A DNA stretch of 64,000 bases. Origin: an uncultured Alphaproteobacteria bacterium. Lineage in GTDB: Bacteria; Pseudomonadota; Alphaproteobacteria; JALCBB01. Where the stretch lies: positions 1,310,295 through 1,374,294 of the forward strand of contig OY279575.1 of assembly GCA_958267355.1 (NCBI GenBank), given 5' to 3'. Made by a program: the position numbers and the translations under genes. Below the pieces are notes generated by a model. That model worked only from the letters and a program-made list of their open reading frames with translations, was not told the origin of the DNA and ran no database searches. Below are positions 1 to 64,000 of the stretch, piece after piece (positions within the stretch are counted from its first letter, which is position 1; every line of letters starts with the position of its first letter).

Positions 1-1
1 C

Positions 2-163
2 GAAGTGGAAGCCGCTTTGCTCCGCCGTGTGCCGCGGGCGTATTTGCGCCACGCCCACCACTGGCTAATTCTCCACGGACGCTATACCTGCACGGCTCGT
101 GCGCCGAAGTGTGGGGCTTGTCCTGTTTTTGCCTTCTGTCGCTGGCAAGACAAGGAGCGTTAA
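2..163 (+). CDS. nth: endonuclease III, C-terminal end (5' end outside window)
   Basis: This is the last 53 codons of an open frame entering from the left edge and ending at TAA 161-163. The translation carries HHWLILHGRYTC followed by the C-x6-C-x2-C-x5-C spacing that ligates the [4Fe-4S] cluster of endonuclease III (Cys, TARAPK, Cys, GA, Cys, PVFAF, Cys). Endonuclease III is a DNA glycosylase/AP lyase that removes oxidised pyrimidines. The helix-hairpin-helix and catalytic Lys/Asp lie upstream of the window, so only the cluster loop supports the call. A MutY paralogue also has such a cluster, but the short tail directly after the fourth Cys fits Nth better. Confidence 0.88.
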   Translation, partial: EVEAALLRRVPRAYLRHAHHWLILHGRYTCTARAPKCGACPVFAFCRWQDKER

Positions 164-229
164 GTCTTCGCCACAGCCCACAGCGTTATTGGGGCGTTGT
201 TGGGGAGTTATTGCGGGGGCTAGTGCGGG

Positions 230-1027
230 CTATTGGGTAAGGCGCAGTGCGGCGCGTTCTTGGCGTAGGCTTGTGAGGCAAGCGTTTGGGTCTGTGGGCT
301 CGCCTGTGGCTCCACGGGTTTCTATGTAGCGCAAACGCACGGGAGAAGCCGCTGTGCCGTAGTTGCTTGTCGCTTGTTCTTTTTCTGTGGCTTCTTCTCT
401 TTCTTTTTCTGTGGCTTGCCCTGTCCCTTGTGCTATTTCCTGTTTTGCCTTGGGCGTTAGATCTCCAGCGGCGAAGAGCTCAGCCGACTCGTCGCGCCAG
501 AAGATTGCGTCTAGTACGCAGTCTTGTCCGCGGTATTGCCACAGGGACACATCGCCTTCGTAGCGCACCCAATCAGGAGGCGAAAACAGGGCTTGGCGTG
601 TGGCTTCAAATCCGCCGCCGAGTAGTTGGCTGGCGGCGAGGGGCGTGATTTGGGCTTGGCGGTTTTTTGCGGCTTGGTTTGCGTCTGGATTTTCTTTCTG
701 CTGGGCGGCTTGCGTGGTTTCTGCGGAGTCGTAGTGCAGGCGGTTTTCTCCGAGTGGTACTGTTGATACTGTGCGGCTGGAGTCAGACGCAGAACAGCCT
801 GCGGCGAATAGTAGTCCGCACAGGGTCAAGACGCACAGGATTAAGCCACGGGGAGTTAAACCACGGGGAGTTAAGCCACAGGGGGTTAAGCTACGGGGAA
901 TTAAGCCACGGGGGGTTAAGCCACAGGGAGTTAAGCCACAAGGGGTTAAGCGACAGCGGGCTTGCGACAGGCCAGCGGGCGGAATCAGCCCCCTAGCCAG
1001 AGCCAAAGCAGAAAGGCGGAATTTCAC
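230..1027 (-). CDS. lipoprotein with repeat-expanded signal region
   Basis: A 265-residue predicted lipoprotein. The lipobox is LFAAGC with the acylated Cys at residue 78, unusually far from the start. Residues 27-71 before it are nine degenerate pentapeptides (LTPCG, LTPRG, LIPRS and similar) encoded by a 15-bp tandem repeat, so the normal n- and h-regions appear stretched. The mature part has a conserved-looking core, about residues 130-185, with LLGGG, RYEGDVSLWQYRGQDCVLD and FWRDE. I know that core from short alphaproteobacterial lipoproteins of unknown function. A second low-complexity stretch (TEKEREEATEKEQ) follows. The start is uncertain: residues 1-20 (MKFRLSALALARG) look like an ordinary signal n-region, which supports the long form. 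It converges with nth. Confidence 0.72.
   Translation of the reverse strand: MKFRLSALALARGLIPPAGLSQARCRLTPCGLTPCGLTPRGLIPRSLTPCGLTPRGLTPRGLILCVLTLCGLLFAAGCSASDSSRTVSTVPLGENRLHYDSAETTQAAQQKENPDANQAAKNRQAQITPLAASQLLGGGFEATRQALFSPPDWVRYEGDVSLWQYRGQDCVLDAIFWRDESAELFAAGDLTPKAKQEIAQGTGQATEKEREEATEKEQATSNYGTAASPVRLRYIETRGATGEPTDPNACLTSLRQERAALRLTQ
841..960. repeat. 15-bp tandem repeat, 8 units, in lipoprotein signal region
   Basis: Eight contiguous 15-bp units begin at 841, 856, 871, 886, 901, 916, 931 and 946, each a variant of ttaagccacggggag. The period equals five codons, so copy-number change would keep the reading frame of the lipoprotein on the minus strand. Confidence 0.95.
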
Positions 1028-1139
1028 GGCTTCTGTTCGCGTATCACGGCTGAATTACAGCCCGCTTAATCGCTAGCACTCGTTGCTGGTAGGAATTGGA
1101 TAGGAATTGGATACGAATTGGAACGAATTAGTAAGTGCT

Positions 1140-1275
1140 TAAATCACCAGCACTTAATCACCCGTACCTAATCGCTCGCGCCTAATCGCCAATACCGAAC
1201 AACAAGCACCGAACCACAAGTACCAAACCACGAGTACTGAATTGCTCGTACGCAGTTGCCGACACTTAATGGCAA
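1140..1275. repeat. degenerate 14-bp tandem repeat, intergenic
   Basis: The gap between the lipoprotein and the bactofilin holds about nine degenerate units of roughly 14 bp: aatcaccagcactt, aatcacccgtacct, aatcgctcgcgcct, then gaaccacaagtacc and aaaccacgagtact. The period is not a multiple of three. The preceding 1080-1130 also repeats ggaattggat-type words. No promoter stands out. Confidence 0.75.
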
Positions 1276-1279
1276 GCCG

Positions 1280-2011
1280 TTAATCGTCGGCTTTGCCTGA
1301 ATAGGCAAGATTTCCTTCTACTCTGCCGCCGCGTCGTACTTCCAGTTCGCCGCAGGTGACTTCGCCTGAGACCTTGCCGCCGGATTCGACGAAGAGCAAA
1401 CCTTTGACTGCGAGTTTTCCTTCAAAGGTGCCAGTGATGCTGGCGGTATCTACGGTGGCGTTTCCGCGTACTGTTCCTTCGCGGCTGATTTCTAGTTTGG
1501 CGGCGGCGGCGGTTTCTGCGTCTACTTCGCCTTCAACGATGAGATGATCGCAGGCGGCGATTTCTCCGCGGAGTTTGATACTGCGTCCGACGGTGAGCGT
1601 GCGGTTTTCGCGCGAGGACAAAACTGCACCGCCGCTGTTGGCGGTGTTCTGTTTGGACTCGCTTGTGCGGGCTTCGCTGGTTCGTCCGTCGCCACGCGGA
1701 GCAAATCCCTGTTGCTTCGGACGCTCACCCGAGATGATACGGCTGGCATCGGGACCGCTGGGCTTGTTGGCGGGTTTTGCGGTCTGCGAAGTCTGCGAAG
1801 CTTGCGAAGTATGTGAAGTTTGCGAAGCTTGAGCCGATGACAACGCAGGAGCGGCTTGGCTGGGTTTGCTTGCGTCCGCGGAAGCTGTGGTGGCTTGAGC
1901 GGGTGCGGGCTTGGAGTCCGCCGCACTTGAGGGATGCACGGTTTGTGGTGGGGCTTGGTTATGTACCCGCACGGCTGTGCTTGATGTGGTTTCGCGTTTT
2001 CCTCCGAACAT
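1280..2011 (-). CDS. bactofilin-family cytoskeletal protein
   Basis: A 243-residue protein whose last ~105 residues form a bactofilin (DUF583) right-handed beta-helix domain: LTVGRSIKLRGEI, LIVEGEVDAE, LEISREGTVRGN, SITGTFEGKLAV and LEVRRGGRVEGNL. Bactofilins polymerise into membrane-associated filaments used in cell shape, stalk or polarity functions. The first ~140 residues are Ala/Ser/Thr/Gln-rich linker, including a hexapeptide-like run (SQTSHTSQASQTSQT) from a short DNA repeat. I chose the ATG at 2009-2011 (MFGGKRE), because bactofilins often begin with a short MF-type membrane-targeting peptide and GAGAGG lies 11 nt upstream. The frame stays open 45 codons further but that extension looks non-coding. 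Confidence 0.88.
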   Translation of the reverse strand: MFGGKRETTSSTAVRVHNQAPPQTVHPSSAADSKPAPAQATTASADASKPSQAAPALSSAQASQTSHTSQASQTSQTAKPANKPSGPDASRIISGERPKQQGFAPRGDGRTSEARTSESKQNTANSGGAVLSSRENRTLTVGRSIKLRGEIAACDHLIVEGEVDAETAAAAKLEISREGTVRGNATVDTASITGTFEGKLAVKGLLFVESGGKVSGEVTCGELEVRRGGRVEGNLAYSGKADD

Positions 2012-2164
2012 GGGATTTATGACCTCTCGATGTGATTTTGCGCGTACCGTGTTGTCCGTCTGGCTTGACGGAGATGAGCAAAAACGGTGTGCGGCAAGCG
2101 GGTTCAGGGGAAGGGCGAGTATAGACCAGCTATGGCGGCTAGGCAAAAGTGCGGCTTGGACTTG

Positions 2165-2480
2165 GTACGGGTGGGGTTAGGGTGGGGTTAGGGTGGGCTT
2201 GCTAGGGGTGGAGTTAGAGTGGGGTTAGAGTGGGGCTAGAAACGGGCTGGAGTGGCGTACAGGCGGGGTTAGAAACGGGCTGAAAGGGCTAAAAGCGGGC
2301 TGGGGCGTGGGGTAAGCAATCGTGGGGTAGGCAATGGGATAAGCAACGGGATAAGCAACGGGGCGAGAAATCGGCTAGGGAATAGGGTAAGGAATTAGGG
2401 CAAGGAAACAGGTTAGGGAAAGGCGTAAGAAATGGGGGGAAGGAAAGGCGTAAGGAAACAGGGTAAGCAACGATGCACAT
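2165..2480. repeat. G-rich degenerate repeat region, intergenic
   Basis: The gene-less stretch 2012-2501 is mostly degenerate repeat. It starts as gggtggggttag-like units (2170-2240), passes through gaaacgggctg words and ends as gggtaagcaacgg/gggataagcaacg words. I see no conserved gene. A purine-rich AGGAAAGG at about 2483-2490 probably serves as the ribosome site of the kinase starting at 2502. Confidence 0.7.
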
Positions 2481-2501
2481 AAGCAGGAAAGGCTATCGGT
2501 T

Positions 2502-4163
2502 ATGTTCTTGATTGGCGTGGGGCATGCGGTGTCGGATTTGGTGTTTCGCGTGGGCGATGATTTTCTTGCCGCCCACGGACTCACCAAAGGGGCGACAAAG
2601 TTGATTGACGAAGCGGAAGCGGAATTGCTTTTGGCGGCGGTGCGCTCTGTGGCGGGGACTGCTGATTTGGTGGCGGGGGGTTCGGTGGCGAATACGCTTT
2701 GGGGTGTGGGTGCGCTTGGTGTGTCGTCGGCTTTGTGGGCGCGTCTTGGAGCTGATACTTTTGCCTCTGCCTATCGTGCGGATCTGGCACAGACGGGCGT
2801 GGAGATTTACGAAGGCATAGAGTCGCGGGTTGAAGGGGCAGCGAGTGGTAGGTGTTTGGTGTTTGTTACGCCTGACTCTGAGCGTACGATGGCGACTTGT
2901 CTTGGCACGGCGGGAGATCTATTGGAGTCGGCATTGGAAGTTTTGCCTTTTGCGACTGCCCGCTATGTGTATTTGGAAGGCTATCTTTGGGATAACCCAG
3001 CGGGACGCAAAGCCTTGCATCTTGCGGCACGCAAGGGGCGGGCCGTTGGGGCGCAAGTGGCTTTTAGTTTATCTGACTCCTTTTGCGTGGAGCGACACCG
3101 CGAAGATTTTCTGGCTTTTGTGGAGCAGGAAGTGGATTTGCTGTTTGCCAACGAGCAGGAAGCGGCTTTGTTGGTTGCGGGTGAGAAGACAGAAGACACA
3201 GAAGACACAGAAGCTACGACAGGCACGGCAGGCACCAAAGGTGCTGAAGCTACAGGCACCAAAGGTGCTGAAGGTACAGGCACTAAAGGTGCTGAAGCTA
3301 CAAGTCCAGAAACAGCCAGCGAGCGGCAGGCTTTGTTGCACCTGAAGCGGCTTAGTGCTTTGTGTTCTGAAGTTGCGCTCACGCGTTCTGCTCAGGGTGC
3401 ATTGATAAGCCAGACAGTAGCGGGTGAAGCTCCGCAGTTTTGGCGGATAGCTCCTGTGCCACCTGAGCGGCTTGCTGATGCGACGGGAGCGGGTGATTTT
3501 TTTGCGGCGGGCTATTTGCGGGCGCGCTTGGCGCGGTTATCTCCGCCTGTTGCGGGAGCTTTCGGGGCGCGGGCGGCAAGTGCGGTTTTGGGCTCGGCAG
3601 GAGCCAGACCCGCTAGCCCGCCAGAGCCAAGCCCCCCAGAACCCACAGGCACAGATACCGCCCCTACAAGCCCTACAAAGCCCACAGGCACAGATACCGC
3701 ACCCACAAGCCCCACGGAGCCCACAGGCACAGCTATTGCCCCCACAAGCCCTACGAAGCCCACAGGCACAGCTATTGCCCCCACAAGCCCTACGAAGCCC
3801 ACAGGCACAGATACCGCACCCACAAGCCTTACAAAGCCCCCAGACACCCCTAGCCGAGCCACAGGTGCCATACCCCGTGCCACAGCCCCCCGTGCCACAG
3901 ACCCAAACCCTACCGCCACCCGTGGCACAGATACCGCACCCACAAGCCCCACAAAGCCCACAGGCACAGATACCCGCACCACAGACACTCGTGTTGCTGA
4001 TTCAGTGCAAACCCTACGCAATCAAGTTTTGCGCCGTGGCTTGCCAGCAGACCTAGATGAAGACTTAGACGAAGACCGAGACGAAGCTTTGCCAGAAGAA
4101 GCCTTACGCGCCTTTGAGCGTTTGGAAGCCGAAGCGGGTTCTTTTTCCAAGATTGCTTCGTAA
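2502..4163 (+). CDS. PfkB-family sugar/adenosine kinase with repeat insertions
   Basis: A ribokinase/PfkB fold kinase that phosphorylates a sugar or nucleoside with ATP. Residues 58-71 hold the N-terminal motif AGGSVANTLWGVGA. Residues 326-336 hold the C-terminal signature DATGAGDFFAA, with D332 as the expected catalytic base. The closest resemblance I recognise is to alphaproteobacterial proteins annotated adenosine kinase, usually about 330 residues. This one has 553. Two low-complexity blocks explain the excess: an insertion around residues 229-268 (TED and GTKGAEAT repeats) and a Pro/Thr-rich tail from about 375, built from 13-residue repeats. The last ~47 codons overlap the 3' end of maeB on the other strand. 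Whether the tail after about residue 365 is translated is unproven. Confidence 0.82.
   Translation: MFLIGVGHAVSDLVFRVGDDFLAAHGLTKGATKLIDEAEAELLLAAVRSVAGTADLVAGGSVANTLWGVGALGVSSALWARLGADTFASAYRADLAQTGVEIYEGIESRVEGAASGRCLVFVTPDSERTMATCLGTAGDLLESALEVLPFATARYVYLEGYLWDNPAGRKALHLAARKGRAVGAQVAFSLSDSFCVERHREDFLAFVEQEVDLLFANEQEAALLVAGEKTEDTEDTEATTGTAGTKGAEATGTKGAEGTGTKGAEATSPETASERQALLHLKRLSALCSEVALTRSAQGALISQTVAGEAPQFWRIAPVPPERLADATGAGDFFAAGYLRARLARLSPPVAGAFGARAASAVLGSAGARPASPPEPSPPEPTGTDTAPTSPTKPTGTDTAPTSPTEPTGTAIAPTSPTKPTGTAIAPTSPTKPTGTDTAPTSLTKPPDTPSRATGAIPRATAPRATDPNPTATRGTDTAPTSPTKPTGTDTRTTDTRVADSVQTLRNQVLRRGLPADLDEDLDEDRDEALPEEALRAFERLEAEAGSFSKIAS
3231..3302. repeat. 24-bp in-frame tandem repeat, 3 units, in PfkB kinase
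   Basis: Units start at 3231, 3255 and 3279 and encode the octapeptide GTKGAEAT with one variant. They sit in an insertion between the core kinase lobes, just after a run of gaagacaca words. Confidence 0.95.
3642..3836. repeat. 39-bp in-frame tandem repeat, 5 units, PfkB kinase tail
   Basis: Five units start at 3642, 3681, 3720, 3759 and 3798. Each encodes a 13-residue PTGTDTAPTSPTK-like peptide and begins cccacaggcacag. Units 3 and 4 are identical, which implies recent duplication or conversion. Partial units continue to about 3975. Confidence 0.95.
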
Positions 4164-6610
4164 GCTGAAAAAACTGCCGACAAGACCATCGCGTCAATGC
4201 CGCTATCAAACGGCACAATCCCGACAGGTTTTTTCAAGCCAAACAGAATTGGCCCGAGCGCACGCCCTGCCCCTAAAGTTTCTAATAGCTGTACGGCAAT
4301 CCCTGAGGCATTGAGAGAGGGAAAGACCAAAACATTGGCGGGCCCATCCAGACGGGCAAACGGATAGTGCCGCTTGACGCGATCTTCTACCAGTGCGACC
4401 CGTGGCTCCATTTCGCCTTCGTAGGCAAAGTTGCGCGGTGCGGAATCCATCAGGCGCACGGCTTCGCGCATTACCGCCGCTCGAGCAAAAGGCGGATTAC
4501 CAAAGTTAGAAAAGCTCAAGAGCGCAACCCGTGGTTCGTGTCCGAGCGAGCGGGCAAAGTCGGCGGCGACAGAAGCGATTTCCACCACCATTTCAGGAGT
4601 CGGGTCAGGATGCAGCTGCGTATCGGCCAAAAACAGTGTGCGTCCCTTACGCAACAAAATATGCAAGCCGAAGTCTAAGCCATCGGCATCAATTACACGG
4701 CGCACATCTTCATAGGCAACATGATACGGACGCGTTAACCCCGTCACCATTGCATCGGCTTCACCACTTTCCAAAAGCGAAGCCGAGAAAATATTGCGAT
4801 TGCGATTAATCTCACGCCGTGCATCGCGGTACAAAAACCCGTGGCGTTGGTGGCGTTTCCATAGGCGTTCGGTGAGTTCTTGCCGCCGTGGTGCATCGGC
4901 GGCATTTAAAATGCGGCAGAAATCTTCCTTCATTCCAAGGGTGCGAATGGTCTGACAGACTCGCTCGCGTTTGCCGACCAACAAAGGCACGCCGTAGCCT
5001 TCTTGGGCGAAGCTCCAAGCGGCACGGACAGTGGTGGCTTCTTCTCCTTCGGCGAAGATGACTCGTTGCGGTGATTTTTTCACCTGCTCAAATACGCTCT
5101 GCAACGCCAAGACCGTGGGATCGTGGCGGGCTGTTAGCTCAATCGCATAGCGTTCTAGGTCTTGGGGTTTGCGTCCTGCGGCTCCTGTGCGTAGAGCCGC
5201 CCGCGCCACCGCCAGCGGCACATCACGGATCAGGCGTGGATCAAACGGAGTCGGAATAATATATTCAGGACCATACTGCAGGCGGCGGGCATAGGCGCGA
5301 TCGACTTCTTCGGGTGTGTCTGTGCGGGTGAGCTTGGCAAGGGCTTCGGCGGCGGCGAGTTTCATGGCGGTGTTGATTCGTGAAGCCCGCACATCCAGTG
5401 CGCCACGGAAGATGTACGGAAAGCCCAAAACATTATTGACTTGGTTTGGATAGTCTGACCGTCCCGTTGCGATGATTGCATCAGGACGCAATTTCTTGGC
5501 TAGATCGTATCCGACTTCGGGCACAGGATTGGCGAGCAAGAAGAGCACAGGATTCTTCCGCATAGAGAGTAATAACTTTGGCGCAATTGCTCCCGCCGCT
5601 GACAAGCCGATAACTACATCTGCACCCTTTAAAGCGTCTGCCAAGGTGCGTTTAGAAGTGCGCAAGGCGAGTGGTCTGCGCCATTCGTCTAGATCTTCGC
5701 GGGCATCGTGTAGCACTCCTACGCTATCGCACAAGATGATTTGCTTGAAGCCGTAGGCACGAAGTAGGTTTGCAACGGAAATTGCTGCAGCTCCTGCTCC
5801 GACGATGGCGACTTGTGTTGTTGCGGGTTTGCGTCCTGTGATATCTAGAGCGTTTAAAATTCCTGCCAGTACGATAATTGCTGTGCCGTGCTGGTCGTCG
5901 TGGAAGACAGGAATTTCCAAACGTTTTGCCAAACGCTGCTCAATCGGAAAACAAGACGGAGCTGAAATGTCTTCTAAATTCACCCCGCCAAATCCTGTTG
6001 CGACCTTGGCGACACTTTCGATAAATTCGTCTACATCTTCGCTATCCACTTCTAGATCTACGGCATCAACATCGGCGAAACGTTTAAACAGAACTGCCTT
6101 GCCCTCCATCACGGGCTTGGACGCCAAGGCACCCAAGTTGCCCAAACCCAGAACAGCTGTACCATTTGAAATGACAGCGATGGTATTGCTGCGGGCTGTG
6201 TAGTCGTAAGAACGCGATGGTTCCTTGGCGATTTCCAGACACGGAGCTGCAACGCCGGGCGAATAGGCGAGAGCCAAATCGTGTTGCGTGTCCAAGACCT
6301 TGGTCGGAGCCAGTGCTACTTTCCCTGCGGGTGGGCCGACATGATAGGCAAGGGCTTCGCGATCCAACGCTGACAAAGCCACGGACTTTTTTGCTGTTGT
6401 GGCTTTTTTAGAAGCTGTTTTTTTAGAAGCTATTTTTTTAGAAGCTGGTTTTTTAGATGTAGCTTTTTTACGCGCGGTTTTTTTCGTATTTTTCTTGGCG
6501 GGTAGCTTTTTGGCGTGGGACTTCTTGGCGTGTGGCAGGGACGCAGAAGCCGTGCCACGCGAAGCCGCGCTTTTACGAGCTGATTTAGCGGAGGCAGAAG
6601 AACGAGCCAT
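4022..6610 (-). CDS. maeB: NADP-type malic enzyme fused to phosphotransacetylase-like domain
   Basis: A MaeB-type enzyme that oxidatively decarboxylates malate to pyruvate. The malic N-domain (AYSPGVAAPCLEIA, then FHDDQHGTAII) and NAD(P)-binding domain (VAIVGAGAAAISVANLL) are followed by a C-terminal phosphate acetyl/butyryltransferase-like domain (VIFAEGEEATTVRAA, DAMVTGLTRPY, NVLVFPSLNASG), which is usually regulatory in this family. At 862 residues it is about 100 longer than usual. Residues 1-75 are a Lys/Ala/Ser-rich tail containing SKKPA, SKKIA and SKKTA pentads (15-bp units at 6404-6493). The C-terminus is another Lys/Ser/Arg-rich tail that overlaps the convergent kinase ORF at 4022-4163. 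The tails resemble histone H1-like sequence, and their function is unknown. Confidence 0.93.
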   Translation of the reverse strand: MARSSASAKSARKSAASRGTASASLPHAKKSHAKKLPAKKNTKKTARKKATSKKPASKKIASKKTASKKATTAKKSVALSALDREALAYHVGPPAGKVALAPTKVLDTQHDLALAYSPGVAAPCLEIAKEPSRSYDYTARSNTIAVISNGTAVLGLGNLGALASKPVMEGKAVLFKRFADVDAVDLEVDSEDVDEFIESVAKVATGFGGVNLEDISAPSCFPIEQRLAKRLEIPVFHDDQHGTAIIVLAGILNALDITGRKPATTQVAIVGAGAAAISVANLLRAYGFKQIILCDSVGVLHDAREDLDEWRRPLALRTSKRTLADALKGADVVIGLSAAGAIAPKLLLSMRKNPVLFLLANPVPEVGYDLAKKLRPDAIIATGRSDYPNQVNNVLGFPYIFRGALDVRASRINTAMKLAAAEALAKLTRTDTPEEVDRAYARRLQYGPEYIIPTPFDPRLIRDVPLAVARAALRTGAAGRKPQDLERYAIELTARHDPTVLALQSVFEQVKKSPQRVIFAEGEEATTVRAAWSFAQEGYGVPLLVGKRERVCQTIRTLGMKEDFCRILNAADAPRRQELTERLWKRHQRHGFLYRDARREINRNRNIFSASLLESGEADAMVTGLTRPYHVAYEDVRRVIDADGLDFGLHILLRKGRTLFLADTQLHPDPTPEMVVEIASVAADFARSLGHEPRVALLSFSNFGNPPFARAAVMREAVRLMDSAPRNFAYEGEMEPRVALVEDRVKRHYPFARLDGPANVLVFPSLNASGIAVQLLETLGAGRALGPILFGLKKPVGIVPFDSGIDAMVLSAVFSAYEAILEKEPASASKRSKARKASSGKASSRSSSKSSSRSAGKPRRKT
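6404..6493. repeat. 15-bp tandem repeat, 6 units, maeB N-terminal tail
   Basis: Units begin at 6404, 6419, 6434, 6449, 6464 and 6479. The first three are ttttttagaagctgt, ttttttagaagctat and ttttttagaagctgg, and the later ones keep only the T-run. Read on the minus strand they encode Lys-rich pentapeptides. Confidence 0.92.
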
Positions 6611-6765
6611 AGTTTCCGTTTATGGGGTAAGACCTTTAGGGCGCAAAGCAATCAAGAGAATTTAGACGAAAATCCGCTACAAACCCACAGGCAAAGCCAC
6701 AGAAAGTCTATAGAAACTCTATAGAAAGCTAGGGAAAGCCATGGAAGCTACGCGACAAGCATCAA

Positions 6766-6793
6766 TTCACCCTATAAACTCGGCGTGTATAAA
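6766..6793 (+). promoter_or_regulatory. possible mutS promoter
   Basis: TTCACC (6766-6771) and TATAAA (6788-6793) are 16 bp apart in the divergent maeB/mutS gap, about 57 bp before the mutS start. The match to the -35 box is weak. The same gap (6680-6740) holds short ctatagaaa-type repeats. Confidence 0.3.
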
Positions 6794-6849
6794 CCTACAC
6801 TGATGGCGGAAATGAATAAAGTGCCGATTTCTCTTGTCCTGTTGTTCTG

Positions 6850-9800
6850 ATGTCTGCTGACGATGCACTGGGTGGTCGTGAGCCGCTTGGCTTGTTTTCT
6901 GGCGCGCCGAGCGAGACGCGGGAGGCGACTCCTGCGGCGGTGGCGGAAACGCTCCCCGCAGATGATCTACAGCCAGACACTTCACAATCAGATAGACAAT
7001 CAGATAGTGAGCAAGCGGACACTTCACCATCAGACAGTGGGCAATCGGACACTTCACAAGCAGAAACTTCACAAGCAGAAACTTCACAAGCAGAAACTTC
7101 ACAAGCAGAAACTTCACAAGCGGAAACCGTACAACCAGACGCAAACCCAGAGACGAAAGGTTTAGCAACGGAAAGCCTGACTCAAAAGACGACAAAAGAC
7201 TCGCCAACAACGCCGATGCTGGCGCAATATTTTAGGGTTAAGGAAACGCATCCTGATTGTTTGCTGTTTTTTCGTATGGGTGATTTTTTTGAGTTGTTTT
7301 TTGAAGATGCGGAAATTGCCGCACCGATCTTGCAGATTCAGCTGACGCACCGTGGCACCCATAAGGACAAGCCTGTGGTTATGTGCGGCGTGCCTGCGCG
7401 GGCGGCAGATGGTTACTTGGCGAAATTGATTCGCCAGGGACATCGGGTTGCGCTTTGTGATCAAGTTGAGTCGGCGGAAGATGCAAAGCGGCGTGGTGGC
7501 AAACAGATTGTGCGGCGTGAAGTGGTGCGGCTGGTCACGCCTGGTACTTTGCTAGAAGACTCGCTTTTGGAAGCCGAGCGCAATAATTATTTGTTTGCCT
7601 TGGCGCGGGTTCGCGGCACTTGGGGAGTGGCTTGGGCGGATATTTCTACGGGGGCTTTTTTCACGCGTTCGTTTGTGGCGGGTGCGGGTGAGCTGGCGAA
7701 GTTATCGGCTTTGCTGGTGCGTTTGGAGCCTGCTGAGATTTTGCTGACCCGCGCACTCTTGCCGCAGGAAGTGTCGGGCGAAACATTTCAGCCTGCATCG
7801 TCCGCAGACAATCGGGAAGACGAAGGCAAGGTAGGCGAAGACAAAGAAAGCAAAATAAAAGAAAGCACAAAAAAAGAAAGCAGAATAAAAGAAAGCACAA
7901 AAAAAGAAAGCGAAGCAAAAGAAAATACAACAGAAGAAAGCGCAACAGCAAAAAGTCTATCAAAAGAAAGCCCGACAACAGAGCGCACAGAAGTAGGGCT
8001 TGAGAAAGCGATTGAAAAGAAGAGTGCAGCGACGAACAAGCTTTTGCACTTGCCTGAGTCTCTAGTGCGCGAGTGGAAGCAACAATTCACCTACTTAGAA
8101 GAAGCGCAGGTTTCGCCTAAGGCGGGAGTCCATAGTTTGACTGCGCACTTTAAGGTGCGAGACCTGTCGGCTTTTGGCACCTTTACGGAAGCTGAGATGG
8201 CGGCGGCGGGTGCGCTTTTAGACTACGCTGCGGCTACGACCTACAAGGCGGGAGCGGATCATTCGCGTCAAGCGACGCGGGCGATTTTGCGTCCGCCGTG
8301 TCCTGAGAGTGAAGGTGATAGTCTGCAGATGGATTCGGCAACGCGGCGGAATCTTGAACTTGTCCGCAGTGAACGCGGAGGCAAGCGCGGTAGTTTGCTG
8401 GCGTATCTTGACCGTACGACTACGGCTTCGGGTACGCGTTTGCTGAGTGGCTGGCTGGCGGCTCCGCTGACTGACTTGGAAGCCATTTCGGCGCGTCAGG
8501 ATATGGTGGCGTGGTTTATGGCTCGGAGCGAGCTGGTGGTGAAGCTGTGCGAGGCTTTGAAGCAGGTGCCTGACTTGGAGCGTTCGGTGGCGCGTTTGGC
8601 GGGTCGGCGTGGTGGTCCGCGTGATTTGGCGGCGGTGGCGGTGGGTTTGGCGCAGGCGCATAAGATTTCGGCACTCTTGGCGGACGCGGGTGACTTACCG
8701 CAGCTTGGCGAAGACTCTTTGGCGTCTCTTGCGGTCTTGGATGACTTGGCGGCGACTTTGGCGCGGGCGGTGATTGACTCGCCGCCCTTGGCGGTGCGGG
8801 ATGGAGATTTTGTTCGGCGGGGTTACGATCCGCGTTTGGATGACCTGCGTGGTTTGCGTGATGATGGGGCGCGGCGGATAGCGGCATTGCAGGAGCAGTA
8901 CATACGGGCGAGCGGGGTTTCGAGTTTGCGTATTCGCCACAATCGTATTCTTGGGCATTACATAGAAGTTTCTACGGCACAGGCGGAAAAGTTTTTGGCG
9001 TTTGTGAAGAACGCGGACAAGCTGCTACCGCCGCGAGGTGAGTCGCAATCCGCTGATGTTTTTCGCCATCGTCAGACGATGGCGAATGCGGTGCGTTATG
9101 GCAGTCTTGCTCTTGGACAATTAGAAAGTGATTTGACGCAGGCGGCGGTTCGGGTTGCATCTTTGCAGGAAGAAATTTTTGTGCGTCTTGCCGAGCAGGT
9201 GGTGGCGGAAGCGGAAACTTTGTCGCGGCTTGCTGTGGCTCTTGCGGAAACGGATTGTTTTATTGGTTTATCAATTTGTGCGGTGCAAGAAAACTGGACT
9301 CGTCCGCTTGTTGATGGCTCGCGGATTTTTGTGGCGGAAGCGGCGCGTCATCCTGTTGTTGAAGCGGCGCGTACGGCGGAGCGGGAAACATTTATTGCCA
9401 ACGACTGTAGATTGGAAGACACGAAGCGTTTGTGGCTTTTGACTGGACCGAATATGGCGGGGAAAAGTACTTTTTTGCGGCAAAATGCTTTGTTGGTGGT
9501 TTTGGCGCAGATGGGTTCGTTTGTCCCTGCGGGGCGGTTTCATTTGGGGCGGGTTCGGCGTTTGTTTAGCCGTGTTGGGGCGGCGGATGATTTGGCGCGT
9601 GGTCGCTCTACCTTTATGGCGGAGATGTTAGAGACGGCGATGATTTTGAACTTGGCGGGGACGGAAGATTTCATCATCTTGGACGAGCTGGGGCGTGGTA
9701 CGGCGACACACGATGGTTTATCGCTGGCGTGGGCGACGGTGGAGCATCTGCACCAGCACAATCGGACTCGTACTTTGTTTGCGACTCACTACCACGAGCT

Positions 9801-10299
9801 GACGCGTTTGGCGGATGATTTGCCGCATTGTTTTGCGGCGACAATGGTGGTGCGTGAGTGGCGGGGTGATATTGTATTTTTGCATCAGGTACGACCTGGG
9901 GCGGCTGAGGGTTCGTACGGACTGCATGTGGCGCGTTTGGCGGGTGTGCCTGAGCCTGTATTGCAGCGAGCTGCATCTTTGCTGGCGGACTTTGAAGCAG
10001 GGAAGCTGCCGAAGGTTTCGTTGAAAAGTGCACCCCCTGCTGCGGTGGTGCCGTTGCATCCTGTTGTGGCGGCGGTGGCGGATTTGCGTCCTGATACGCT
10101 TTCGCCCCGCGAGGCTTTGGAAGCTTTGTACGCCTTACAGGGGCTTGCCCGTGCTGAGTCCACGCCAGAAACCCAAGCCGAAGCCCCGCCAGCAATCCAA
10201 GCCGAAGCACAGGCAGAAGCCCTGCCAGAAAGCGAAGTTGTTTTGCGCCAAGCGAAAGCCAAGGCAACTTCTGTTCGGCGGAAAAAATCTGTGTTGTAG
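6850..10299 (+). CDS. mutS: DNA mismatch repair protein MutS, repeat-expanded
   Basis: The mismatch-recognition ATPase of postreplicative repair. The core starts at about residue 122 (TPMLAQYFRVKETHPD) with GDFFELFFEDA, carrying the Phe-x-Glu mismatch-contact motif. The ATPase has Walker A GPNMAGKST, Walker B FIILDELGRGT and FATHYHEL. At 1149 residues it is well above the usual ~850-920. The excess is (i) a ~120-residue N-terminal extension containing five TSQAE pentads, (ii) a ~80-residue charged insertion at about 318-397 made of nine ES(T/R/K)xK-like pentads in the connector/core region, and (iii) an Ala/Glu/Gln-rich C-terminal tail ending in Arg/Lys. No good ribosome site precedes 6850, so translation may begin further in. 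All catalytic motifs look intact. murJ starts 2 nt after the stop. Confidence 0.95.
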   Translation: MSADDALGGREPLGLFSGAPSETREATPAAVAETLPADDLQPDTSQSDRQSDSEQADTSPSDSGQSDTSQAETSQAETSQAETSQAETSQAETVQPDANPETKGLATESLTQKTTKDSPTTPMLAQYFRVKETHPDCLLFFRMGDFFELFFEDAEIAAPILQIQLTHRGTHKDKPVVMCGVPARAADGYLAKLIRQGHRVALCDQVESAEDAKRRGGKQIVRREVVRLVTPGTLLEDSLLEAERNNYLFALARVRGTWGVAWADISTGAFFTRSFVAGAGELAKLSALLVRLEPAEILLTRALLPQEVSGETFQPASSADNREDEGKVGEDKESKIKESTKKESRIKESTKKESEAKENTTEESATAKSLSKESPTTERTEVGLEKAIEKKSAATNKLLHLPESLVREWKQQFTYLEEAQVSPKAGVHSLTAHFKVRDLSAFGTFTEAEMAAAGALLDYAAATTYKAGADHSRQATRAILRPPCPESEGDSLQMDSATRRNLELVRSERGGKRGSLLAYLDRTTTASGTRLLSGWLAAPLTDLEAISARQDMVAWFMARSELVVKLCEALKQVPDLERSVARLAGRRGGPRDLAAVAVGLAQAHKISALLADAGDLPQLGEDSLASLAVLDDLAATLARAVIDSPPLAVRDGDFVRRGYDPRLDDLRGLRDDGARRIAALQEQYIRASGVSSLRIRHNRILGHYIEVSTAQAEKFLAFVKNADKLLPPRGESQSADVFRHRQTMANAVRYGSLALGQLESDLTQAAVRVASLQEEIFVRLAEQVVAEAETLSRLAVALAETDCFIGLSICAVQENWTRPLVDGSRIFVAEAARHPVVEAARTAERETFIANDCRLEDTKRLWLLTGPNMAGKSTFLRQNALLVVLAQMGSFVPAGRFHLGRVRRLFSRVGAADDLARGRSTFMAEMLETAMILNLAGTEDFIILDELGRGTATHDGLSLAWATVEHLHQHNRTRTLFATHYHELTRLADDLPHCFAATMVVREWRGDIVFLHQVRPGAAEGSYGLHVARLAGVPEPVLQRAASLLADFEAGKLPKVSLKSAPPAAVVPLHPVVAAVADLRPDTLSPREALEALYALQGLARAESTPETQAEAPPAIQAEAQAEALPESEVVLRQAKAKATSVRRKKSVL
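7051..7125. repeat. 15-bp tandem repeat, 5 units, mutS N-terminal extension
   Basis: Units of acttcacaagcagaa start at 7051, 7066, 7081, 7096 and 7111; the first four are identical and the fifth differs by one base. They encode TSQAE. Degenerate relatives (cagatagacaat, cagacagtgggc) extend upstream to about 6979. Confidence 0.97.
7846..7980. repeat. 15-bp tandem repeat, 9 units, internal mutS insertion
   Basis: Nine contiguous units begin every 15 bp from 7846 to 7966, based on gaaagcacaaaaaaa. They encode the pentads ESKIK, ESTKK, ESRIK, ESTKK, ESEAK, ENTTE, ESATA, KSLSK and ESPTT. Alternate units are more alike than neighbours, which hints at a 30-bp higher-order period in the first four. 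Confidence 0.95.
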
Positions 10300-10301
10300 C
10301 T

Positions 10302-11996
10302 GTGGCGATACTTTTTTCCCGCCGCCGCCGAGTGCCGAAGCCGCCCAAGGGAGCGCACGATCATCCCGTTCTGGGGGCTCGAGCCATAGGCGACATTGCC
10401 TTCTGGACAGGTACCAGTCGCTCGTTGGGTTTCTTTCGCGATTTGATTCTTGCCGCAGTTCTGGGAGCGGGTCCTGTTGTTGAAGCGTTTATTTTGGCTT
10501 TGCGTTTGCCGAATTTGTTTCGCCGTACTTTTGCGGAAGGGGCTTTTAACACGGCGTTTTTGCCGCTGTACGCCCGCCATCGTGGTGAAGGGGAAGCGCG
10601 CCACGGGGTGAGCGACCAAGCGGAGCGGGAGGCTTTAATTTTTGCCCGTGAAGTTTTTGTGTTTTTGGTGGGAGCGATGGTGGTTTTGTTGTTGTTGTTT
10701 TGGGCGGTGATGCCGTGGGTGATTACGCTTTTGGGTCCTGGATTGGCGGCGGGGAGTGAAGAGCGGGCATTGGCGATTTTGTATGCGCGGATTACCTTTC
10801 CGTATCTTTTGCTGACGGCTTTGACGACTTGGTTTGCGGCGATTTGCAACGCCCATGGTTTTTTTGCTGGCGGAGCGATTGCGCCGATTTTCTTTAATGC
10901 GTGTTTGGTGTTTGCGCTTTTATTTTTTGCGGGAGCGGCGGATCAAGAAATTGGTCTTGCGCTTTCTGCGGCTGTGACTTTGTCGGGAGTTTTGCAGGCG
11001 GGGTTTATGTTTTGGGTTTGCAAGACGAATACGGGGGTTACGCCTGCGTGGCATCGTCCGCGTTTGACGCAGGGGATACGCAAGCTTTTGGCGGCGATGG
11101 GTCCGAGTGCTTTGAGTGTTGGAGTTTTTCAGATTAATTTTTTGGTGGCGATGGCGGTGGTATCGTTTAAGCAGGGCGGGATTTCACACTTGTATTATGC
11201 GGAACGGGTTTATCAATTGCCTGTGGCATTGATTGGTTTGGCGATTTCGGCGGTCTTGCTATCGGACTTGTCCGACAAGATTTCGCGCGGTCAGACGCGC
11301 AAGGCGCGGGGAGATTTTAATCGGGCTTTGGAGGCGAGTTTATTTTTTGTGGTGCCAGCGACTGTGGGTTTGGTCGTCTTGCGTGAGCCAATTGCTTCTG
11401 TGTTATTTGAACGCGGAGCTTTTACGGGGGCTGATGCGCGGGGTGTGGCGGGGGCTTTGGGGGCTTTTACGCTTGGCTTACCTGCCTATGTTGCGACGCG
11501 GATTTTGCAAACGCCATTTTTTGCCCGAGGCAATACGAAGACTCCTGCCAAGACGGCAATGGCGGGAGCGGCTGTATCTATTTTGGCGACTGTGCCGTTG
11601 TTTTTGTTATTTGAGGCGAGTGGAGTGGCTTTAGCGACGAGTCTTGGTGGCTGGCTAACGGCGTGTCTTTTGTATAGGCGGGTTGGGCGGCGGCTGGGCT
11701 GGCACGGAGACAAAGCTTTGATAAAAAATCTTTTGCGTATGGTGGTGGCGGCTTTGCTGATGGGGCTTTGGCTTTATGTTTTGGGCGGACAGCTTGCCTT
11801 TGCTTTGCGGGCGGATGCGAGTGAGTGGGCGCGTTGGGGGGCTTTGCTGGCTTTGATTGCGAGTGGGGCGGGAGTCTATTTCCTTTTGGCGTGGCTGAGT
11901 GGAGCGGGACGCAATCCTGCCCTTGCCCGCCTACGCCAGCGGCATCAGCGGCGGCGGGACGCTGTGTCTGCTCGTGCCCTTGACGATGGCGAATGA
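10302..11996 (+). CDS. murJ: lipid II flippase MurJ (MviN family)
   Basis: A 564-residue polytopic membrane protein of the MurJ/MviN family, which moves lipid II across the inner membrane for peptidoglycan synthesis. Recognisable parts are RDLILAAVLGAGPVVEAFILALRLPNLFRRTFAEGAFNTAFLPLY near the N-terminus, then a series of hydrophobic helices to about residue 530. The Arg/Lys-rich ends are cytoplasmic by the positive-inside rule. The start is GTG 10302, 2 nt after the mutS stop, suggesting cotranscription. In the common alphaproteobacterial order glnD lies between mutS and murJ, and it is absent here. The last ~25 residues are basic and hydrophilic. Confidence 0.95.
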   Translation: MAILFSRRRRVPKPPKGAHDHPVLGARAIGDIAFWTGTSRSLGFFRDLILAAVLGAGPVVEAFILALRLPNLFRRTFAEGAFNTAFLPLYARHRGEGEARHGVSDQAEREALIFAREVFVFLVGAMVVLLLLFWAVMPWVITLLGPGLAAGSEERALAILYARITFPYLLLTALTTWFAAICNAHGFFAGGAIAPIFFNACLVFALLFFAGAADQEIGLALSAAVTLSGVLQAGFMFWVCKTNTGVTPAWHRPRLTQGIRKLLAAMGPSALSVGVFQINFLVAMAVVSFKQGGISHLYYAERVYQLPVALIGLAISAVLLSDLSDKISRGQTRKARGDFNRALEASLFFVVPATVGLVVLREPIASVLFERGAFTGADARGVAGALGAFTLGLPAYVATRILQTPFFARGNTKTPAKTAMAGAAVSILATVPLFLLFEASGVALATSLGGWLTACLLYRRVGRRLGWHGDKALIKNLLRMVVAALLMGLWLYVLGGQLAFALRADASEWARWGALLALIASGAGVYFLLAWLSGAGRNPALARLRQRHQRRRDAVSARALDDGE

Positions 11997-12014
11997 CAGG
12001 CGGATAAACAGGCA

Positions 12015-13094
12015 ATGGCTGACTCTTCTGCTTCTACTTCTGCTTCTGCTGCGGACAGAGCCAAGCCACGGGTGCTTTCGGGAGTCCAACCGAGTGGCAG
12101 ATTACACCTTGGCAACTACTTTGGAGCCTTGCGCCACTTTGTGCCTTTACAAGACAGCCACGACACTTTCTATTGCGTTGTGGATTTACACGCCATAACG
12201 GTGCATCAAAACGCTGAAGAGTTGCGGGAAGCGATTTATGAAACGGCGGCGGCGTTTTTGGCGTCTGGTTTGCGGCCTGATGCGGCGGTGTTGTTTAATC
12301 AGTCGCGTGTGGCGGCGCATAGTCAGCTGGCGTGGATGTTTAACTGTGTGGCGCGGCTTGGTTGGTTGGAGCGTATGACTCAGTTTAAAGACAAGACAGC
12401 GAGTCATCGTGAGCGGGCGAGTGCGGGGTTATATGTTTATCCGACTCTTATGGCGGCGGATATTTTGTGTTATCGGGCGGGATTTGTTCCTGTTGGCGAA
12501 GACCAGCGTCAGCATCTGGAGCTGACTCGTGATATTGCGGAAAAGTTTAATCACGATTGGTGTGGCGGAGAAGAATACTTTCCCTTGCCCGAGCCTTTGA
12601 TTTCGCAGGATGCGGCACGGATTATGTCTTTGCGCGATGGTACGAAGAAGATGAGCAAATCGGATGCAAGCGATGCGGCTTGCATCTACCTATCGGATGA
12701 TGCGGATACAATTGCGAGCAAGCTTCGCAAAGCCAAGAGCGATTCAGAGCCTTTACCCGGAAGCGAAACATTAGACTCACAGGGCAGACCGCGGGCGGGG
12801 GTGCGGGATGCGCGTCCTGAAGCGTGGAACTTGCTGGGGATTTGGCAGGCGGCAAGTGGGGCGACTTGGGCGGAAACTATAGAGCGTTTTGCGGGCAAGG
12901 GGTTTGCGCAGTTAAAGGAGTCGCTAACCGAAGCTGTGGTGGCGGAAGTTGTGCCACTGGGTAGAGAGATCAACCGCCATATGGCGGACCGAGGCGAGTT
13001 GGAGCGTATTTTAGCTGATGGTGCGGGGCGGGCTGAAGCGGTGGCGACACCGATTGTCCGTGGGGCGGCGGAGCGTATGGGGCTACTGCTCTAG
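12015..13094 (+). CDS. trpS: tryptophanyl-tRNA synthetase
   Basis: A class I aminoacyl-tRNA synthetase charging tRNA-Trp. It has the HIGH-type motif GRLHLGNYFGAL at residues 28-39 and KKMSKSD around residue 210. Other TrpRS landmarks are LSGVQPSG, YPTLMAADIL and VPVGEDQRQHLELTRDIA. At 359 residues it is slightly longer than the usual ~335 because of a Ser/Ala-rich N-terminus (about residues 1-16). It follows murJ by 18 nt on the same strand. The 3' end overlaps only a spurious upstream extension of the next frame. Confidence 0.96.
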   Translation: MADSSASTSASAADRAKPRVLSGVQPSGRLHLGNYFGALRHFVPLQDSHDTFYCVVDLHAITVHQNAEELREAIYETAAAFLASGLRPDAAVLFNQSRVAAHSQLAWMFNCVARLGWLERMTQFKDKTASHRERASAGLYVYPTLMAADILCYRAGFVPVGEDQRQHLELTRDIAEKFNHDWCGGEEYFPLPEPLISQDAARIMSLRDGTKKMSKSDASDAACIYLSDDADTIASKLRKAKSDSEPLPGSETLDSQGRPRAGVRDARPEAWNLLGIWQAASGATWAETIERFAGKGFAQLKESLTEAVVAEVVPLGREINRHMADRGELERILADGAGRAEAVATPIVRGAAERMGLLL

Positions 13095-13109
13095 AAGCCC
13101 CCGAGCGAA

Positions 13110-13370
13110 GACTACAGAGCGCAGACGCACAGAGCGAAAAAATACAAACCGAAAAGCCACAGACCACAAAGCGAAAAGCCACAGACCACAAAGCAAAGAC
13201 CACAAAGCGCAGACCACAGAGCGAAAAAATACAAACCGAAAAGCTACAAACCACAAAGCGCAGACCACGGACAGAAAAACCACAAAGCGAAAAGCCACCG
13301 AGCGAACCACAAGCATTAAGGCAATAAGCATTAAGGCAACCAGCGTCAAGGCAACAGGAGCAAAACGGCT
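13110..13370. repeat. degenerate A/C-rich repeat between trpS and the TauE gene
   Basis: The trpS-TauE gap (13095-13431) is filled by variants of aaaagccacagaccacaaagcg and aaaatacaaaccg, then aagcattaaggcaa words. One frame stays open through it and would extend the exporter by 138 residues of Lys/Thr-rich repeat, which I do not believe is translated. Confidence 0.85.
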
Positions 13371-13431
13371 AAGTCTTTGGGCAGTGATGGGTTTGAATGG
13401 CTCAAGCCCCCTGCCACGCAAGCTTAAACTT

Positions 13432-14331
13432 ATGGATATCTACCTTCCCATTGCTGAAGTTGCGATTAACCCGCTGTGGCTTTTGGCACTCGGGTGCGGT
13501 GTGGGCATTCTGTCGGGAATGTTCGGCGTGGGTGGAGCTTTTTTACTGACTCCGATGCTGATCTTTATGGGCTTTCCGCCTGCTGTGGCGGTGGCGAGTC
13601 AAGCCAATGTTGTTCTTGCCTCTTCGGTTTCGGGGGCTTTATTTCACTGGCGGCGGGGCAATGTTGATGTACGGATGGGTTTGATTTTGGTGGTGGGGGG
13701 TTTGGTGGGTTCGGCTTTTGGTGTTGGACTCTTTGCGCTTCTGCGGCGGTTTGGACAGCTGGAAACGGTGTTGCAGATTTCTTTTGTTGTCCTTTTGACT
13801 TCGCTTGGTGTCTTGATGACCTTGGAGAGCCTACGGGCAATTGCTCGTACCCGCACTGCCACGCGACAGCGCGCGCATATTCATACTTGGGCGCATGGTT
13901 TGCCTTTGAAGGTACGGTTTCGCAAGTCGCAGCTTTATGCGTCTGCGCTTTTGCCTTTTGCGGTTGGGATTGTTGTTGGTTTGCTCTCGGCATTTTTAGG
14001 AGTCGGCGGGGGTTTTGTTATGGTGCCGTTGATGATTTACCTCCTTGGTATGCCGATGGGCGTTGTTGTAGGTACTTCACTTTTTAATATGGTTTTGGTG
14101 GCGGGCTGGTCTTCGGTCTTGCATGCGGTGACCAATCAATCGGTGGATTTACTTTTGGCGGGTTTGCTGATTGTCGGCGGTGTGGTCGGGGTACAATACG
14201 GAGGCAGATTAGGGGCGCGTTTGCCGACTCATACGCTACGGATTCTTCTGGGGGCTTTATTGTTGCTGATGGCGACGCAGTTGCTTTTGGGGTTAACTTT
14301 GACTCCTGATGATCCTTATACGCTGGGCTAG
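13432..14331 (+). CDS. TauE/SafE-family sulfite exporter-like permease
   Basis: A 299-residue membrane protein of the TauE/SafE family (anion exporters proposed to move sulfite or sulfoacetate-type compounds). It has the family's two half-repeats, each with a Gly-rich motif: GILSGMFGVGGAFLLTPMLIFMGFPPAVAVASQAN near the start and VGLLSAFLGVGGGFVMVPLMIYLLGMP in the second half. About eight hydrophobic segments are visible. I chose ATG 13432 (MDIYLPIAEVAINP) because alphaproteobacterial homologues begin with a very similar peptide. It is followed 4 nt later by the TIGR02186 gene, a pairing seen in many alphaproteobacteria, which suggests a joint function. Confidence 0.9.
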   Translation: MDIYLPIAEVAINPLWLLALGCGVGILSGMFGVGGAFLLTPMLIFMGFPPAVAVASQANVVLASSVSGALFHWRRGNVDVRMGLILVVGGLVGSAFGVGLFALLRRFGQLETVLQISFVVLLTSLGVLMTLESLRAIARTRTATRQRAHIHTWAHGLPLKVRFRKSQLYASALLPFAVGIVVGLLSAFLGVGGGFVMVPLMIYLLGMPMGVVVGTSLFNMVLVAGWSSVLHAVTNQSVDLLLAGLLIVGGVVGVQYGGRLGARLPTHTLRILLGALLLLMATQLLLGLTLTPDDPYTLG

Positions 14332-14335
14332 GGCT

Positions 14336-15355
14336 ATGGCTGGGAGCAAACAAATTCTTGTGGCTTGTCTCGTGGCTTGGCTCGTGGCTTGGTTGGGCGG
14401 CTCTAGCGGCTTTTTGCGTAGCGGCTCTTTACGCACCTGTTCTTCGCGTAGCAACTCTTTACGCAATCGCTCTTTACGCACCTGCTTAAGCTTTTGCGCG
14501 GGCGTTTTTTACCTTGGAGTTTTGTCCGTTGCTGTCCTAGCTCCAACTCCTGCGGGAGCGCAAACGGCTTTGGGGCTTTCCCAAGACAAGATCACGATCA
14601 CGACCAACTTCAGCGGCACGGACCTACTTCTATTCGGAGCCACCGAAGAAGCGGGAGACCATCTACTCGTGGAAGTCCGCGGCCCTACAAGCGAGCGGGC
14701 TTTATTTCTGCGTCAGCGTTTGGCGGGATTTTGGCTAACGACGGGCAGGCGGGTTTTTTCGTCTGTGCCGGGCTATTACGCGCTGGCTGCCAATGCGCCC
14801 TTGGCGGAAATTGCTGAGCCGCAGTTGTTGCGGCTTTTGCAGCTTGGCACGGACAATTTGGTCTTCACAAAGGCAAGCCACAGCGATGGAGCCGATGGAG
14901 CCGATGGAGCCAGTGGCACAGAAGCACCTGACACCAACACCGCGACAAACACCACGACAAACACCGCCATAAACAGCGTTACAAACAACGAAAGAGTCAT
15001 TCAGCAGACGGTTACGCCAGAAACTTTGTGGCGCAAGGCACTGGTGCGGCGTTTGCGAGCGGAAGGGCACTATCCGCCGCCTTTGCCGATTGCCTTTTCG
15101 GAAGCGCGTTTATTTCAAGTGCGTTTTCCGATACCTGCGACGGCGCGTGAAGGAATTTATGAAGTGCAGGTTCATACTTTGCGCGAAGGAGTTGTGCAGT
15201 ATTCTTCGTCTTTGCATTTTCGCGTGGAGAAAGGAGGGTTTGAAGCGGGTTTGGTTCATATGGCGTATAACGAGCCGTTTTTGTATGCTTTGCTTGGTTT
15301 GCTTTTGTCTTTGAGTCTTGGGCTGGTGGGGTATTTGCTTGGCGGACGCAGATAG
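14336..15355 (+). CDS. TIGR02186-family membrane-anchored periplasmic protein
   Basis: A 339-residue protein recognised as TIGR02186 by ITTNFSGTDLLLFGA, VEVRGPTSERALFLRQRLAGFW and SVPGYYALAAN. It has an N-terminal secretion signal and a C-terminal transmembrane helix (about 310-335), so most of it should be periplasmic. The function is unknown; the fixed link to the TauE exporter is the main clue. Two repeat-derived blocks are odd. Between two hydrophobic stretches of the signal lies an Arg/Ser/Leu run (SLRTCSSRSNSLRNRSLRTC, from 15-bp ctctttacgcacctg-like units), and mid-protein there is an Asp/Gly/Ala then Thr/Asn-rich insertion (GADGADGASG, NTATNTTTNTAIN). Start ATG 14336. Confidence 0.85.
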   Translation: MAGSKQILVACLVAWLVAWLGGSSGFLRSGSLRTCSSRSNSLRNRSLRTCLSFCAGVFYLGVLSVAVLAPTPAGAQTALGLSQDKITITTNFSGTDLLLFGATEEAGDHLLVEVRGPTSERALFLRQRLAGFWLTTGRRVFSSVPGYYALAANAPLAEIAEPQLLRLLQLGTDNLVFTKASHSDGADGADGASGTEAPDTNTATNTTTNTAINSVTNNERVIQQTVTPETLWRKALVRRLRAEGHYPPPLPIAFSEARLFQVRFPIPATAREGIYEVQVHTLREGVVQYSSSLHFRVEKGGFEAGLVHMAYNEPFLYALLGLLLSLSLGLVGYLLGGRR

Positions 15356-15474
15356 GCAGTGCGGATAAACAAAGCCCGACAGAGAAAGAGCGACAGAGCG
15401 ATAGCGACAAACAGGCAAAGTAAAGAGCAACAGAAACTAAAGAGACGAGTCCAAACAAGGAGATGAACCCCGCT

Positions 15475-16002
15475 ATGACTTCTGCTACGAACGAAGCTGA
15501 TGGCAAGCCTGTGCGTAGGGGTGTGTCGTCTGACTCGCTATTGCTGGCGATTGTGGATGAAACGCCTGAGTCTGACTTAGCGGTTCGTTATGTGGCGTTG
15601 CGGGCGCAGGTTTGGGGAGTACAGGTGGGTTTGCTGGGTTCGGTTGCGCCGAGTCCTGCGTCTGGAGCGATCTGGGCGTCGGTGGATGAAGCTTTAGGGC
15701 AGGAAGAGTTGGCGCGTCTTGAGTTGCGTCTTGCGAAGGCTGGGGCTCGGGTTCAGGCGATAACGGGGCGGCATCCGGAGTTATTTTTGCGTACGGGAGC
15801 GATGCAGGGTGTGTTGCTTGATTTGCTGGCTGAGGAGTCGCGGATATCGGCATTGATTTTGGCGGCGGGTGCGGATTCGGCTGGGCCATTGATTTCTGCT
15901 TTGACGGGCAAGGTTTTGACGAAGATGGAGATTCCTGTGGTGATTCTGCCGAATTCCCTCAAGGAGTGGAGCGACGAAGCTTTAGCGGCTTTGGTGAAAT
16001 AG
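15475..16002 (+). CDS. universal stress protein family
   Basis: A 175-residue UspA-fold protein. The N-terminal beta strand LLLAIVDETPESDLAVRYVALRA and the C-terminal part LILAAGADSAGPLISALTGKVLTKMEIPVVIL fit the family, but the canonical ATP-binding G-2x-G-9x-G-(S/T) run is poorly preserved, so nucleotide binding is doubtful. The ATG at 15463 touches AAGGAG (15457-15462) and is too close to use it. The in-frame ATG at 15475 has that site 12 nt upstream and is preferred. Its place between the TIGR02186 and Nfu genes is typical of alphaproteobacteria. Confidence 0.83.
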   Translation: MTSATNEADGKPVRRGVSSDSLLLAIVDETPESDLAVRYVALRAQVWGVQVGLLGSVAPSPASGAIWASVDEALGQEELARLELRLAKAGARVQAITGRHPELFLRTGAMQGVLLDLLAEESRISALILAAGADSAGPLISALTGKVLTKMEIPVVILPNSLKEWSDEALAALVK

Positions 16003-16084
16003 CGGCTCCGCCAGCCCGACACCGACTAGCGAAGGCACGAGCGACACGGATTAGCGACACGGACTAGCAAAAGCCGCGAGCGGC

Positions 16085-16505
16085 TCTAGCCCCTAGCCTG
16101 TACAGCCCCCATACTTGCCCCTATATCCCCCTGTAAGCCCCCTATAAGCCCTGTGTAGCCCCTGTGAAGCCTTGCCTAGCCCCTTGCTATCCCTTGCCCT
16201 ATATCCCCCCTTACATCGCCACAATCCGCCTATACGCCCCCTGTAAGCCCTATATACCCCTGTACGGCTCTGTAGCCCCATAGCCCCGTATAAGCCCTTC
16301 TAGCCCCTGTAAGCCCCCATTTCCCCCTATAGCCCTATATAAGCCCCCTGTAGCCCCTGTGAAGCCTTGTCTAGCCCTTTGCTACTCCCTTGCCCTATAT
16401 CCCCCCCTACATCGCCACAATCCGCCTATACGCCCCCTGTAAGCCCTATATAGCCACTTCTAGCCCCCGTACGGCTCTATAGCCCCATAGCCCCGTATAA
16501 GCCCC
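16085..16505. repeat. agcccc-type degenerate array with an internal ~150-bp duplication
   Basis: The first half of the gene-less stretch 16003-16886 is an array of tagcccctgtaagccccct and atagccccatagccccg words. A larger block is duplicated within it: about 16152-16296 recurs at about 16347-16503 with a few substitutions, starting tgtagcccctgtgaagcc and ending gccccgtataagccc. No gene is visible. The reverse complement matches the array near 46 kb. Confidence 0.9.
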
Positions 16506-16601
16506 TATTCCCCCCCCTAGCCCCTGTAAGCTCCTTCTAAGCTTTCTGTATAAGTCCCCTGACAGGCGAAACCGATTCGCCCCTGAGTCCTCCGCAGACA
16601 C

Positions 16602-16700
16602 GCCAGAAAAGCCTGAAATCCGTGTGGTTTGACGAGCTGAAACAAAAAATTAACTCTTTGTTTTTGCGTAAAAAACGGGTGATTTTGTGGCTTTTCTGGC
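16602..16700. other. 99-bp element bounded by a perfect 12-bp inverted repeat
   Basis: GCCAGAAAAGCC (16602-16613) is exactly complementary to GGCTTTTCTGGC (16689-16700). Just inside, AAATC and GATTT can extend the stem. A nested inverted repeat AAACAAA (16640-16646) / TTTGTTT (16657-16663) forms an inner hairpin. The interior is AT-rich, unlike the flanking repeat. It could be a MITE-like remnant, a small RNA or a structured leader of the nfu gene 190 bp downstream. I see no open reading frame or flanking target duplication. Confidence 0.75.
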
Positions 16701-16886
16701 TTGAATTTGTAGGCAAATGTGCGTACATATTCCGACACCCTTTCCCTAGACCCTGCAACGGATAATTCGGGCTGATGACCTGCCTAGCAATGGCGACAGC
16801 TTGCGTTTCCTTCTGCCTTACCCCCTACCTTTACCCCCTTGCCTACCCCCTGCCCTTTCCTCTCCTCTAGCTCTGCCTGTATCTAA

Positions 16887-17465
16887 ATGTTCATCCAGAC
16901 TGAAGCCACGCCCAACCCGCGCACATGGAAGTTCCTACCTGGCTGTGCTGTGCTGGATGCGGCACCGAGTGCCACGCCTGCTGATTTTGTCCGCGGAGCC
17001 GAGCCGCCGCCTTCGCCTTTGGCGCGGCGTTTATTTGCGCTTGCCGAAGTGGAGCGGGTTTATCTGGGCTCTGACTTTGTCTCGGTGACGGCGAGCGACA
17101 CCGCTGATTGGGAGCTACTCAAGCCCGCTGTTCTGGGCGCGGTGATGGAACACTTCGTCAGCGGAGCGGCAACTTTAGACGCACCTTCTACGCCGAGCGA
17201 TACGCCCCACTCTGCGCCAGCGGCGGCGGCGGATGATCCGATAGCGGCGGAGATTTGCCGCTTACTTGACAGTCATGTTCGTCCTGCTGTTGCTCAAGAC
17301 GGAGGCGATATAACGTTTCATGGTTTTGACTCTGGCGTGGTTTATCTGCATTTGCGTGGGGCTTGTGCGGGTTGTCCGTCATCTACGGCGACTTTGAAGA
17401 TGGGGATTGAGCGGCTTTTGCGCCATCAGATTCCTGAAGTGACGGAAGTGCGCGCACTTGCCTAG
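16887..17465 (+). CDS. Nfu-type iron-sulfur cluster scaffold
   Basis: A 192-residue Nfu protein that carries and delivers Fe-S clusters. It has the N-terminal Nfu_N domain (MFIQTEATPNPRTWKFLPG) and a C-terminal NifU domain with the cluster-binding C-x2-C in RGACAGCPSS, preceded by VRPAVAQDGGDI. A short Ala/Pro/Ser linker (about residues 92-112) joins them. Length and architecture match the alphaproteobacterial form that lies next to usp and trpS. It probably has its own promoter in the 880-bp gap upstream, but none is clear. Confidence 0.95.
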   Translation: MFIQTEATPNPRTWKFLPGCAVLDAAPSATPADFVRGAEPPPSPLARRLFALAEVERVYLGSDFVSVTASDTADWELLKPAVLGAVMEHFVSGAATLDAPSTPSDTPHSAPAAAADDPIAAEICRLLDSHVRPAVAQDGGDITFHGFDSGVVYLHLRGACAGCPSSTATLKMGIERLLRHQIPEVTEVRALA

Positions 17466-17517
17466 CTTGCGTGCGGTGTCTGCGCCTGTTGCGTCTTTTT
17501 TGTCCTTTCGCCTGTCC

Positions 17518-17635
17518 TTTCTTCTCTGTCCTTTCGCCTGCCCTTTCTTCTCTGTCCTTTCGCCTGCTCTTTCTTCTCTGTCCTTTCGCCTGCTCTTTCT
17601 TCTCTGCTCTTTCTTCTCTGCTCTTTCGCACTTAA
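17518..17635. repeat. 26-bp pyrimidine-rich tandem repeat downstream of nfu
   Basis: About three units of ctctgtcctttcgcctgccc-type sequence recur every 26 bp (17524, 17550, 17576), then shorten to ctctgctctttctt words. The period is not a multiple of three, and the region is between genes. Confidence 0.88.
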
Positions 17636-17716
17636 TCTTCTTGAGCTTCTTTCGCCTTCCTTAAATCTTTGCGGAAAATCTTTGCGGATTTCTCACCCGA
17701 TCTGGATTCCTAACCT

Positions 17717-18832
17717 ATGACGAGTCTTTCACTCTCTACGGGCGGACGCGGTACAGGCGGACGCGGCACGGTTGCACGGCGGCGGCGTAGTTTTTATCGG
17801 GCGTGGCGGCGGCTTCGCGCTCTAGACGGAGCGACTCTTGCGGTTTTGCTTTTGGCGGTGATTTTGCTTCTGTTGCTGGCGGTGCGCGGCATATTGGAGT
17901 CGCGTTTGCGGGCAGCGCCTTTTTTGATAACCCACTATGAGTCGGGGGCTTTGTCGCACTTTGCGCCTGTGTCGGACGCGGGGCTTTTCTACCATGGTGT
18001 GCATCTGGCGGGTTTGTCGTATTTGGGCCCTGAGCCGCCCGACACCGAAACCTTACGGGCGCGTTGGGCGGAAATTGGCTACGACCATGATGGCTTACTT
18101 GAAAGTGCTGTGGTGCCGCGCCATTTTGAACGTGATTTGCCCCGCGGACTTGAAGGCTTGAGCGGTGGCGAGCGCAAGTTATTTTTTGTCCGCTTGATTT
18201 TGCCGCTGGTCTTGGCGGTGAACGAAGAAATTACGGCGGAGCGGGAGCGACTCCTAGCGATGGACGAAGCCTTGCAAAGCGGGGCTAGGCTATCGGAAGA
18301 AGAGCAGAGTCACCTTGAGGAATTACTGCGCATCTATCGTGCGGAAACCACGACTACGAACTCACAGGCGGGCGCACAGGCAAATGTACGCGAGCAGATT
18401 GTGACTTTACTGACCAAGGTGGATGAAATCCCTGTATCCCTAGCCTTGGCACAGGCGGCGGTGGAAAGTGGCTGGGGCTCGTCGCGTTTTGCCCGTGAGG
18501 GCAACGCTTTGTTCGGCCAGCGTGGCGGAGCAAAAACGATAGCTGCGACTGACAATCCGAGTGCGCGGGTTCGTGCTTTTGCTTCCCTGAAGGAGTCGGT
18601 GCGTAGTTACGCTCACAATTTGAACAGCCACCCGAGCTATGCGGCTTTTCGCGAACAACGGACTGAAGCTCGTTCTACTGAACTTCCACTTGCGGGCTTG
18701 GACTATGTAGAAAGCTTGCGCGGCTATGCCGAAAACAAAGACTACGCGGCGATCCTACGCCACCTAATCGAAAGCAACCGCCTCCACCACTTCGAATCCA
18801 CCCGCCTCAAACCCCTAAACCAAACAGGCTAG
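17717..18832 (+). CDS. membrane-anchored glucosaminidase (Bax/FlgJ-like)
   Basis: A 371-residue putative N-acetylglucosaminidase acting on peptidoglycan in the periplasm. A single N-terminal transmembrane helix (about residues 42-62, after an Arg-rich cytoplasmic tail) anchors it. The C-terminal ~170 residues form a glucosaminidase domain: VDEIPVSLALAQAAVESGWGSSRFAREGNALFGQ, where the Glu of AVESGWG is the expected catalytic acid, and a later AFASLKESVRSYAHNLNSHPSYAAFR. The layout resembles Bax-like proteins. A Gly-rich repeat (TGGRGTGGRGT) starts the protein. It is the last gene before R-M island 1 and converges with it. Confidence 0.86.
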   Translation: MTSLSLSTGGRGTGGRGTVARRRRSFYRAWRRLRALDGATLAVLLLAVILLLLLAVRGILESRLRAAPFLITHYESGALSHFAPVSDAGLFYHGVHLAGLSYLGPEPPDTETLRARWAEIGYDHDGLLESAVVPRHFERDLPRGLEGLSGGERKLFFVRLILPLVLAVNEEITAERERLLAMDEALQSGARLSEEEQSHLEELLRIYRAETTTTNSQAGAQANVREQIVTLLTKVDEIPVSLALAQAAVESGWGSSRFAREGNALFGQRGGAKTIAATDNPSARVRAFASLKESVRSYAHNLNSHPSYAAFREQRTEARSTELPLAGLDYVESLRGYAENKDYAAILRHLIESNRLHHFESTRLKPLNQTG

Positions 18833-18854
18833 CTGAACCTTCTCCCTAACGGGG

Positions 18855-19637
18855 CTAAGCCACCCGCGCTTCGTCAGCAAGATTCTTCATAAGGTTTCGC
18901 AAATCTTTTTCACTCAAGGCATCTAAAAAGCGCGTACCACCGTGCCTGTTGATGAAGCGCGTAAATTCTAAGTACGGTGCTTTTCTGCCACTCTTTCTCT
19001 GGAAAAAATCTTTTTCACCTTCGTCATAAATATTTTCAAGCACTTTCATAATTGCAGAAAAAACTTTCGCGCTCTGCGATATGCTTGGTCGCTCTACAAT
19101 CGATTTTCTTAAATCGGTTTGATGCAGAAGAATTTCTAAAGCCTTCTCAAAATCTAAATCGTTGCACTTGCTTGCTATATGAGCTGACCACCACAAATGA
19201 GAAATTGCATTGTTTCTTTGCCACCCCCTGACTCCGCCACGAACAAAAAAGTGTCGCTGAATCAACTTTACTTTTCTATCTTCATTCCAGCTTTTCTTTC
19301 CATCAAGCCAGCGTTTTTGCGTGTACGCAAAACATGGCCCATGGGTAAGATAGACCCAAATTCGCTCATCACAGGCTTTATAGGGAGTCAGGTCAGGAAA
19401 AGACTGGTAAACAAGACGAGCGTTCTCTATATCATACTCCCCACCCACAGAAGAGCTTAAACGTTTCAGTGGATTAGGGTCATACTGAACGGATGAAAGA
19501 ATCCTTACATCTTCGTCAGGATGGAAAAATCCTGCATCCGAAGAATCAGAAAAGTACTTACCCAAATTTGCACCAACTTTGTCGTGCAAGTCGGCAACAA
19601 TTTTTTCTTTGAGAGCTTTTACTTGTTCTTGTGCCAT
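18855..19637 (-). CDS. DUF6339-like protein of R-M cassette
   Basis: A 260-residue protein that I match, with moderate certainty, to DUF6339. The reminiscent parts are LTPYKACDERIWVYLTHGPCFAYTQKRW and VRGWQRNNAISHLWWSAHIA. No catalytic motif is obvious. It is Lys/Asp/Trp-rich and soluble. I chose ATG 19637 (MAQEQVKALK) because GGGAG sits about 7 nt upstream; it then starts right after the stop of the preceding gene (ends 19639), so the four genes look like one operon. Homologues that I recall sit near cytosine methyltransferases, suggesting a restriction or regulatory role. AT-rich composition and lack of short repeats mark it as foreign relative to its flanks. Confidence 0.7.
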   Translation of the reverse strand: MAQEQVKALKEKIVADLHDKVGANLGKYFSDSSDAGFFHPDEDVRILSSVQYDPNPLKRLSSSVGGEYDIENARLVYQSFPDLTPYKACDERIWVYLTHGPCFAYTQKRWLDGKKSWNEDRKVKLIQRHFFVRGGVRGWQRNNAISHLWWSAHIASKCNDLDFEKALEILLHQTDLRKSIVERPSISQSAKVFSAIMKVLENIYDEGEKDFFQRKSGRKAPYLEFTRFINRHGGTRFLDALSEKDLRNLMKNLADEARVA

Positions 19638-19638
19638 T

Positions 19639-20499
19639 TTAATCTCCCTCAATTCGATGGAGATTCTTAATTGGCTTTTTGAGAATATTTTGCGCCATCA
19701 CAAGCGAATCCCCTTCGTGCCAATTTGGATATTTGTTTTTTAATACCTTTGCCCATCTAGTATCTTCGTAATCTTCTGAGGAATTACTTTTCAACGATAT
19801 AAGCATATGAGAAAATGCAGAAAGCACAATAGAGCTTAAGAAAGCAGAATACGGGCCCTCGCCTTGCTCCATAATTTTGCGCAGACGTTTTTCTTGCTCA
19901 AGGTTAACCCTTATGTGGATATAATCATCTTCTAAATCAACGCGAAATTCACCATCTTCTAATTCTTCATCATTCCGCCATATAAACAGAGAGGTAATGG
20001 GGCGGAAAAGATCCTTGTCAATATAAAAAGATTCTGGAGGGCGAATTGCTAAAACACTTCCACTGGAAACTGAAAAGGTATCAAAGCCAAACTCAGGATT
20101 AATTCTATCCGAATGGATTTCAATATCTTTCTTTGAGAGAATAAAACTTGAGACAAAAACATCACCTCGCAACCCTTCTGCTGGTATTTTCCACTCGCCA
20201 CCACTTTTCTTGCCATCGTCCGAGGCTTTTACCTCTAACAATTTTGAAAAGTGCGTTGCGGGACAGGTAATGTGAAGGAAATACGCCGCCGAACCTTCAG
20301 CGATTTTTTCCTTAAGTGCTACAAGAGAAGTTTGTAGAGAGTAATTTATGGCTACCTTTACCTCTTTCTCAACTTTGATTTCGGGGCGAATACTCGCCTG
20401 AAAAATAACCCCCAAGTAATCGGCATCTTCGGAAGTCTCGCCTTCCGCAAGTGGACTTAAGACTGGGTAGCCAAAAGATTTATGCGCATCGTACTGCAT
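19639..20499 (-). CDS. unrecognised protein of R-M cassette
   Basis: A 286-residue soluble, acidic protein that I do not recognise. Visible features are a beta-rich N-terminal half (VKVAINYSLQ, VFVSSFILSKKDIEIHSD), a central FDTFSVSSGSVLAIRPPESFYID segment and IWRNDEELEDGEFRVDLEDDYIHIRVN, and a more helical C-terminus. The central region could be a beta-barrel or jelly-roll core. There is no Walker, HNH or convincing PD-(D/E)xK pattern. It sits 5 bp from the GHKL ATPase and 1 bp from the DUF6339-like gene, all transcribed leftward, so it is probably an obligate partner of the ATPase. Confidence 0.75.
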   Translation of the reverse strand: MQYDAHKSFGYPVLSPLAEGETSEDADYLGVIFQASIRPEIKVEKEVKVAINYSLQTSLVALKEKIAEGSAAYFLHITCPATHFSKLLEVKASDDGKKSGGEWKIPAEGLRGDVFVSSFILSKKDIEIHSDRINPEFGFDTFSVSSGSVLAIRPPESFYIDKDLFRPITSLFIWRNDEELEDGEFRVDLEDDYIHIRVNLEQEKRLRKIMEQGEGPYSAFLSSIVLSAFSHMLISLKSNSSEDYEDTRWAKVLKNKYPNWHEGDSLVMAQNILKKPIKNLHRIEGD

Positions 20500-20504
20500 A
20501 GCTG

Positions 20505-22385
20505 TTATCCTTTGTCCACCTTTGAAAAGGCTTCAAATTTTAATCCGCCAACGATATTTCTATCTAAAGTAACTTCCACTTTTGTGCGTTTGCTTTTTTG
20601 AAGATTGACTTTCACGCCTCTTCCACCAACTTCGTGTTGAGCGGAGTCAACGACATTGAGTTCTTCATCAAGGTCGGAACCGACTTCGTATACGTACGCC
20701 TGCACACTTATATCTTCATGGGAGGTCACCCATATCGTGGCTTTTCGGGCACTCGTTTTTACGATTCGTACGTTCTTAAGCGACACCAACTTTTGTGCCA
20801 CGCCTCCAGTACCTCTCCTTCTTCTCTTTTGCTTAATTTCTATTCCTGTTCCGTCTCCATCTACCCCCACTCCATCTTCATCGTATTCGGACTCTTCGTC
20901 TTCAACAGGCTTAACACCAGTTGCAGAAATTCTAGAAGGTGGTTTAGGGTACAGTTGGAATCCACCATCTAAATTAATTTCTTCTTCTTGTCCAAATTCG
21001 CTTCCCCCTTGCTCGTCGGCAAGAAATTCTTTTAGAACATCTATATTTTCACCTTCAGAAATTTCAATTTCAGCGTGTTTCTTAACTAACTCTTTCAATT
21101 TATCGCCAAGAGATTTAAGGGCTTTCCTACCCAAATCTTTTTTCTCTTCAGTAGGCAAGATATCCCACAATAATTGATCGTGGGCAGGAGGCTCCATTGA
21201 GCGGATAAGCTTATTACCGCGTGGATTGTCACATTCAAAAACGCCGACAAAATCTCGAATGCTAGAAGGAGGAATCTTCCAGAAATTTGGAATTGCATCC
21301 GTGATGAGCATATTGTTACGGAGCAGAGCGACGCTTCGGGGCGCACCTTCTTTAACGAGAATTTTAAACCCACAGTGACCAAGATGGGTTGCGCTAAGCT
21401 GAAATTCCTCAGATTTCTCCTGTAAACATTCATAGTAATGGCTTGCCGCTTCAAATTCGTTAGAAAGCTGCTGTTTTTTCATTGAGTCAGCCACACGCTT
21501 AAGGGCGAACATTTTTCCTACATTTGCACTATCAATCGTACTTACACGCCTTTCTTTAGCTTGCTCGCTAATTCTAAGAATTAATTTGTCTCTAGCGAAG
21601 GCCGCAAAGAAATTAGAAATACTATGACCAATCAAGCTGGCAACCCAATCTTCCCCATACGGTGTCCAACCAAGAATATGAATGGTTGTGCCTATTTCTG
21701 GCTCTTCGTGTAGCCAAGCATAGCCTGAAGGGCACTGCTCATTCGTTATGGCATCGTACCCCTTGCCCCAATATCCAACCGCCTTGTAACGATTTTTATT
21801 GTCTTCGTGCGACATAAGGTTGGCTCTACCCTGAATAAGGGATTGTTCCGCGCCATTTTCGAGCCATCGTGTAGATACGACAATTGTTCTCAGCACAGTC
21901 GAGCTAAGGGGAGCAAATTTGCCTAAGCCGTGTGAGCCTGTCCGCTCGGCGGAGTCTTGAGAGTGCCCGCTGGCTTTTAGATAACTAAAAAAGGGGCTAC
22001 CAACCTCATCAGGAGGCCCCGCCATACCCCTTGTACCCCAATCCGAAACTGAAAGCACAGGAATTTCATCCGCTTCAAGGAGAGAAACAGCCCTTTTAAT
22101 CTCCTCTTTATCTTCAGGACGCTCGTTCCTATAGCTCTCTTTACATAAGCGGAAAGTTTCTTCCAATTTTTCTATGCTAGGGATTTGATCTTTTGGAATT
22201 CGGTGTTGTTTAAATTCTATTGTTACGGGAGTCTCTGAATCAGCATAGGCATCTAGGCTATTCTGAATCATCTCACGCATCATAAAACCTTGTCGATTCG
22301 CCTTAAACGAGGCAATCGCCCCGTCGTTCCAGCCCGTCCAAGAGCCGTCCCTATAGGGTTCAAAAATCCAATCAAGCGAAGACAT
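20505..22385 (-). CDS. GHKL (HATPase-fold) ATPase of R-M cassette
   Basis: A 626-residue protein with the GHKL ATP-binding fold shared by gyrase, Hsp90, MutL and MORC. From the chosen ATG at 22385 (MSSLDWIFEPY), the N-box is REMIQNSLDAY (Glu38-Asn42), the G1 box is VSDWGTRGM (Asp115) and the G2 box is GSHGLGKFAPLSS (from about residue 150). The middle part is not obviously nuclease. The C-terminal ~200 residues contain an acidic linker and a beta-rich domain. ATPases of this type are known in bacterial R-M operons and were proposed as relatives of eukaryotic MORC (work from the Aravind group). It overlaps the cytosine methyltransferase gene by 14 bp, which suggests coupled expression. Likely role: ATP-dependent sensor or effector of restriction. 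Confidence 0.85.
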   Translation of the reverse strand: MSSLDWIFEPYRDGSWTGWNDGAIASFKANRQGFMMREMIQNSLDAYADSETPVTIEFKQHRIPKDQIPSIEKLEETFRLCKESYRNERPEDKEEIKRAVSLLEADEIPVLSVSDWGTRGMAGPPDEVGSPFFSYLKASGHSQDSAERTGSHGLGKFAPLSSTVLRTIVVSTRWLENGAEQSLIQGRANLMSHEDNKNRYKAVGYWGKGYDAITNEQCPSGYAWLHEEPEIGTTIHILGWTPYGEDWVASLIGHSISNFFAAFARDKLILRISEQAKERRVSTIDSANVGKMFALKRVADSMKKQQLSNEFEAASHYYECLQEKSEEFQLSATHLGHCGFKILVKEGAPRSVALLRNNMLITDAIPNFWKIPPSSIRDFVGVFECDNPRGNKLIRSMEPPAHDQLLWDILPTEEKKDLGRKALKSLGDKLKELVKKHAEIEISEGENIDVLKEFLADEQGGSEFGQEEEINLDGGFQLYPKPPSRISATGVKPVEDEESEYDEDGVGVDGDGTGIEIKQKRRRRGTGGVAQKLVSLKNVRIVKTSARKATIWVTSHEDISVQAYVYEVGSDLDEELNVVDSAQHEVGGRGVKVNLQKSKRTKVEVTLDRNIVGGLKFEAFSKVDKG

Positions 22386-23394
22386 GCTCGTTTGACCCAA
22401 GAATTTTCTCAATTGTGGTGGCAACCTTTTCAGAAATCATCGGAGACACCGCATTACCGATGAGTCTGTATTTTGCCGTATGAGCAATATCCGCCCATCT
22501 AAAGGACGAAGAATCAAACCCCTGCAGGCTCAAGCACTCCCACTCGGTTAATTTACGAAGTCGCTCGTTATCCATAACGAAGGGTACATTGTGCCCGCCC
22601 ATACCCATATTCGCCGTCAAAGTAGGGCAGTGCCCTGGTGGTTGCAGACGCAACTGCATACGCCGCAGTTGAAACAGACGAATATCGTTATGCTGACGCA
22701 TCTCGGCAGATATTGTCTTTGTGTATCTGTTGTCTTCGGGCATATAGTAAATTTCATCCTCCTCCCCCAGTCGCAGGATATCTTCCAAGTCTATAGACTC
22801 CGTAGCAGAAGAAACTCCCGTGAAGGGGTTATAATCCATAAAATCCATATCAATTGCAACCATAAATAGTCGCTCACGACTTTGCGGAAGTCCCGCATGT
22901 TTTTTTGTGTCAATAATCACCGCATTCTCTACATTGAACCAATAGCCCAATCGCTGAATTTCAAACTGTATTCTATTGAACCACAGCCCCCCTTCGCCGT
23001 GTAGTAGAAAGGCTGAATTCTCAAAAACCAAGATTTTCGGTTTTTTCTCGCCCCAGCTTTTAATCAGGTCAACGATTTCAAAAAACAGCATTCCCCTTTC
23101 GTCTTCAAAGCCCTTGCGATTTCCCGCAGGAGAGAAGCTTTGACACGGAAAGCCCGCATGCAGAAGTGTAACTGGGTCAAGCGTTGGTTTGGACTTATTA
23201 ATTTTGCGAATATCATCCTGTACAACTTTAGTATCTGAAAAATTTTCTGCGTAGGTTGCAGTTGCATCTTTATCAATATCAACTGCCCAAGCGGTTTCAA
23301 AACCTGCTTTCTCAAACCCGAAGCAAAAGCCGCCTATTCCTGAGAATAGAGCCCCGCACGTAAGACGCTTTTTCGGTTTGCCTCCCATAGGCAC
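22372..23394 (-). CDS. C5-cytosine DNA methyltransferase
   Basis: A 340-residue Dcm-type enzyme methylating cytosine at C5 from S-adenosylmethionine. The motifs are in standard order: I ALFSGIGGFCFGFEKAG, IV GFPCQSFSPAGNRKGF with the catalytic Cys, VI FENSAFLL (the usual ENV is ENS here), VIII QSRERLFMVA, IX RKLTEWECLSLQGF and X RLIGNAVSPMI. The target-recognition region between VIII and IX (~80 residues) is short. It is the first gene of the four-gene leftward operon and presumably protects host sites. The recognition sequence cannot be read from sequence. Confidence 0.95.
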   Translation of the reverse strand: MPMGGKPKKRLTCGALFSGIGGFCFGFEKAGFETAWAVDIDKDATATYAENFSDTKVVQDDIRKINKSKPTLDPVTLLHAGFPCQSFSPAGNRKGFEDERGMLFFEIVDLIKSWGEKKPKILVFENSAFLLHGEGGLWFNRIQFEIQRLGYWFNVENAVIIDTKKHAGLPQSRERLFMVAIDMDFMDYNPFTGVSSATESIDLEDILRLGEEDEIYYMPEDNRYTKTISAEMRQHNDIRLFQLRRMQLRLQPPGHCPTLTANMGMGGHNVPFVMDNERLRKLTEWECLSLQGFDSSSFRWADIAHTAKYRLIGNAVSPMISEKVATTIEKILGSNEHVFA

Positions 23395-23436
23395 TTATTT
23401 AGCCCGCTTTTTAGTTGATTGCAACCTGCAGGGTAA

Positions 23437-23600
23437 TTAGACGCGCTTCCGCCGTGGTTTGCGGCGGGGGATGGGGGGTTTTTTGGGGGGTGGTTTGTGT
23501 GTGGGGGAGGTGCCTGTGAGGGAAGCGTCTAGTTCTTCAAGCAGGGAGCGTTGGTTTGAAGTGAGGCGAGAGGGGATTTCTACCTTAAGTTCTATAAAAA
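23437..23600 (-). pseudogene. duplicated 3' end of dnaJ
   Basis: Positions about 23492-23597 repeat 23794-23899 inside dnaJ with an offset of 302 bp and four differences that I count over about 105 bp. The translated copy ([28 protein letters not shown]) matches the DnaJ C-terminal domain, then diverges into its own Pro/Lys/Arg tail ending at 23437. Upstream of the match the sequence is unrelated to dnaJ, so this is a fragment. It lies between the R-M operon and intact dnaJ and looks like an insertion scar: either the island brought a second dnaJ end, or the original end was displaced. Confidence 0.88.
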
Positions 23601-23723
23601 GAAAGCTCGATTTTTTGACGGAGTAGCTCGTCAAAATCTTCACCTACCGACTCTTCCATGACTTCCCCTTGAGATGAAATAGTGATTTACCGAAAATAGC
23701 AAAGGCAGTGTATGGAGTGCAAA

Positions 23724-24929
23724 TTAGGCTCGTTTTTTGCGGGGTTTGTGCAGGGATTTTTTGAGGGGTTTTTTGAGGGGTTTTTTGGTGGCGGGTTTGT
23801 GTGCGGGGGAGGTGCCTGTGAGGGAAGCGTCTAGTTCTTCAAGCAGGGCGCGTTGGCTTGAAGTGAGGCGAGAGGGGATTTCTACTTTAAGTTCTATGAA
23901 CAGATCGCCGCGCCGTGACTCTTCGCCGGCGTGGGGCATACCTTTGCCGCGCAGACGCAGCCGCGTCCCCGCCTGACTGCCCGCAGGAAGCGAGACTTCT
24001 AAGCCTTCGCCATCCACGCCAGACAAGGCCAAGCTCCCCCCCAAAGCCGCCCGCGTCATAGCGACCGACTCGCGGACCAGCAGGTCGGCTCCTGAACGTT
24101 GAAAGCGCGGATGCTCTTCTACTTGAAGCTGTAAATACAGATCGCCCGCCACTCCGCCAAGCGGAGCTGCTTCACCCTTGCCGCCCAGACGCAGTCGCAT
24201 TCCGCTTTCCACGCCAGCAGGCACGCGGACTTCAAGGTCGCGATTGCCCTCAACCCGTCCGCCGCCGTTGCACTTGCGGCACGGATTGGCAGACTTCTTG
24301 CCTGTCCCACGGCAGGCAGAGCAGGCTTGTTGTACGGCAAAAAAGCCTGAGCGGCGGGTGAGTCGTCCGCTACCGTTGCACGCACTACAGGTGGTGGGCG
24401 GTTTTTTGTCGGCGGAGCCTGTGCTGTTGCAGGTTTCGCAGGCGACGACCGAGCGAAAGCGCACGCGGCGGGCGACTCCGTGGAAGGCTTCTTCTAGGGA
24501 GATGGCGAGTCCGAGTTCCATATCGCGGCCTTTGGCTTGGCCTGTTGTGCCGCCGCGTCTGTTGCCGCCGCCGAAGAGTCCGCCGAGTCCGCCTTCGCCG
24601 AAGACTTCGTTTAGAATATCGCTGAAGTCGCCGTCAAAGCCGCTGCCTGAGAAGTTGAAGCCGCTTGGATTTGCTCCTGCGGTATTAAAGCCGCCTGCTT
24701 GCTGGGCTTGGCGGAAGGTATCGTGTCCGAAGCGGTCGTAGGCGGCGCGTTTTTCGGGGTCGCGCAAGACCGCATAGGCCTTACCCATTTCTCTGAATTT
24801 GCGTCCAGCTTCCTCGTTGCCTGGATTTTTATCGGGGTGCCAGCGCAACGCTTGTTTACGATAGGCGGCTTTGATCTCGTCAGCGGAAGCGTCACGTTTG
24901 ACACCTAGAGTTTCATAATAATCTGCCAT
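23724..24929 (-). CDS. dnaJ: chaperone DnaJ (Hsp40)
   Basis: A 401-residue type I J-protein co-chaperone that stimulates the DnaK ATPase and delivers substrates. The J domain (residues 4-69) has HPD at 31-33. A Gly/Phe-rich segment follows, with zinc-binding motifs [24 protein letters not shown] and CRKCNGGG. The first motif has Ser where Gly is usual. The C-terminal substrate domains end with an unusual basic tail (about 25 residues of [15 protein letters not shown]). The tail is where the duplicated copy upstream also diverges. It is downstream of dnaK on the same strand, separated by a hairpin. Confidence 0.97.
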
Positions 24930-24967
24930 TGGCTTGACTCGTTTTTTACTGCCGCGTTAACACCGCA

Positions 24968-24994
24968 AAGCCGCGTCTGATGCAGACGCGGCTT
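24968..24994. other. perfect 12-bp hairpin between dnaK and dnaJ
   Basis: AAGCCGCGTCTG (24968-24979), loop ATG, CAGACGCGGCTT (24983-24994). No T-run follows on the minus strand, so it may be an mRNA-stability or partial attenuation hairpin in the dnaK-dnaJ transcript rather than a classical terminator. Confidence 0.7.
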
Positions 24995-25087
24995 CTTGGC
25001 TCACTTCTATAGTTTTTTGTGCGCTCTCTTTACACAAAAGCTTGACTCCCCTCCCCGTTGTGCTGTGCTTAAAGCTTAAGTCAAAGC

Positions 25088-27094
25088 TTAAAGCGCGTCT
25101 CGGGTCTCGCCCTTGGACGCATCGTTAGAGTCGGCACCATTAGAAGCACCATTGGGCGGAGTCTCGCTGAACTCGGCATCTACGGTTTCGCCGCTGGTGC
25201 CAGCGTTTGCTGTTGTGCCACTGCCATTGACTGTGTCTTCGCCACTGCTGTCGGCTTGTGCGGCTTCGGCTTGCTGGGCTTGCTCGTGGAGTGCTTGTCC
25301 GATCCGCATCATCACCTCCGACAGGGCTTGGACTTTTTCGCGCAAGATTTCTTGGCTGGCGTTTTGGTCTTTTAGCGTTGTCTCCAAGTCGGTTGCGGCG
25401 GCTTCGGCGGCGGACTTGTCTTCAGCAGAAGCAATTTTCTCTGCTTGCTCGCTCAAAGTTTTGCGGCTGGTATGGACTAAAGCTTCGGCTTCGTTGCGCA
25501 GATCGGCGAGCGAACGCCATTCGGCGTCGCGTTCGGCGTTGCGCTCGGCTTCTGCAACGAGTTTTTCTATCTCGTCTTTAGAAAGTCCGCCTGAAGACTT
25601 AATGCGGACACTTTGTTCTTTGCCTGTGGATTTATCCTTGGCGGAGACATGGACGATACCGTCTTGGTCAATATCAAAGGCGACTTCAATCTGCGGCACG
25701 CCGCGGGGTGCGGATGGAATCCCTTCTAGGTTGAATTCGCCGAGCAGTTTGTTGTCGCTGGCTTTCGGCCGCTCACCTTGAAAGACGCGGACAGTCACAG
25801 CGTGCTGGTTATCCGCCGCCGTGGAAAAAACTTGACTCTCTTGAACGGGAATCGTTGCATTGCGTTCAATTAGTCGTGTAAAGACTCCGCCGAGAGTTTC
25901 TATGCCCAACGAAAGCGGTGTTACATCTAGTAGCACGATATCTTTTCCGATATCGCCTTGCAGCACGCCAGCTTGGAACGCTGCGCCTAGGGCAACGGCT
26001 TCATCTGGATTGACACTACGGTTCGGCTCACGGCCAAAGACACGACTGACGATTTCGGACACCTTCGGCATGCGGGTCATTCCGCCGACAAGGATTACTT
26101 CCTTGATATTAGATTTGTTGACTCTTGCGTCTGCTAGGGCGCGCTCGCAGGGAGCAACTGTGCGTTCCAGCAGATCATCTACCAACGTTTCGAAAGTTGC
26201 GCGGGTGAGTTTTAGGTTTAGATGTTGCGGACCGCTTGCGTCGGCGGTGATGAAGGGCAGGTTGATTTCGGTTTCGGGTTGGTTTGAGAGTTCTATTTTG
26301 GCTTTCTCAGCGGCTTCCCTGAGACGCTGTAAGGCAATGGGGTCAGATTGCAGGTCAATTCCTTTTTCTTTCTTGAACGAGTCGGCTAGGTGTGCGACGA
26401 GTTTTTCGTCGAAGTCTTCGCCGCCTAAGAAGGTATCGCCGCTGGTGGCTTTGACTTCAAAGACTCCGTCGTCGCCGATTTCCAAAATGGAAATATCAAA
26501 GGTACCGCCGCCTAGATCATAGACAGCGATTATGCCTGACTTGTGAGCTTTTTCCATTCCATACGCGAAGGCGGCGGCGGTGGGTTCGTTGATGATGCGT
26601 TTGACTTCGAGTCCTGCGATTTTGCCGGCGTCGCGGGTGGCTTGGCGTTGTGAGTCGTTGAAGTATGCGGGGACGGTGATTACGGCTTGGGTGACTTTTT
26701 CGCCGAGGTATGATTCTGCTGACTCTTTGATTTTTTTCAGCACTTTGGCTGAGATTTCAGACGGAGACACGGCACGTCCCTTGACTTCGACCCAAGCGTC
26801 GCCGTTGTTTGCTTGGACGATCTTGTATGGGGCGTGTTCGCGGGCTTGGGTGATTTTTTTGTCGTTGGCGCGTCTGCCGATGAGTCGTTTGGCGGCGAAG
26901 ACTGTGCCGGTTGGATTGGTGACGATTTGGCGGCGTGCGGCTTGTCCGACTAGTTCGCTGTCGTCGGTGAAGGCGACGACGGAAGGTGTGGTTCGTGCGC
27001 CTTCGGTGTTTTCGATGACTTTGGGTGTTCCGCCTTCCATGAGTGCGAGGCAGGAGTTGGTGGTGCCGAGGTCAATGCCGATGATTTTAGCCAT
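25088..27094 (-). CDS. dnaK: chaperone DnaK (Hsp70)
   Basis: A 668-residue Hsp70. The N-terminal ATPase has [11 protein letters not shown], the phosphate motif [12 protein letters not shown] and [11 protein letters not shown]. The substrate domain includes [13 protein letters not shown] and [12 protein letters not shown]. The lid ends in a low-complexity Asn/Gly/Ala/Ser-rich tail (about residues 615-668) longer than usual. The usual EEVD-like end is absent, as in bacteria. It is transcribed leftward with dnaJ downstream, and a promoter-like pair lies about 100 bp upstream. Confidence 0.98.
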
Positions 27095-27194
27095 GGTGCG
27101 ATCCTGAAGATTGGGTTTTGCCTAGTGCTGCTGGGTACCGCTGGAGGGTTTGTTCGGGGAGGGATGAACAGACCCTCGCAACGGCTTCATTTGA

Positions 27195-27223
27195 TATGTA
27201 GTAAGTGGCGAGTCCTTTAACAA
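27195..27223 (-). promoter_or_regulatory. predicted dnaK promoter
   Basis: On the minus strand TTGTTA (27218-27223) and TACATA (27195-27200) are separated by 17 bp, a good sigma-70-type spacing, about 100 bp before dnaK. I see no RpoH-type CTTGAAA/CCCCAT pair and no CIRCE inverted repeat here. Confidence 0.5.
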
Positions 27224-27290
27224 GGGCTTAGGCGAGTCTTTATTAACGGGGGCTTGGGTGACTCCTTATTAACGGGGCTTGATTAGTGGG
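27205..27290. repeat. ~26-bp degenerate tandem repeat upstream of the tup genes
   Basis: Three units, gcgagtcctttaacaagggc, gcgagtctttattaacgggg and gtgactccttattaacgggg, follow each other at about 26-bp spacing. The T-rich run after it (27300-27460: tttttccctg and similar words) is low-complexity and stays open in the permease frame, but is probably untranslated leader. Confidence 0.75.
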
Positions 27291-27462
27291 CTTGGGGGGC
27301 AGAAAATTCGCCTTTTTTCTGGGCTTTTCCCTGTTTTTCCCTGTTTTTCTCTCTTTTTCCCTGTTTTTCTGGGTATTTCTCTATCTTTCGGGCTTTTTTG
27401 GGTTATCTGTGCTTTTTGGCTCTTTTTGCTCTTTGTGTTTTTTGGCTATTTTGGGCGTGGAT

Positions 27463-28179
27463 ATGGCTTCTTTCTTGGCTTCTTTTGTGGCACCTGACCT
27501 GCTGGAAATTGTTTTCTTGTCGCTCAGGGTGAGTGGCGCGGCTTTGGTTTTGGGGTGTGTTTTTGGCTTTCCGCTGGGTGCGGCTTTGGCGGCGGCTCCG
27601 TGGCGCGGGCAGGGGGTTTTGCGTTTATTGGTGGCGGTGGCGATGGGTTTGCCGCCTGTGGTGGTGGGTTTGTTTTTGTATTTGTTGTTGAATCGAGCGG
27701 GACCGCTTGGCTGGATGGCGTTGTTATATACGCCGAGTGCGATGATTGTGGCGCAGGTGATTTTGGCGACTCCGATTATTGCGGGTTTTTCGGGAGAAGT
27801 TTTTGTGCGGGTGGCGGCGGATCATCGTGATTTATTTCGTTCGTTGGGATTGACTCGTTGGCAGGTGGTTTTGACTTTGTTGTATGAGTCGCGTTTGGGT
27901 TTGGTGGCGGCGGCGACTGCGGGTTTTGGGCGGGCGATTTCTGAAGTGGGTGCGGTTTTGGTTGTGGGAGGGAATATTGCCCATGCGACGCGGATTATGA
28001 CAACAGCGATTGCCTTGGAGACTTCGCGTGGAGATTTGAATCGGGCGGTGATTTTGGGTGTGATTTTGTTGGTTTTGGCGTTGCTGGTGAATTTGTTTTT
28101 CTTGTGGTTGCGGATGCGATTGGATGATACGCCACGGGTGGGCAAGCGGCTTGGCAAGCGGGCGGGGTTTTTCTCGTGA
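27463..28179 (+). CDS. tupB: tungstate ABC transporter permease
   Basis: A 238-residue inner-membrane permease of the molybdate/tungstate type with about five to six helices. The EAA-like coupling loop reads LFRSLGLTRWQVVLTLLYESRLGLVAAATAGFGRAISEVGAVLVVGGNI. Its identity as TupB follows from similarity and the neighbouring TupA- and TupC-like genes. I chose ATG 27463 (MASFLASFVAPDLLEI), since the frame upstream is Phe/Leu-rich translation of a T-rich repeat. Its stop overlaps the ATPase start (GTGA, 4 bp). Confidence 0.85.
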   Translation: MASFLASFVAPDLLEIVFLSLRVSGAALVLGCVFGFPLGAALAAAPWRGQGVLRLLVAVAMGLPPVVVGLFLYLLLNRAGPLGWMALLYTPSAMIVAQVILATPIIAGFSGEVFVRVAADHRDLFRSLGLTRWQVVLTLLYESRLGLVAAATAGFGRAISEVGAVLVVGGNIAHATRIMTTAIALETSRGDLNRAVILGVILLVLALLVNLFFLWLRMRLDDTPRVGKRLGKRAGFFS

Positions 28180-28985
28180 GTGCAGGTATGCATGCAGGTA
28201 TAAGTGCAAGTGCGAATGCAGCTATGAGTGCAAGTTCAGCCGACAGCGGGCAGATGGTACCGCTTTTAGAGTTGCGTGAAGTTTCGCTATGGCGTGATGG
28301 CTGTGCGCTTTTGCGGGGGGTTTCGCTGACTCTTTTTGCGGGTGAGCGGGTGGTTTTACTCGGAGCCAATGGGGCGGGGAAGACTTGCTTGTTATCTGTA
28401 GCCCATGCGCTGATGAATGCGAGTGGTGGTGCAGTTTTGTGGCGTGGGCTAGAGCCGAAGCGCGAGCAACGCCACGAACAGGCTTTGGTGCCGCAGGAGT
28501 CGGTATTACTGCGGCGTTCGGCGGAAGCCAACATTCGCCATGGTTTGCTACCGCTTAAGCTTTCTGGGCGTGAAGTCAAAGAGCGGACAGCGGCGGCATT
28601 GGCGCAAGTTGGCTTGACGGGGCGGGCGCAGACGCGGGCGCAGGTTCTGTCGGGCGGAGAAAAACAGCGGCTTGTCCTAGCCCGTGCCTTGGCCCGCAAG
28701 CCTGCGCTCTTGCTCTTGGACGAGCCGACTGCCCGCCTAGACCCTAGCCACACGCAAGCGATGGAGTTAGCAATTGGCCAGGCGGCAGACCAAGGGACAG
28801 CGATATTTTTTGTCACCCACGACCCTGTGCAGGCACGCGCTTTGGCACAGCGGGTTTTGTTTCTCCATGCGGGTAGATTGCTTGCTGATTTACCTGCCGA
28901 GCAGTTTTTTGCGCAGGCGAGTCAAAGTGCTTTGCCGCGTGAAGCCTATCAGTATTTGAAATCTCGCAGTCTAACGATGGATTAA
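28176..28985 (+). CDS. tupC: tungstate ABC transporter ATP-binding protein
   Basis: A 269-residue ABC ATPase with Walker A GANGAGKT, signature LSGGEKQRL, Walker B ALLLLDEPTARLD and the H-loop VTHD. It energises tungstate import with the preceding permease. The GTG start overlaps the permease stop by 4 bp, so translation is probably coupled. The first ~25 residues (MSAGMHAGISASANAAMSASS) come from a short gtgcaagtgcgaatg-type repeat and precede the real ATPase fold (PLLELREVSLW). Confidence 0.9.
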   Translation: MSAGMHAGISASANAAMSASSADSGQMVPLLELREVSLWRDGCALLRGVSLTLFAGERVVLLGANGAGKTCLLSVAHALMNASGGAVLWRGLEPKREQRHEQALVPQESVLLRRSAEANIRHGLLPLKLSGREVKERTAAALAQVGLTGRAQTRAQVLSGGEKQRLVLARALARKPALLLLDEPTARLDPSHTQAMELAIGQAADQGTAIFFVTHDPVQARALAQRVLFLHAGRLLADLPAEQFFAQASQSALPREAYQYLKSRSLTMD

Positions 28986-28988
28986 GCT

Positions 28989-30065
28989 ATGGCGCAGTTG
29001 GTTCTATTCGTGCCGTACTACAGGAAGCTTTTCTGTGGCTTGTGGCTTGCGTTCTTAACTCTTGGCTTGAGCTTAAGCAGTTTGAGCCAAGCCACTGCCG
29101 AGACAAAACCCACGGGCGCAATAAAAACCACAAGCGAAGCAAAACCCACAGGGACAACAAAAACCACAAGCACAACAAAAACCACAGGCACAACAAAAGC
29201 CACAGAGACAACAAAAGCCACAGGCGAAACTCTGTTGGTGCAATCAACGACTTCGGTACGCAATGCAGGGCTGTACGATGCGATTCTGCCGCTCTTTGAA
29301 GCCGAGACAGGAATTCGTGTCCGCGTGGTGGCAGTTGGCACAGGACAAGCCTTACGCAACGCCGCCGATGGCAATGGTGATGTATTGATTACCCATCATC
29401 CGCCGAGCGAAGAAGCTTTTATCGCACAGGGTTATGGTGTGGCGCGTCATCCCTTTATGCAGAATGAATACCTATTAATTGGTCCTGAAAGCGATCCTGC
29501 GGCGGTGGCGACTGCTACCGACATCCGCCAAGCCTTAGCCCGCATTCAAGGGCAAGGAACAGCCCACCCGCCAGCCAGCCAAAGCCCAGACAAGCCTGCA
29601 GTGCGCTTCATCTCACGCGGAGACGATAGCGGTACCCATAAACGCGAGCGCGAGCTATGGCATAGGGTTAATGCGCCCCTGCCTGTGCCGAAGCCGCGAG
29701 ACTCTACTTGGTATCTAGAAGCAGGAGCGGGTATGGGGGCGACTCTAAATCTAGCGGCGGCTTTGGGTGCCTATACCCTGACCGACAAGGGCTCGTGGCT
29801 ATCGTTTAAGAACCGAGCGGGCTTACGGATTGTCTATGCGCAGGATCCACTTCTGAGCAATCAATACGCGGCGATTTTGATTAATCCTCTGCGCCATCCG
29901 CATATTCGCACTCAGGCGGCACGGGATTTTGTCCGCTGGCTGGTCTCCGAGCAAGGACAAGCCGCCATTGCCGCCTACAAAATTGCGGGGGAAAGACTTT
30001 TTACCCCGAACGCCGCACAATTCCCCAATAACTTGCCCCTACTGGAAGACAGCAGGCTTAAATAG
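28989..30065 (+). CDS. tupA: tungstate-binding periplasmic protein
   Basis: A 358-residue secreted solute-binding protein. A signal peptide spans about residues 1-37. The ligand-binding domain starts near residue 80 (LLVQSTTSVRNAGLYDAILPLFEAETGI) and includes FISRGDDSGTHKRE, typical of TupA/WtpA-like anion binders. Tungstate (or molybdate) would be the ligand. Residues ~40-80 are a Thr/Lys-rich linker of hexapeptides (TTKTTS, TTKATG) encoded by 18-bp repeats, absent from normal TupA. It starts 4 nt after tupC. Confidence 0.92.
   Translation: MAQLVLFVPYYRKLFCGLWLAFLTLGLSLSSLSQATAETKPTGAIKTTSEAKPTGTTKTTSTTKTTGTTKATETTKATGETLLVQSTTSVRNAGLYDAILPLFEAETGIRVRVVAVGTGQALRNAADGNGDVLITHHPPSEEAFIAQGYGVARHPFMQNEYLLIGPESDPAAVATATDIRQALARIQGQGTAHPPASQSPDKPAVRFISRGDDSGTHKRERELWHRVNAPLPVPKPRDSTWYLEAGAGMGATLNLAAALGAYTLTDKGSWLSFKNRAGLRIVYAQDPLLSNQYAAILINPLRHPHIRTQAARDFVRWLVSEQGQAAIAAYKIAGERLFTPNAAQFPNNLPLLEDSRLK
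29118..29225. repeat. 18-bp in-frame tandem repeat, 6 units, tupA linker
   Basis: Units start every 18 bp from 29118 to 29208, with consensus acaacaaaagccacaggc. They encode the Thr/Lys-rich spacer between signal peptide and binding domain. The ccacag core recurs in other arrays of the window. Confidence 0.95.
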
Positions 30066-30775
30066 CCCCTGTACCTTATTCCCTGTACCTTCTCACCCTG
30101 TGCCTTATTCCCCTGTGCCTTCTTGCCCTGTGCCTTAATTCCTTATGCCTTAATTCCTTGTGCCTTAATTCCTTGTGCCTTAATTCTCTGTGCCTTATTC
30201 CCCTGTGCCTTATTTCCCTGTGCCTTAATTCCCTGTGCCTTATTCCCCTGTGCCTTATTCCCCTGTGCCTTATTTCCCTGTGCCTTAATTCCCTGTGCCT
30301 TAATTCCCTGTGCCTTCTTGCCTCCTATGAAAGCCACAACTGCGATAGCCCCTGTGCAGGGGTATTCGTGCCAAGCCAACACACCCCTAACCCACCCGCG
30401 ACTTATTTCCCTGTGCCTTAATTTCCTGTGCCTTAATTCTCTGTGCCTTAATTTCCTGTGCCTTATTCCCCTGTGCCTTCTTACCTCATATAAAAGCCAC
30501 AACTGCGATAGCCCCTGTGCAAGGGTATTCGTGCCAAGGCAACACACCCCTAACCCACCCGCGACTTATTTCCTCGTGCCTTAATTCTCTGTGCCTTAAT
30601 TCCTTGTGCCTTAATTCCCCGTGCCTTAATTCTCTGTGCCTTAATTCCCCGTGCCTTAATTCCCCGTGCCTTAATTCTCTGTGCCTTAATTTCCTGTGCC
30701 TTAATTCTCTGTGCCTTAATTCTCTGTGCCTTAATTCTCTGTGCCTTCTTGCCCTGTGGCTTATTTCCCTGTGAA
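30066..30775. repeat. large 15-bp tandem array with two embedded ~95-bp blocks
   Basis: The gene-less stretch 30066-30874 is dominated by more than 30 units of ttaattccctgtgcc and variants (ttattcccctgtgcc, ttcttgccctgtgcc). Two near-identical non-array blocks interrupt it, at about 30316-30410 and 30479-30572, each holding gaaagccacaactgcgat-like sequence, a cccctgtgcaggg hairpin, gtattcgtgcca and ctaacccacccgcgac. Open frames across the array are artefacts of its 15-bp period. The last ~100 bp (30776-30874) are A-rich leader with AAGGAA before the next gene. Confidence 0.95.
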
Positions 30776-30874
30776 AGCCACAGCTACACAGAAACAGAGT
30801 AGAATAAACAAGCGACACAAACGCCCCGAAGCCCAAAGAGCAAAAAGCCCAAACCAGATAAGGAAACAAACCCG

Positions 30875-31969
30875 ATGGCAGACGAAACCCGCGCACAAAT
30901 TCTCAAGCAACACCCTGATTACGGCAAGGTGATTGAGTCCGATCTTGAAATGATTCTCGCCCACGGCGAAGGCGAAATCGGCAGAGTGCTAATTAACGGA
31001 CTCGGCACCATCCCTGGAAGCAAGATCCAAGAGCGTCTGGCATGGTTTAATGGTGCAGGCGACTCGCTACGCCGACTTTTGGTTTCCGAGCCACGCGGCT
31101 TTGCCCAGATGAGCACAAATATTATCCTACCCGCCGACAACGAACAGGCAGACGCGGCGTTTGTCATTCTACAAGCCGACAAGGCACACGCGATGAGTGG
31201 TTCCAACACTCTATGCATCACCACAGCCCTGCTGGAAAGCGGACAACTCCCCTTCCAAGGCAACGAAACTTCGTTGCACTTTGAAACGGCGGCGGGTTTG
31301 GTGCCTGTCACCGCCTATAGCGATGACGGCAAGCACTGCCACTCGGTGCGGATAGAAAACGCAGGCGGCTATGCCGAGACGCTAGACGCAACACTGGAAG
31401 TCGCAGGGCTCGGAAAAATTACCGTTGATATTGCTTGGGGCGGGGTTTTCTTTGCTCTGGTGGAAGCCGAAGCCTTGGGCGTAGCCTTAGAGCCTTCAGC
31501 GGCACGGGTGATAACCGACAAAGCCCTCTGCGTCCTACGGGCGGCACAGGAAGCCTTTCAGCCTGTCCATCAAGCCAGCGGCACGGAAGGCATCGCCTAC
31601 GCGATGGTCCTTGGCAAGGCCGCAAACGGAGACCTACGCGGAGCCAATGTTATGCCGCCAGGGCGGATTGACCGTTCGCCCTGCGGCACAGGCACAACAG
31701 CCCGTCTTGCCTGTTTAGCGGCTCGTGGTGGCTTGTCAGCGGGTGAGACCTACACGGCGCGGAGCTTGATTGACTCACAGATTAAAGTGGAGTGCTTGGA
31801 CATTGCCACCGCCGCCAATGGTGCGCCCTCGCCCAAGCTGGCGATTACAGGCCGTGGGCGAGTCTATGGTCGCACCACCTTGCTTGCCGAGCCGTGGGGG
31901 GATCCGTTTGCCGAAGGGTTTGTCTTGGCTGATACTTGGGGGGCGGATTTATCGCTCATTCGCCGCTAG
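30875..31969 (+). CDS. proline racemase-family enzyme (hydroxyproline epimerase/dehydratase-like)
   Basis: A 364-residue member of the proline racemase superfamily. The two active-site positions are Ser108 in AMSGSNT (usually MCGH, Cys) and Cys270 in SPCGTGT. A Ser/Cys pair differs from classic Cys/Cys racemases; family members with substituted residues include hydroxyproline epimerases and dehydratases, so the exact reaction is open. The neighbouring putA supports proline or hydroxyproline catabolism. The start ATG 30875 has AAGGAA 9 nt upstream. The stop TAG lies in the 3-nt loop of a GC hairpin that is repeated immediately downstream. Confidence 0.88.
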   Translation: MADETRAQILKQHPDYGKVIESDLEMILAHGEGEIGRVLINGLGTIPGSKIQERLAWFNGAGDSLRRLLVSEPRGFAQMSTNIILPADNEQADAAFVILQADKAHAMSGSNTLCITTALLESGQLPFQGNETSLHFETAAGLVPVTAYSDDGKHCHSVRIENAGGYAETLDATLEVAGLGKITVDIAWGGVFFALVEAEALGVALEPSAARVITDKALCVLRAAQEAFQPVHQASGTEGIAYAMVLGKAANGDLRGANVMPPGRIDRSPCGTGTTARLACLAARGGLSAGETYTARSLIDSQIKVECLDIATAANGAPSPKLAITGRGRVYGRTTLLAEPWGDPFAEGFVLADTWGADLSLIRR

Positions 31970-32001
31970 GCGGCGAGTCGCTCATTCGCCGCTAGGCGGC
32001 G
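31952..32001. repeat. twin 24-bp direct repeat containing a GC hairpin
   Basis: The 24-bp sequence beginning tcgctcattcgccgctagg occurs at 31952-31975 and again at 31978-32001. Each contains CGCCGC-TAG-GCGGCG, a 6-bp stem with a 3-nt loop. The first loop is the stop codon of the racemase-family gene. It may act as a terminator or RNA-processing hairpin. Confidence 0.85.
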
Positions 32002-32039
32002 TGATAGACTAAAGCCAGCCGCCACAGACGAGTCCAAAA

Positions 32040-32195
32040 GACAGGCGCACACAGCCCAGACACAAGCAAGCACAGGCTACACAAACAAGCACAGGCAAAC
32101 GAATAGACAACAGCCGCACACAGCCTACACGACAAAGACAACAGCACGAAGCCAAAAGCACAAAGCCAACAGCACAAAGCCAGCACCACGAAGAC
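32040..32195. repeat. A/C-rich degenerate repeat before putA
   Basis: Words such as cacacagcc, aagcacaggc and cacaaagccaacag recur up to the putA start. No clear ribosome site is present; gaagacaatcgct precedes the ATG at 32203. Confidence 0.7.
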
Positions 32196-32202
32196 AATCG
32201 CT

Positions 32203-35200
32203 ATGTCGCTCCTCCAAGAAGTGCCATCGCCTGAAGCGGCGACTTCTCTCCTGTCAGAAGCAGGACGCAAAACCCGCACGGCTTTATGGTTTCCAGATGA
32301 AGTAAAACTTGTCGGCGAACTTGCCGCCGACTTTCCGCTAACTTCCGAGCAACGCGACAAAGCCTTACAAACCGCAGGGCGATGGGTAGAACACCTACGC
32401 ACCGAACGCGGTGGCGGGGGTGGCGGCGAAGGCCCCATCTCTGCCCTACTGGTTGAATACGGACTTTCCTCACGCGAAGGCACAGCCCTGATGTGCGTTG
32501 CCGAAGCCCTACTGCGGATTCCAGACGCAGGAACAGCAGACGCTCTAATTGAAGGACAAATCGGCGGAGCCGACTGGGAAAATCACCTTGGCTCACCCCA
32601 CGGCTGGTTTGTTAATGCCAGCACCCGTGCCTTGATGATGACAGGCGGCGTTATCGCACCCGACGAAGGGGCACCCATCTTTCGCCAGATGGTGCGCCGC
32701 CTGGGCGAGCCTGTTGTCCGCACAGCTGTGCGAGCGGCAGTGACCTTTTTGGGCGGCAGGTTTGTCTATGGCAAGACCATTGATAAAGCGTTAGCCACCG
32801 CAAGCCGCGAAGAGCCTACGCTCTGCTCGTTTGATATGCTGGGCGAAGCCGCTTGGACAGCCGCAGACGCCAAACGCTACACCCAACTCTACGCCTCGGC
32901 AATTGCCGCTCTGGCGGCAGAACAGGAAAGACAATCAGAAAGACACACCACCAACCCAAATGCAGTCTTTGCCAAGCACGGCATTTCGGTAAAGCTCTCG
33001 GCTTTACATCCGCGTTTTACGCCCTTGGCTCCGGACCGCTTTTTCGCTGAAATTTTGCCCCGCCTGCACGAACTTGCCGAAGCCGCACGAGCCGCAGACA
33101 TACCGTTTTGCATAGATGCCGAAGAAGCCGACCGCCTAGAACTCACCCTAGAAGCTGTCGCCGCTTTAGCCCTATCCCCTGCGCTCCGCGATTGGCAGGG
33201 CTTGGGTATGGCAATCCAGGCCTATAGCCCGCGTGCCTTGTCCGTCACCGACGAGCTGATAGACCTCGCCAAACGCCGTGGCACCCGCCTGAAGTGCCGC
33301 TTGGTGAAAGGTGCCTACTGGGACACAGAAATCAAACTCGCCCAAGAACGCGGAGTCTCGGGCTATCCTGTTTTTACCCGCAAGGCGCATACAGACCTTT
33401 CGTATCTGGCTTGTGCGGCACGACTTTTACAGGCTCGCGAGGAAATTTTCCCGTGCTTTGCGACCCACAACGCCCACACGGTGGCGGCAATTCTAGAACT
33501 TGCCGACTCTGCCGAAGGCTGGGAGTTTCAGCGTCTCCACGGTATGGGAGCGGGCTTACACAAGCTGGCACGGGAAGAGCTAGAACTGCGCTTTGCGGCG
33601 GGCACGCCTTCGCGGATCTACGCTCCGATTGGAGAATACCGCAACCTAGTTGCCTACCTGGTGCGGCGTTTGCTGGAAAATGGCGCGAATTCATCGTTTG
33701 TCCACCGTATATCTGACCCTGAAGTGCCGATAGCCCAAGTGGTGCAAGACCCGCTCAACGAGCTGGAAGCCCACCAGAAGCAAGCCCCGCCACAGAAGCA
33801 AGCCCACAGCCCGCCACAGGCAGACGCCCAGCCGCAGGCTCAGGCTGCGAGCGGCATTCCTCTGCCGACTGATTTGTATCTGCCGCGGCGTAATGCGCGT
33901 GGCTTGACGACAAGCCACCCTGAGCATCTGGCGTTGATTGAGCGGGCATTGACGGAGTTGCAGGCAGCCCCTATAGCGGCGACTGCCCGCCTTGGCGGCG
34001 AGCCGATTAGAGGCGAAGCGCGGCCTGTGGTGAGTCCTGCTGACGCGGCGTGGGTGGTGGGCAGTGTGGTCTCGGCGGACGCACGAGCGGCGGAGCAAGC
34101 TCTGACTCAGGCGTCTGAAGCGCAGCGGGCGTGGCGAGCGACTCACGGCACTGAGCGGGCGGCGTTTTTGCGCCGAGCGGCGGATGCGCTAGAAGTCGAG
34201 CTTCCACGTTTTGTGGCACTGCTGGCGGCGGAAGCGGGGCGCACGCTGGAAGACGGCATATCTGAAGTTCGCGAGGCGGTGGATTTTCTGCGCTACTACG
34301 CGGACGATGCTGAGCGGCTTTCTGCGCCGCGTCTTTTGCCGTCGCCGACGGGCGAGGAAAACCGCCTGACGCTGGAGGGCAAGGGCGTATTTTTCTGTAT
34401 TGCGCCGTGGAATTTTCCGCTGGCGATTTTTACGGGACAGGTTGCGGCGGCATTGGCGGCGGGCTGTGCGGTTTTGGCGAAGCCTGCGGAGCCGACGCCG
34501 TTGGTTGCCCACGAGATGATTTTGCTTTTGGAGCGGGCGGGTGTGCCGCGGGGTGTTTTACACTTTTTGCCGGGGCGCGGCGCGGAGCTGGGCGGAGTTT
34601 TGTTATCTGACTCGCGTTTGGCGGGCGTGGCTTTTACGGGCAGCACGGAAGTAGCCCAGCAGATTAACCGTCGGCTGGCGGCGCGTGAGGGTCCGCTTGC
34701 GACTTTGATAGCTGAGACGGGCGGTGTGAATGCGATGGTGGCGGATTCGTCTGCTTTGCCTGAGCAATTGACGCGCGATGTTTTGGCGTCGGCGTTTCGC
34801 AGCGCGGGACAGCGGTGTTCGGCGTTGCGGGTTTTGTATCTGCAGGAAGACTCGGCGGACGAGCAGTTAGCGATGATTAGCGGGGCGACGGCGGAGCTGC
34901 GTTTAGGTTTGCCGAGTGATTTTCGCACTGAGGTAGGTCCGTTGATTTCGGCGGCGGCGGTGTCTGAGCTGCGCTCGTGGAGTTCTGGCTTGCCGTCGTA
35001 TGGAGCGGAATTTGTCTGTCGGGCTGACTTGCCTGGCGGCGGCGGTAGCGGCGGCGGCGACAGCAATGGTTATTATTTTGCGCCTGAGGTATGGCGTTGG
35101 CGTGGTTTGGAGCCACCGCCCTGCGAGGTATTTGGCCCGATTTTGCATGTTGCGACATGGCGTGGTGATGCTTTTGGTGCGGTTTTGGAGGCGATAAACG

Positions 35201-35475
35201 CGAGTGGATATGGTTTGACGTTTGCGTTACACAGTCGGGCGTTGCCGCGAGTGGGTGTGGTGTCGCGAGGAGTGGAGGCGGGGAATATATATATAAACCG
35301 TGATCAGATAGGCGCGGTTGTGGGGGTTAATCCGTTTGGCGGACGGGGATTATCTGGCACGGGTCCGAAGGCTGGGGGTCCGTATTATGTTTTGCGGTTT
35401 ATGACTGAGCGGACGGTTACGATAGACACGACTGCCAGCGGCGGCAACGCCTCCCTCCTCGCCATCGCAAGTTAG
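32203..35475 (+). CDS. putA: bifunctional proline dehydrogenase / P5C dehydrogenase
   Basis: PutA oxidises proline to glutamate in two steps. The N-terminal FAD-dependent proline dehydrogenase barrel (roughly residues 60-490) includes ISVKLSALHPRF, RLVKGAYWDTEIK and FATHNAHT. The C-terminal aldehyde dehydrogenase (roughly 580-1080) includes APWNFPLAIFTGQ, FTGSTEVA, the Glu motif AETGGVNAM and the catalytic Cys motif SAGQRCSALRVLYL. At 1090 residues it lacks the N-terminal ribbon-helix-helix DNA-binding domain of trifunctional PutA, so it should not self-repress. The domains are joined by a Gln/Ala/Pro-rich linker (about 525-550) that looks repeat-derived, and a Gly/Ser insertion (GGGGSGGG) lies late in the second domain. 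It follows the racemase-family gene. Confidence 0.97.
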   Translation: MSLLQEVPSPEAATSLLSEAGRKTRTALWFPDEVKLVGELAADFPLTSEQRDKALQTAGRWVEHLRTERGGGGGGEGPISALLVEYGLSSREGTALMCVAEALLRIPDAGTADALIEGQIGGADWENHLGSPHGWFVNASTRALMMTGGVIAPDEGAPIFRQMVRRLGEPVVRTAVRAAVTFLGGRFVYGKTIDKALATASREEPTLCSFDMLGEAAWTAADAKRYTQLYASAIAALAAEQERQSERHTTNPNAVFAKHGISVKLSALHPRFTPLAPDRFFAEILPRLHELAEAARAADIPFCIDAEEADRLELTLEAVAALALSPALRDWQGLGMAIQAYSPRALSVTDELIDLAKRRGTRLKCRLVKGAYWDTEIKLAQERGVSGYPVFTRKAHTDLSYLACAARLLQAREEIFPCFATHNAHTVAAILELADSAEGWEFQRLHGMGAGLHKLAREELELRFAAGTPSRIYAPIGEYRNLVAYLVRRLLENGANSSFVHRISDPEVPIAQVVQDPLNELEAHQKQAPPQKQAHSPPQADAQPQAQAASGIPLPTDLYLPRRNARGLTTSHPEHLALIERALTELQAAPIAATARLGGEPIRGEARPVVSPADAAWVVGSVVSADARAAEQALTQASEAQRAWRATHGTERAAFLRRAADALEVELPRFVALLAAEAGRTLEDGISEVREAVDFLRYYADDAERLSAPRLLPSPTGEENRLTLEGKGVFFCIAPWNFPLAIFTGQVAAALAAGCAVLAKPAEPTPLVAHEMILLLERAGVPRGVLHFLPGRGAELGGVLLSDSRLAGVAFTGSTEVAQQINRRLAAREGPLATLIAETGGVNAMVADSSALPEQLTRDVLASAFRSAGQRCSALRVLYLQEDSADEQLAMISGATAELRLGLPSDFRTEVGPLISAAAVSELRSWSSGLPSYGAEFVCRADLPGGGGSGGGDSNGYYFAPEVWRWRGLEPPPCEVFGPILHVATWRGDAFGAVLEAINASGYGLTFALHSRALPRVGVVSRGVEAGNIYINRDQIGAVVGVNPFGGRGLSGTGPKAGGPYYVLRFMTERTVTIDTTASGGNASLLAIAS

Positions 35476-35509
35476 ACAGATTACTTCCCCAAATTGATAA
35501 GCTCGGTTT

Positions 35510-36667
35510 TTAATCGAGACGATTGGCATTAAGCATACCAACAAGCTTTTGCTTTCCTCCTGCACCCGCATAACCGCTTATCGCTCCGCCAGTAAGCCAG
35601 AAATCAGGACCAACAAGCTCTTGCCCGTCCTCTGATATTCCTCTTAGCTTGAGGAGTGGATTAGAAACAATCTCAGCATAAGTTTTTGGGTCTTCAAGAT
35701 CTTTATTTTTATCCGAAGCGAGCAGTAAAACTACATGCAGGAAGCTATGCATTGCCCACACACCCGTGCCCTTCTGTAAAGAATACTGTTGCGGACTTTC
35801 AAACACTTCAGGAACAACAAGTTGAATGCCTTGCCAATAGGCATCCAAAAGAACCAATTTAGACCTAAGTGTCTTACGCTCGAAGAACAGGTTACGCTGT
35901 TCAGAAACTTTTCCTAAAACTAAATCTTTGAGCGAACGCACCATTGCGGCTAAAGTCAAAAGCGTTTTTCCCTTTTCTTCATTTGGCATTTGGATAAGCC
36001 CTTGCCAAACTTTAGATTTTTCGTTCAGAAGATTTGCAAGTTCTGTCGCGCGAATTTCAGCCTCCTTAATGTTTAGCTCTTCACGGCTAAGAACGCCTCC
36101 CTTTTCTTGCTTAAGTAGTAATTGGTGGGCGAGGCCTACAGGCACCGATTTTGCATATCGGTTAACAAGATAAAATTGGCGCATCTCCTCAATTTCTGAT
36201 GCACCAACTAGACACACGAATGGTATCAAGAATTTTTTCCAGTATTCGCGTACTTTTTCCTCCTCGTCTTGAACTAACTTCTCCAAAGCCTTGAGGCGAT
36301 GCTGCCCGTCTACAACTGAAAAGGGCTTTACGTGCCGCCCATAAAGTCTACCCAGATGCAGATTTCCACCCTTAACATAGGATTCACTGTTCTCTACTCG
36401 GAGACTTAAAAGCACGGAGGTAGGAATTTCTACACTTTTAGTTCTGAGAGACGCCGCAAGAGATTTGACTCTTGTCATTCCCACAGTGCGTTGATAGCCT
36501 TGGTCTTGCCCTTGATATTCAGGCACATCATAACCACCAGGCAACAAGCAACCTGCGGGCATGTAGCCTATTGCCGTATAAAATTTGTTTGATAGGGATG
36601 GCCCCCCAGCGATAACAGGAATCACGAAAGAGGCTCCTGTGCCACCTTGTTTGCTTTCAACACCCAT
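35510..36667 (-). CDS. DGQHR-domain protein (DndB-like)
   Basis: A 385-residue protein with the motif VVDGQHRLKALEKL (DGQHR at residues 120-124), the signature of the DGQHR family that includes DndB, the regulator of phosphorothioate DNA modification. It also has IPVIAGGPSLSNKFY at the start and RQFYLVNRYAKSVP. DGQHR proteins occur both in Dnd/Dpd modification clusters and as single defence genes. No dnd genes are visible here. The ATG at 36667 has AGGAG 8 nt upstream and is preferred to the longer frame. It is divergent from the nuclease-methyltransferase genes across an AT-rich 260-bp gap and lacks the repeats seen in core genes. It could be a regulator of the adjacent R-M genes or an independent modification factor. 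Confidence 0.85.
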   Translation of the reverse strand: MGVESKQGGTGASFVIPVIAGGPSLSNKFYTAIGYMPAGCLLPGGYDVPEYQGQDQGYQRTVGMTRVKSLAASLRTKSVEIPTSVLLSLRVENSESYVKGGNLHLGRLYGRHVKPFSVVDGQHRLKALEKLVQDEEEKVREYWKKFLIPFVCLVGASEIEEMRQFYLVNRYAKSVPVGLAHQLLLKQEKGGVLSREELNIKEAEIRATELANLLNEKSKVWQGLIQMPNEEKGKTLLTLAAMVRSLKDLVLGKVSEQRNLFFERKTLRSKLVLLDAYWQGIQLVVPEVFESPQQYSLQKGTGVWAMHSFLHVVLLLASDKNKDLEDPKTYAEIVSNPLLKLRGISEDGQELVGPDFWLTGGAISGYAGAGGKQKLVGMLNANRLD

Positions 36668-36878
36668 GAGCTTACTCCTGATTAAGAAAAATTGCAATGA
36701 CCTATATATTAATATTAAAATGAATGTTTAATTGCAAGTTGTTAAATTTAAATTACTGAAAAACAATAAATATTTCCTATAATAAGAATAATTAGAAGCC
36801 AGTACGCGGGCAGGGAAGCCTGTTGAGAGGGCTCTACCCGAGTCTGAAAACCTATAAAAAATATAGATTTTTAAATAC

Positions 36879-36908
36879 TTGATCCCCGTCTGTTCTTTTA
36901 TGTAGAAT
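36879..36908 (+). promoter_or_regulatory. predicted promoter of nuclease gene R1
   Basis: TTGATC (36879-36884) and TAGAAT (36903-36908) are 18 bp apart. Transcription would start near 36915, after the GTG at 36913, which supports the ATG at 36931 as start. An imperfect inverted repeat at 36807-36840 (cgggcagggaagcc / gggctctacccg) lies upstream in this divergent gap and could be an operator. Confidence 0.45.
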
Positions 36909-36930
36909 GTAGGTGATTCGCCCTGACACG

Positions 36931-37713
36931 ATGACCAAAGAGCCTGGCAAGAAGAAGCAATTACTCTCGGCACTTTTCGCAATGTGCCAAGCGCGGGGGG
37001 ACTATACCTTTACGGGTGATGAAGTTAAGGCGTTTGCCAAGGATATAGGTTTTGGCAATCCATTTGATGCTGTAAAAATTGATCACAGCAAACTGCTCCC
37101 TGACGAAATCCGAGAAGCGGGCTATGGGGTACTGCGGCTTGGGGAAGGGGATTTTGAATTCATAATGCCCCTCAGTCGTCTTTTTCATGTGATGGAAGAA
37201 GTGCCTAGAGGGAATATAAAAGAAATTGGTTATGAAAACAGCCTACTCAACAACACTGACACGAGCGAGAGCAGTTTACTTTCGCTTGTCTATAACCAGA
37301 CGATTGTTTCTCAATTTTTGTACAACCAGCCGATAAAGCCTTTAATTTATTTTGCCCGCCGTACCAATATGCCTATGGAATTTCGTGTTGGTAATAAATC
37401 TTTCTCGTCTGACAGATTGCAGATGGAAGTAGATTTGGTTTTAGAGCGTGACGGAGTCGTCACAGTTTTTGAAGCGAAAAACACATTCCCTGAAGATTTT
37501 GCGATAACGCAACTTTACAATCCGTATCGTTATTTTTATGAAAAGCAACAAAGCGACATTCCAAACATTAAGTCCATTAATTGTTGCTATGTATCGCGCA
37601 AAAGAAGCAAGACCAAACAAGAAGTCCGTTTTCACTTGTACGACTTTGCCGACCCGATGGATTTAGCGTCTATTCGTTTTATCCGTGCGGCTTCTTATAC
37701 CTTGAAAGTGTGA
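36931..37713 (+). CDS. predicted type II restriction endonuclease R1 (PD-(D/E)xK)
   Basis: A 260-residue protein with a PD-(D/E)xK-type active site: Asp168 in MEVDLVLE, then Glu181-Ala-Lys183 in VFEAKN, followed 11 residues after the Lys by QLYNPYR. The N-terminal ~90 residues (DEVKAFAKDIGFGNPFDAVKID) may recognise DNA. Family members that I recall are annotated as hypothetical or type II restriction proteins next to methyltransferases. Its stop overlaps the start of methyltransferase M1 (TGATG), a hallmark of an R-M pair. The downstream nuclease R2 has the same motif with the same spacing. Confidence 0.82.
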   Translation: MTKEPGKKKQLLSALFAMCQARGDYTFTGDEVKAFAKDIGFGNPFDAVKIDHSKLLPDEIREAGYGVLRLGEGDFEFIMPLSRLFHVMEEVPRGNIKEIGYENSLLNNTDTSESSLLSLVYNQTIVSQFLYNQPIKPLIYFARRTNMPMEFRVGNKSFSSDRLQMEVDLVLERDGVVTVFEAKNTFPEDFAITQLYNPYRYFYEKQQSDIPNIKSINCCYVSRKRSKTKQEVRFHLYDFADPMDLASIRFIRAASYTLKV

Positions 37714-38696
37714 TGACAAAGCTTCCTGAAAAATACCGCAACAGCGTCTTGAAGCAAGATGTATTAAAAACCCTTGCGGCTTTGCCTGATAACTCTGTGG
37801 ATATGATTTTCGGCGACCCTGATTACGGAGTCGGCATTGACTACGGCGGACACACCTACAAAGGCGTTAACAAGTGGGAGGAATACCTTGACTGGTATGG
37901 TGCATTGACAACAGAGTCTATGCGTGTGCTTTCAAGGCGGGGTAATCTTTTTATGATGAACTACCCGCGACAAAATGCATATTTGCGAGTCCATTATTTA
38001 GATGCGATCGCGCACGATGTACACGATTACACTTGGGGCTACCCGACTAATGTAGGGCACTCCCCGCGAAGATTTACAACTGCACATCGTTCTATTCTGC
38101 ATGCAACCAAAAGCAAGGACAACAAATTCTACAAAGACCAGTGCGCTCAACCGTACAAAAACCCTACTGACCCACGCATACGCGACCGCATAGAAAAAGG
38201 ACACAAGGGCCGTATGCCCTATTCGTGGTTTGAGTTTAACCTTGTTAAAAATGTGGCTCGTGATAAGACGCTCCACGCCTGTCAGATTCCTGTGGCTCTG
38301 TACGATATGTTGTTGCAAGCTTCAACCAAGAAAGGCGATAGCGTATTCGTCCTATTCGGCGGAAGTGGCTCTGAAGTGGTGCATACCAAGAACGCGGGGC
38401 GGGTGTATTTGTCCTGTGAGATACACCCTGATTACCACCGCCTAATCCAGAAACGCCTAAAAAACGGCGGAGCGATTCCCAAGGGCGCACGCCTACACGA
38501 CTGGATGAAGGAGGCAAAGCCGAATGGCATATCGCGCACAGACGCACTTACCAACGGCACGAAAAAGCCCCGCCCTACCCAACTCCTAGACAAGAAAAGC
38601 AACAGCCTGCGCAAGCCATCCAAGAGGGCAGAAAAACCACCTTTACCCAAAAACCCCACAAGTTCTAGCATCCATACCCCTTACCGACCCCGATAA
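37713..38696 (+). CDS. amino-methyltransferase M1 (N4-C/N6-A, beta class)
   Basis: A 327-residue DNA methyltransferase in the beta-class order: catalytic motif IV first (VDMIFGDPDYGVG, residues 30-41), AdoMet motif I late (VLFGGSGSEVV, then CEIHPDYHRLI). Motif IV is DPDY rather than the common DPPY, and motif I has LFGGSGSE instead of DPFxGSG. The overall pattern still fits an active enzyme. Start ATG 37713 overlaps the R1 stop. The last ~50 residues are a Lys/Arg/Pro-rich tail. It likely protects the sites cut by R1. Confidence 0.88.
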   Translation: MTKLPEKYRNSVLKQDVLKTLAALPDNSVDMIFGDPDYGVGIDYGGHTYKGVNKWEEYLDWYGALTTESMRVLSRRGNLFMMNYPRQNAYLRVHYLDAIAHDVHDYTWGYPTNVGHSPRRFTTAHRSILHATKSKDNKFYKDQCAQPYKNPTDPRIRDRIEKGHKGRMPYSWFEFNLVKNVARDKTLHACQIPVALYDMLLQASTKKGDSVFVLFGGSGSEVVHTKNAGRVYLSCEIHPDYHRLIQKRLKNGGAIPKGARLHDWMKEAKPNGISRTDALTNGTKKPRPTQLLDKKSNSLRKPSKRAEKPPLPKNPTSSSIHTPYRPR

Positions 38697-38714
38697 AACC
38701 CCTATTATCGGTTT

Positions 38715-39695
38715 ATGGTCGCAACCCGAACCCAGAGCCGCCGTACCAACGGCAGGGCTAAGAAAGCCCCTAAAAAGGCGGCAAGCCCGAAGCGCGCCAA
38801 AGCAAAGAAGCCGCGTAAAAACGGCGAACTACGCCAGTCGCAAGCGGGAATTGCGGGGCGTGTATCTTCTGCAAGCCCACCGCCAGCGGTAGGTTTGTTG
38901 CCCTATCGCCAAGGGGAGAAGTGGTGGCTCTACGCCGATGACTGCTTAAAGGTCTTGGCGGAAATGGACGCTAATTCTGTAGATATGGTTTTTGCCGACC
39001 CGCCGTATGGCTTATCCAATGGCGGCATCAGCCTACATGCGGGCAAGCGCGTCAGCGTCAATAAAGGCGATTGGGATAAAACCCGAGGCCCCGAAGGGGA
39101 TCTAGACTTCCACAAAGAATGGATAACCGCTTGTCGGCGCGTTCTAAAAGACAACGGCACACTTTGGGTATCGGGCAGCATGCACTCTATTTATCTGTGC
39201 GGCACGGCTTTACAACTTGGCGGCTGGAGAATTCTTAACGAAATCGCTTGGTACAAACCCAACGCCGCCCCACATTTAGCGGGGCGTATGTTTGCCCATA
39301 GCCACGAAACGCTTATTTGGGCGCGTAAGACTGCAAGCGCACGCCACTACTTTGATTACGAGCGGATGAAAAAAGCCCCGTGCCCGCAAGATTTTATTAA
39401 AAAAGCCGACAGGCAAATGCGTAGTGTCTGGGCGATCAACTCGCCTGCTCCAAACGAAAAACGCTACGGCAAGCACCCAACACAAAAGCCCGAACTGCTC
39501 TTGCAACGAATTGTCTTGGCTTGTAGCAAGCGCGGACAGGTGGTGCTTGACCCGTTTTGCGGCTCGGCAACCACAGGCGTTGCGGCTGTGCGGGCAGGAC
39601 GAAAATTCATCGGCATAGATAACGAAAAGAAATTCCTAAATACCTATGCAGTCCCTCGCCTAAAAGACGAGGAGCGAAAAAAATTAAATGAGTGA
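38715..39695 (+). CDS. amino-methyltransferase M2 (N4-C/N6-A, beta class)
   Basis: A 326-residue DNA methyltransferase with motif IV VDMVFADPPYGLSNGG (DPPY at residues 95-98) and C-terminal motif I VLDPFCGSATTGVAA. GKHPTQKPELLLQRIV precedes motif I, as in many Dam/DpnA-like enzymes. The first ~45 residues are very basic (RRTNGRAKKAPKKAASPKR), a tail of unknown use. It starts 18 nt after M1 and overlaps R2 by 8 bp, so M2-R2 reads as a second R-M pair in reversed gene order relative to R1-M1. Confidence 0.92.
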   Translation: MVATRTQSRRTNGRAKKAPKKAASPKRAKAKKPRKNGELRQSQAGIAGRVSSASPPPAVGLLPYRQGEKWWLYADDCLKVLAEMDANSVDMVFADPPYGLSNGGISLHAGKRVSVNKGDWDKTRGPEGDLDFHKEWITACRRVLKDNGTLWVSGSMHSIYLCGTALQLGGWRILNEIAWYKPNAAPHLAGRMFAHSHETLIWARKTASARHYFDYERMKKAPCPQDFIKKADRQMRSVWAINSPAPNEKRYGKHPTQKPELLLQRIVLACSKRGQVVLDPFCGSATTGVAAVRAGRKFIGIDNEKKFLNTYAVPRLKDEERKKLNE

Positions 39696-40509
39696 AAAGC
39701 CTAAAAAAACCCGCAATCGCGACAAGTCTTGGGAGACGATTTTTGCCCATTGTGGTTTTGACAATCACGATTTTGCAAAAGCCCCTGCACACCTGACTAG
39801 CGATCAGATCAAGGAAGCGTGCCAATCCTTTAAAAAAACAAGTGCTAAAGAAGTGCGAGTCTTATGCTCTCAAACAAAACGCGAGGATCGCCCACTCATT
39901 TTTCAAGAACGCGGACTTTTCATTCTGCCAACCAAAAACGGGCAATACATCATTCTTAAAGGTGAAGGCTACCTTGATGTTCCTACCCCTGAAGACGAAC
40001 TGCAAGAATACCACTCCGAATTTCCTTTTGAGTTAGAGACTTCCAAAATTCTTCTAAAGAAAAAGAAAAGCAATTCTGAGATGCAACACCTAGATTATGC
40101 TTTTGCGATGAGCCTACTTCGCAATTTTATAGGCGACGACAGCTTGACGCTCACAATTCGCGGACGCAAATACACCCCTGAATTTACCTTCCGTGCGGGC
40201 GAGGGAAAACACAAAATAACCGCCAATGGCGTACAAGCCGAAGTAGACGCGGGCTATGAAGGGCGCAATCAAATCGCGTTGGTAGAAGCAAAAGGCGCGA
40301 AGGCAAAAAATGTTATCATCCGCCAACTGTATTATCCTTATCGGCAATGGAGCGAAAACACGAACAAAAAAGTGCGCAACTTTTTCTTTACCCTTGATGA
40401 TACGAAAGAGATATTTAAGATTTTAGAGTTTGCCTTTTCAGATCCATCTGACTATCACAGCTTAAAGCTTGTCAAAAGCGGCTCGTTTAAAATCACACGC
40501 AATAAATGA
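39688..40509 (+). CDS. predicted type II restriction endonuclease R2 (PD-(D/E)xK)
   Basis: A 273-residue protein with Asp187 in QAEVDAGYE, Glu200-Ala-Lys202 in LVEAKG, and QLYYPYR 11 residues after the Lys. Both spacings equal those in R1, although the rest is hardly alignable by eye, so the two nucleases share a family but probably differ in site. The N-terminus is Lys-rich and contains an SDQIKEACQSFKK segment that may be a small DNA-binding region. It is translationally coupled to M2. Confidence 0.82.
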   Translation: MSEKPKKTRNRDKSWETIFAHCGFDNHDFAKAPAHLTSDQIKEACQSFKKTSAKEVRVLCSQTKREDRPLIFQERGLFILPTKNGQYIILKGEGYLDVPTPEDELQEYHSEFPFELETSKILLKKKKSNSEMQHLDYAFAMSLLRNFIGDDSLTLTIRGRKYTPEFTFRAGEGKHKITANGVQAEVDAGYEGRNQIALVEAKGAKAKNVIIRQLYYPYRQWSENTNKKVRNFFFTLDDTKEIFKILEFAFSDPSDYHSLKLVKSGSFKITRNK

Positions 40510-40512
40510 TCT

Positions 40513-40580
40513 GGGGGGTCATTATGCGCGAATGCCGTGCGCGTCCCCAGACCCCCCGCAACAGGGGGCAAAAAAATATT
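40513..40580 (+). terminator. strong hairpins after R2
   Basis: GGGGGGTC (40513-40520) pairs with GACCCCCC (40550-40557). A second overlapping hairpin uses CCCCCC (40552-40557) and GGGGG (40564-40568) and is followed by an A-run and then TATTTTTT. Either can end the R-M transcript; the two are mutually exclusive folds. Confidence 0.55.
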
Positions 40581-40724
40581 TTTTGAGCCACAGCCTAGCT
40601 TTGCGCTCGTTTTTGTCCAATCACGGCAAAAAAAATTTGAATCCGCCTGAAAATGGCTCATTTCCTATATAGGAGATTTCGCAACTCTATTAGCCCCCAA
40701 ACCCCCAAAACGAAGGATTACCCC

Positions 40725-41654
40725 ATGCACGCCGCCCGCCCAGCCGACCAGCCAACGACAGCCGCCAAGCTGCAGGAAGTGCGCCAATACCTATCCGCCC
40801 TAGACCCCGAACTACTGACGGAATCCCTAGCCAACCACTACGCAGGGCAGGCGAGCAAGAGTGCCGAAATCCGCAGGGCAAACCTTGCCCAACTCCTGCC
40901 CCAGCTCAACGACAAGCTAGAAGACGAAGTTAAAGCCCTGCTATCGCTCCAACGCTCTATTCAAGAAGAAGACGAAACCAACGCTAAAGAACGCGCCCTT
41001 GGCAGGGCTTTTAACGCCCAACGAAGACGCGATGAACGCCAGCTCATAATGTTTAACCTAGAGTTATTACGCCTAAACCCTACGCCCGAAGGCTTGACCG
41101 ACCAGGAACTTCGCCACCACCAAGAAATTACGACCGAGACGATGAACAGGCTTACAGAAGCCCTAGAGAATATGCGTACCCGTGGAAAGCTCGTAGAGCC
41201 TGAAACCTTTGACAAGAAGCAGACCATAGCCCCCCGCCGCAACCTGCGGAGAGAAGAAGCGATACGCCGTACCGAGATGATCCGCGAGCTGACCCAGTTC
41301 TGCGAGTTGGTAGAGCAAGTTGTGGCAGGAAAGAAAATCGTTGATGACGCGACTATGGCAGAGCTAATTGACCGCGCTCAGGCGTATCTATCCCCCGACC
41401 AGCCTGTAAAGGAATACAGCGAGACCGAAGACTACCGTTCTACCCGCCGTTTGATTGACAATAGTTCTTCGCACGAGCAGAAGATTGCGCTCCGTGTAGA
41501 AGCCGAAGACCGCTACGACGGCATGGATTGGAGCAACCCGTACGAGAAGAAGCCCGACGCACCCAAGAAAGAGCCCAGTGCCATCTATGTAGACGGAGGT
41601 AACATCCCCAACCCCAAGCTCTACCCCCCAAAACCCAAATCCCAATCCCCCTGA
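40725..41654 (+). CDS. unrecognised charged, helical protein
   Basis: A 309-residue protein that I do not recognise. It is rich in Glu, Arg, Lys and Gln with long predicted helices (about residues 15-240, e.g. NLAQLLPQLNDKLEDEVKALLSL), perhaps coiled coil. Its C-terminal tail is Pro-rich (YEKKPDAPKKEPS, then NPKLYPPKPKSQSP). There is no transmembrane segment or enzyme motif. ATG 40725 has AAGGATT 5 nt upstream; the 24-codon upstream extension is unlikely. It is the last gene before tRNA-Thr and may be island cargo, for instance a phage-derived structural or scaffold-like protein, but that is a guess. Confidence 0.7.
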   Translation: MHAARPADQPTTAAKLQEVRQYLSALDPELLTESLANHYAGQASKSAEIRRANLAQLLPQLNDKLEDEVKALLSLQRSIQEEDETNAKERALGRAFNAQRRRDERQLIMFNLELLRLNPTPEGLTDQELRHHQEITTETMNRLTEALENMRTRGKLVEPETFDKKQTIAPRRNLRREEAIRRTEMIRELTQFCELVEQVVAGKKIVDDATMAELIDRAQAYLSPDQPVKEYSETEDYRSTRRLIDNSSSHEQKIALRVEAEDRYDGMDWSNPYEKKPDAPKKEPSAIYVDGGNIPNPKLYPPKPKSQSP

Positions 41655-41756
41655 CACCTTTTCCCACCAAACCAAACCCTATTCCCCCTTACAACTTAAA
41701 AAAAATTCGCAGAAGACAATTCTGCCGAAAGCAGGAGTCTATTAAAACCTTACTGA

Positions 41757-41783
41757 ACAGGGCTTTGGCTCAATTAGCCCTGT
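41757..41783 (-). terminator. hairpin downstream of tRNA-Thr
   Basis: ACAGGGCT (41757-41764) and AGCCCTGT (41776-41783) form an 8-bp stem with an 11-nt loop, about 70 bp past the tRNA 3' end in its direction of transcription. A short T-run (revcomp of aaaacc, about 41745) follows. Plausible tRNA terminator. Confidence 0.5.
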
Positions 41784-41853
41784 ACTGAAATTATGGGGCT
41801 TAACGGCTGGTGGGGGCATAACATTTGGCACGAATGCCGCACCGCAAGGTGTG

Positions 41854-41925
41854 TGCCGACGGCGGGAATTGAACCTGCGACCTACCGATTACGAATCGGT
41901 TGCTCTACCGCTGAGCTACGTCGGC
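41854..41925 (-). tRNA. tRNA-Thr (anticodon CGT)
   Basis: A 72-nt cloverleaf read on the minus strand: acceptor GCCGACG/CGTCGGC, D-arm GCTC-AGCGGTA-GAGC, anticodon arm ACCGA-TTCGTAA-TCGGT with anticodon CGT (reads ACG, Thr), variable loop AGGTC, T-arm GCAGG-TTCAATT-CCCGC, discriminator A. The T-stem has one A-C mismatch (positions 51-63). CCA is not encoded (the next bases are CAC). It lies at the right edge of R-M island 2. Confidence 0.97.
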
Positions 41926-41946
41926 AAAAGATGTATAGTAGCATTC

Positions 41947-42522
41947 GTGAGTAGGGTGGTGAAAATAGATCCGCGGCTCGTGGAACTCCGCGAGGGGGAA
42001 AACCTGAAACTAGAACCGCGATACGCCTCCACAAACAATATCTGCCACAAAATACTCTATTCAGAACCGCGCCTGTGGATACACAAAAAAACCCTGCCAA
42101 AACTCATCCAAGCCCAACAAACCGCAAAAACCCAAAACCTGCAGCTCTGGATCTGGGACGCATACCGTCCGCCAGAAGTGCAAAAACAACTGTGGAACGC
42201 ATGCCCAGACCCGCGCTATGTCGCCAATCCGCAAACAGGCGGGTCGCTCCACGCCCGCGGAGTCGCTCTAGACCTAACCCTCGCCCGTAACAAAAAACTG
42301 CTGGATTGTGGCTCCGACTTTGACCATATGGGCAACGCCGCACACTGGGACGCCTATGATGCAGGACTCATCTCCGCCGCACAGCAGGAAAATCGCCTGC
42401 TGCTCCGTAGCCTGATGCAAGACGCAGGCTTTGAAACCATCGCCACAGAATGGTGGCACTGGCAACTCCCTAGCCCCAAAAATAGCCCGTGGGAAATCTT
42501 GCCCTCTCCCTATCAGCCCTAA
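41947..42522 (+). CDS. D-alanyl-D-alanine dipeptidase (VanX/DdpX family)
   Basis: A ~190-residue zinc metallopeptidase of the peptidase M15D type, which hydrolyses D-Ala-D-Ala. It shows WIWDAYRPPEVQKQLW, the zinc motif SLHARGVALDLTL (His and Asp ligands), DHMGNAAHWD and the C-terminal EWWHW (Glu catalytic, His ligand). There is no signal peptide, so a cytoplasmic role is likely. The start is unclear: GTG 41947, 41956 or 41959 are all possible, with GAGTAGGG just upstream of the latter two. The gene begins about 20 bp from the 5' end of tRNA-Thr and is divergent from it. Confidence 0.9.
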   Translation: MSRVVKIDPRLVELREGENLKLEPRYASTNNICHKILYSEPRLWIHKKTLPKLIQAQQTAKTQNLQLWIWDAYRPPEVQKQLWNACPDPRYVANPQTGGSLHARGVALDLTLARNKKLLDCGSDFDHMGNAAHWDAYDAGLISAAQQENRLLLRSLMQDAGFETIATEWWHWQLPSPKNSPWEILPSPYQP

Positions 42523-42534
42523 ACCAGCCGCCCG

Positions 42535-43242
42535 TCAAAGCCCGCCGCGCACGCCCAAACGCGACGCAAACTGCGACAGCATACGCTCCACCTCGTGAGT
42601 CATAGATGTACGCCCGCCTTCAGATAAACGCGGACACGGCTCTATCCGCGCCGTGTCAGCCCGCAACGCCAGCGGCAATACCCCAGCCCATATCGGCAAG
42701 ACGTAGTCCGCTTCGTCGTCTTCAGGCGGGCCCGTCCGCACCTTCACCGACGCCTCGTCCAGCGGCAACGATAGCATCGCCGTCGCCTTCAGCTCCTGCT
42801 CGCTGATCGGGCGCAAAGCCTGCCAGCGGCCCGGTAGCCAGGCGGTAAAGAAGTCTTCTAGCCGTGCCGCTCGCTCTGCCAGCGGGACTTCACACGCTTC
42901 GCCCAGCACCATCGCCGAACGGTAGTTCACCGAGTGATGAAAACCCGAACGCGCCAAAACCAATCCGTCTAAAAGCGATACCGTCAAACACACCCGCTCG
43001 CCCGCCGCCGCCCGTAGCATCTGTGAGGCAGACGAACCATGCCAGTAAACCCTGTCGCCCACACGCCAGTGCAAAGTCGGGGTGACAAAGGGCTGTCCGT
43101 CACGCTGGTAGCCAAGGTGGCAGAGGGGGGTTGCGTCCAAGACTGCGTGGAGGGCTGGGGCGTCGTAGCGTCCGCGGGCGTGGGCTCGGCGCAAGCGCAC
43201 CCTATCGCTCGCAGGGGAACCAGACGCAGGCTTATCGCTCAA
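42535..43242 (-). CDS. PNPOx-like flavin-binding family protein
   Basis: A 235-residue split-barrel protein of the pyridoxamine 5'-phosphate oxidase-like family. Recognisable parts are CHLGYQRDGQPFVTPTLHWRVGDRVYWHGSSAS, VCLTVSLLDGLVLARSGFHHSVNYRSAMVLGEACEV and PLDEASVKVRTGPPEDDEAD. Members bind FMN, F420 or heme, and the substrate is unknown. The start overlaps the stop of the upstream LivK-like gene by 4 bp, so the two are probably cotranscribed, although no functional link is evident. Confidence 0.88.
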   Translation of the reverse strand: MSDKPASGSPASDRVRLRRAHARGRYDAPALHAVLDATPLCHLGYQRDGQPFVTPTLHWRVGDRVYWHGSSASQMLRAAAGERVCLTVSLLDGLVLARSGFHHSVNYRSAMVLGEACEVPLAERAARLEDFFTAWLPGRWQALRPISEQELKATAMLSLPLDEASVKVRTGPPEDDEADYVLPIWAGVLPLALRADTARIEPCPRLSEGGRTSMTHEVERMLSQFASRLGVRGGL

Positions 43243-44411
43243 GGGCGGTAGTCTTTGCCAACTTCGTTATACGAACCGTCTGTCCAGCGATACCAGGTGT
43301 AGTCTTCGTCCGTACGGTCGCCTTTGTTGTTATACGCCAAAGTGCCAATAATCGTTTCAAACGAACCCGCACGTATCGCATCAGCCACATCTTCAGTGTC
43401 AAAACTGCCCGCCGCCCGTGCCGCTTCCGCCCAAACCTGAAAAGCCGCGTAGGTGTAAAGCGTAAAGCCTTCAGGCTCAAAACCTTCTGCCCGCAAACGC
43501 TCCACCAAAGCCGCCGCTTGCTTGCGCTTGCGCGGGTCAGGGCCAAAGGTGAAGATCAAACCTTCGCCCGAGTCGCCTGTAATGCTCCAGAGTTCTTCGG
43601 TGACCTGTCCGTCGCCCGAGACAAACTTTGGCTTGTATTCCTGTGCCGCCGCCTGACGGATAATCAAGCCCATTTCAGTGTGGTAGCCGCCGTAATAAAC
43701 CGCTTCCACGCCTTCGTTCTTTAGGCGGGAGACGAGAGCCGAGTAATCCACTTCGCCCGCGTTAATCGATTCGTAAAGGTGGACTGTACCCGTAACCCGC
43801 TTTTCATATGCCGCCCGAGTCTGGTCTGCCAAGCCCTTACCATACGAAGACTTGTCGTGGATGATGGCAATACGTTTCTTGCCAAACCAACGCGCCAACC
43901 AGTTGCCCGCAAATGAGCCTTGCTGGTCGTCGCGTCCGCAGGTGCGGAAAACATTGTCGTAGCCGTTTTCGGTGAGTTGGGGGGCAGTGGAAGCGGGCGT
44001 AATCTGCAAAATCCCTTCTTCCCAATAGACTTCGCTGGCGGGAATGGATGAACCCGAACAGGCGTGTCCTGCAACGAAGACGACTCCTTCGTTCACCATA
44101 CGATTTGCCACTGCCACGGCTTCTTTGGGGTCGCAACGGTCGTCGCCTTCCAGCAGGACAAGTTGCTCGCCGTTGACTCCGCCCGCGGCGTTGATGTCTT
44201 CAACGGCAATTTGGGCTCCACGGATGAAGTGTTCGCCCAGCGAAGCCAAGTCGCCGCTAAAGGGGCCTGCGACTGCGACTTTTACTTCGGCTTTTGCTGG
44301 CGCGGTGGTGAGAGTTAGGGCAAGAGTGAGTGCAAGGGTTAGTGTAAGTGCCACAGCCACGCCTGCGCGTAGGGCAGGCAAGGCTTGACGGGGGGTGCGG
44401 GTGTGCAACAT
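43239..44411 (-). CDS. branched-chain amino acid-type binding protein, copy 1
   Basis: A 390-residue periplasmic binding protein of the LivK type (type I fold). The signal peptide contains a dipeptide-like repeat (LTLTLALTLALTLT) before APAKA. Mature motifs are VAVAGPFSGDLASLGEHFIRGAQIAVEDINAAGGVNG, DDRCDPKEAVAVANRM, FRTCGRDDQQG and LYTYAAFQVWAEAARAAGSFD. It is closely related to the next gene; long identical stretches are visible. It likely feeds the LivHMGF transporter. The stop overlaps the PNPOx-like gene. Confidence 0.92.
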   Translation of the reverse strand: MLHTRTPRQALPALRAGVAVALTLTLALTLALTLTTAPAKAEVKVAVAGPFSGDLASLGEHFIRGAQIAVEDINAAGGVNGEQLVLLEGDDRCDPKEAVAVANRMVNEGVVFVAGHACSGSSIPASEVYWEEGILQITPASTAPQLTENGYDNVFRTCGRDDQQGSFAGNWLARWFGKKRIAIIHDKSSYGKGLADQTRAAYEKRVTGTVHLYESINAGEVDYSALVSRLKNEGVEAVYYGGYHTEMGLIIRQAAAQEYKPKFVSGDGQVTEELWSITGDSGEGLIFTFGPDPRKRKQAAALVERLRAEGFEPEGFTLYTYAAFQVWAEAARAAGSFDTEDVADAIRAGSFETIIGTLAYNNKGDRTDEDYTWYRWTDGSYNEVGKDYRP

Positions 44412-44520
44412 CGGCAGCTCCTTTAGTAGGGCAAGATGGGGCGAAGGTGTTGTCTGACTCTACAATTTGCCCCCAAAAGTATAAACCCCTTTTGGACAGG
44501 GGAATGGGGGTAGAGTGGGG

Positions 44521-44581
44521 GTAGAAAAGAAAAGCCCCACAGAAGCGGGTGGAGGGTTAATCCACCTGCTCCTGTGGGGCT
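44521..44581 (-). terminator. intrinsic terminator of LivK copy 2
   Basis: AGCCCCACAG (44533-44542) pairs perfectly with CTGTGGGGCT (44572-44581). After one mismatch a second 10-bp stem (44544-44553 / 44561-44570) closes a 7-nt loop. On the minus strand the stem is followed by TTTCTTTTCT, a good rho-independent terminator for the gene ending at 44663. Confidence 0.88.
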
Positions 44582-44662
44582 GATATCAAGCTCTAGGGGA
44601 AGAATGGAGCCTTAGCCCCTACTCCCGCTAGGCGGTAAAGCCGCTCGCTTCAAAGCTGGAGC

Positions 44663-45772
44663 TTACGGCTTGTAGTCAATACCGACTTCGGCGTAGTTGC
44701 CTTCGGTCCATTTGTACCAGGTGTAGTCCGCAGTCGTGCGGTCACCCTTGGAGTCAAACGATAGCGGGCCGATGACAGTGCTGAAGTTGCCACCACGCAT
44801 TGCGTCAGAGACAGCACCCGTGTCAAAGCTTCCTGCTTTGCGCGCGGACTCTGCCCAGACTTGAATCGCGGCGTAGGTGTAGAGGGTATAGCCTTCTGGC
44901 TCATAGCCTTCACTACGGAAACGCTCTACCAAGCTGGCGGCATCGGGGTTGCTACGCGGGTCAGGAGCGAAGGTGAAAAGAATTCCTTCACCCGAGTCGC
45001 CTGTGATGCTCCAGAGTTCAAGCGTGTTCTGTGCGTCTCCCGATAGGAAGACAGGCTTGTAGTTCTGGTCAGCCGATTGACGGGCAATCAAACCTAGCTC
45101 GGCGTGATAGCCGCCGAAGTACAGGGCTTCTACACCACGCGACTTTAGCTTGGTCACCAAAGCCGAGTAGTCTTGCTCGCCAGCGTTGATCGACTCGTAG
45201 AGGTCAGAAGTACCACCCGCCGCTTCAAAGTTGGCTTTGGTGAAGTCAGCAAGACCTTTACCGTAGGCAGTTTTGTCATGGACAAACGCCACTTTCTTAC
45301 TCGCAAAGTGCTTGGCAAGCCAGTTGCCCGCCACATCGCCTTGCTGGTCGTCGCGTCCGCAGGTGCGGAAAACATTGGCGTAGCCATTTTCGGTCAAGGT
45401 CGGATTGGTAGAAGCAGGCGAAATCTGCAGAACATCGTTGTCCCAATAGACTTCGCTGGCAGGAATGGATGCCGAAGAACAGAAATGTCCCGCGACAAAA
45501 GCCACATTGTCGTTCACCATCTTGTTGGCAACAGCAACGGCTTCTTTCGGGTCACAACGATCATCACCGCGAATTAAGTTGATCTGCTCGCCGTTGACTC
45601 CGCCGTTGGCGTTGATGTCAGCGACAGCGGCAATGGCTCCGCGTTCCATCTGCTCGCCAAAGGAGGCAAGGTCACCCGTCAAGGGACCGACAACAGCAAT
45701 ATCCACAGCGTGGGCTGCTGTTGGCACAGACAAGAATAAAGCGGCTCCTGCCGCTAGAAAAAACTTTTTCAT
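44663..45772 (-). CDS. branched-chain amino acid-type binding protein, copy 2
   Basis: A 369-residue LivK-type binding protein with a clean signal peptide (MKKFFLAAGAALFLSVPTAAHA). The fold motifs match copy 1: VVGPLTGDLASFGEQMERGAIAAVADINANGGVNG, DDRCDPKEAVAVANKM, FRTCGRDDQQGDVAG and LWSITGDSGEG. I chose the ATG at 45772, with GGAG 9 nt upstream. It ends at a strong terminator, so copies 1 and 2 are probably separate transcripts. Unlike copy 1 it has no repeat in the signal peptide. Confidence 0.93.
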   Translation of the reverse strand: MKKFFLAAGAALFLSVPTAAHAVDIAVVGPLTGDLASFGEQMERGAIAAVADINANGGVNGEQINLIRGDDRCDPKEAVAVANKMVNDNVAFVAGHFCSSASIPASEVYWDNDVLQISPASTNPTLTENGYANVFRTCGRDDQQGDVAGNWLAKHFASKKVAFVHDKTAYGKGLADFTKANFEAAGGTSDLYESINAGEQDYSALVTKLKSRGVEALYFGGYHAELGLIARQSADQNYKPVFLSGDAQNTLELWSITGDSGEGILFTFAPDPRSNPDAASLVERFRSEGYEPEGYTLYTYAAIQVWAESARKAGSFDTGAVSDAMRGGNFSTVIGPLSFDSKGDRTTADYTWYKWTEGNYAEVGIDYKP

Positions 45773-45959
45773 GTGGTTTTTCTCCGTAAAAGCGCAGAGC
45801 GTCCCCCGCACAGGTTAAGCCCCTATTGTTTTGTCGGGGCAGGTTTTTGGATTGGATGGGAAGCGTCCAGCCGACAGCCATATCACCGTCGCGAGACCAT
45901 CTTTTCTGACTAGCTCTCCTCAGGGCTCACAGGGTAGCAATAGATAGGCTAGGCGACAA

Positions 45960-46450
45960 GGTGGGCGATACAGTGGAGCAGGGGGCTCGGTGGGGCTGTG
46001 AAGGGGCTATGGGGCTATGTAGGGCTATCTAGGGAGTTATAGGGATAACTGGGGCTATGGGGCTACTGGGGGCTGTGAAGGAGCTATGGGGCTAACTGGT
46101 GGCTAGGGGGCTATCTGGCTCTACTGGGGGCTATGTAAGGGGCTATCGACTATCAGGGGCTATCTGGGGGGCTATGTCGGGCTGTGGGGCTATCTGGTGG
46201 CTATGGTGCTATCTGGGGCTACGGGGGGCTATAGAAGGAGCTGTGGGGCTACTGGGGGCTGTGAAGGGGCTATGGAGCTATCTAGGGCTACGGGGGCTAC
46301 AAGGGGCTATGGGGGGGGCTATGGAGCTATATCGCGCTATGGGGCTATCTGTGGCTACTGGGGCTATGTAAGGAGCTGTGGGGCTATCTGTGGGCTACTG
46401 GGGGGGGCTATGGGGCTATCTGTGGCTCTTGGCGGCTCTTGGAAATTATG
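45960..46450. repeat. ggggctat-type degenerate array
   Basis: The gap 45773-46465 holds about 190 bp of ordinary upstream sequence (including a short ggggc hairpin near 45830) and then ~490 bp of ggggctatctggggctatg words of 9-21 bp. It belongs to the same family as the array at 16.1-16.5 kb, in opposite orientation. Open frames across it are artefacts. Confidence 0.93.
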
Positions 46451-46465
46451 GGGGCTACAAGCCCG

Positions 46466-46825
46466 TCAGCCCGAAGCCCGTCCGCGCCAGCCCAGCAAAC
46501 CCTTACGCTCATACAACCACGGATATTGACTCACCATCTTCGCCGCAATCCGCGACCGCCACGACAACAAAAACAACAACACAAAAAATACCGCCGACAA
46601 AATCGCCCCCGTTACATCTAAAAGCCTGCCCTCCAACAAGGCATAAACCAAAAAACGGTGAAACGCCGCCAGCAACAAAGCATAGGCAATCACAGGCGGC
46701 ACAGGACTCCAACCATGGGCAAGCCGCTGTCCGCCAAGCCAGCCACACAAGCCCAAGACAATCGTCAGAGCATGGAAAAATCCACCGCGCACACCAAAAA
46801 CCGCTTCCGCCAACTCAGGACTCAT
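46466..46825 (-). CDS. DUF6867-like small membrane protein of liv operon
   Basis: A 119-residue protein with about three hydrophobic helices (LTIVLGLCGWLGG, VIAYALLLAAFHRFLVYALL, AILSAVFFVLLFLLSW) and the C-terminal QYPWLYER. I match it to the DUF6867 proteins found after livF in alphaproteobacteria. The function is unknown; its fixed place suggests an accessory of the transporter. Its start overlaps the livF stop by 4 bp. Confidence 0.8.
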   Translation of the reverse strand: MSPELAEAVFGVRGGFFHALTIVLGLCGWLGGQRLAHGWSPVPPVIAYALLLAAFHRFLVYALLEGRLLDVTGAILSAVFFVLLFLLSWRSRIAAKMVSQYPWLYERKGLLGWRGRASG

Positions 46826-47604
46826 TGTCGCGTCTCCCTTTGTTGTGTCTCGCCTTGTTTGGTCTCCTTGCGCCCGCCTTCAAGATACGCCGCCTGAACT
46901 TCTTCGTTCGCCAATAACTCCGCACCCGTACCATGCAAAACCACTTCCCCCGTCACCATCACATACCCATGATGCGCCAAACGCAACGCCTGATGCGCAT
47001 TCTGCTCAACCAACAAAACCGTCGTACCGTGCGACTCGTTAATCTCACGAATGGTCGTAAAAATCTGCCGCACCATCAAAGGTGCTAAACCCAGCGAAGG
47101 CTCATCCAAAAGCAACAAACGCGGCTCGCTCAACATCGCCCGCGCAATCGCCAACATCTGCTGCTCGCCCCCCGATAAAGTACCGCCCCGCTGAGCCAAA
47201 CGCTCACGCAAACGCGGAAACAACTCTAAGACTCCTTCCATCTTATGTGCCAGCTTGGCAGTCCCCGCCGCTCCACGCTCGGGGTCGCGGCTGGCAAGCC
47301 CGCCCATCTGCAAATTCTCACGCACCGTCAAGTGCGGAAAAATTCTCCGCCCTTCAGGTGCCACCGCAATCCCCGAACGAATAATCTTCTCAGTCGGACG
47401 ACGCGTAATATCTTCACCATCAAAAATCACCGCCCCACGCCGCGCCCGCACCACGCCACACAAAGTCATCAACAAAGTACTTTTCCCCGCCCCGTTGGCA
47501 CCGATGAGCGCGACAATTTCTCCTTCCGTGACTTCTAGGCTGACCCCACGCAAGGCACAGATGGCTCCGTAGTAGGAGTAGATATCGCGGATTTCCAAAA
47601 TCAC
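46822..47604 (-). CDS. livF: branched-chain amino acid ABC transporter ATPase LivF
   Basis: A 260-residue ABC ATPase: Walker A GANGAGKST, signature LSGGEQQML, Walker B LLLLDEPSLGLAP and H-loop. The motif VAPEGRRIFPHLTVRENLQMG is typical of LivF. It pairs with LivG to power LivHM. It overlaps livG and the DUF6867-like gene by 4 bp each. Its tail is a short Lys/Glu/Gln/Thr repeat (KETKQGETQQRETRQ). Confidence 0.96.
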   Translation of the reverse strand: MILEIRDIYSYYGAICALRGVSLEVTEGEIVALIGANGAGKSTLLMTLCGVVRARRGAVIFDGEDITRRPTEKIIRSGIAVAPEGRRIFPHLTVRENLQMGGLASRDPERGAAGTAKLAHKMEGVLELFPRLRERLAQRGGTLSGGEQQMLAIARAMLSEPRLLLLDEPSLGLAPLMVRQIFTTIREINESHGTTVLLVEQNAHQALRLAHHGYVMVTGEVVLHGTGAELLANEEVQAAYLEGGRKETKQGETQQRETRQ

Positions 47605-48554
47605 GACTCTACTCCCTTGTCTGTTGCTTCATTACTTGCCCCGCTACCTGTTGCTCCGCCGCTTGTCGCTCCATTGCTTGCCCCGTTGCCTTTTGCTCCG
47701 CCGCTTGCTCCGTTGCCTGTCGCTTCTTCGTCGCTTTCTTCCTCGCCCAAATAAGCCGCAATCACCCGCGGATTCGCCGCCACCGCCTGCGGCACCCCTT
47801 CCGCAATCTTACTGCCATGATCCAAGACAACAATATGGTCAGAAATCCCCATCACAACACTCATATCGTGTTCAATCAACAAAATCCCAATCTTTTCATC
47901 TTCACGCAACTTACGCAAAAGCTCGCGCAGCTCATTCGACTCACTCGGATTCAAACCCGCCGCTGGCTCATCCAAACACAACAAAACAGGATCGGCACAA
48001 ATCGCCCGAGCAATTTCCAAACGCCGTTGCGCCCCGTAAGGCAACTCACCCGCTTCATCATCCGCCCGTGGCAACAACTCAACCAACTCCAAGTAATGAC
48101 ACGCCCGCTCCACCGCATACGCACTCGCCCGCCGATAACCCGGCAGATTAAAAATCCCGCCCACAGTCCACCACGAAGCCCGCATCAACATCTTGTGCTG
48201 TGCCACCAACAAATTCTCCAAGACCGTCATCCGCGGAAAAAGCCGCACATTCTGAAATGTCCGCGCCACCCGCCCACGCCGCGAAATCTGATAGGACTCA
48301 TACCGCTCCAACAAAACTTCACTGCCATCACGATGCCGCAAAGCACAACGCCCCGATGTCGGACGATAAAACCCCGTCAAACAATTAAATACAGTCGTCT
48401 TACCCGCACCATTCGGTCCAATAATCGCCGTAATCTCTCCGTCTTGAGCGTGGAAAGACACATCATCCACAGCCAAAAGCCCGCCAAACCGCATAGACAA
48501 ATGCTCCACCTTCAAAAGGGGAGGGGCTGAAAGGGAAGGTACCGCTTCGCTCAT
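47601..48554 (-). CDS. livG: branched-chain amino acid ABC transporter ATPase LivG
   Basis: A 317-residue ABC ATPase: Walker A GPNGAGKTT, RTFQNVRLFPRMTVLENLLVA, signature LPYGAQRRLEIARA and Walker B LLCLDEPAAGLNP, all typical of LivG. I chose the ATG at 48554 (MSEAVPS), which overlaps the livM stop by 4 bp; the longer frame only reads livM repeat DNA. The C-terminal ~35 residues (GNGASGGAKGNGASNGATSGG) are a Gly/Ala/Ser tail coded by a ~12-bp repeat at about 47625-47735. Confidence 0.95.
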   Translation of the reverse strand: MSEAVPSLSAPPLLKVEHLSMRFGGLLAVDDVSFHAQDGEITAIIGPNGAGKTTVFNCLTGFYRPTSGRCALRHRDGSEVLLERYESYQISRRGRVARTFQNVRLFPRMTVLENLLVAQHKMLMRASWWTVGGIFNLPGYRRASAYAVERACHYLELVELLPRADDEAGELPYGAQRRLEIARAICADPVLLCLDEPAAGLNPSESNELRELLRKLREDEKIGILLIEHDMSVVMGISDHIVVLDHGSKIAEGVPQAVAANPRVIAAYLGEEESDEEATGNGASGGAKGNGASNGATSGGATGSGASNEATDKGVES

Positions 48555-50242
48555 CGCCCTACCCCGCCTGTGGTGCCGCTTGTGGCTTCGCTTGTGGCTC
48601 CACTTGTTGTGTCGCTTGTGGCTCCACTCGTTGTGTCGCCTGTTGCCCCGCCCGTGGCTCCAGCGCACAGGGACTCACCCACCCCACGCCCCGCCACCGC
48701 AAAACGCAACCTGCCCCTTCTGTCCAACAAACGAATAGACGGCTCGCGAAACGACAACAAACCACGCGGCCGCCAAATCATTATCAACACCAAACCCCCA
48801 CCAAAAGTCACCATCCGATACTCCACCAACTCACGGAAGACTTCAGGCAAACCAATCAACAAAACCGCCGCACAGGCTATCCCCGTCAAACTCCCCATAC
48901 CCCCCAAAACAACAATCGACAAAATAATCGCCGACTCAATAAACGTAAAACTCTCAGGCGAGATAAATCCCTGGCGAGTCGCAAAAAATGAACCCGCAAT
49001 CCCTCCCCAAGTCGCCGAAATACCAAACGCCGCCAGCTTAATACTCGTACGCGAAATACCCAAAGACGCACTCGCCACATCATCTTCTCGCAACGCCTCC
49101 CACGCCCGCCCCAAAGGCAAATTACGAACCCGCAAAGTAAACGCCGCCACCAACGCCGCCAAAACCAACACCAAGTAATACAAAAATATCAAACGATGCT
49201 CACTACTAAACGCCAAACCAAACGTCTCATGAAAAGACGGCAAATCACTCTTCGGCTTACGCGCAAATTCCGCTATGCCAAAAAATGACGGACGCGGAAT
49301 AGACGATATCCCATCAGGACCATTCGTAAAACGAAACCAATTAATCAAAATCAAACGAATAATCTCTCCAAACCCCAAAGTCACAATCGCAAAATAATCT
49401 CCACGCAAACGCAAAACAGGAAACCCCAACAACAAACCAAAACTCGCCGACAAAAGACCCGCCAAAGGCAAACAAATCCAAAAAGAAAAATCAAAATAAT
49501 ACGCCAACAACGCATACGAATAAGCCCCCACCGCATAAAAAGCCACATAGCCCAAATCCAAAAGACCCGCATAGCCAACAATAATGTTCAATCCCCAACC
49601 CAGCAAAACATACGTCAAAATCAATACCCCAACATCTATCAAATACCGAGACGAAAACGGCATAAACGGCAACACAATCGCAAACACCACCGCCAAACCA
49701 GCCGCCCACGGCAAAACCCGACGCACCCAAACCCCACCACGATCCCGAAACTCCGCACGCGCCGAAGGCGAAATCTGCCGCACCACCAAAAATAAATCCA
49801 CCAATGCCCGCAACGCCAAAATCGCCCCGCCCGCCACCAAAATCACTTCAAACAACGACGGCACAGGCAAAAAGAACGCCGCCAAAATCGCCACAACACC
49901 ACCCACCGCAGCATAGATCATCTTGCCATAACGCAACAAAATCAAACCAAGCCTACCCGCCACCACCAACGCCACAGCCATAAACGAAACCATCCAGCGC
50001 GACTCAATATATAAACCCTCCACCGAATCCACCGTCCGCAAAGTCAGCAACGGAAAAACCAACGCCGACGCTATCAAAGTCGTAAAAGCTAACTCACGAA
50101 TAATCGCAGGAATATCCAGCGGCGGAAAAGCCGACAAAACCTGTCGCTCGCCACCACCGCCAGAGCGCATTCCACCCGCTGGCGACGCACCCGTTGGCGA
50201 TGCACCCGACGCACCCGCCGATTGAGAAGCAGAGTCGCTCAC
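48551..50242 (-). CDS. livM: branched-chain amino acid ABC transporter permease LivM
   Basis: A 563-residue permease. The conserved LivM core (from about residue 195: IDVGVLILTYVLLGWGLNIIVGYAGLLDLGYVAFYAVGAYSYALL, later GDYFAIVTLGFGEIIRLIL) is preceded by ~190 residues with extra membrane helices, as in some proteobacterial LivM. Both ends carry repeat-derived low complexity: GASGASPTGASPAGG at the N-terminus, and a C-terminal tail (TSGATSDTTSGATSEATSG) coded by 12/24-bp repeats at about 48570-48660. 4-bp overlaps join it to livH and livG. Confidence 0.95.
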   Translation of the reverse strand: MSDSASQSAGASGASPTGASPAGGMRSGGGGERQVLSAFPPLDIPAIIRELAFTTLIASALVFPLLTLRTVDSVEGLYIESRWMVSFMAVALVVAGRLGLILLRYGKMIYAAVGGVVAILAAFFLPVPSLFEVILVAGGAILALRALVDLFLVVRQISPSARAEFRDRGGVWVRRVLPWAAGLAVVFAIVLPFMPFSSRYLIDVGVLILTYVLLGWGLNIIVGYAGLLDLGYVAFYAVGAYSYALLAYYFDFSFWICLPLAGLLSASFGLLLGFPVLRLRGDYFAIVTLGFGEIIRLILINWFRFTNGPDGISSIPRPSFFGIAEFARKPKSDLPSFHETFGLAFSSEHRLIFLYYLVLVLAALVAAFTLRVRNLPLGRAWEALREDDVASASLGISRTSIKLAAFGISATWGGIAGSFFATRQGFISPESFTFIESAIILSIVVLGGMGSLTGIACAAVLLIGLPEVFRELVEYRMVTFGGGLVLIMIWRPRGLLSFREPSIRLLDRRGRLRFAVAGRGVGESLCAGATGGATGDTTSGATSDTTSGATSEATSGTTGGVGR

Positions 50243-51144
50243 ACTTTCTCCACTTCAGGACGGCCAAAAATACCCGACGGACGAAAAATCAACACAATCA
50301 CCAAAATAGAAAACGCCGCCACATCTTTCCATTCAGTAGAAAAATATCCCGCCCAAAAAGCTTCTATCAAGCCAATCAAAAGCCCGCCAACCATCGCCCC
50401 CGGAATAGAACCAATCCCACCCAGAACCGCCGCCGTAAAAGCCTTAACCCCCGCCAAAAATCCGATAAAGAAATCCACCACGCCGTAATACAAAGTCACC
50501 AAAACGCCCGCCACCGCCGCCAAGATCGCACCCGTGACAAATGTCATAGAAATCGTGCGGTCTACATTCACGCCCAACAACGCCGCCATAACCTTGTCTT
50601 GCTCGCACGCGCGTTGCTGGCGGCCAAACGAAGTACCGTGAATCATCCAAGTCAGAGCCGCCATCAAAAGCAAAGTCAAAAGCAAAATACAAATCTGCAA
50701 ATACGAAACCCGCGCCGCAAAACCTTCTTGCACCAACAAAGTTAACCCGCCTTCAATCTTCGGCGGAACAGGCTTTATCCGCGCCCCCTGCGCCAGCTGA
50801 ACATAGTTCTGCAAAAAAATACTCATGCCAATCGCCGCTATCAATGGCGCCAAGCGAAACGATCCCCGCAACGGACGATAGGCAACCCGCTCAAGTGTCC
50901 AGCCGTAAAACCCCGTCACCAAAGTCGCCAAAATCAAAACCAACAACAACGCCAAAACCAAAGGCACACCCGCAAATAAAGTAAAACCTATCACCGCAAC
51001 AAAAGCTCCGATCATATAGATCTCGCCGTGGGCGAAATTAATCATCCCAATAATGCCGTAGACCATCGTATAGCCCAAGGCAATCAGTCCGTAGACCGAG
51101 CCCAAGGTCACGCCGTTAACCAGCTGCTGTAGAAAATACGCCAC
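50239..51144 (-). CDS. livH: branched-chain amino acid ABC transporter permease LivH
   Basis: A 301-residue permease with FLQQLVNGVTLGSVYGLIALGYTMVYGIIGMINFAHGEIYMIGAFVA, the classic LivH N-terminus. The start is best placed at GTG 51144, with GAGGGGAG about 6 nt upstream; the frame is open to a GTG at 51168. First gene of the leftward liv operon (H-M-G-F-DUF6867), in which every junction is a 4-bp overlap. Confidence 0.95.
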   Translation of the reverse strand: MAYFLQQLVNGVTLGSVYGLIALGYTMVYGIIGMINFAHGEIYMIGAFVAVIGFTLFAGVPLVLALLLVLILATLVTGFYGWTLERVAYRPLRGSFRLAPLIAAIGMSIFLQNYVQLAQGARIKPVPPKIEGGLTLLVQEGFAARVSYLQICILLLTLLLMAALTWMIHGTSFGRQQRACEQDKVMAALLGVNVDRTISMTFVTGAILAAVAGVLVTLYYGVVDFFIGFLAGVKAFTAAVLGGIGSIPGAMVGGLLIGLIEAFWAGYFSTEWKDVAAFSILVIVLIFRPSGIFGRPEVEKV

Positions 51145-51451
51145 GACACTCCCCTCGCGATAAGACACACCAGCCCGCTCAATCAGACAGACTTCAGGGC
51201 ATAAAGCCCCAACTTATCGCTTGCCTCCTCTCAACGCGTCTCAACGCCACGCACAGCCCTGTGTGTTCTATGCGCTTGTGTGCCAAGCCCAGTACATCCG
51301 ACCTTGCACCCAACCAAAACGAGGGATAGCATAGCCACACCCCACTTGCAAAGCATAGGCTCCACGGCTACGAGAATAAAGCCCGCTTTCTTGCGAATTG
51401 CTTCGTGTCCTGTACTTCGGGTTCGGGTGGTTCTAGCGTTTCATTCTAACT

Positions 51452-51481
51452 TTGACCAATTCGGCTTTTTCTCCGTATTTT
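51452..51481 (+). promoter_or_regulatory. possible hisS promoter with very short leader
   Basis: TTGACC (51452-51457) and TATTTT (51476-51481) are 18 bp apart. Transcription would start near 51488, only a few bases before the hisS ATG (51495), and no Shine-Dalgarno sequence is present, so the mRNA may be nearly leaderless. The rest of the divergent livH/hisS gap (51145-51494) shows nothing else I can name. Confidence 0.4.
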
Positions 51482-51494
51482 CCCTTTTGTCTTT

Positions 51495-52847
51495 ATGGCT
51501 AAGCGCAACACCAAACCCGCCAGCGGCACCCGCGACTTCCTGCCCGCCGCTCTTCTGCGGAGGCGAGCGGCAATACGGCGTTTGGAAGAAGTCTTTGAGC
51601 AACACGGCTTTCTGCCTTTAGAAACTCCTGCCTTTGAGCGGCTTGAGACCTTGGAAGGGCTTTACGGCGAAGAAGGCGATAAGCTGATTTTTAAAATCCT
51701 GCGGCGCGGAGATATTTCTGAACAAGACGCGGATAATCTTGCCGACTTGGCTTTGCGTTATGACCTGACTGTCCCTGCGGCTCGTGCCGTGGCACAGGCG
51801 GGGCTACAGCATAACTTTCGCCGCTATCAGATTGGTCCTGTGTGGCGGGCGGAACGAGCGGCGGCGGGGCGGTTTCGCGAGTTCTGGCAGTGTGATGTGG
51901 ATTTATACGGCGTGGGGAGTCCTGCGGGAGAAATAGAAACACTTTTGGCTTTGCATGCAGGGTTGCAGGCTTTAGAAGTTGGTGATTACACGATTTATAT
52001 TAACGCTCGCCCTTTGCTTGTTGCCTTGTGTGATGCTTTTGCCATTGACTCTGCTGACAGAAAATTAGTTTTGATTGTCCTAGATAAGTTGGACAAGATT
52101 GGCTTTGAAAAAACTGCCGAAGAGTTAAAGACTCGGGCTACACAAGAAGCCCAAAACGCCAAGCCAATTATAGAATTGGCGACACGACTTACCCCTGATT
52201 TTAGGGAGCAGGTTTTAGCCCTAGAAGAAGTTGCGGAAAGCGACTCTGTACAGCTTCTGCAGGAAATACAGTCTTGCCTTACCCGTGGCGTACAAGATCT
52301 GCCTGCTGTGGTGCTTGACCCTTTGTTAGCACGCGGTCTGGATTACTACACGGGCTTTATTTTTGAAATCCGAGCTGAAGGTGGCAAAGACGCAATCGCT
52401 GGTGGCGGACGCTATGACGATTTAATGAAAGCCGTGAGTGGGGTGGCAAGCCAAGTCTGCGGTGGCTCGCTGGGCTTGGAGCGTATCTTGGCTTTGGACG
52501 AAGCGGAATTACCGAATACAAAACAATCGGACAACAAGCAGGGTTTGCAACAAACGCAACAACAAACCCTGCATATAACTCTCTTTGATGAAACCCTGCG
52601 GGCGCAAACCTATCAGCTTAGCCAAGAGCTACGCGGTTTGGGCTTGGCAGTCTTTACCGAAAGTGGTGGCAAGCTTGCCACGCAACTCAAACGCGCTGAC
52701 GAAGCAGAACACCGCTGGTGCGTTTTCTATGGCTCTGATGAAGCACAGAGCCGAAGCCTTACCCTGAAAGACTTGGCGAATGGTGAAGAGCACAAGATCG
52801 CCCTAGATAATCTTGAAGCAGTGAAAAAACTTGTCCGTGGGACTTAG
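51495..52847 (+). CDS. hisS: histidyl-tRNA synthetase
   Basis: A 450-residue class II synthetase charging tRNA-His. Seen: GTRDFLP, motif 2 region VWRAERAAAGRFREFWQCDVD, histidine-binding LLARGLDYYTGFIFEI and motif 3 region GGSLGLERIL, with AGGGRYDDL. The motif 2 loop RAERAAAGR departs from the common RPERPQ(K/A)GR; alphaproteobacterial HisRS is known to differ here, together with an atypical tRNA-His lacking G-1, so this may fit the lineage. The C-terminal anticodon-binding domain is present. A short Gln/Asn-rich insertion (SDNKQGLQQTQQQ) lies near residue 340. Confidence 0.95.
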   Translation: MAKRNTKPASGTRDFLPAALLRRRAAIRRLEEVFEQHGFLPLETPAFERLETLEGLYGEEGDKLIFKILRRGDISEQDADNLADLALRYDLTVPAARAVAQAGLQHNFRRYQIGPVWRAERAAAGRFREFWQCDVDLYGVGSPAGEIETLLALHAGLQALEVGDYTIYINARPLLVALCDAFAIDSADRKLVLIVLDKLDKIGFEKTAEELKTRATQEAQNAKPIIELATRLTPDFREQVLALEEVAESDSVQLLQEIQSCLTRGVQDLPAVVLDPLLARGLDYYTGFIFEIRAEGGKDAIAGGGRYDDLMKAVSGVASQVCGGSLGLERILALDEAELPNTKQSDNKQGLQQTQQQTLHITLFDETLRAQTYQLSQELRGLGLAVFTESGGKLATQLKRADEAEHRWCVFYGSDEAQSRSLTLKDLANGEEHKIALDNLEAVKKLVRGT

Positions 52848-52896
52848 TGCGCTTTCAGAAACGCGCTGTATCAAGGCTATTTGTTAATGCCACTGG

Positions 52897-53451
52897 TTAA
52901 CGCCACTTGATGGAACAGCCCATAGATGGGGTTTGCTTTTCTGGGCCCTTGCCTGTCTTGGCAACTTGCAACATCGCTTCCACCAGTTCTTGGCTTGCAT
53001 CGGCAGGAGCCGCCGCAGAAGGTGTGGTTGCATCTAAGCGGCCGCGATATTGCAACTCGTCTTTCTTGTTGTAGCCGAAGAAGTCGGGTGTGCAAATTGC
53101 TCCGTAGGCACGGGCGATTTCTTGCGACTCGTCAATCAAGTACGGAAAGCCAAAGTCGTGCCGCTCGGCGAAGGCACGCATATGCTCAAACGAGTCTTCA
53201 GGAAAAGCTTCGGTGTCGTTCGGCATAATTGCCGCAACTCCGATTTCTTCTTGGTGCAACCGCTCCGCCATCGGTGCCAAACGCTCGGCAATTGCCTTGA
53301 CATAGGGGCAGTGGTTGCAGATGAACATAATCAGTGTGCCCTTGGCTCCGCGAAGGTCAGCAAGGGTGTAGTGGCGGTCATCGGTTGCCCGCAGACGAAA
53401 GTCAGGGGCGGACAAGCCAAATTCACAAACAGGCGTTTCTTTGAGTGCCAT
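52897..53451 (-). CDS. thioredoxin-fold redoxin (AhpC/TSA-like)
   Basis: A 184-residue cytoplasmic thioredoxin-fold protein with an active-site-like FICNHCPYVKAI (C-x2-C), preceded by APDFRLRATDDRHYTLADLRG, and the cis-Pro region ICTPDFFGYNKKDELQYRGRLD. Proteins with CNHCPYV form a widespread family annotated as thioredoxin-like or redoxin; the substrate is unknown. A small Ala-rich insertion (TPSAAAPADAS) lies near residue 145. It converges with hisS and is divergent from the aldo/keto reductase. Confidence 0.9.
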   Translation of the reverse strand: MALKETPVCEFGLSAPDFRLRATDDRHYTLADLRGAKGTLIMFICNHCPYVKAIAERLAPMAERLHQEEIGVAAIMPNDTEAFPEDSFEHMRAFAERHDFGFPYLIDESQEIARAYGAICTPDFFGYNKKDELQYRGRLDATTPSAAAPADASQELVEAMLQVAKTGKGPEKQTPSMGCSIKWR

Positions 53452-53554
53452 AGCAAGGGTTCCCGAAAGCAGAGATATGGATGAAGCCTATGCCCAGAAG
53501 TATTCGGCAGGTATGTGGGCGGTGTTTGGTGGTATAAACAATCTAGCACAGAGT

Positions 53555-53655
53555 CGCAGAAGCCCCCAGAGCAAGCACACAAACCTACAGAGCAGAACAA
53601 ACCTACAGAGCAACACAAATCCACAGAGAAACAAATCCACAGAGACAAAAGTACA
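53555..53655. repeat. 15/18-bp ccacagag repeat before the aldo/keto reductase gene
   Basis: Units such as aaacctacagagcag, aaacctacagagcaac and aaatccacagagaa repeat up to the ATG at 53661. They share the (c/t)cacag core seen in several other arrays. Confidence 0.88.
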
Positions 53656-53660
53656 GCCCA

Positions 53661-54710
53661 ATGGAATACAGAACCCTTGGTACCAGCACACTTCAAGTCA
53701 GCCGTTGCTGTTTGGGCACGATGACTTGGGGCAGTCAAAACACCCAAGCCGAAGCCCACGCCCAGCTGGATTACGCCTTTGAACGCGGCGTTAACTATCT
53801 GGACACCGCCGAGATGTATCCCGTCCCGCCACGGGAGGAATGGTGGACAAAGACCGAGTCCATCATTGGGGCTTGGCTCAAAGACCACCCTGGCAGACGC
53901 GACCAGATGGTACTTGCGACCAAGATGGCAGGACCGAATCCGAATTTCTCGTGGCTTCGCAGTGGCAATTCGCGCTTTACCCGCAAGCTGTTGCAGGAAG
54001 CCCTAGACGGCTCGTGCAAGCGGCTGGGTACTGAAGTCATAGATCTGTACTACCTGCACTGGCCTGAGCGTGCGGTTAATATTTTTGGCAACTTGGGCTG
54101 GAAACCCAACGAGCAAGCAGACGCGGCGGCGACTCCTTTGGCTGATGTTTTAGCAACGCTGGCTGACTTTGTACAAGCAGGGCGAATTCGCACCATTGGG
54201 CTTTCCAACGAAACCCCGTGGGGGGTGATGGAAATGCTAAAACGTGCCGAGGCAACAGGGGCTCCACGGGTGGCGGCGGTACAAAATCCGTACAGCTTGC
54301 TGAACCGTAGCTATGAAGTTGGTCTCGCCGAAGTGTCGTGGCGGGAAAACTGCGGCTTGCATGCCTATGCTCCGCTGGCGGCAGGAGTCTTGAGCGGCAA
54401 ATACCTAGATGGAGCCAAACCCGAAGGGGCGCGTTTTATCCGCTTTCCGCAATTCTCGCGCTATTTTTCGCCCGCCGCCGATGGTGCTACCGCCGCTTGG
54501 GTTGCACTCGCACAGAAACACGGAATGCACCCCGCAACCCTTGCCCACGCCTTCGTCTATGGCAGACCGTTTCTGACTTCTTCCATTGTTGGTGCAACCA
54601 ACTTAGAGCAACTGAAAATCGCCCTTGACGCAGAAGCCGTAATCCTGTCTGAAGAACTGCTCGCTGACATTGAACAGGTGCATTCCCTACACCCGATACC
54701 CTGCCCGTAA
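53661..54710 (+). CDS. aldo/keto reductase (Tas-like)
   Basis: A 349-residue NADPH-dependent oxidoreductase with the (beta/alpha)8 fold. The catalytic tetrad is visible: Asp and Tyr in YLDTAEMYP, Lys in VLATKMAG and His in YYLHWPER. The C-terminal cofactor region is SIVGATNLEQLKIAL. MEYRTLGTSTLQVSRCCLGTMTWG resembles the Tas subgroup. The physiological substrate is unknown. It has no operon partner on its strand. Confidence 0.94.
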   Translation: MEYRTLGTSTLQVSRCCLGTMTWGSQNTQAEAHAQLDYAFERGVNYLDTAEMYPVPPREEWWTKTESIIGAWLKDHPGRRDQMVLATKMAGPNPNFSWLRSGNSRFTRKLLQEALDGSCKRLGTEVIDLYYLHWPERAVNIFGNLGWKPNEQADAAATPLADVLATLADFVQAGRIRTIGLSNETPWGVMEMLKRAEATGAPRVAAVQNPYSLLNRSYEVGLAEVSWRENCGLHAYAPLAAGVLSGKYLDGAKPEGARFIRFPQFSRYFSPAADGATAAWVALAQKHGMHPATLAHAFVYGRPFLTSSIVGATNLEQLKIALDAEAVILSEELLADIEQVHSLHPIPCP

Positions 54711-54711
54711 T

Positions 54712-54925
54712 CTTTGCCCGTAATCTTTGCCCCTAATCTTTACCCCTAATCCCTGCCCCTAATCTTTGGCTTGTGCCACCTGCGGCGGGCAATCCGCCAC
54801 CACGCCGAGCGACTGCGATAAAACCCGTGCGCCGCATCGCCACCAAAGGCAAGCCCGCACGAAACAAGATTCAAGGAAGCAGGATTAAGCAAGCAGGATT
54901 AAGCAAACAGGATTAAGCAAGCAGG
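54712..54925. repeat. two short arrays in the reductase-permease gap
   Basis: 54712-54770 repeats gtaatctttgcccc (14 bp). 54865-54925 repeats aagcaggattaagc (14 bp, four to five units). Both lie between convergent genes. Confidence 0.85.
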
Positions 54926-54927
54926 AT

Positions 54928-56088
54928 TCAAGAAAGCAAGGCAATAAAACTTGAATACGCAAGCCCCGCCAGCAAGGCACCTGTAAAGCCCGCAATCAAA
55001 TAGAAGACTCCGACCCGTAGCCGCACCAGAGCAAAGACCGCTAAAGCCGAAGGCACAGAAAAAATCGCCCCTGCGACCATAAAGGACAAAGCCGCTCCCT
55101 GTGCCATACCCTGCTCCACCAAGCCCGAAACCAGAGCTGGAGCCGCATAAGAAGACAAGTACGCAGGCGCACCCACCAACGCGCCCAAGAAAATCGCCGC
55201 AAACCCATCACCGCCAACAGCAGAAGTAATCCATTCGGCGGGTAGATAAGATTCCATCAGGCTTTTCAGGGTGTAGGCAAGGGTGAGCCATTTCAGCAAA
55301 AACCAACCATTGCCGCGTAGCTCGCTACGAAAGCTTTTCCGTAAGCCCCTGTCATTCCAGAACCGCCATACAATCGGTGCGTTCATATCAGGAGTGCAGG
55401 TGGCTTCGGTGGAAGGGTCTGGGGAAGGGTCTGGCGCAGATCTGTCGCAACAGCTTGTTGTTGTGACTTGTCGCAAAGGATTGTCAGTCAGACGGGTACG
55501 GCTCAGTGCCAAGAGCGTAAAACCACCCAAAAGCCCAAGCGATACCGCCGCCAACGTTTGCGCAAGCGCAAAGACAGGACCAAGTGCCGCCAAGGTCAGT
55601 GCCAAGCCCGCAGGATCCACCAAGGGCGAAGCCAACCAGAAAGCCATCACCGCAGGAAGTGGCGCACCCGCCGCCAACAAAGCCGCAACCAGTGGCACAA
55701 CTTCGCACGAACAGAGCGGAGCCAATCCGCCAAAAAACGCCGCAACAAAAATCATCTGGACTGTGCGTCCTTGCATGGCACGGGCAATCAGCAAAGTCGC
55801 ACCACTGGTCTTGACATAGGCAATAAACAGCACCGCAAAGACAATGTACGGAGCCGTAGAAAGCAAAGAATGTACCAAATCGCTCGCCGTTATCGCAACG
55901 CTAGGAGCGTCTAGTACAGCTTGGACGATAAACAGAGTCGCCACCGCCAGTGCCACGCGATCCAGCTGGCGCAATCGTAGCTGGCGCAATGAGCGCAGTG
56001 AGCACAGTGAGTGCAGTGAGCGCAGTGAGCGCAAAGTCTGGTTAAAAGACTCAGCAAGAGCCGTAGGGCGGAGAAAAATACCACTCAT
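54928..56088 (-). CDS. ArsP/DUF318-type permease
   Basis: A 386-residue membrane permease with about eight to ten helices. The diagnostic motif is GGLAPLCSCEVVPLVAALLAAGAPLPAVMAFWLASPLVDP, as in DUF318 permeases including ArsP, which exports organoarsenicals. A central Cys/Pro/Asp-rich loop (TSCCDRSAPDPSPDP) could bind metal. The adjacent ArsR-type gene supports a metal or metalloid role. The N-terminus carries a Leu/Arg/Ser repeat (LRSLRSLHSLCSLRSLRQL) from 9-bp gcgcagtga units. ATG 56088 has AAAGGG 9 nt upstream. Confidence 0.85.
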   Translation of the reverse strand: MSGIFLRPTALAESFNQTLRSLRSLHSLCSLRSLRQLRLRQLDRVALAVATLFIVQAVLDAPSVAITASDLVHSLLSTAPYIVFAVLFIAYVKTSGATLLIARAMQGRTVQMIFVAAFFGGLAPLCSCEVVPLVAALLAAGAPLPAVMAFWLASPLVDPAGLALTLAALGPVFALAQTLAAVSLGLLGGFTLLALSRTRLTDNPLRQVTTTSCCDRSAPDPSPDPSTEATCTPDMNAPIVWRFWNDRGLRKSFRSELRGNGWFLLKWLTLAYTLKSLMESYLPAEWITSAVGGDGFAAIFLGALVGAPAYLSSYAAPALVSGLVEQGMAQGAALSFMVAGAIFSVPSALAVFALVRLRVGVFYLIAGFTGALLAGLAYSSFIALLS

Positions 56089-56173
56089 AACGAATTGCCC
56101 TTTCAATTTCCTTCAAGAACCAGCACAACAGGCGGAATCGTCAGCGGGAGTTTTTGTGTTTCTGAGTCTGTGG

Positions 56174-56605
56174 TCATGCGGCTTGTCCTGTTTTGCTGGT
56201 TTGCGGGTTTGCGGCTTGGCTTTTTGTGGCTTGGCTTTTTGCGGCTTGGCTTTTTGTGGATTCGGTTGCACTCCGCAGATCTGCCCAGCAGGCTTCGTCA
56301 GCACAGCACTCAAGGAGCAAATACTGCGAAAGGGCACGAATAGACTCGTACGCACTCGCACAACGAATTTCCCGCCCCTTGCGCACTTGAATAAGCAAAC
56401 CCGCCGCCGTGAGATGACGCAGATGATGCGACAAGGTAGAAGCCGGAATCGCCAAAGACGATTGAATTTCACCCACGGTCAAGCCGTTTTCTCCTGCTCG
56501 TACCAGAAGCCGCAGAACTTCTAGGCGGGCTTCAGAACCAAGAGCAGAAAAAGCACTTGCCACTTCTTCAACAGCAGGAACAGCTAGGGGAGACGTAGGA
56601 GTCAT
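56174..56605 (-). CDS. ArsR/SmtB-family transcriptional regulator
   Basis: A 143-residue winged-helix repressor: FSALGSEARLEVLRLLVRAG, recognition helix region IPASTLSHHLRHLTAAGLL, and a wing RKGREIRCAS. The C-terminal ECCADEACW cluster offers Cys ligands, so it probably senses a thiophilic metal or arsenical and represses the permease gene 85 bp downstream. The tail (KSQAAKSQATKSQAA) is a 15-bp-encoded pentapeptide repeat not normal for the family. Confidence 0.92.
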   Translation of the reverse strand: MTPTSPLAVPAVEEVASAFSALGSEARLEVLRLLVRAGENGLTVGEIQSSLAIPASTLSHHLRHLTAAGLLIQVRKGREIRCASAYESIRALSQYLLLECCADEACWADLRSATESTKSQAAKSQATKSQAANPQTSKTGQAA

Positions 56606-56787
56606 TGTCGGGGCTTTGATTTTGGGGCTTGGGTGGATTGGCTTACTTGGATTGGCTTTTGTGGGTGGGCTTGTTCGGGGCAGACAGAAAGCACTTAGGA
56701 AGATTTCAGGTGGGATTCAAAGGGGGGATTCAAGGGGAAAGGCAGATAAGGAAGCACATTGGCATACGGGGCTTGCTTCAAAGACAA

Positions 56788-56852
56788 GGGGCTAGGGGCT
56801 AAGGGCTAAGGGCTAGGGGCTAGGGCTAGGGGTAGGGGTAAGTTAGGCGGGG
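56788..56852. repeat. short ggggcta array upstream of arsR-like gene
   Basis: In the gap 56606-57013 there are eight or so units of ggggcta/agggcta, related to the arrays at 16 and 46 kb. The rest of the gap includes shorter gattggcttttgtggg words and no gene. Confidence 0.85.
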
Positions 56853-56872
56853 GTAGCACGGGTTTAATTACG

Positions 56873-56896
56873 ATATTTCTAGGTATATGGAAATAT
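56873..56896. promoter_or_regulatory. 24-bp inverted repeat, possible operator
   Basis: ATATTTC (56873-56879) and GAAATAT (56890-56896) flank a 10-bp AT-rich centre in an otherwise GC-rich gap. It resembles an ArsR-family operator, but sits about 270 bp upstream of the arsR-like gene, so its target is uncertain. Confidence 0.35.
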
Positions 56897-57013
56897 AGAA
56901 ACAAGCCCGCCCGAAGTCAAGCCCTGCCGAAGAACAAGTGAATCCCGCCCAAAAGCCGATTTTCTAGGCTCTAGCCCGTCGCTGGCGGGGCAAGGCTGGA
57001 AACGAGCAAGGAA

Positions 57014-57859
57014 TTAGACTGAAAAAACTTCTCGCGCCCGCCTGATGGCATTGTCGAAGATGAATCCCGCGGTGGTTGTCGCAGATGGCTCCTCCCCCTG
57101 TCGCCGTGCGAGCTCCGCCATACGATGCCAATCAGGACGCAAAGCAGAAGCCAAGGCACGTTCAGGGTGCGGCATCATCGCCAAGACCTGTCCGCTGGCA
57201 TCGCTGACAGCAGCAATATCTAAAAGCGAACCATTCGGGTTAGCAGGATGCACTCCGCCTGCGGGCATACCTGACAAGTCGCTATACCGCAGAGCCACTA
57301 AGCCCGAGGCTAAAAGCGTCTCTGCGGTCTGGGGGCTGCGGGCGATAAACCTTCCCTCGCCATGGGCAATGGGCAGGTGATAGGAGTCGGCTCCTGCAAA
57401 CCAGAAACCCGCCACCGCTTGGGCGGGCGTGGCAAGCCGCACAAACCGCGCTTCATAGGTGCCACTAGCGTTTTCTACTATGGCAAGCTCAGGATCATCG
57501 GCGGCAGTCGGATTTCCGACCAGACCCATACGCACCAGTGCCTGACAGCCATTGCATATGCCTAAGACCAAACCGCCAGAGGCGACAAAATCCACCAAGG
57601 CGGGGCGGGCTTCCGCCGCCAAGAGTTGCGCCAAGCCATTGCCGCCGCCCGTGTCGTCTCCGAACGAAAAACCCCCTGGCAAAGCAAAAATCGCCGTGCC
57701 CGCCAAGATGGCTTCAGCTTCAGCAATAAAGTCGGTAACCAAAACCCGTTGTGGCGCACCGCCTGCTAAGGCGAAGGCGCGTTCCAGCTCGTCTTCGCCG
57801 TTCAAGCCAAAGCCCGCCAAGACCGTAACCTTAGGGCTGGATTTATGAAAACGACTCAC
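57014..57859 (-). CDS. purQ: FGAM synthase glutaminase subunit PurQ
   Basis: A 281-residue class I glutamine amidotransferase supplying ammonia for FGAM formation. It has GGFSFGDDTGGGNGLAQ, the nucleophile Cys in GICNGCQALVRMGL and the late His/Glu in MMPHPERAL. It is longer than the ~220-residue PurQ usual in alphaproteobacteria and resembles the longer form that accompanies PurS-PurL fusions. The start overlaps the purL stop by 4 bp. It ends the leftward purL-purQ unit. Confidence 0.93.
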   Translation of the reverse strand: MSRFHKSSPKVTVLAGFGLNGEDELERAFALAGGAPQRVLVTDFIAEAEAILAGTAIFALPGGFSFGDDTGGGNGLAQLLAAEARPALVDFVASGGLVLGICNGCQALVRMGLVGNPTAADDPELAIVENASGTYEARFVRLATPAQAVAGFWFAGADSYHLPIAHGEGRFIARSPQTAETLLASGLVALRYSDLSGMPAGGVHPANPNGSLLDIAAVSDASGQVLAMMPHPERALASALRPDWHRMAELARRQGEEPSATTTAGFIFDNAIRRAREVFSV

Positions 57860-60800
57860 GAATTTTCTCTCTTGTAGGTATTGGCAAGCCCGCCAAAATA
57901 CGCCGCGCTTAAAGCTTCAAGTCCAAGCACCGACTGCCCGCCAGCAAACGAAACCGTCAATTGCCGAGCCGCTTCAACCACGCCGATTTCACTCCAAACA
58001 AGCGGGCGTGCCATTGAGTCTGACTCTTTCGGATGGGTTTCTTGCTGGGCAGCTGCAAGCCGCGCTTTAAAGGACTCAGCTTTTTCAGGCGCAACAGAAC
58101 ACAGAATACGCCCACCCGTTTCAGCAAACAGCACAGCTTCTAAATCCACAGCCGATAGGCCCGCATAAGAATCAAACGCCACGCTCGCACCCAACGCGCC
58201 CGCCAGAGCCGCCCGTGCCACCGCTACTGCCACTCCACCTTCACCAACCGCGGACGCACTGGCGATTTCTCCCGCCGCCGTTGCCGCCGCAAAAAGACGC
58301 AACAGAGACTCACTCGCCGCCAAATCTAACGACGGGGGCGCAAAAGTCTTGCCCGAACGATGAAACAGTCCGCCATAGTGGGTGCGGGCAAGGTAGGGGC
58401 AGGTGGCTCCAAGCAGAAACAGCGAGTCGCCCGCAAACTTAAACTCTTCTGAAACAAATCCGCGCCAATCATCCAAGACGCCCAAAGCCGAAACCAACAA
58501 AGTCGGAGGCGGCTCTATCGCCACAGAACGCCCCGCTTCGTCAAAACCTGAAAACTCGTTAAACATACTGTCCTTGCCCGAAATAAACGGCGCGTTCAAT
58601 GCCAAAGCCGCAGAGCGCAAACCCGTAGCCGTTTCCAGCAAAGCCGTCAGCATCGCCGAGTCTTCACCCCGCGACCAGCAAAAGTTGTCCTGCAAGGCAA
58701 TACGCCCCAAAGCACAACCACTCGCCACCAACTGCCGCACAGCACTTTCCGTCGCCAAGCCCGCCATCGCCCGCATACCTGCCCTGTCAATTGTGCCCTT
58801 ATAGCTTCCATAGTGCGGTAGGCAGGATTGCGTTAGAGCCACCGCTTGCGGGGCTTCCGCCACAGGACGCAAAGCCGTAACCAAGGCGTTAACGCCGCCA
58901 ACACCCGCAAGGGGCTTGGCAAAAACTGTCGCCTGCACATCGTGGTCGTAGCGTGTGCTAACCGCACGATAGCTAGCAATCGCCTGATGGGAAAGAAGTC
59001 CAAGAAGCCGTGCGGTAAGTTCTTCTAGCGATGGAGTTGCTAGCGATGGAGTGTCTAGCGATACCGTTGGGTCTGTTCGCTCTGCCTTGGCAGTTGGTTC
59101 CGTGGCTGTGCCAGAAGCCGCGTCTGGCAGACCCACCAAGTCAGGAAGCACTCCGAGCTTTAAGTCTTTATCAGGCACACCACCATGCAGGAAGGCAAGC
59201 GACAAGTCAGCGATGGTTTGTCCTTGATATTGAACGCGGAGTTGGCCGCTGTCGGTGAAGACTCCGATTTCTGTTGCCTCTACTTCGTGGGCGGCAAACA
59301 GGGCTAAGACTTCTGCTAAGTGCTTCTGTGGTACGGCGAGAGTCATACGCTCTTGGGCTTCGGAAATCCAAATCTCCCATGGCGCCAAGCCCGCATACTT
59401 GAGCGGCACTTTGTCCAGCCAGACTTCAGCACCGTTTGATTCTTGTGCCATCTCGCCGATGGAAGACGATAAACCACCCGCACCATTATCGGTCAGCGAA
59501 CGATACAAACCCGCAGGACGCAAGCCATTCAGCAAAGTATCCGCCAGCTTCTTCTGGGTGAAGGGATCGCCCAGCTGAACTGCTGTCGCAGGACTTCCCG
59601 CACTCAAGGCTTCGGACGAAAAGGTTGCACCGTGAATTCCGTCTTTCCCGACTCGTCCGCCTGCCATGACGATTGCATCGCCGCAGCGAGCGGATTTTTC
59701 ATGGGCTTTGCGTCCATCAGATAGATGGCGGGGTAGCAAGCCAACCGTGCCACAGAAGACCAGCGGCTTGCCACGATAGGCAGCACCAAAGCGGACAAAT
59801 CCCTGCGGCGTTGGAATACCACTGCAGTTGCCGCCGAAGCCGACTCCGCGGATGACTTCTTCAACAATCTTCTCCGCCGCTGGCAGGGGTGCCTGTCTGT
59901 CTGAATCGCGGTAGAGCAAACGCGGATCGCTCGGCTCGGGCAAGAAGAAGCCATAGCGATTGGCAATTGGTGTCGCTCCCAAGCCAAAACCCAAGCAATC
60001 GCGATTGACTCCTAAGATTCCTGTCAAAGCCCCACCAAAGGGGTCAAGGGCTGACGGGCTGTTGTGGGTTTCTACCTTGTCGCAGATGAGCCACGAGTCG
60101 TTAAGGGCTACTGCACCCGCGTTGTCAGAAAAGGTGGAGACCACGAACCCGCCCACACCATCGCGGTTGCGGTGCAAAATTTCTTCTGTTGTGCCACGGA
60201 TGAAGTCATTAAAAATACCGCCCGTGCCGAATCCTGTTTGCGCTCCTTGCAGGGGAGCTGCGAAGATACGGTGGCGGCAGTGTTCGGACCAAGTTTGTGC
60301 CAAGGTTTCTAGCTCTACATCGGTGGGAGTCCGTTGCAGGGTTTGAAAGTGCTGGGCGATGGCTTGCAGGTCAGCGGGGGAAAGTCCGAGTGGGCCGCGG
60401 CGGGTTTTTGTTTCGGGTTCGGCAATTCCGTACTTGGCGAGAGCCAGCAAGTCGGCAGGAGAAATCTCTAGCGACACCGACAAGACTTTCGTCGGCGGAC
60501 TGGATTGTACTGGCTCCACGACAAAGCGGCTTGGCACAGCGGACGGGCTAGGGCTTCGGGGTGTGTCAGATGGGTCAGGGGAGCAGGTGGCGGCAAGCCA
60601 TTCTGCGGCTGAATAGCAGCGCACTTGATGCAACAGCGGATTGGCATAGCGGGCGGCACGGGCTTCGGCTTGGACTTGCCAGTCGCCACCAGCGATGAGC
60701 CAGAAGCGTCTGCTGTGGGCGGTGCGGACTTCTACTCCTGTGGTGCGAAGTAGGCGGGCGGCGACTGTCCCTGCTGTGTCGGTCACCCCTGGACGCGGGA

Positions 60801-61095
60801 CAATTTCCACAACTCCCTGCCAGTCTGGGCAGAGCGACTCTAAGAGCTGGGCGTAGGCGGATTGCTTAGCGGACGAATTCGCCTCTGATTGGGTTTCAGA
60901 AGCGGGAAAGTGCAAAACGCCGTGGCGGGTGATGGAGTCGCAAAAAACATCTAGTACGGCTGACTCGCTGTGTTCGGCGGTGGTGCCGTCTATTAGGTAT
61001 GCCCAGGCGACAGCGGGTGGGGGCGGGGTTTCGCCTTGGTGTGCTGGAAGGCTAGGAAGTAGCAGTGCCAGCGGCAGGGAATCAACGAGAAACAC
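57856..61095 (-). CDS. purL: FGAM synthase PurL with PurS-like N-terminal part
   Basis: A 1079-residue synthetase subunit converting FGAR to FGAM. Residues about 95-150 (VEIVPRPGVTDTAGTVAARLLRTTGVEV) look like PurS, followed by the PurL core: TLAQTWSEHCRHRIF, VETHNSPSALDPFGGALTGILGVNRD, GGRVGKDGIHGATFSS and LTDNGAGGLSSSIGEM. The glutaminase domain is a separate gene (purQ). Most alphaproteobacteria that I know use separate purS, purQ and ~740-residue purL, so this arrangement is unusual. GTG 61095 is the annotated start; a later start before AWAYLIDG is possible. A Thr/Pro/Ser-rich linker lies near residues 195-215. Confidence 0.92.
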   Translation of the reverse strand: MFLVDSLPLALLLPSLPAHQGETPPPPAVAWAYLIDGTTAEHSESAVLDVFCDSITRHGVLHFPASETQSEANSSAKQSAYAQLLESLCPDWQGVVEIVPRPGVTDTAGTVAARLLRTTGVEVRTAHSRRFWLIAGGDWQVQAEARAARYANPLLHQVRCYSAAEWLAATCSPDPSDTPRSPSPSAVPSRFVVEPVQSSPPTKVLSVSLEISPADLLALAKYGIAEPETKTRRGPLGLSPADLQAIAQHFQTLQRTPTDVELETLAQTWSEHCRHRIFAAPLQGAQTGFGTGGIFNDFIRGTTEEILHRNRDGVGGFVVSTFSDNAGAVALNDSWLICDKVETHNSPSALDPFGGALTGILGVNRDCLGFGLGATPIANRYGFFLPEPSDPRLLYRDSDRQAPLPAAEKIVEEVIRGVGFGGNCSGIPTPQGFVRFGAAYRGKPLVFCGTVGLLPRHLSDGRKAHEKSARCGDAIVMAGGRVGKDGIHGATFSSEALSAGSPATAVQLGDPFTQKKLADTLLNGLRPAGLYRSLTDNGAGGLSSSIGEMAQESNGAEVWLDKVPLKYAGLAPWEIWISEAQERMTLAVPQKHLAEVLALFAAHEVEATEIGVFTDSGQLRVQYQGQTIADLSLAFLHGGVPDKDLKLGVLPDLVGLPDAASGTATEPTAKAERTDPTVSLDTPSLATPSLEELTARLLGLLSHQAIASYRAVSTRYDHDVQATVFAKPLAGVGGVNALVTALRPVAEAPQAVALTQSCLPHYGSYKGTIDRAGMRAMAGLATESAVRQLVASGCALGRIALQDNFCWSRGEDSAMLTALLETATGLRSAALALNAPFISGKDSMFNEFSGFDEAGRSVAIEPPPTLLVSALGVLDDWRGFVSEEFKFAGDSLFLLGATCPYLARTHYGGLFHRSGKTFAPPSLDLAASESLLRLFAAATAAGEIASASAVGEGGVAVAVARAALAGALGASVAFDSYAGLSAVDLEAVLFAETGGRILCSVAPEKAESFKARLAAAQQETHPKESDSMARPLVWSEIGVVEAARQLTVSFAGGQSVLGLEALSAAYFGGLANTYKRENS

Positions 61096-61189
61096 AGAGA
61101 TAAAGGCTCAGGTAAAGGCTCAGATTAGGAAGGGTTTGGGGGAAAGGTTTTGGGGAAAGGGTTTGGGGAAAGGGCTTTTGGATTGCGCT

Positions 61190-61282
61190 CTAGGCTTTTG
61201 CTCTGGGTTTTTGTTCTGGGTTTCTGTTCTGGGCTTTTGCTCTGGGTTTCTGTTCTGGGCTTGTGCTCTGGGTTTCTGGACA
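61190..61282. repeat. 13-bp ttctgttctgggc array between purL and purB
   Basis: The divergent gap 61096-61437 holds about seven ~13-bp units (ttctgttctgggc, ttttgctctgggt), preceded by ggaaagggtttggg words. The purB ribosome site AGGAG follows near 61423. Confidence 0.88.
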
Positions 61283-61437
61283 GACTTGTCTGGAGTCCAT
61301 GCTACTTGGCGTGTATTCTATACCTGTTGTTGGCGGCTTGTCCGCTTTCTTTGGGCTAGATTAGTGTCCTGTGCTTTGGTGCTTGTTTTTGGCGGTATCG
61401 TGCCACGCCTTCTGGACATCTTTTAGGAGCAGTCTTT

Positions 61438-62748
61438 GTGATTGAACGCTACTCCCGTGCCGAGATGGTGGCGGTTTGGTCGGCGGCGAATCGCTTCGCG
61501 ACTTGGCTTGCTGTGGAGCGCGAAGTTGCTGTGGCATCTGCCCGCCACGGAATTGTGCCACCAGCGGCGGCGGAAGCTTTGCGCCACGCTGTTGCTCCTG
61601 ACCCTGAGCGGGTGGCGGCACTAGACGCCGAACTGCGCCACGATGTGATTGCTTTTCTGACTGCGGTAAGCGAGCAGGTCGGAGAAGACGCGGGCAAGTG
61701 GTTGCACTTCGGTATGACTTCTTCTGACCTGCTGGATACAGCACTGGCTCTGCAGTTGCGGCAGGCGGGCGATTTGCTTTTGAGTGGCACAGATACACTG
61801 CTGGAAGCCCTACGCACCCGTGCTGAAGAACACCGCCACACCCCTTGTGTGGGACGAAGCCATGGTATGCATGCTGAGACTAGTTCTTTTGGTTTGAAGC
61901 TGTTGGGTCATTGGGCGGAGTTTTCGCGTTGTCGGGCGCGTTTGCTGGTGGCACTTGAAGAAATTTCGGTTTGTGCTGTTTCGGGAGCGGTAGGCACTTT
62001 CGCCCATCTGCCGCCAATTGTGGAGCAAGAAGTCGCGGCGGCACTTGGCTTGCGGGTAGAGCCGATTTCTACGCAGATTATTCCGCGCGATCGCCATGCG
62101 GCTTTTGTGTTAAGCCTTGGCCTTCTGGCGGGGGCTTTGGAGCGGCTGGCGGTTGAGCTACGCCACTTACAGCGTAGTGAAGTCGGTGAGGTATATGAGC
62201 CCTTCGCGGCAGGGCAGAAGGGTTCGTCGGCGATGCCGCATAAGAAGAATCCGATTTTGTCGGAAAATGTTACAGGTTTGGCGCGGCTTGTCCGTGGTGG
62301 TGTGGTGCCTGCTTTAGAAAACATTGCTTTGTGGCACGAGCGGGATATTTCGCACTCGTCGGTGGAGCGGGTGATTTTGCCTGATTTGTCTTTGGCCTGT
62401 GATTTTGCTTTGCATCGTATGGCGGGGGTGGTGCGGGGCTTGGTTGTAGATACAGAGCGTATGGCGGAAAACTTGGCGGCGAGTGGTGGTGTGGTTCATA
62501 GCCAAGCGGTTATGCTGGCTTTGGTGCGAGCGGGGCTAGAGAAAGACTCTGCCTATAGATTGGTTCAGGGCTTGGCACGACAAGCAGGAGAAGAAAACAC
62601 TCGCTTTGCTGAATTGCTGGCTAAAGATTCTACTCTTGGCAAACACCTGTCCAAACAGGAGTTGGAAAAGCTGGTATCGCCATCTGCGGGCTTGGAGCAG
62701 GTAGATGAAATTTTTGCCCGCACACTAGCGGCTTTTGCTGGGTCTTGA
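61438..62748 (+). CDS. purB: adenylosuccinate lyase
   Basis: A 436-residue fumarase-superfamily enzyme cleaving SAICAR and adenylosuccinate in purine synthesis. Its signature GSSAMPHKKNP is at residues 262-272. Other landmarks are HFGMTSSDLLDTA, GRSHGMHAETSSFGLKLLGHW and QIIPRDRHAAF. The GTG start has AGGAG 10 nt upstream. No repeat insertion is present, unlike many neighbours. Confidence 0.96.
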   Translation: MIERYSRAEMVAVWSAANRFATWLAVEREVAVASARHGIVPPAAAEALRHAVAPDPERVAALDAELRHDVIAFLTAVSEQVGEDAGKWLHFGMTSSDLLDTALALQLRQAGDLLLSGTDTLLEALRTRAEEHRHTPCVGRSHGMHAETSSFGLKLLGHWAEFSRCRARLLVALEEISVCAVSGAVGTFAHLPPIVEQEVAAALGLRVEPISTQIIPRDRHAAFVLSLGLLAGALERLAVELRHLQRSEVGEVYEPFAAGQKGSSAMPHKKNPILSENVTGLARLVRGGVVPALENIALWHERDISHSSVERVILPDLSLACDFALHRMAGVVRGLVVDTERMAENLAASGGVVHSQAVMLALVRAGLEKDSAYRLVQGLARQAGEENTRFAELLAKDSTLGKHLSKQELEKLVSPSAGLEQVDEIFARTLAAFAGS

Positions 62749-62839
62749 AGGACAAGAAAGCGACTCCGAAGCAGAGTCGCACAAACAAGCCAAAACTCCT
62801 TCCAAGACGCAAGCACAATCTAAGAAAAGTAGCCCCGAA

Positions 62840-62914
62840 AAAAGCGGCGACAAGAAAAGCGGCGACAAGAAAAGTGGCGAGAGAAAAATTGACGAGAGAA
62901 AAAGTGGCAAGCAA
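62840..62914. repeat. 15-bp repeat carrying alternative purM start codons
   Basis: Five units begin at 62840, 62855, 62870, 62885 and 62900 (aaaagcggcgacaag, aaaagtggcgagaga, aaaattgacgagaga and so on). The last three place GTG, TTG and GTG at the same offset in the purM frame, each preceded by a purine-rich block. Confidence 0.93.
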
Positions 62915-64000
62915 GCGCACAGACGCAAGGGATAACTCTCCCGCACAATCCCTGTCGTACAAGGCGGCGGGAGTCAGCTTAGAGCGGGCGGAAGACTCTG
63001 TAGCGGCGGCACGCCAAGCGGCGGCACAGACTGTGCGTACGGGTTTGCTGGAAGAGCTAGGGGGCTTTGGGGCTTTGTTTGATTTGCAGTTGGCGGGCTG
63101 GCATGACCCTGTCTTGGTGGCGGCGACAGATGGTGTTGGTACCAAGCTTTTGCTGGGTGATGAACTTGTGCATCTTGGTGCGCCACAGCGGGGGCAAGAA
63201 ATCTATGCAGGGCTCGGAATAGATTTGGTGGCGATGTGTGTTAATGACTTGGCGACTCGCGGGGCGGAAGCTTTGTTCTTTTTGGATTACATTGCCGCCG
63301 CCCACCTAGAGCAAGCGCGGACAGCGGCTTTGCTTGCGGGGATTGCGATAGGGTGCAAGCAGGCAGGTGCAGCTTTGTTGGGCGGTGAAACTGCCGAGCT
63401 ACCTGGGGTTTATGACTCAAAGGGCTATGATCTCGCGGGCTTTGCTGTCGGAGCTGTGGAACGCAATACACTTTTGCCACGCAAGCAAGCCATGCAAGCG
63501 GGAGACAAGTTATTTGCCTTCCCCGCAACGGGTGTCCATGCCAATGGCTTTTCTTTGGTGCGGGCGGTTTTGCAACGGGCTTGGCCTGATGAACAAGCGC
63601 GGGCGGAAGCTTTGTTGCGTCCTGCGGCTTTTGCTGAGTCGTGTTCTTTGGGTGAAGCCTTGCTGACTCCGACTCCGATCTTGGCACGCGAGCTACGCCA
63701 GCTTGCCCAGACGGGAAAGCTGAAGGGAGCAGCACATATTACAGGGGGCGGGATTGCAGGAAACTTGGTGCGAATTCTTCCCCACGGATTAACTGCCCTT
63801 GTTGAGTCAGGGGCGTGGCATATGCCTGCGGTTTTTGCTTGGCTTCAAGAGACAGGAGAAATTGACGCGCAAGAAATCTGGCGGGTTTTCAACTGCGGCT
63901 TAGCTGTTGTGCTAGTCGGAGATGAGTCGCTAGAAGAAGTTTTACCTGCTGAAGCTTTTGCCGTTGGCAGATTGGTAGCGGGCGACTCGCCAAGCGACAA
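62904..64000 (+). CDS. purM: AIR synthase PurM (3' end outside window)
   Basis: Phosphoribosylformylglycinamidine cyclo-ligase, running off the right edge. The translation shows SYKAAGVSLERAEDSV, LVAATDGVGTKLLLGDEL, GIDLVAMCVNDLATRGAEALFFLDYIA, LLGGETAELPGVYDSKGYDLAGFAVG and HITGGGIAGNLVRILP, all standard PurM. The start is ambiguous: GTG 62904 is the most conservative, with TTG 62889 and GTG 62874 one and two repeat units upstream. Even from 62904 there are about 19 residues before the conserved start. It follows purB by about 155 bp on the same strand. Confidence 0.93.
   Translation, partial: MASKRTDARDNSPAQSLSYKAAGVSLERAEDSVAAARQAAAQTVRTGLLEELGGFGALFDLQLAGWHDPVLVAATDGVGTKLLLGDELVHLGAPQRGQEIYAGLGIDLVAMCVNDLATRGAEALFFLDYIAAAHLEQARTAALLAGIAIGCKQAGAALLGGETAELPGVYDSKGYDLAGFAVGAVERNTLLPRKQAMQAGDKLFAFPATGVHANGFSLVRAVLQRAWPDEQARAEALLRPAAFAESCSLGEALLTPTPILARELRQLAQTGKLKGAAHITGGGIAGNLVRILPHGLTALVESGAWHMPAVFAWLQETGEIDAQEIWRVFNCGLAVVLVGDESLEEVLPAEAFAVGRLVAGDSPSD

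Follow-up and report, generated by a model that had tools for sequence, protein, structure and literature searches.

How did a second copy of the 3′ end of dnaJ come to lie next to a putative defence cassette in an alphaproteobacterial genome? The window considered here is the whole 64,000-nt stretch of DNA that was analysed, and positions are given in its numbering unless stated otherwise. The dnaJ gene (23724 to 24929, minus strand) is an open reading frame of 401 amino acids with the J, zinc-finger, and C-terminal domains present in Pfam, and it ends in a stretch that we call tail A. A repeat search matched 131 nt of this gene (copy A, 23774 to 23904, minus strand) to 23472 to 23602, without gaps and at 92% identity. 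The first-pass annotation had reported a core match between 23492-23597 and 23794-23899 with about four differences, and had placed the second copy between dnaJ and the R-M operon in dnaJ orientation; the repeat search bears out both points. Its estimate of about 105 bp for a duplication that is real was too short, since the homology runs on to the second copy's own TAA at 23437 to 23439. Copy B (23437 to 23602, minus strand; repeat and translated searches) is thus an orphan dnaJ 3′ end with a diverged basic tail, KPPPKKPPIPRRKPRRKRV. Translated in the dnaJ frame, it corresponds to DnaJ residues 340 to 400 at 77% identity and runs for 54 residues to the stop. These data indicate that copy B is a whole dnaJ 3′ end, tail and stop codon included. 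The match has a genome-wide E value of 4e-47, which excludes chance as the origin of the repeat. The dnaJ end occurs in two places in the 1.86-Mb genome, and a search of the entire genome found no third copy. A dispersed repeat is ruled out by this count of two and by the spacer between the copies, which is unique in the genome.

The two copies differ unevenly along their length. Counted codon by codon, the core (from Ile345 to the HK ahead of the tail) carries 4 changes in 102 nt between A and B, of which one is synonymous and three are nonsynonymous, a ratio near neutral. The last 11 codons carry 14 changes in 33 nt (about 42%), half of them synonymous, and the divergence of the two segments differs (Fisher p = 3e-7). 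One tail is 15 nt longer than the other, the frame is kept, and the extreme ends of A and B align as KPRKKRA and KPRRKRV; a similarity of this order was matched by 3 of 20,000 shuffles of the tail, for an alignment placed by hand in tails that are short, of low complexity, and rich in lysine and arginine. Because the core changes are so few relative to those in the tail, the tails were probably already different before the copies met, and the near-identical core beside a sharply diverged tail makes copy B look more like the allele of a different lineage than like a duplicate that simply decayed. A and B therefore look, from their sequences, like two functional ends that diverged before meeting and that share a recently identical core. 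The suggestion that the dnaJ tail may itself be foreign is retained in part: the copies do differ mainly in their tails, and one of the two ends, which could be either, is probably foreign. The apparent sign of another lineage lies in a short lysine/arginine-rich tail. The G+C content is 66% in tail B, 47% in tail A, 42% in the spacer, and 61% in the dnaJ body, the low value of tail A coming largely from its AAA lysine codons.

Between the matched stretches of A and B lie 171 nt. On the minus strand, the spacer beyond the dnaJ stop (23603 to 23723) contains a Shine-Dalgarno-like AAGGGG followed by an ATG and a frame, MEESVGEDFDELLRQKIEL, that is cut where copy B begins (~23602), after about codon 19. 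This frame (putative gene X; 23585 to 23659, minus strand) is open for 24 codons, the last five or so of which run into copy B in a frame other than that of dnaJ. X looks like the beginning of a gene truncated by its joining to copy B; with about 19 codons to judge from, it may be a real gene or not a gene at all. It matched nothing in its own genome, in 289 genomes of the class, among the open reading frames of the compared loci, or in NCBIfam and Pfam, for a 22-residue query that makes these searches weak. No RNA element was found near the dnaJ end or in the spacer in Rfam at E values up to 1, and a promoter and terminator scan of the region gave nothing helpful above chance.

On the other side of copy B, 42 nt past its stop, is the first of four minus-strand genes (18855 to 23394), encoding a C5-cytosine DNA methyltransferase (22372 to 23394; PF00145, E = 7e-58; TIGR00675 above cutoff; PADLOC MTase_II). 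It is followed by homologues of PDC-M33A (20505 to 22424; PDLC04582, E = 4e-77), a candidate defence protein that by eye looks GHKL-ATPase-like, PDC-M33B (19639 to 20499; PDLC04583, E = 9e-32), and PDC-M33C (DUF6339; 18855 to 19652; PDLC04586, E = 2e-33; PF19866). These three adjacent genes constitute the set by which PADLOC recognizes the PDC-M33 candidate defence system, and we consider them a candidate for anti-phage defence; our literature search returned no paper naming PDC-M33 or DUF6339. The end of the cassette and the stop of a glucosaminidase-domain gene (17717 to 18832, plus strand; PF01832) are 22 nt apart; this gene forms the left border and is apparently intact to its 3′ end (44% identity to the G001 homologue over residues 4 to 366). 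With a G+C content of 43%, compared to 57% for the glucosaminidase gene and 61% for the dnaJ body, and with sharp edges, the cassette looks foreign by composition. No restriction nuclease was identified in the cassette, so the earlier label of R-M operon is a presumption.

Elsewhere, relatives of the M33A homologue are scattered, occurring in 18 of 385 genomes of the class and 16 of 277 genera, and more distant relatives are found on plasmids and on one phage-labelled contig. A related methyltransferase was present in three of the eight M33 stretches compared, two of which were read gene by gene. One stretch (L146:6946-11967) holds a methyltransferase and PDC-M33A, -B, and -C followed by a gene that by eye resembles a Vsr mismatch endonuclease. 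The set thus recurs in other Alphaproteobacteria, and the Vsr-like gene following it suggests that the methyltransferase and PDC-M33A/B/C could form a methylation-linked defence module. Repeats around the M33A genes were present in five of the eight stretches searched and absent in three.

The order of parts is thus the glucosaminidase gene, the cassette, copy B, the spacer, and dnaJ with copy A. The first-pass annotation had taken the duplication to border an island inserted at the dnaJ 3′ end, the incoming DNA supplying a replacement end. A and B are both on the right-hand side of the cassette, so the repeats are not brackets of an island. An insertion at the gene's 3′ end would be expected to leave its cargo between the copies, but the cassette is outside the pair, and the model in its literal form does not fit. 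Neither Pfam nor PADLOC matched an integrase among the four cassette genes, no repeat of at least 11 nt is common to the left and right edges of the island, and no tRNA lies near the dnaJ end, the sole tRNA of the window being 18 kb away. Our literature search found, judged by title, no relevant paper on dnaJ as an integration site.

We take the dnaJ-end duplication to be a genuine, rather tidy scar of recombination and a modest instance of a type of event that is already known. Our preferred reading, which we hold tentatively and with slightly less than even confidence, is that copy B is the scar of a horizontal acquisition in which a donor dnaJ end and the cassette entered together in a single event, homology securing one flank and an illegitimate join within X closing the other. 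The incoming DNA would have come from a related lineage and carried the donor dnaJ 3′ end, the 42 nt, and the methyltransferase/PDC-M33 cassette. Homology would have anchored one side, most simply that of the glucosaminidase gene, and at the other end the donor dnaJ fragment would have been joined illegitimately to resident X after about codon 19, just downstream of resident dnaJ. The product would be the glucosaminidase gene, the cassette, the donor dnaJ end (B), truncated X, and resident dnaJ still carrying its end (A), matching the order and orientation seen. We count for this acquisition the contrast between core and tail divergence, the in-frame end of copy B with its own stop, and the order of parts, as well as the scattered relatives of M33A, some with a related methyltransferase close by and distant ones plasmid borne. 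The gene-like start cut at copy B and the composition of the cassette count in the same direction, as do the similar orphan ends ascribed to such a process in Vibrio (PMC5361080). The near-identity of the core within otherwise diverged ends needs extra help, either sharing of the core in the recent past or gene conversion afterwards. Homology-facilitated illegitimate recombination has been described for natural transformation and, rarely, for conjugation (PMC3240628), and it is rare where measured (PMC3240628, PMC5361080). In its products, one junction falls within sequence homologous between donor and recipient, and the other links unrelated sequences, usually at the cost of resident DNA.

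The same final order is predicted by two events instead of one. In that case the cassette would first have come to lie beside a dnaJ gene ending in tail B, and DNA comprising core, tail A, and X would later have recombined within the dnaJ core, giving dnaJ its present end and leaving B behind, with most of the insert, the remainder of X and what followed it, subsequently lost. Cassette and duplication are separate events here, and of the readings that work this one comes closest to the earlier insertion model. Tiny as it is, the insert does have A on one side and B on the other, which an insertion at a 3′ end demands, and the high identity of the core suits a crossover there. The G+C content of tail A and the spacer, below that of the dnaJ body and tail B, leans weakly the same way, but the AAA lysine codons account for much of the low value in tail A. 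The scheme also requires that DNA was subsequently deleted up to the start of B, and no integrase or element genes are left. We regard this order of events as rather unlikely, yet the likeliest of the alternatives to a single acquisition.

A purely local origin would have the dnaJ end duplicated within this genome, the start of X inserted or present by chance, and the tails drifting by slippage in a low-complexity stretch. To its credit, the near-neutral core changes are what such drift would give, and local repeats are many: 400 kb drawn evenly from the genome contained 15 further pairs that were at least 80 nt long and at least 80% identical, a count in which overlapping pairs of one array were scored separately. 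Nearly all of these, however, are short-period tandem, within one open reading frame, or multicopy. Across the 400-kb sample and the window, only one other separate, low-copy pair lies outside a single open reading frame, so a duplicated housekeeping-gene end is unusual in this genome. Uniform drift would not yield 4% divergence in the core and about 42% in the tail, nor would a dead copy be expected to keep its frame, its basic residues, and its stop. A local duplication is, in our view, unlikely.

The other separate pair is beside a tRNA-Leu gene: its 213-nt copies (L160:14895-15559; 91.5% identity) start at the 3′ end of the tRNA (14816 to 14901) and may mark an insertion there. The window itself contains further repeats. 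Between a UspA-like gene and NifU is an imperfect tandem repeat of about 200 bp (16110 to 16534; 83%) with TAGCCCC/TAAGCCCC-like units. A long low-complexity array of short units lies downstream of tupA (30066 to 30785) and has an inverted relative near the window start (818 to 956). Two adjacent stretches of about 950 nt (43248 to 45619) are 69% identical and, by their sequences, are probably tandem paralogous genes.

Two dnaJ ends that resemble alleles could also come from an assembly error joining two strain variants. Such a mis-join would have fused internal points of X and dnaJ, two genes with no evident sequence in common, and the genome is one contig; we consider an error of this kind quite improbable. 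Last, an integrase-bearing mobile island that brought the cassette by site-specific entry at the dnaJ 3′ end would account for the cassette's distinct composition and its position next to a gene's 3′ end, but the order of parts contradicts it, barring a later rearrangement that moved the cassette, and together with the missing integrase match and the missing repeat at the opposite edge makes it very improbable; an integrase/att island as such is rejected on the order of parts and the missing integrase.

Set against the proposed acquisition is the outcome of the comparison with relatives. A scan of 84,980 species found no near relative (best DnaJ, about 46% identity), and neither a donor, a cassette-free site, nor a one-copy relative was found in that scan, in the order (one other genome), or, using an exact piece of the core, among viral contigs. 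The DnaJ of the sole other genome of the order is 47% identical. In that sister genome (L120:4-5958), dnaJ is convergent with tungstate-type (tup) ABC genes, which in the window lie beyond dnaK (25088 to 30065); the dnaJ-dnaK and tup blocks are thus swapped in order and unchanged in orientation. The sister glucosaminidase gene sits at a contig edge. Two contig ends of that genome, the end of L120 and the start of L144, both finish near a common motif, GGCATTAGTG.GA.TTTGACTAAGACATTC, which may be a repeat that breaks the assembly there.

If the acquisition took place as proposed, the junction kept at dnaJ helps explain how a defence cassette could enter a small alphaproteobacterial genome without an integrase. 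The locus also counsels caution, in that finding a gene end duplicated next to an island does not alone establish integrase-driven insertion. Were dnaJ tails to swap between lineages, a core chaperone would be exchanging its C-terminal tail together with defence genes. A bolder extension, which we think very doubtful, is that defence cassettes in this lineage land repeatedly at the downstream edge of dnaJ and travel with a dnaJ tail that serves as a short homology anchor and restores an intact chaperone end, with no integrase.

Several known systems leave comparable traces. Islands mobilized by tyrosine recombinases integrate at the 3′ ends of genes and supply a replacement end. The locus likewise combines a replaced end of a gene with a displaced remnant, but no integrase is present here and the cassette lies outside the pair of ends. 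R-M genes inserted with a long target duplication (Nobusato 2000, cited in PMC3031569) are similar in that methyltransferase genes reportedly lie by a duplicated host stretch of about 100 bp or more with no transposase. In those insertions the duplications flank the insert, whereas A and B sit together on one side of the cassette and have different tails; with no left-edge repeat of at least 11 nt, an R-M insertion with flanking target duplication was rejected. The closest likeness is to orphan 3′ ends in Vibrio T6SS and Rhs loci, which have been proposed to be products of homology-facilitated illegitimate recombination (PMC5361080). In both settings, an orphan homologous 3′ end lies beside acquired genes, with no integrase and, putatively in the case of dnaJ, with one clean and one illegitimate-looking junction. 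The present case differs from the Vibrio scars in the genes concerned, dnaJ being a chaperone gene and its neighbour a methyltransferase/defence cassette, and in coming from a single genome.
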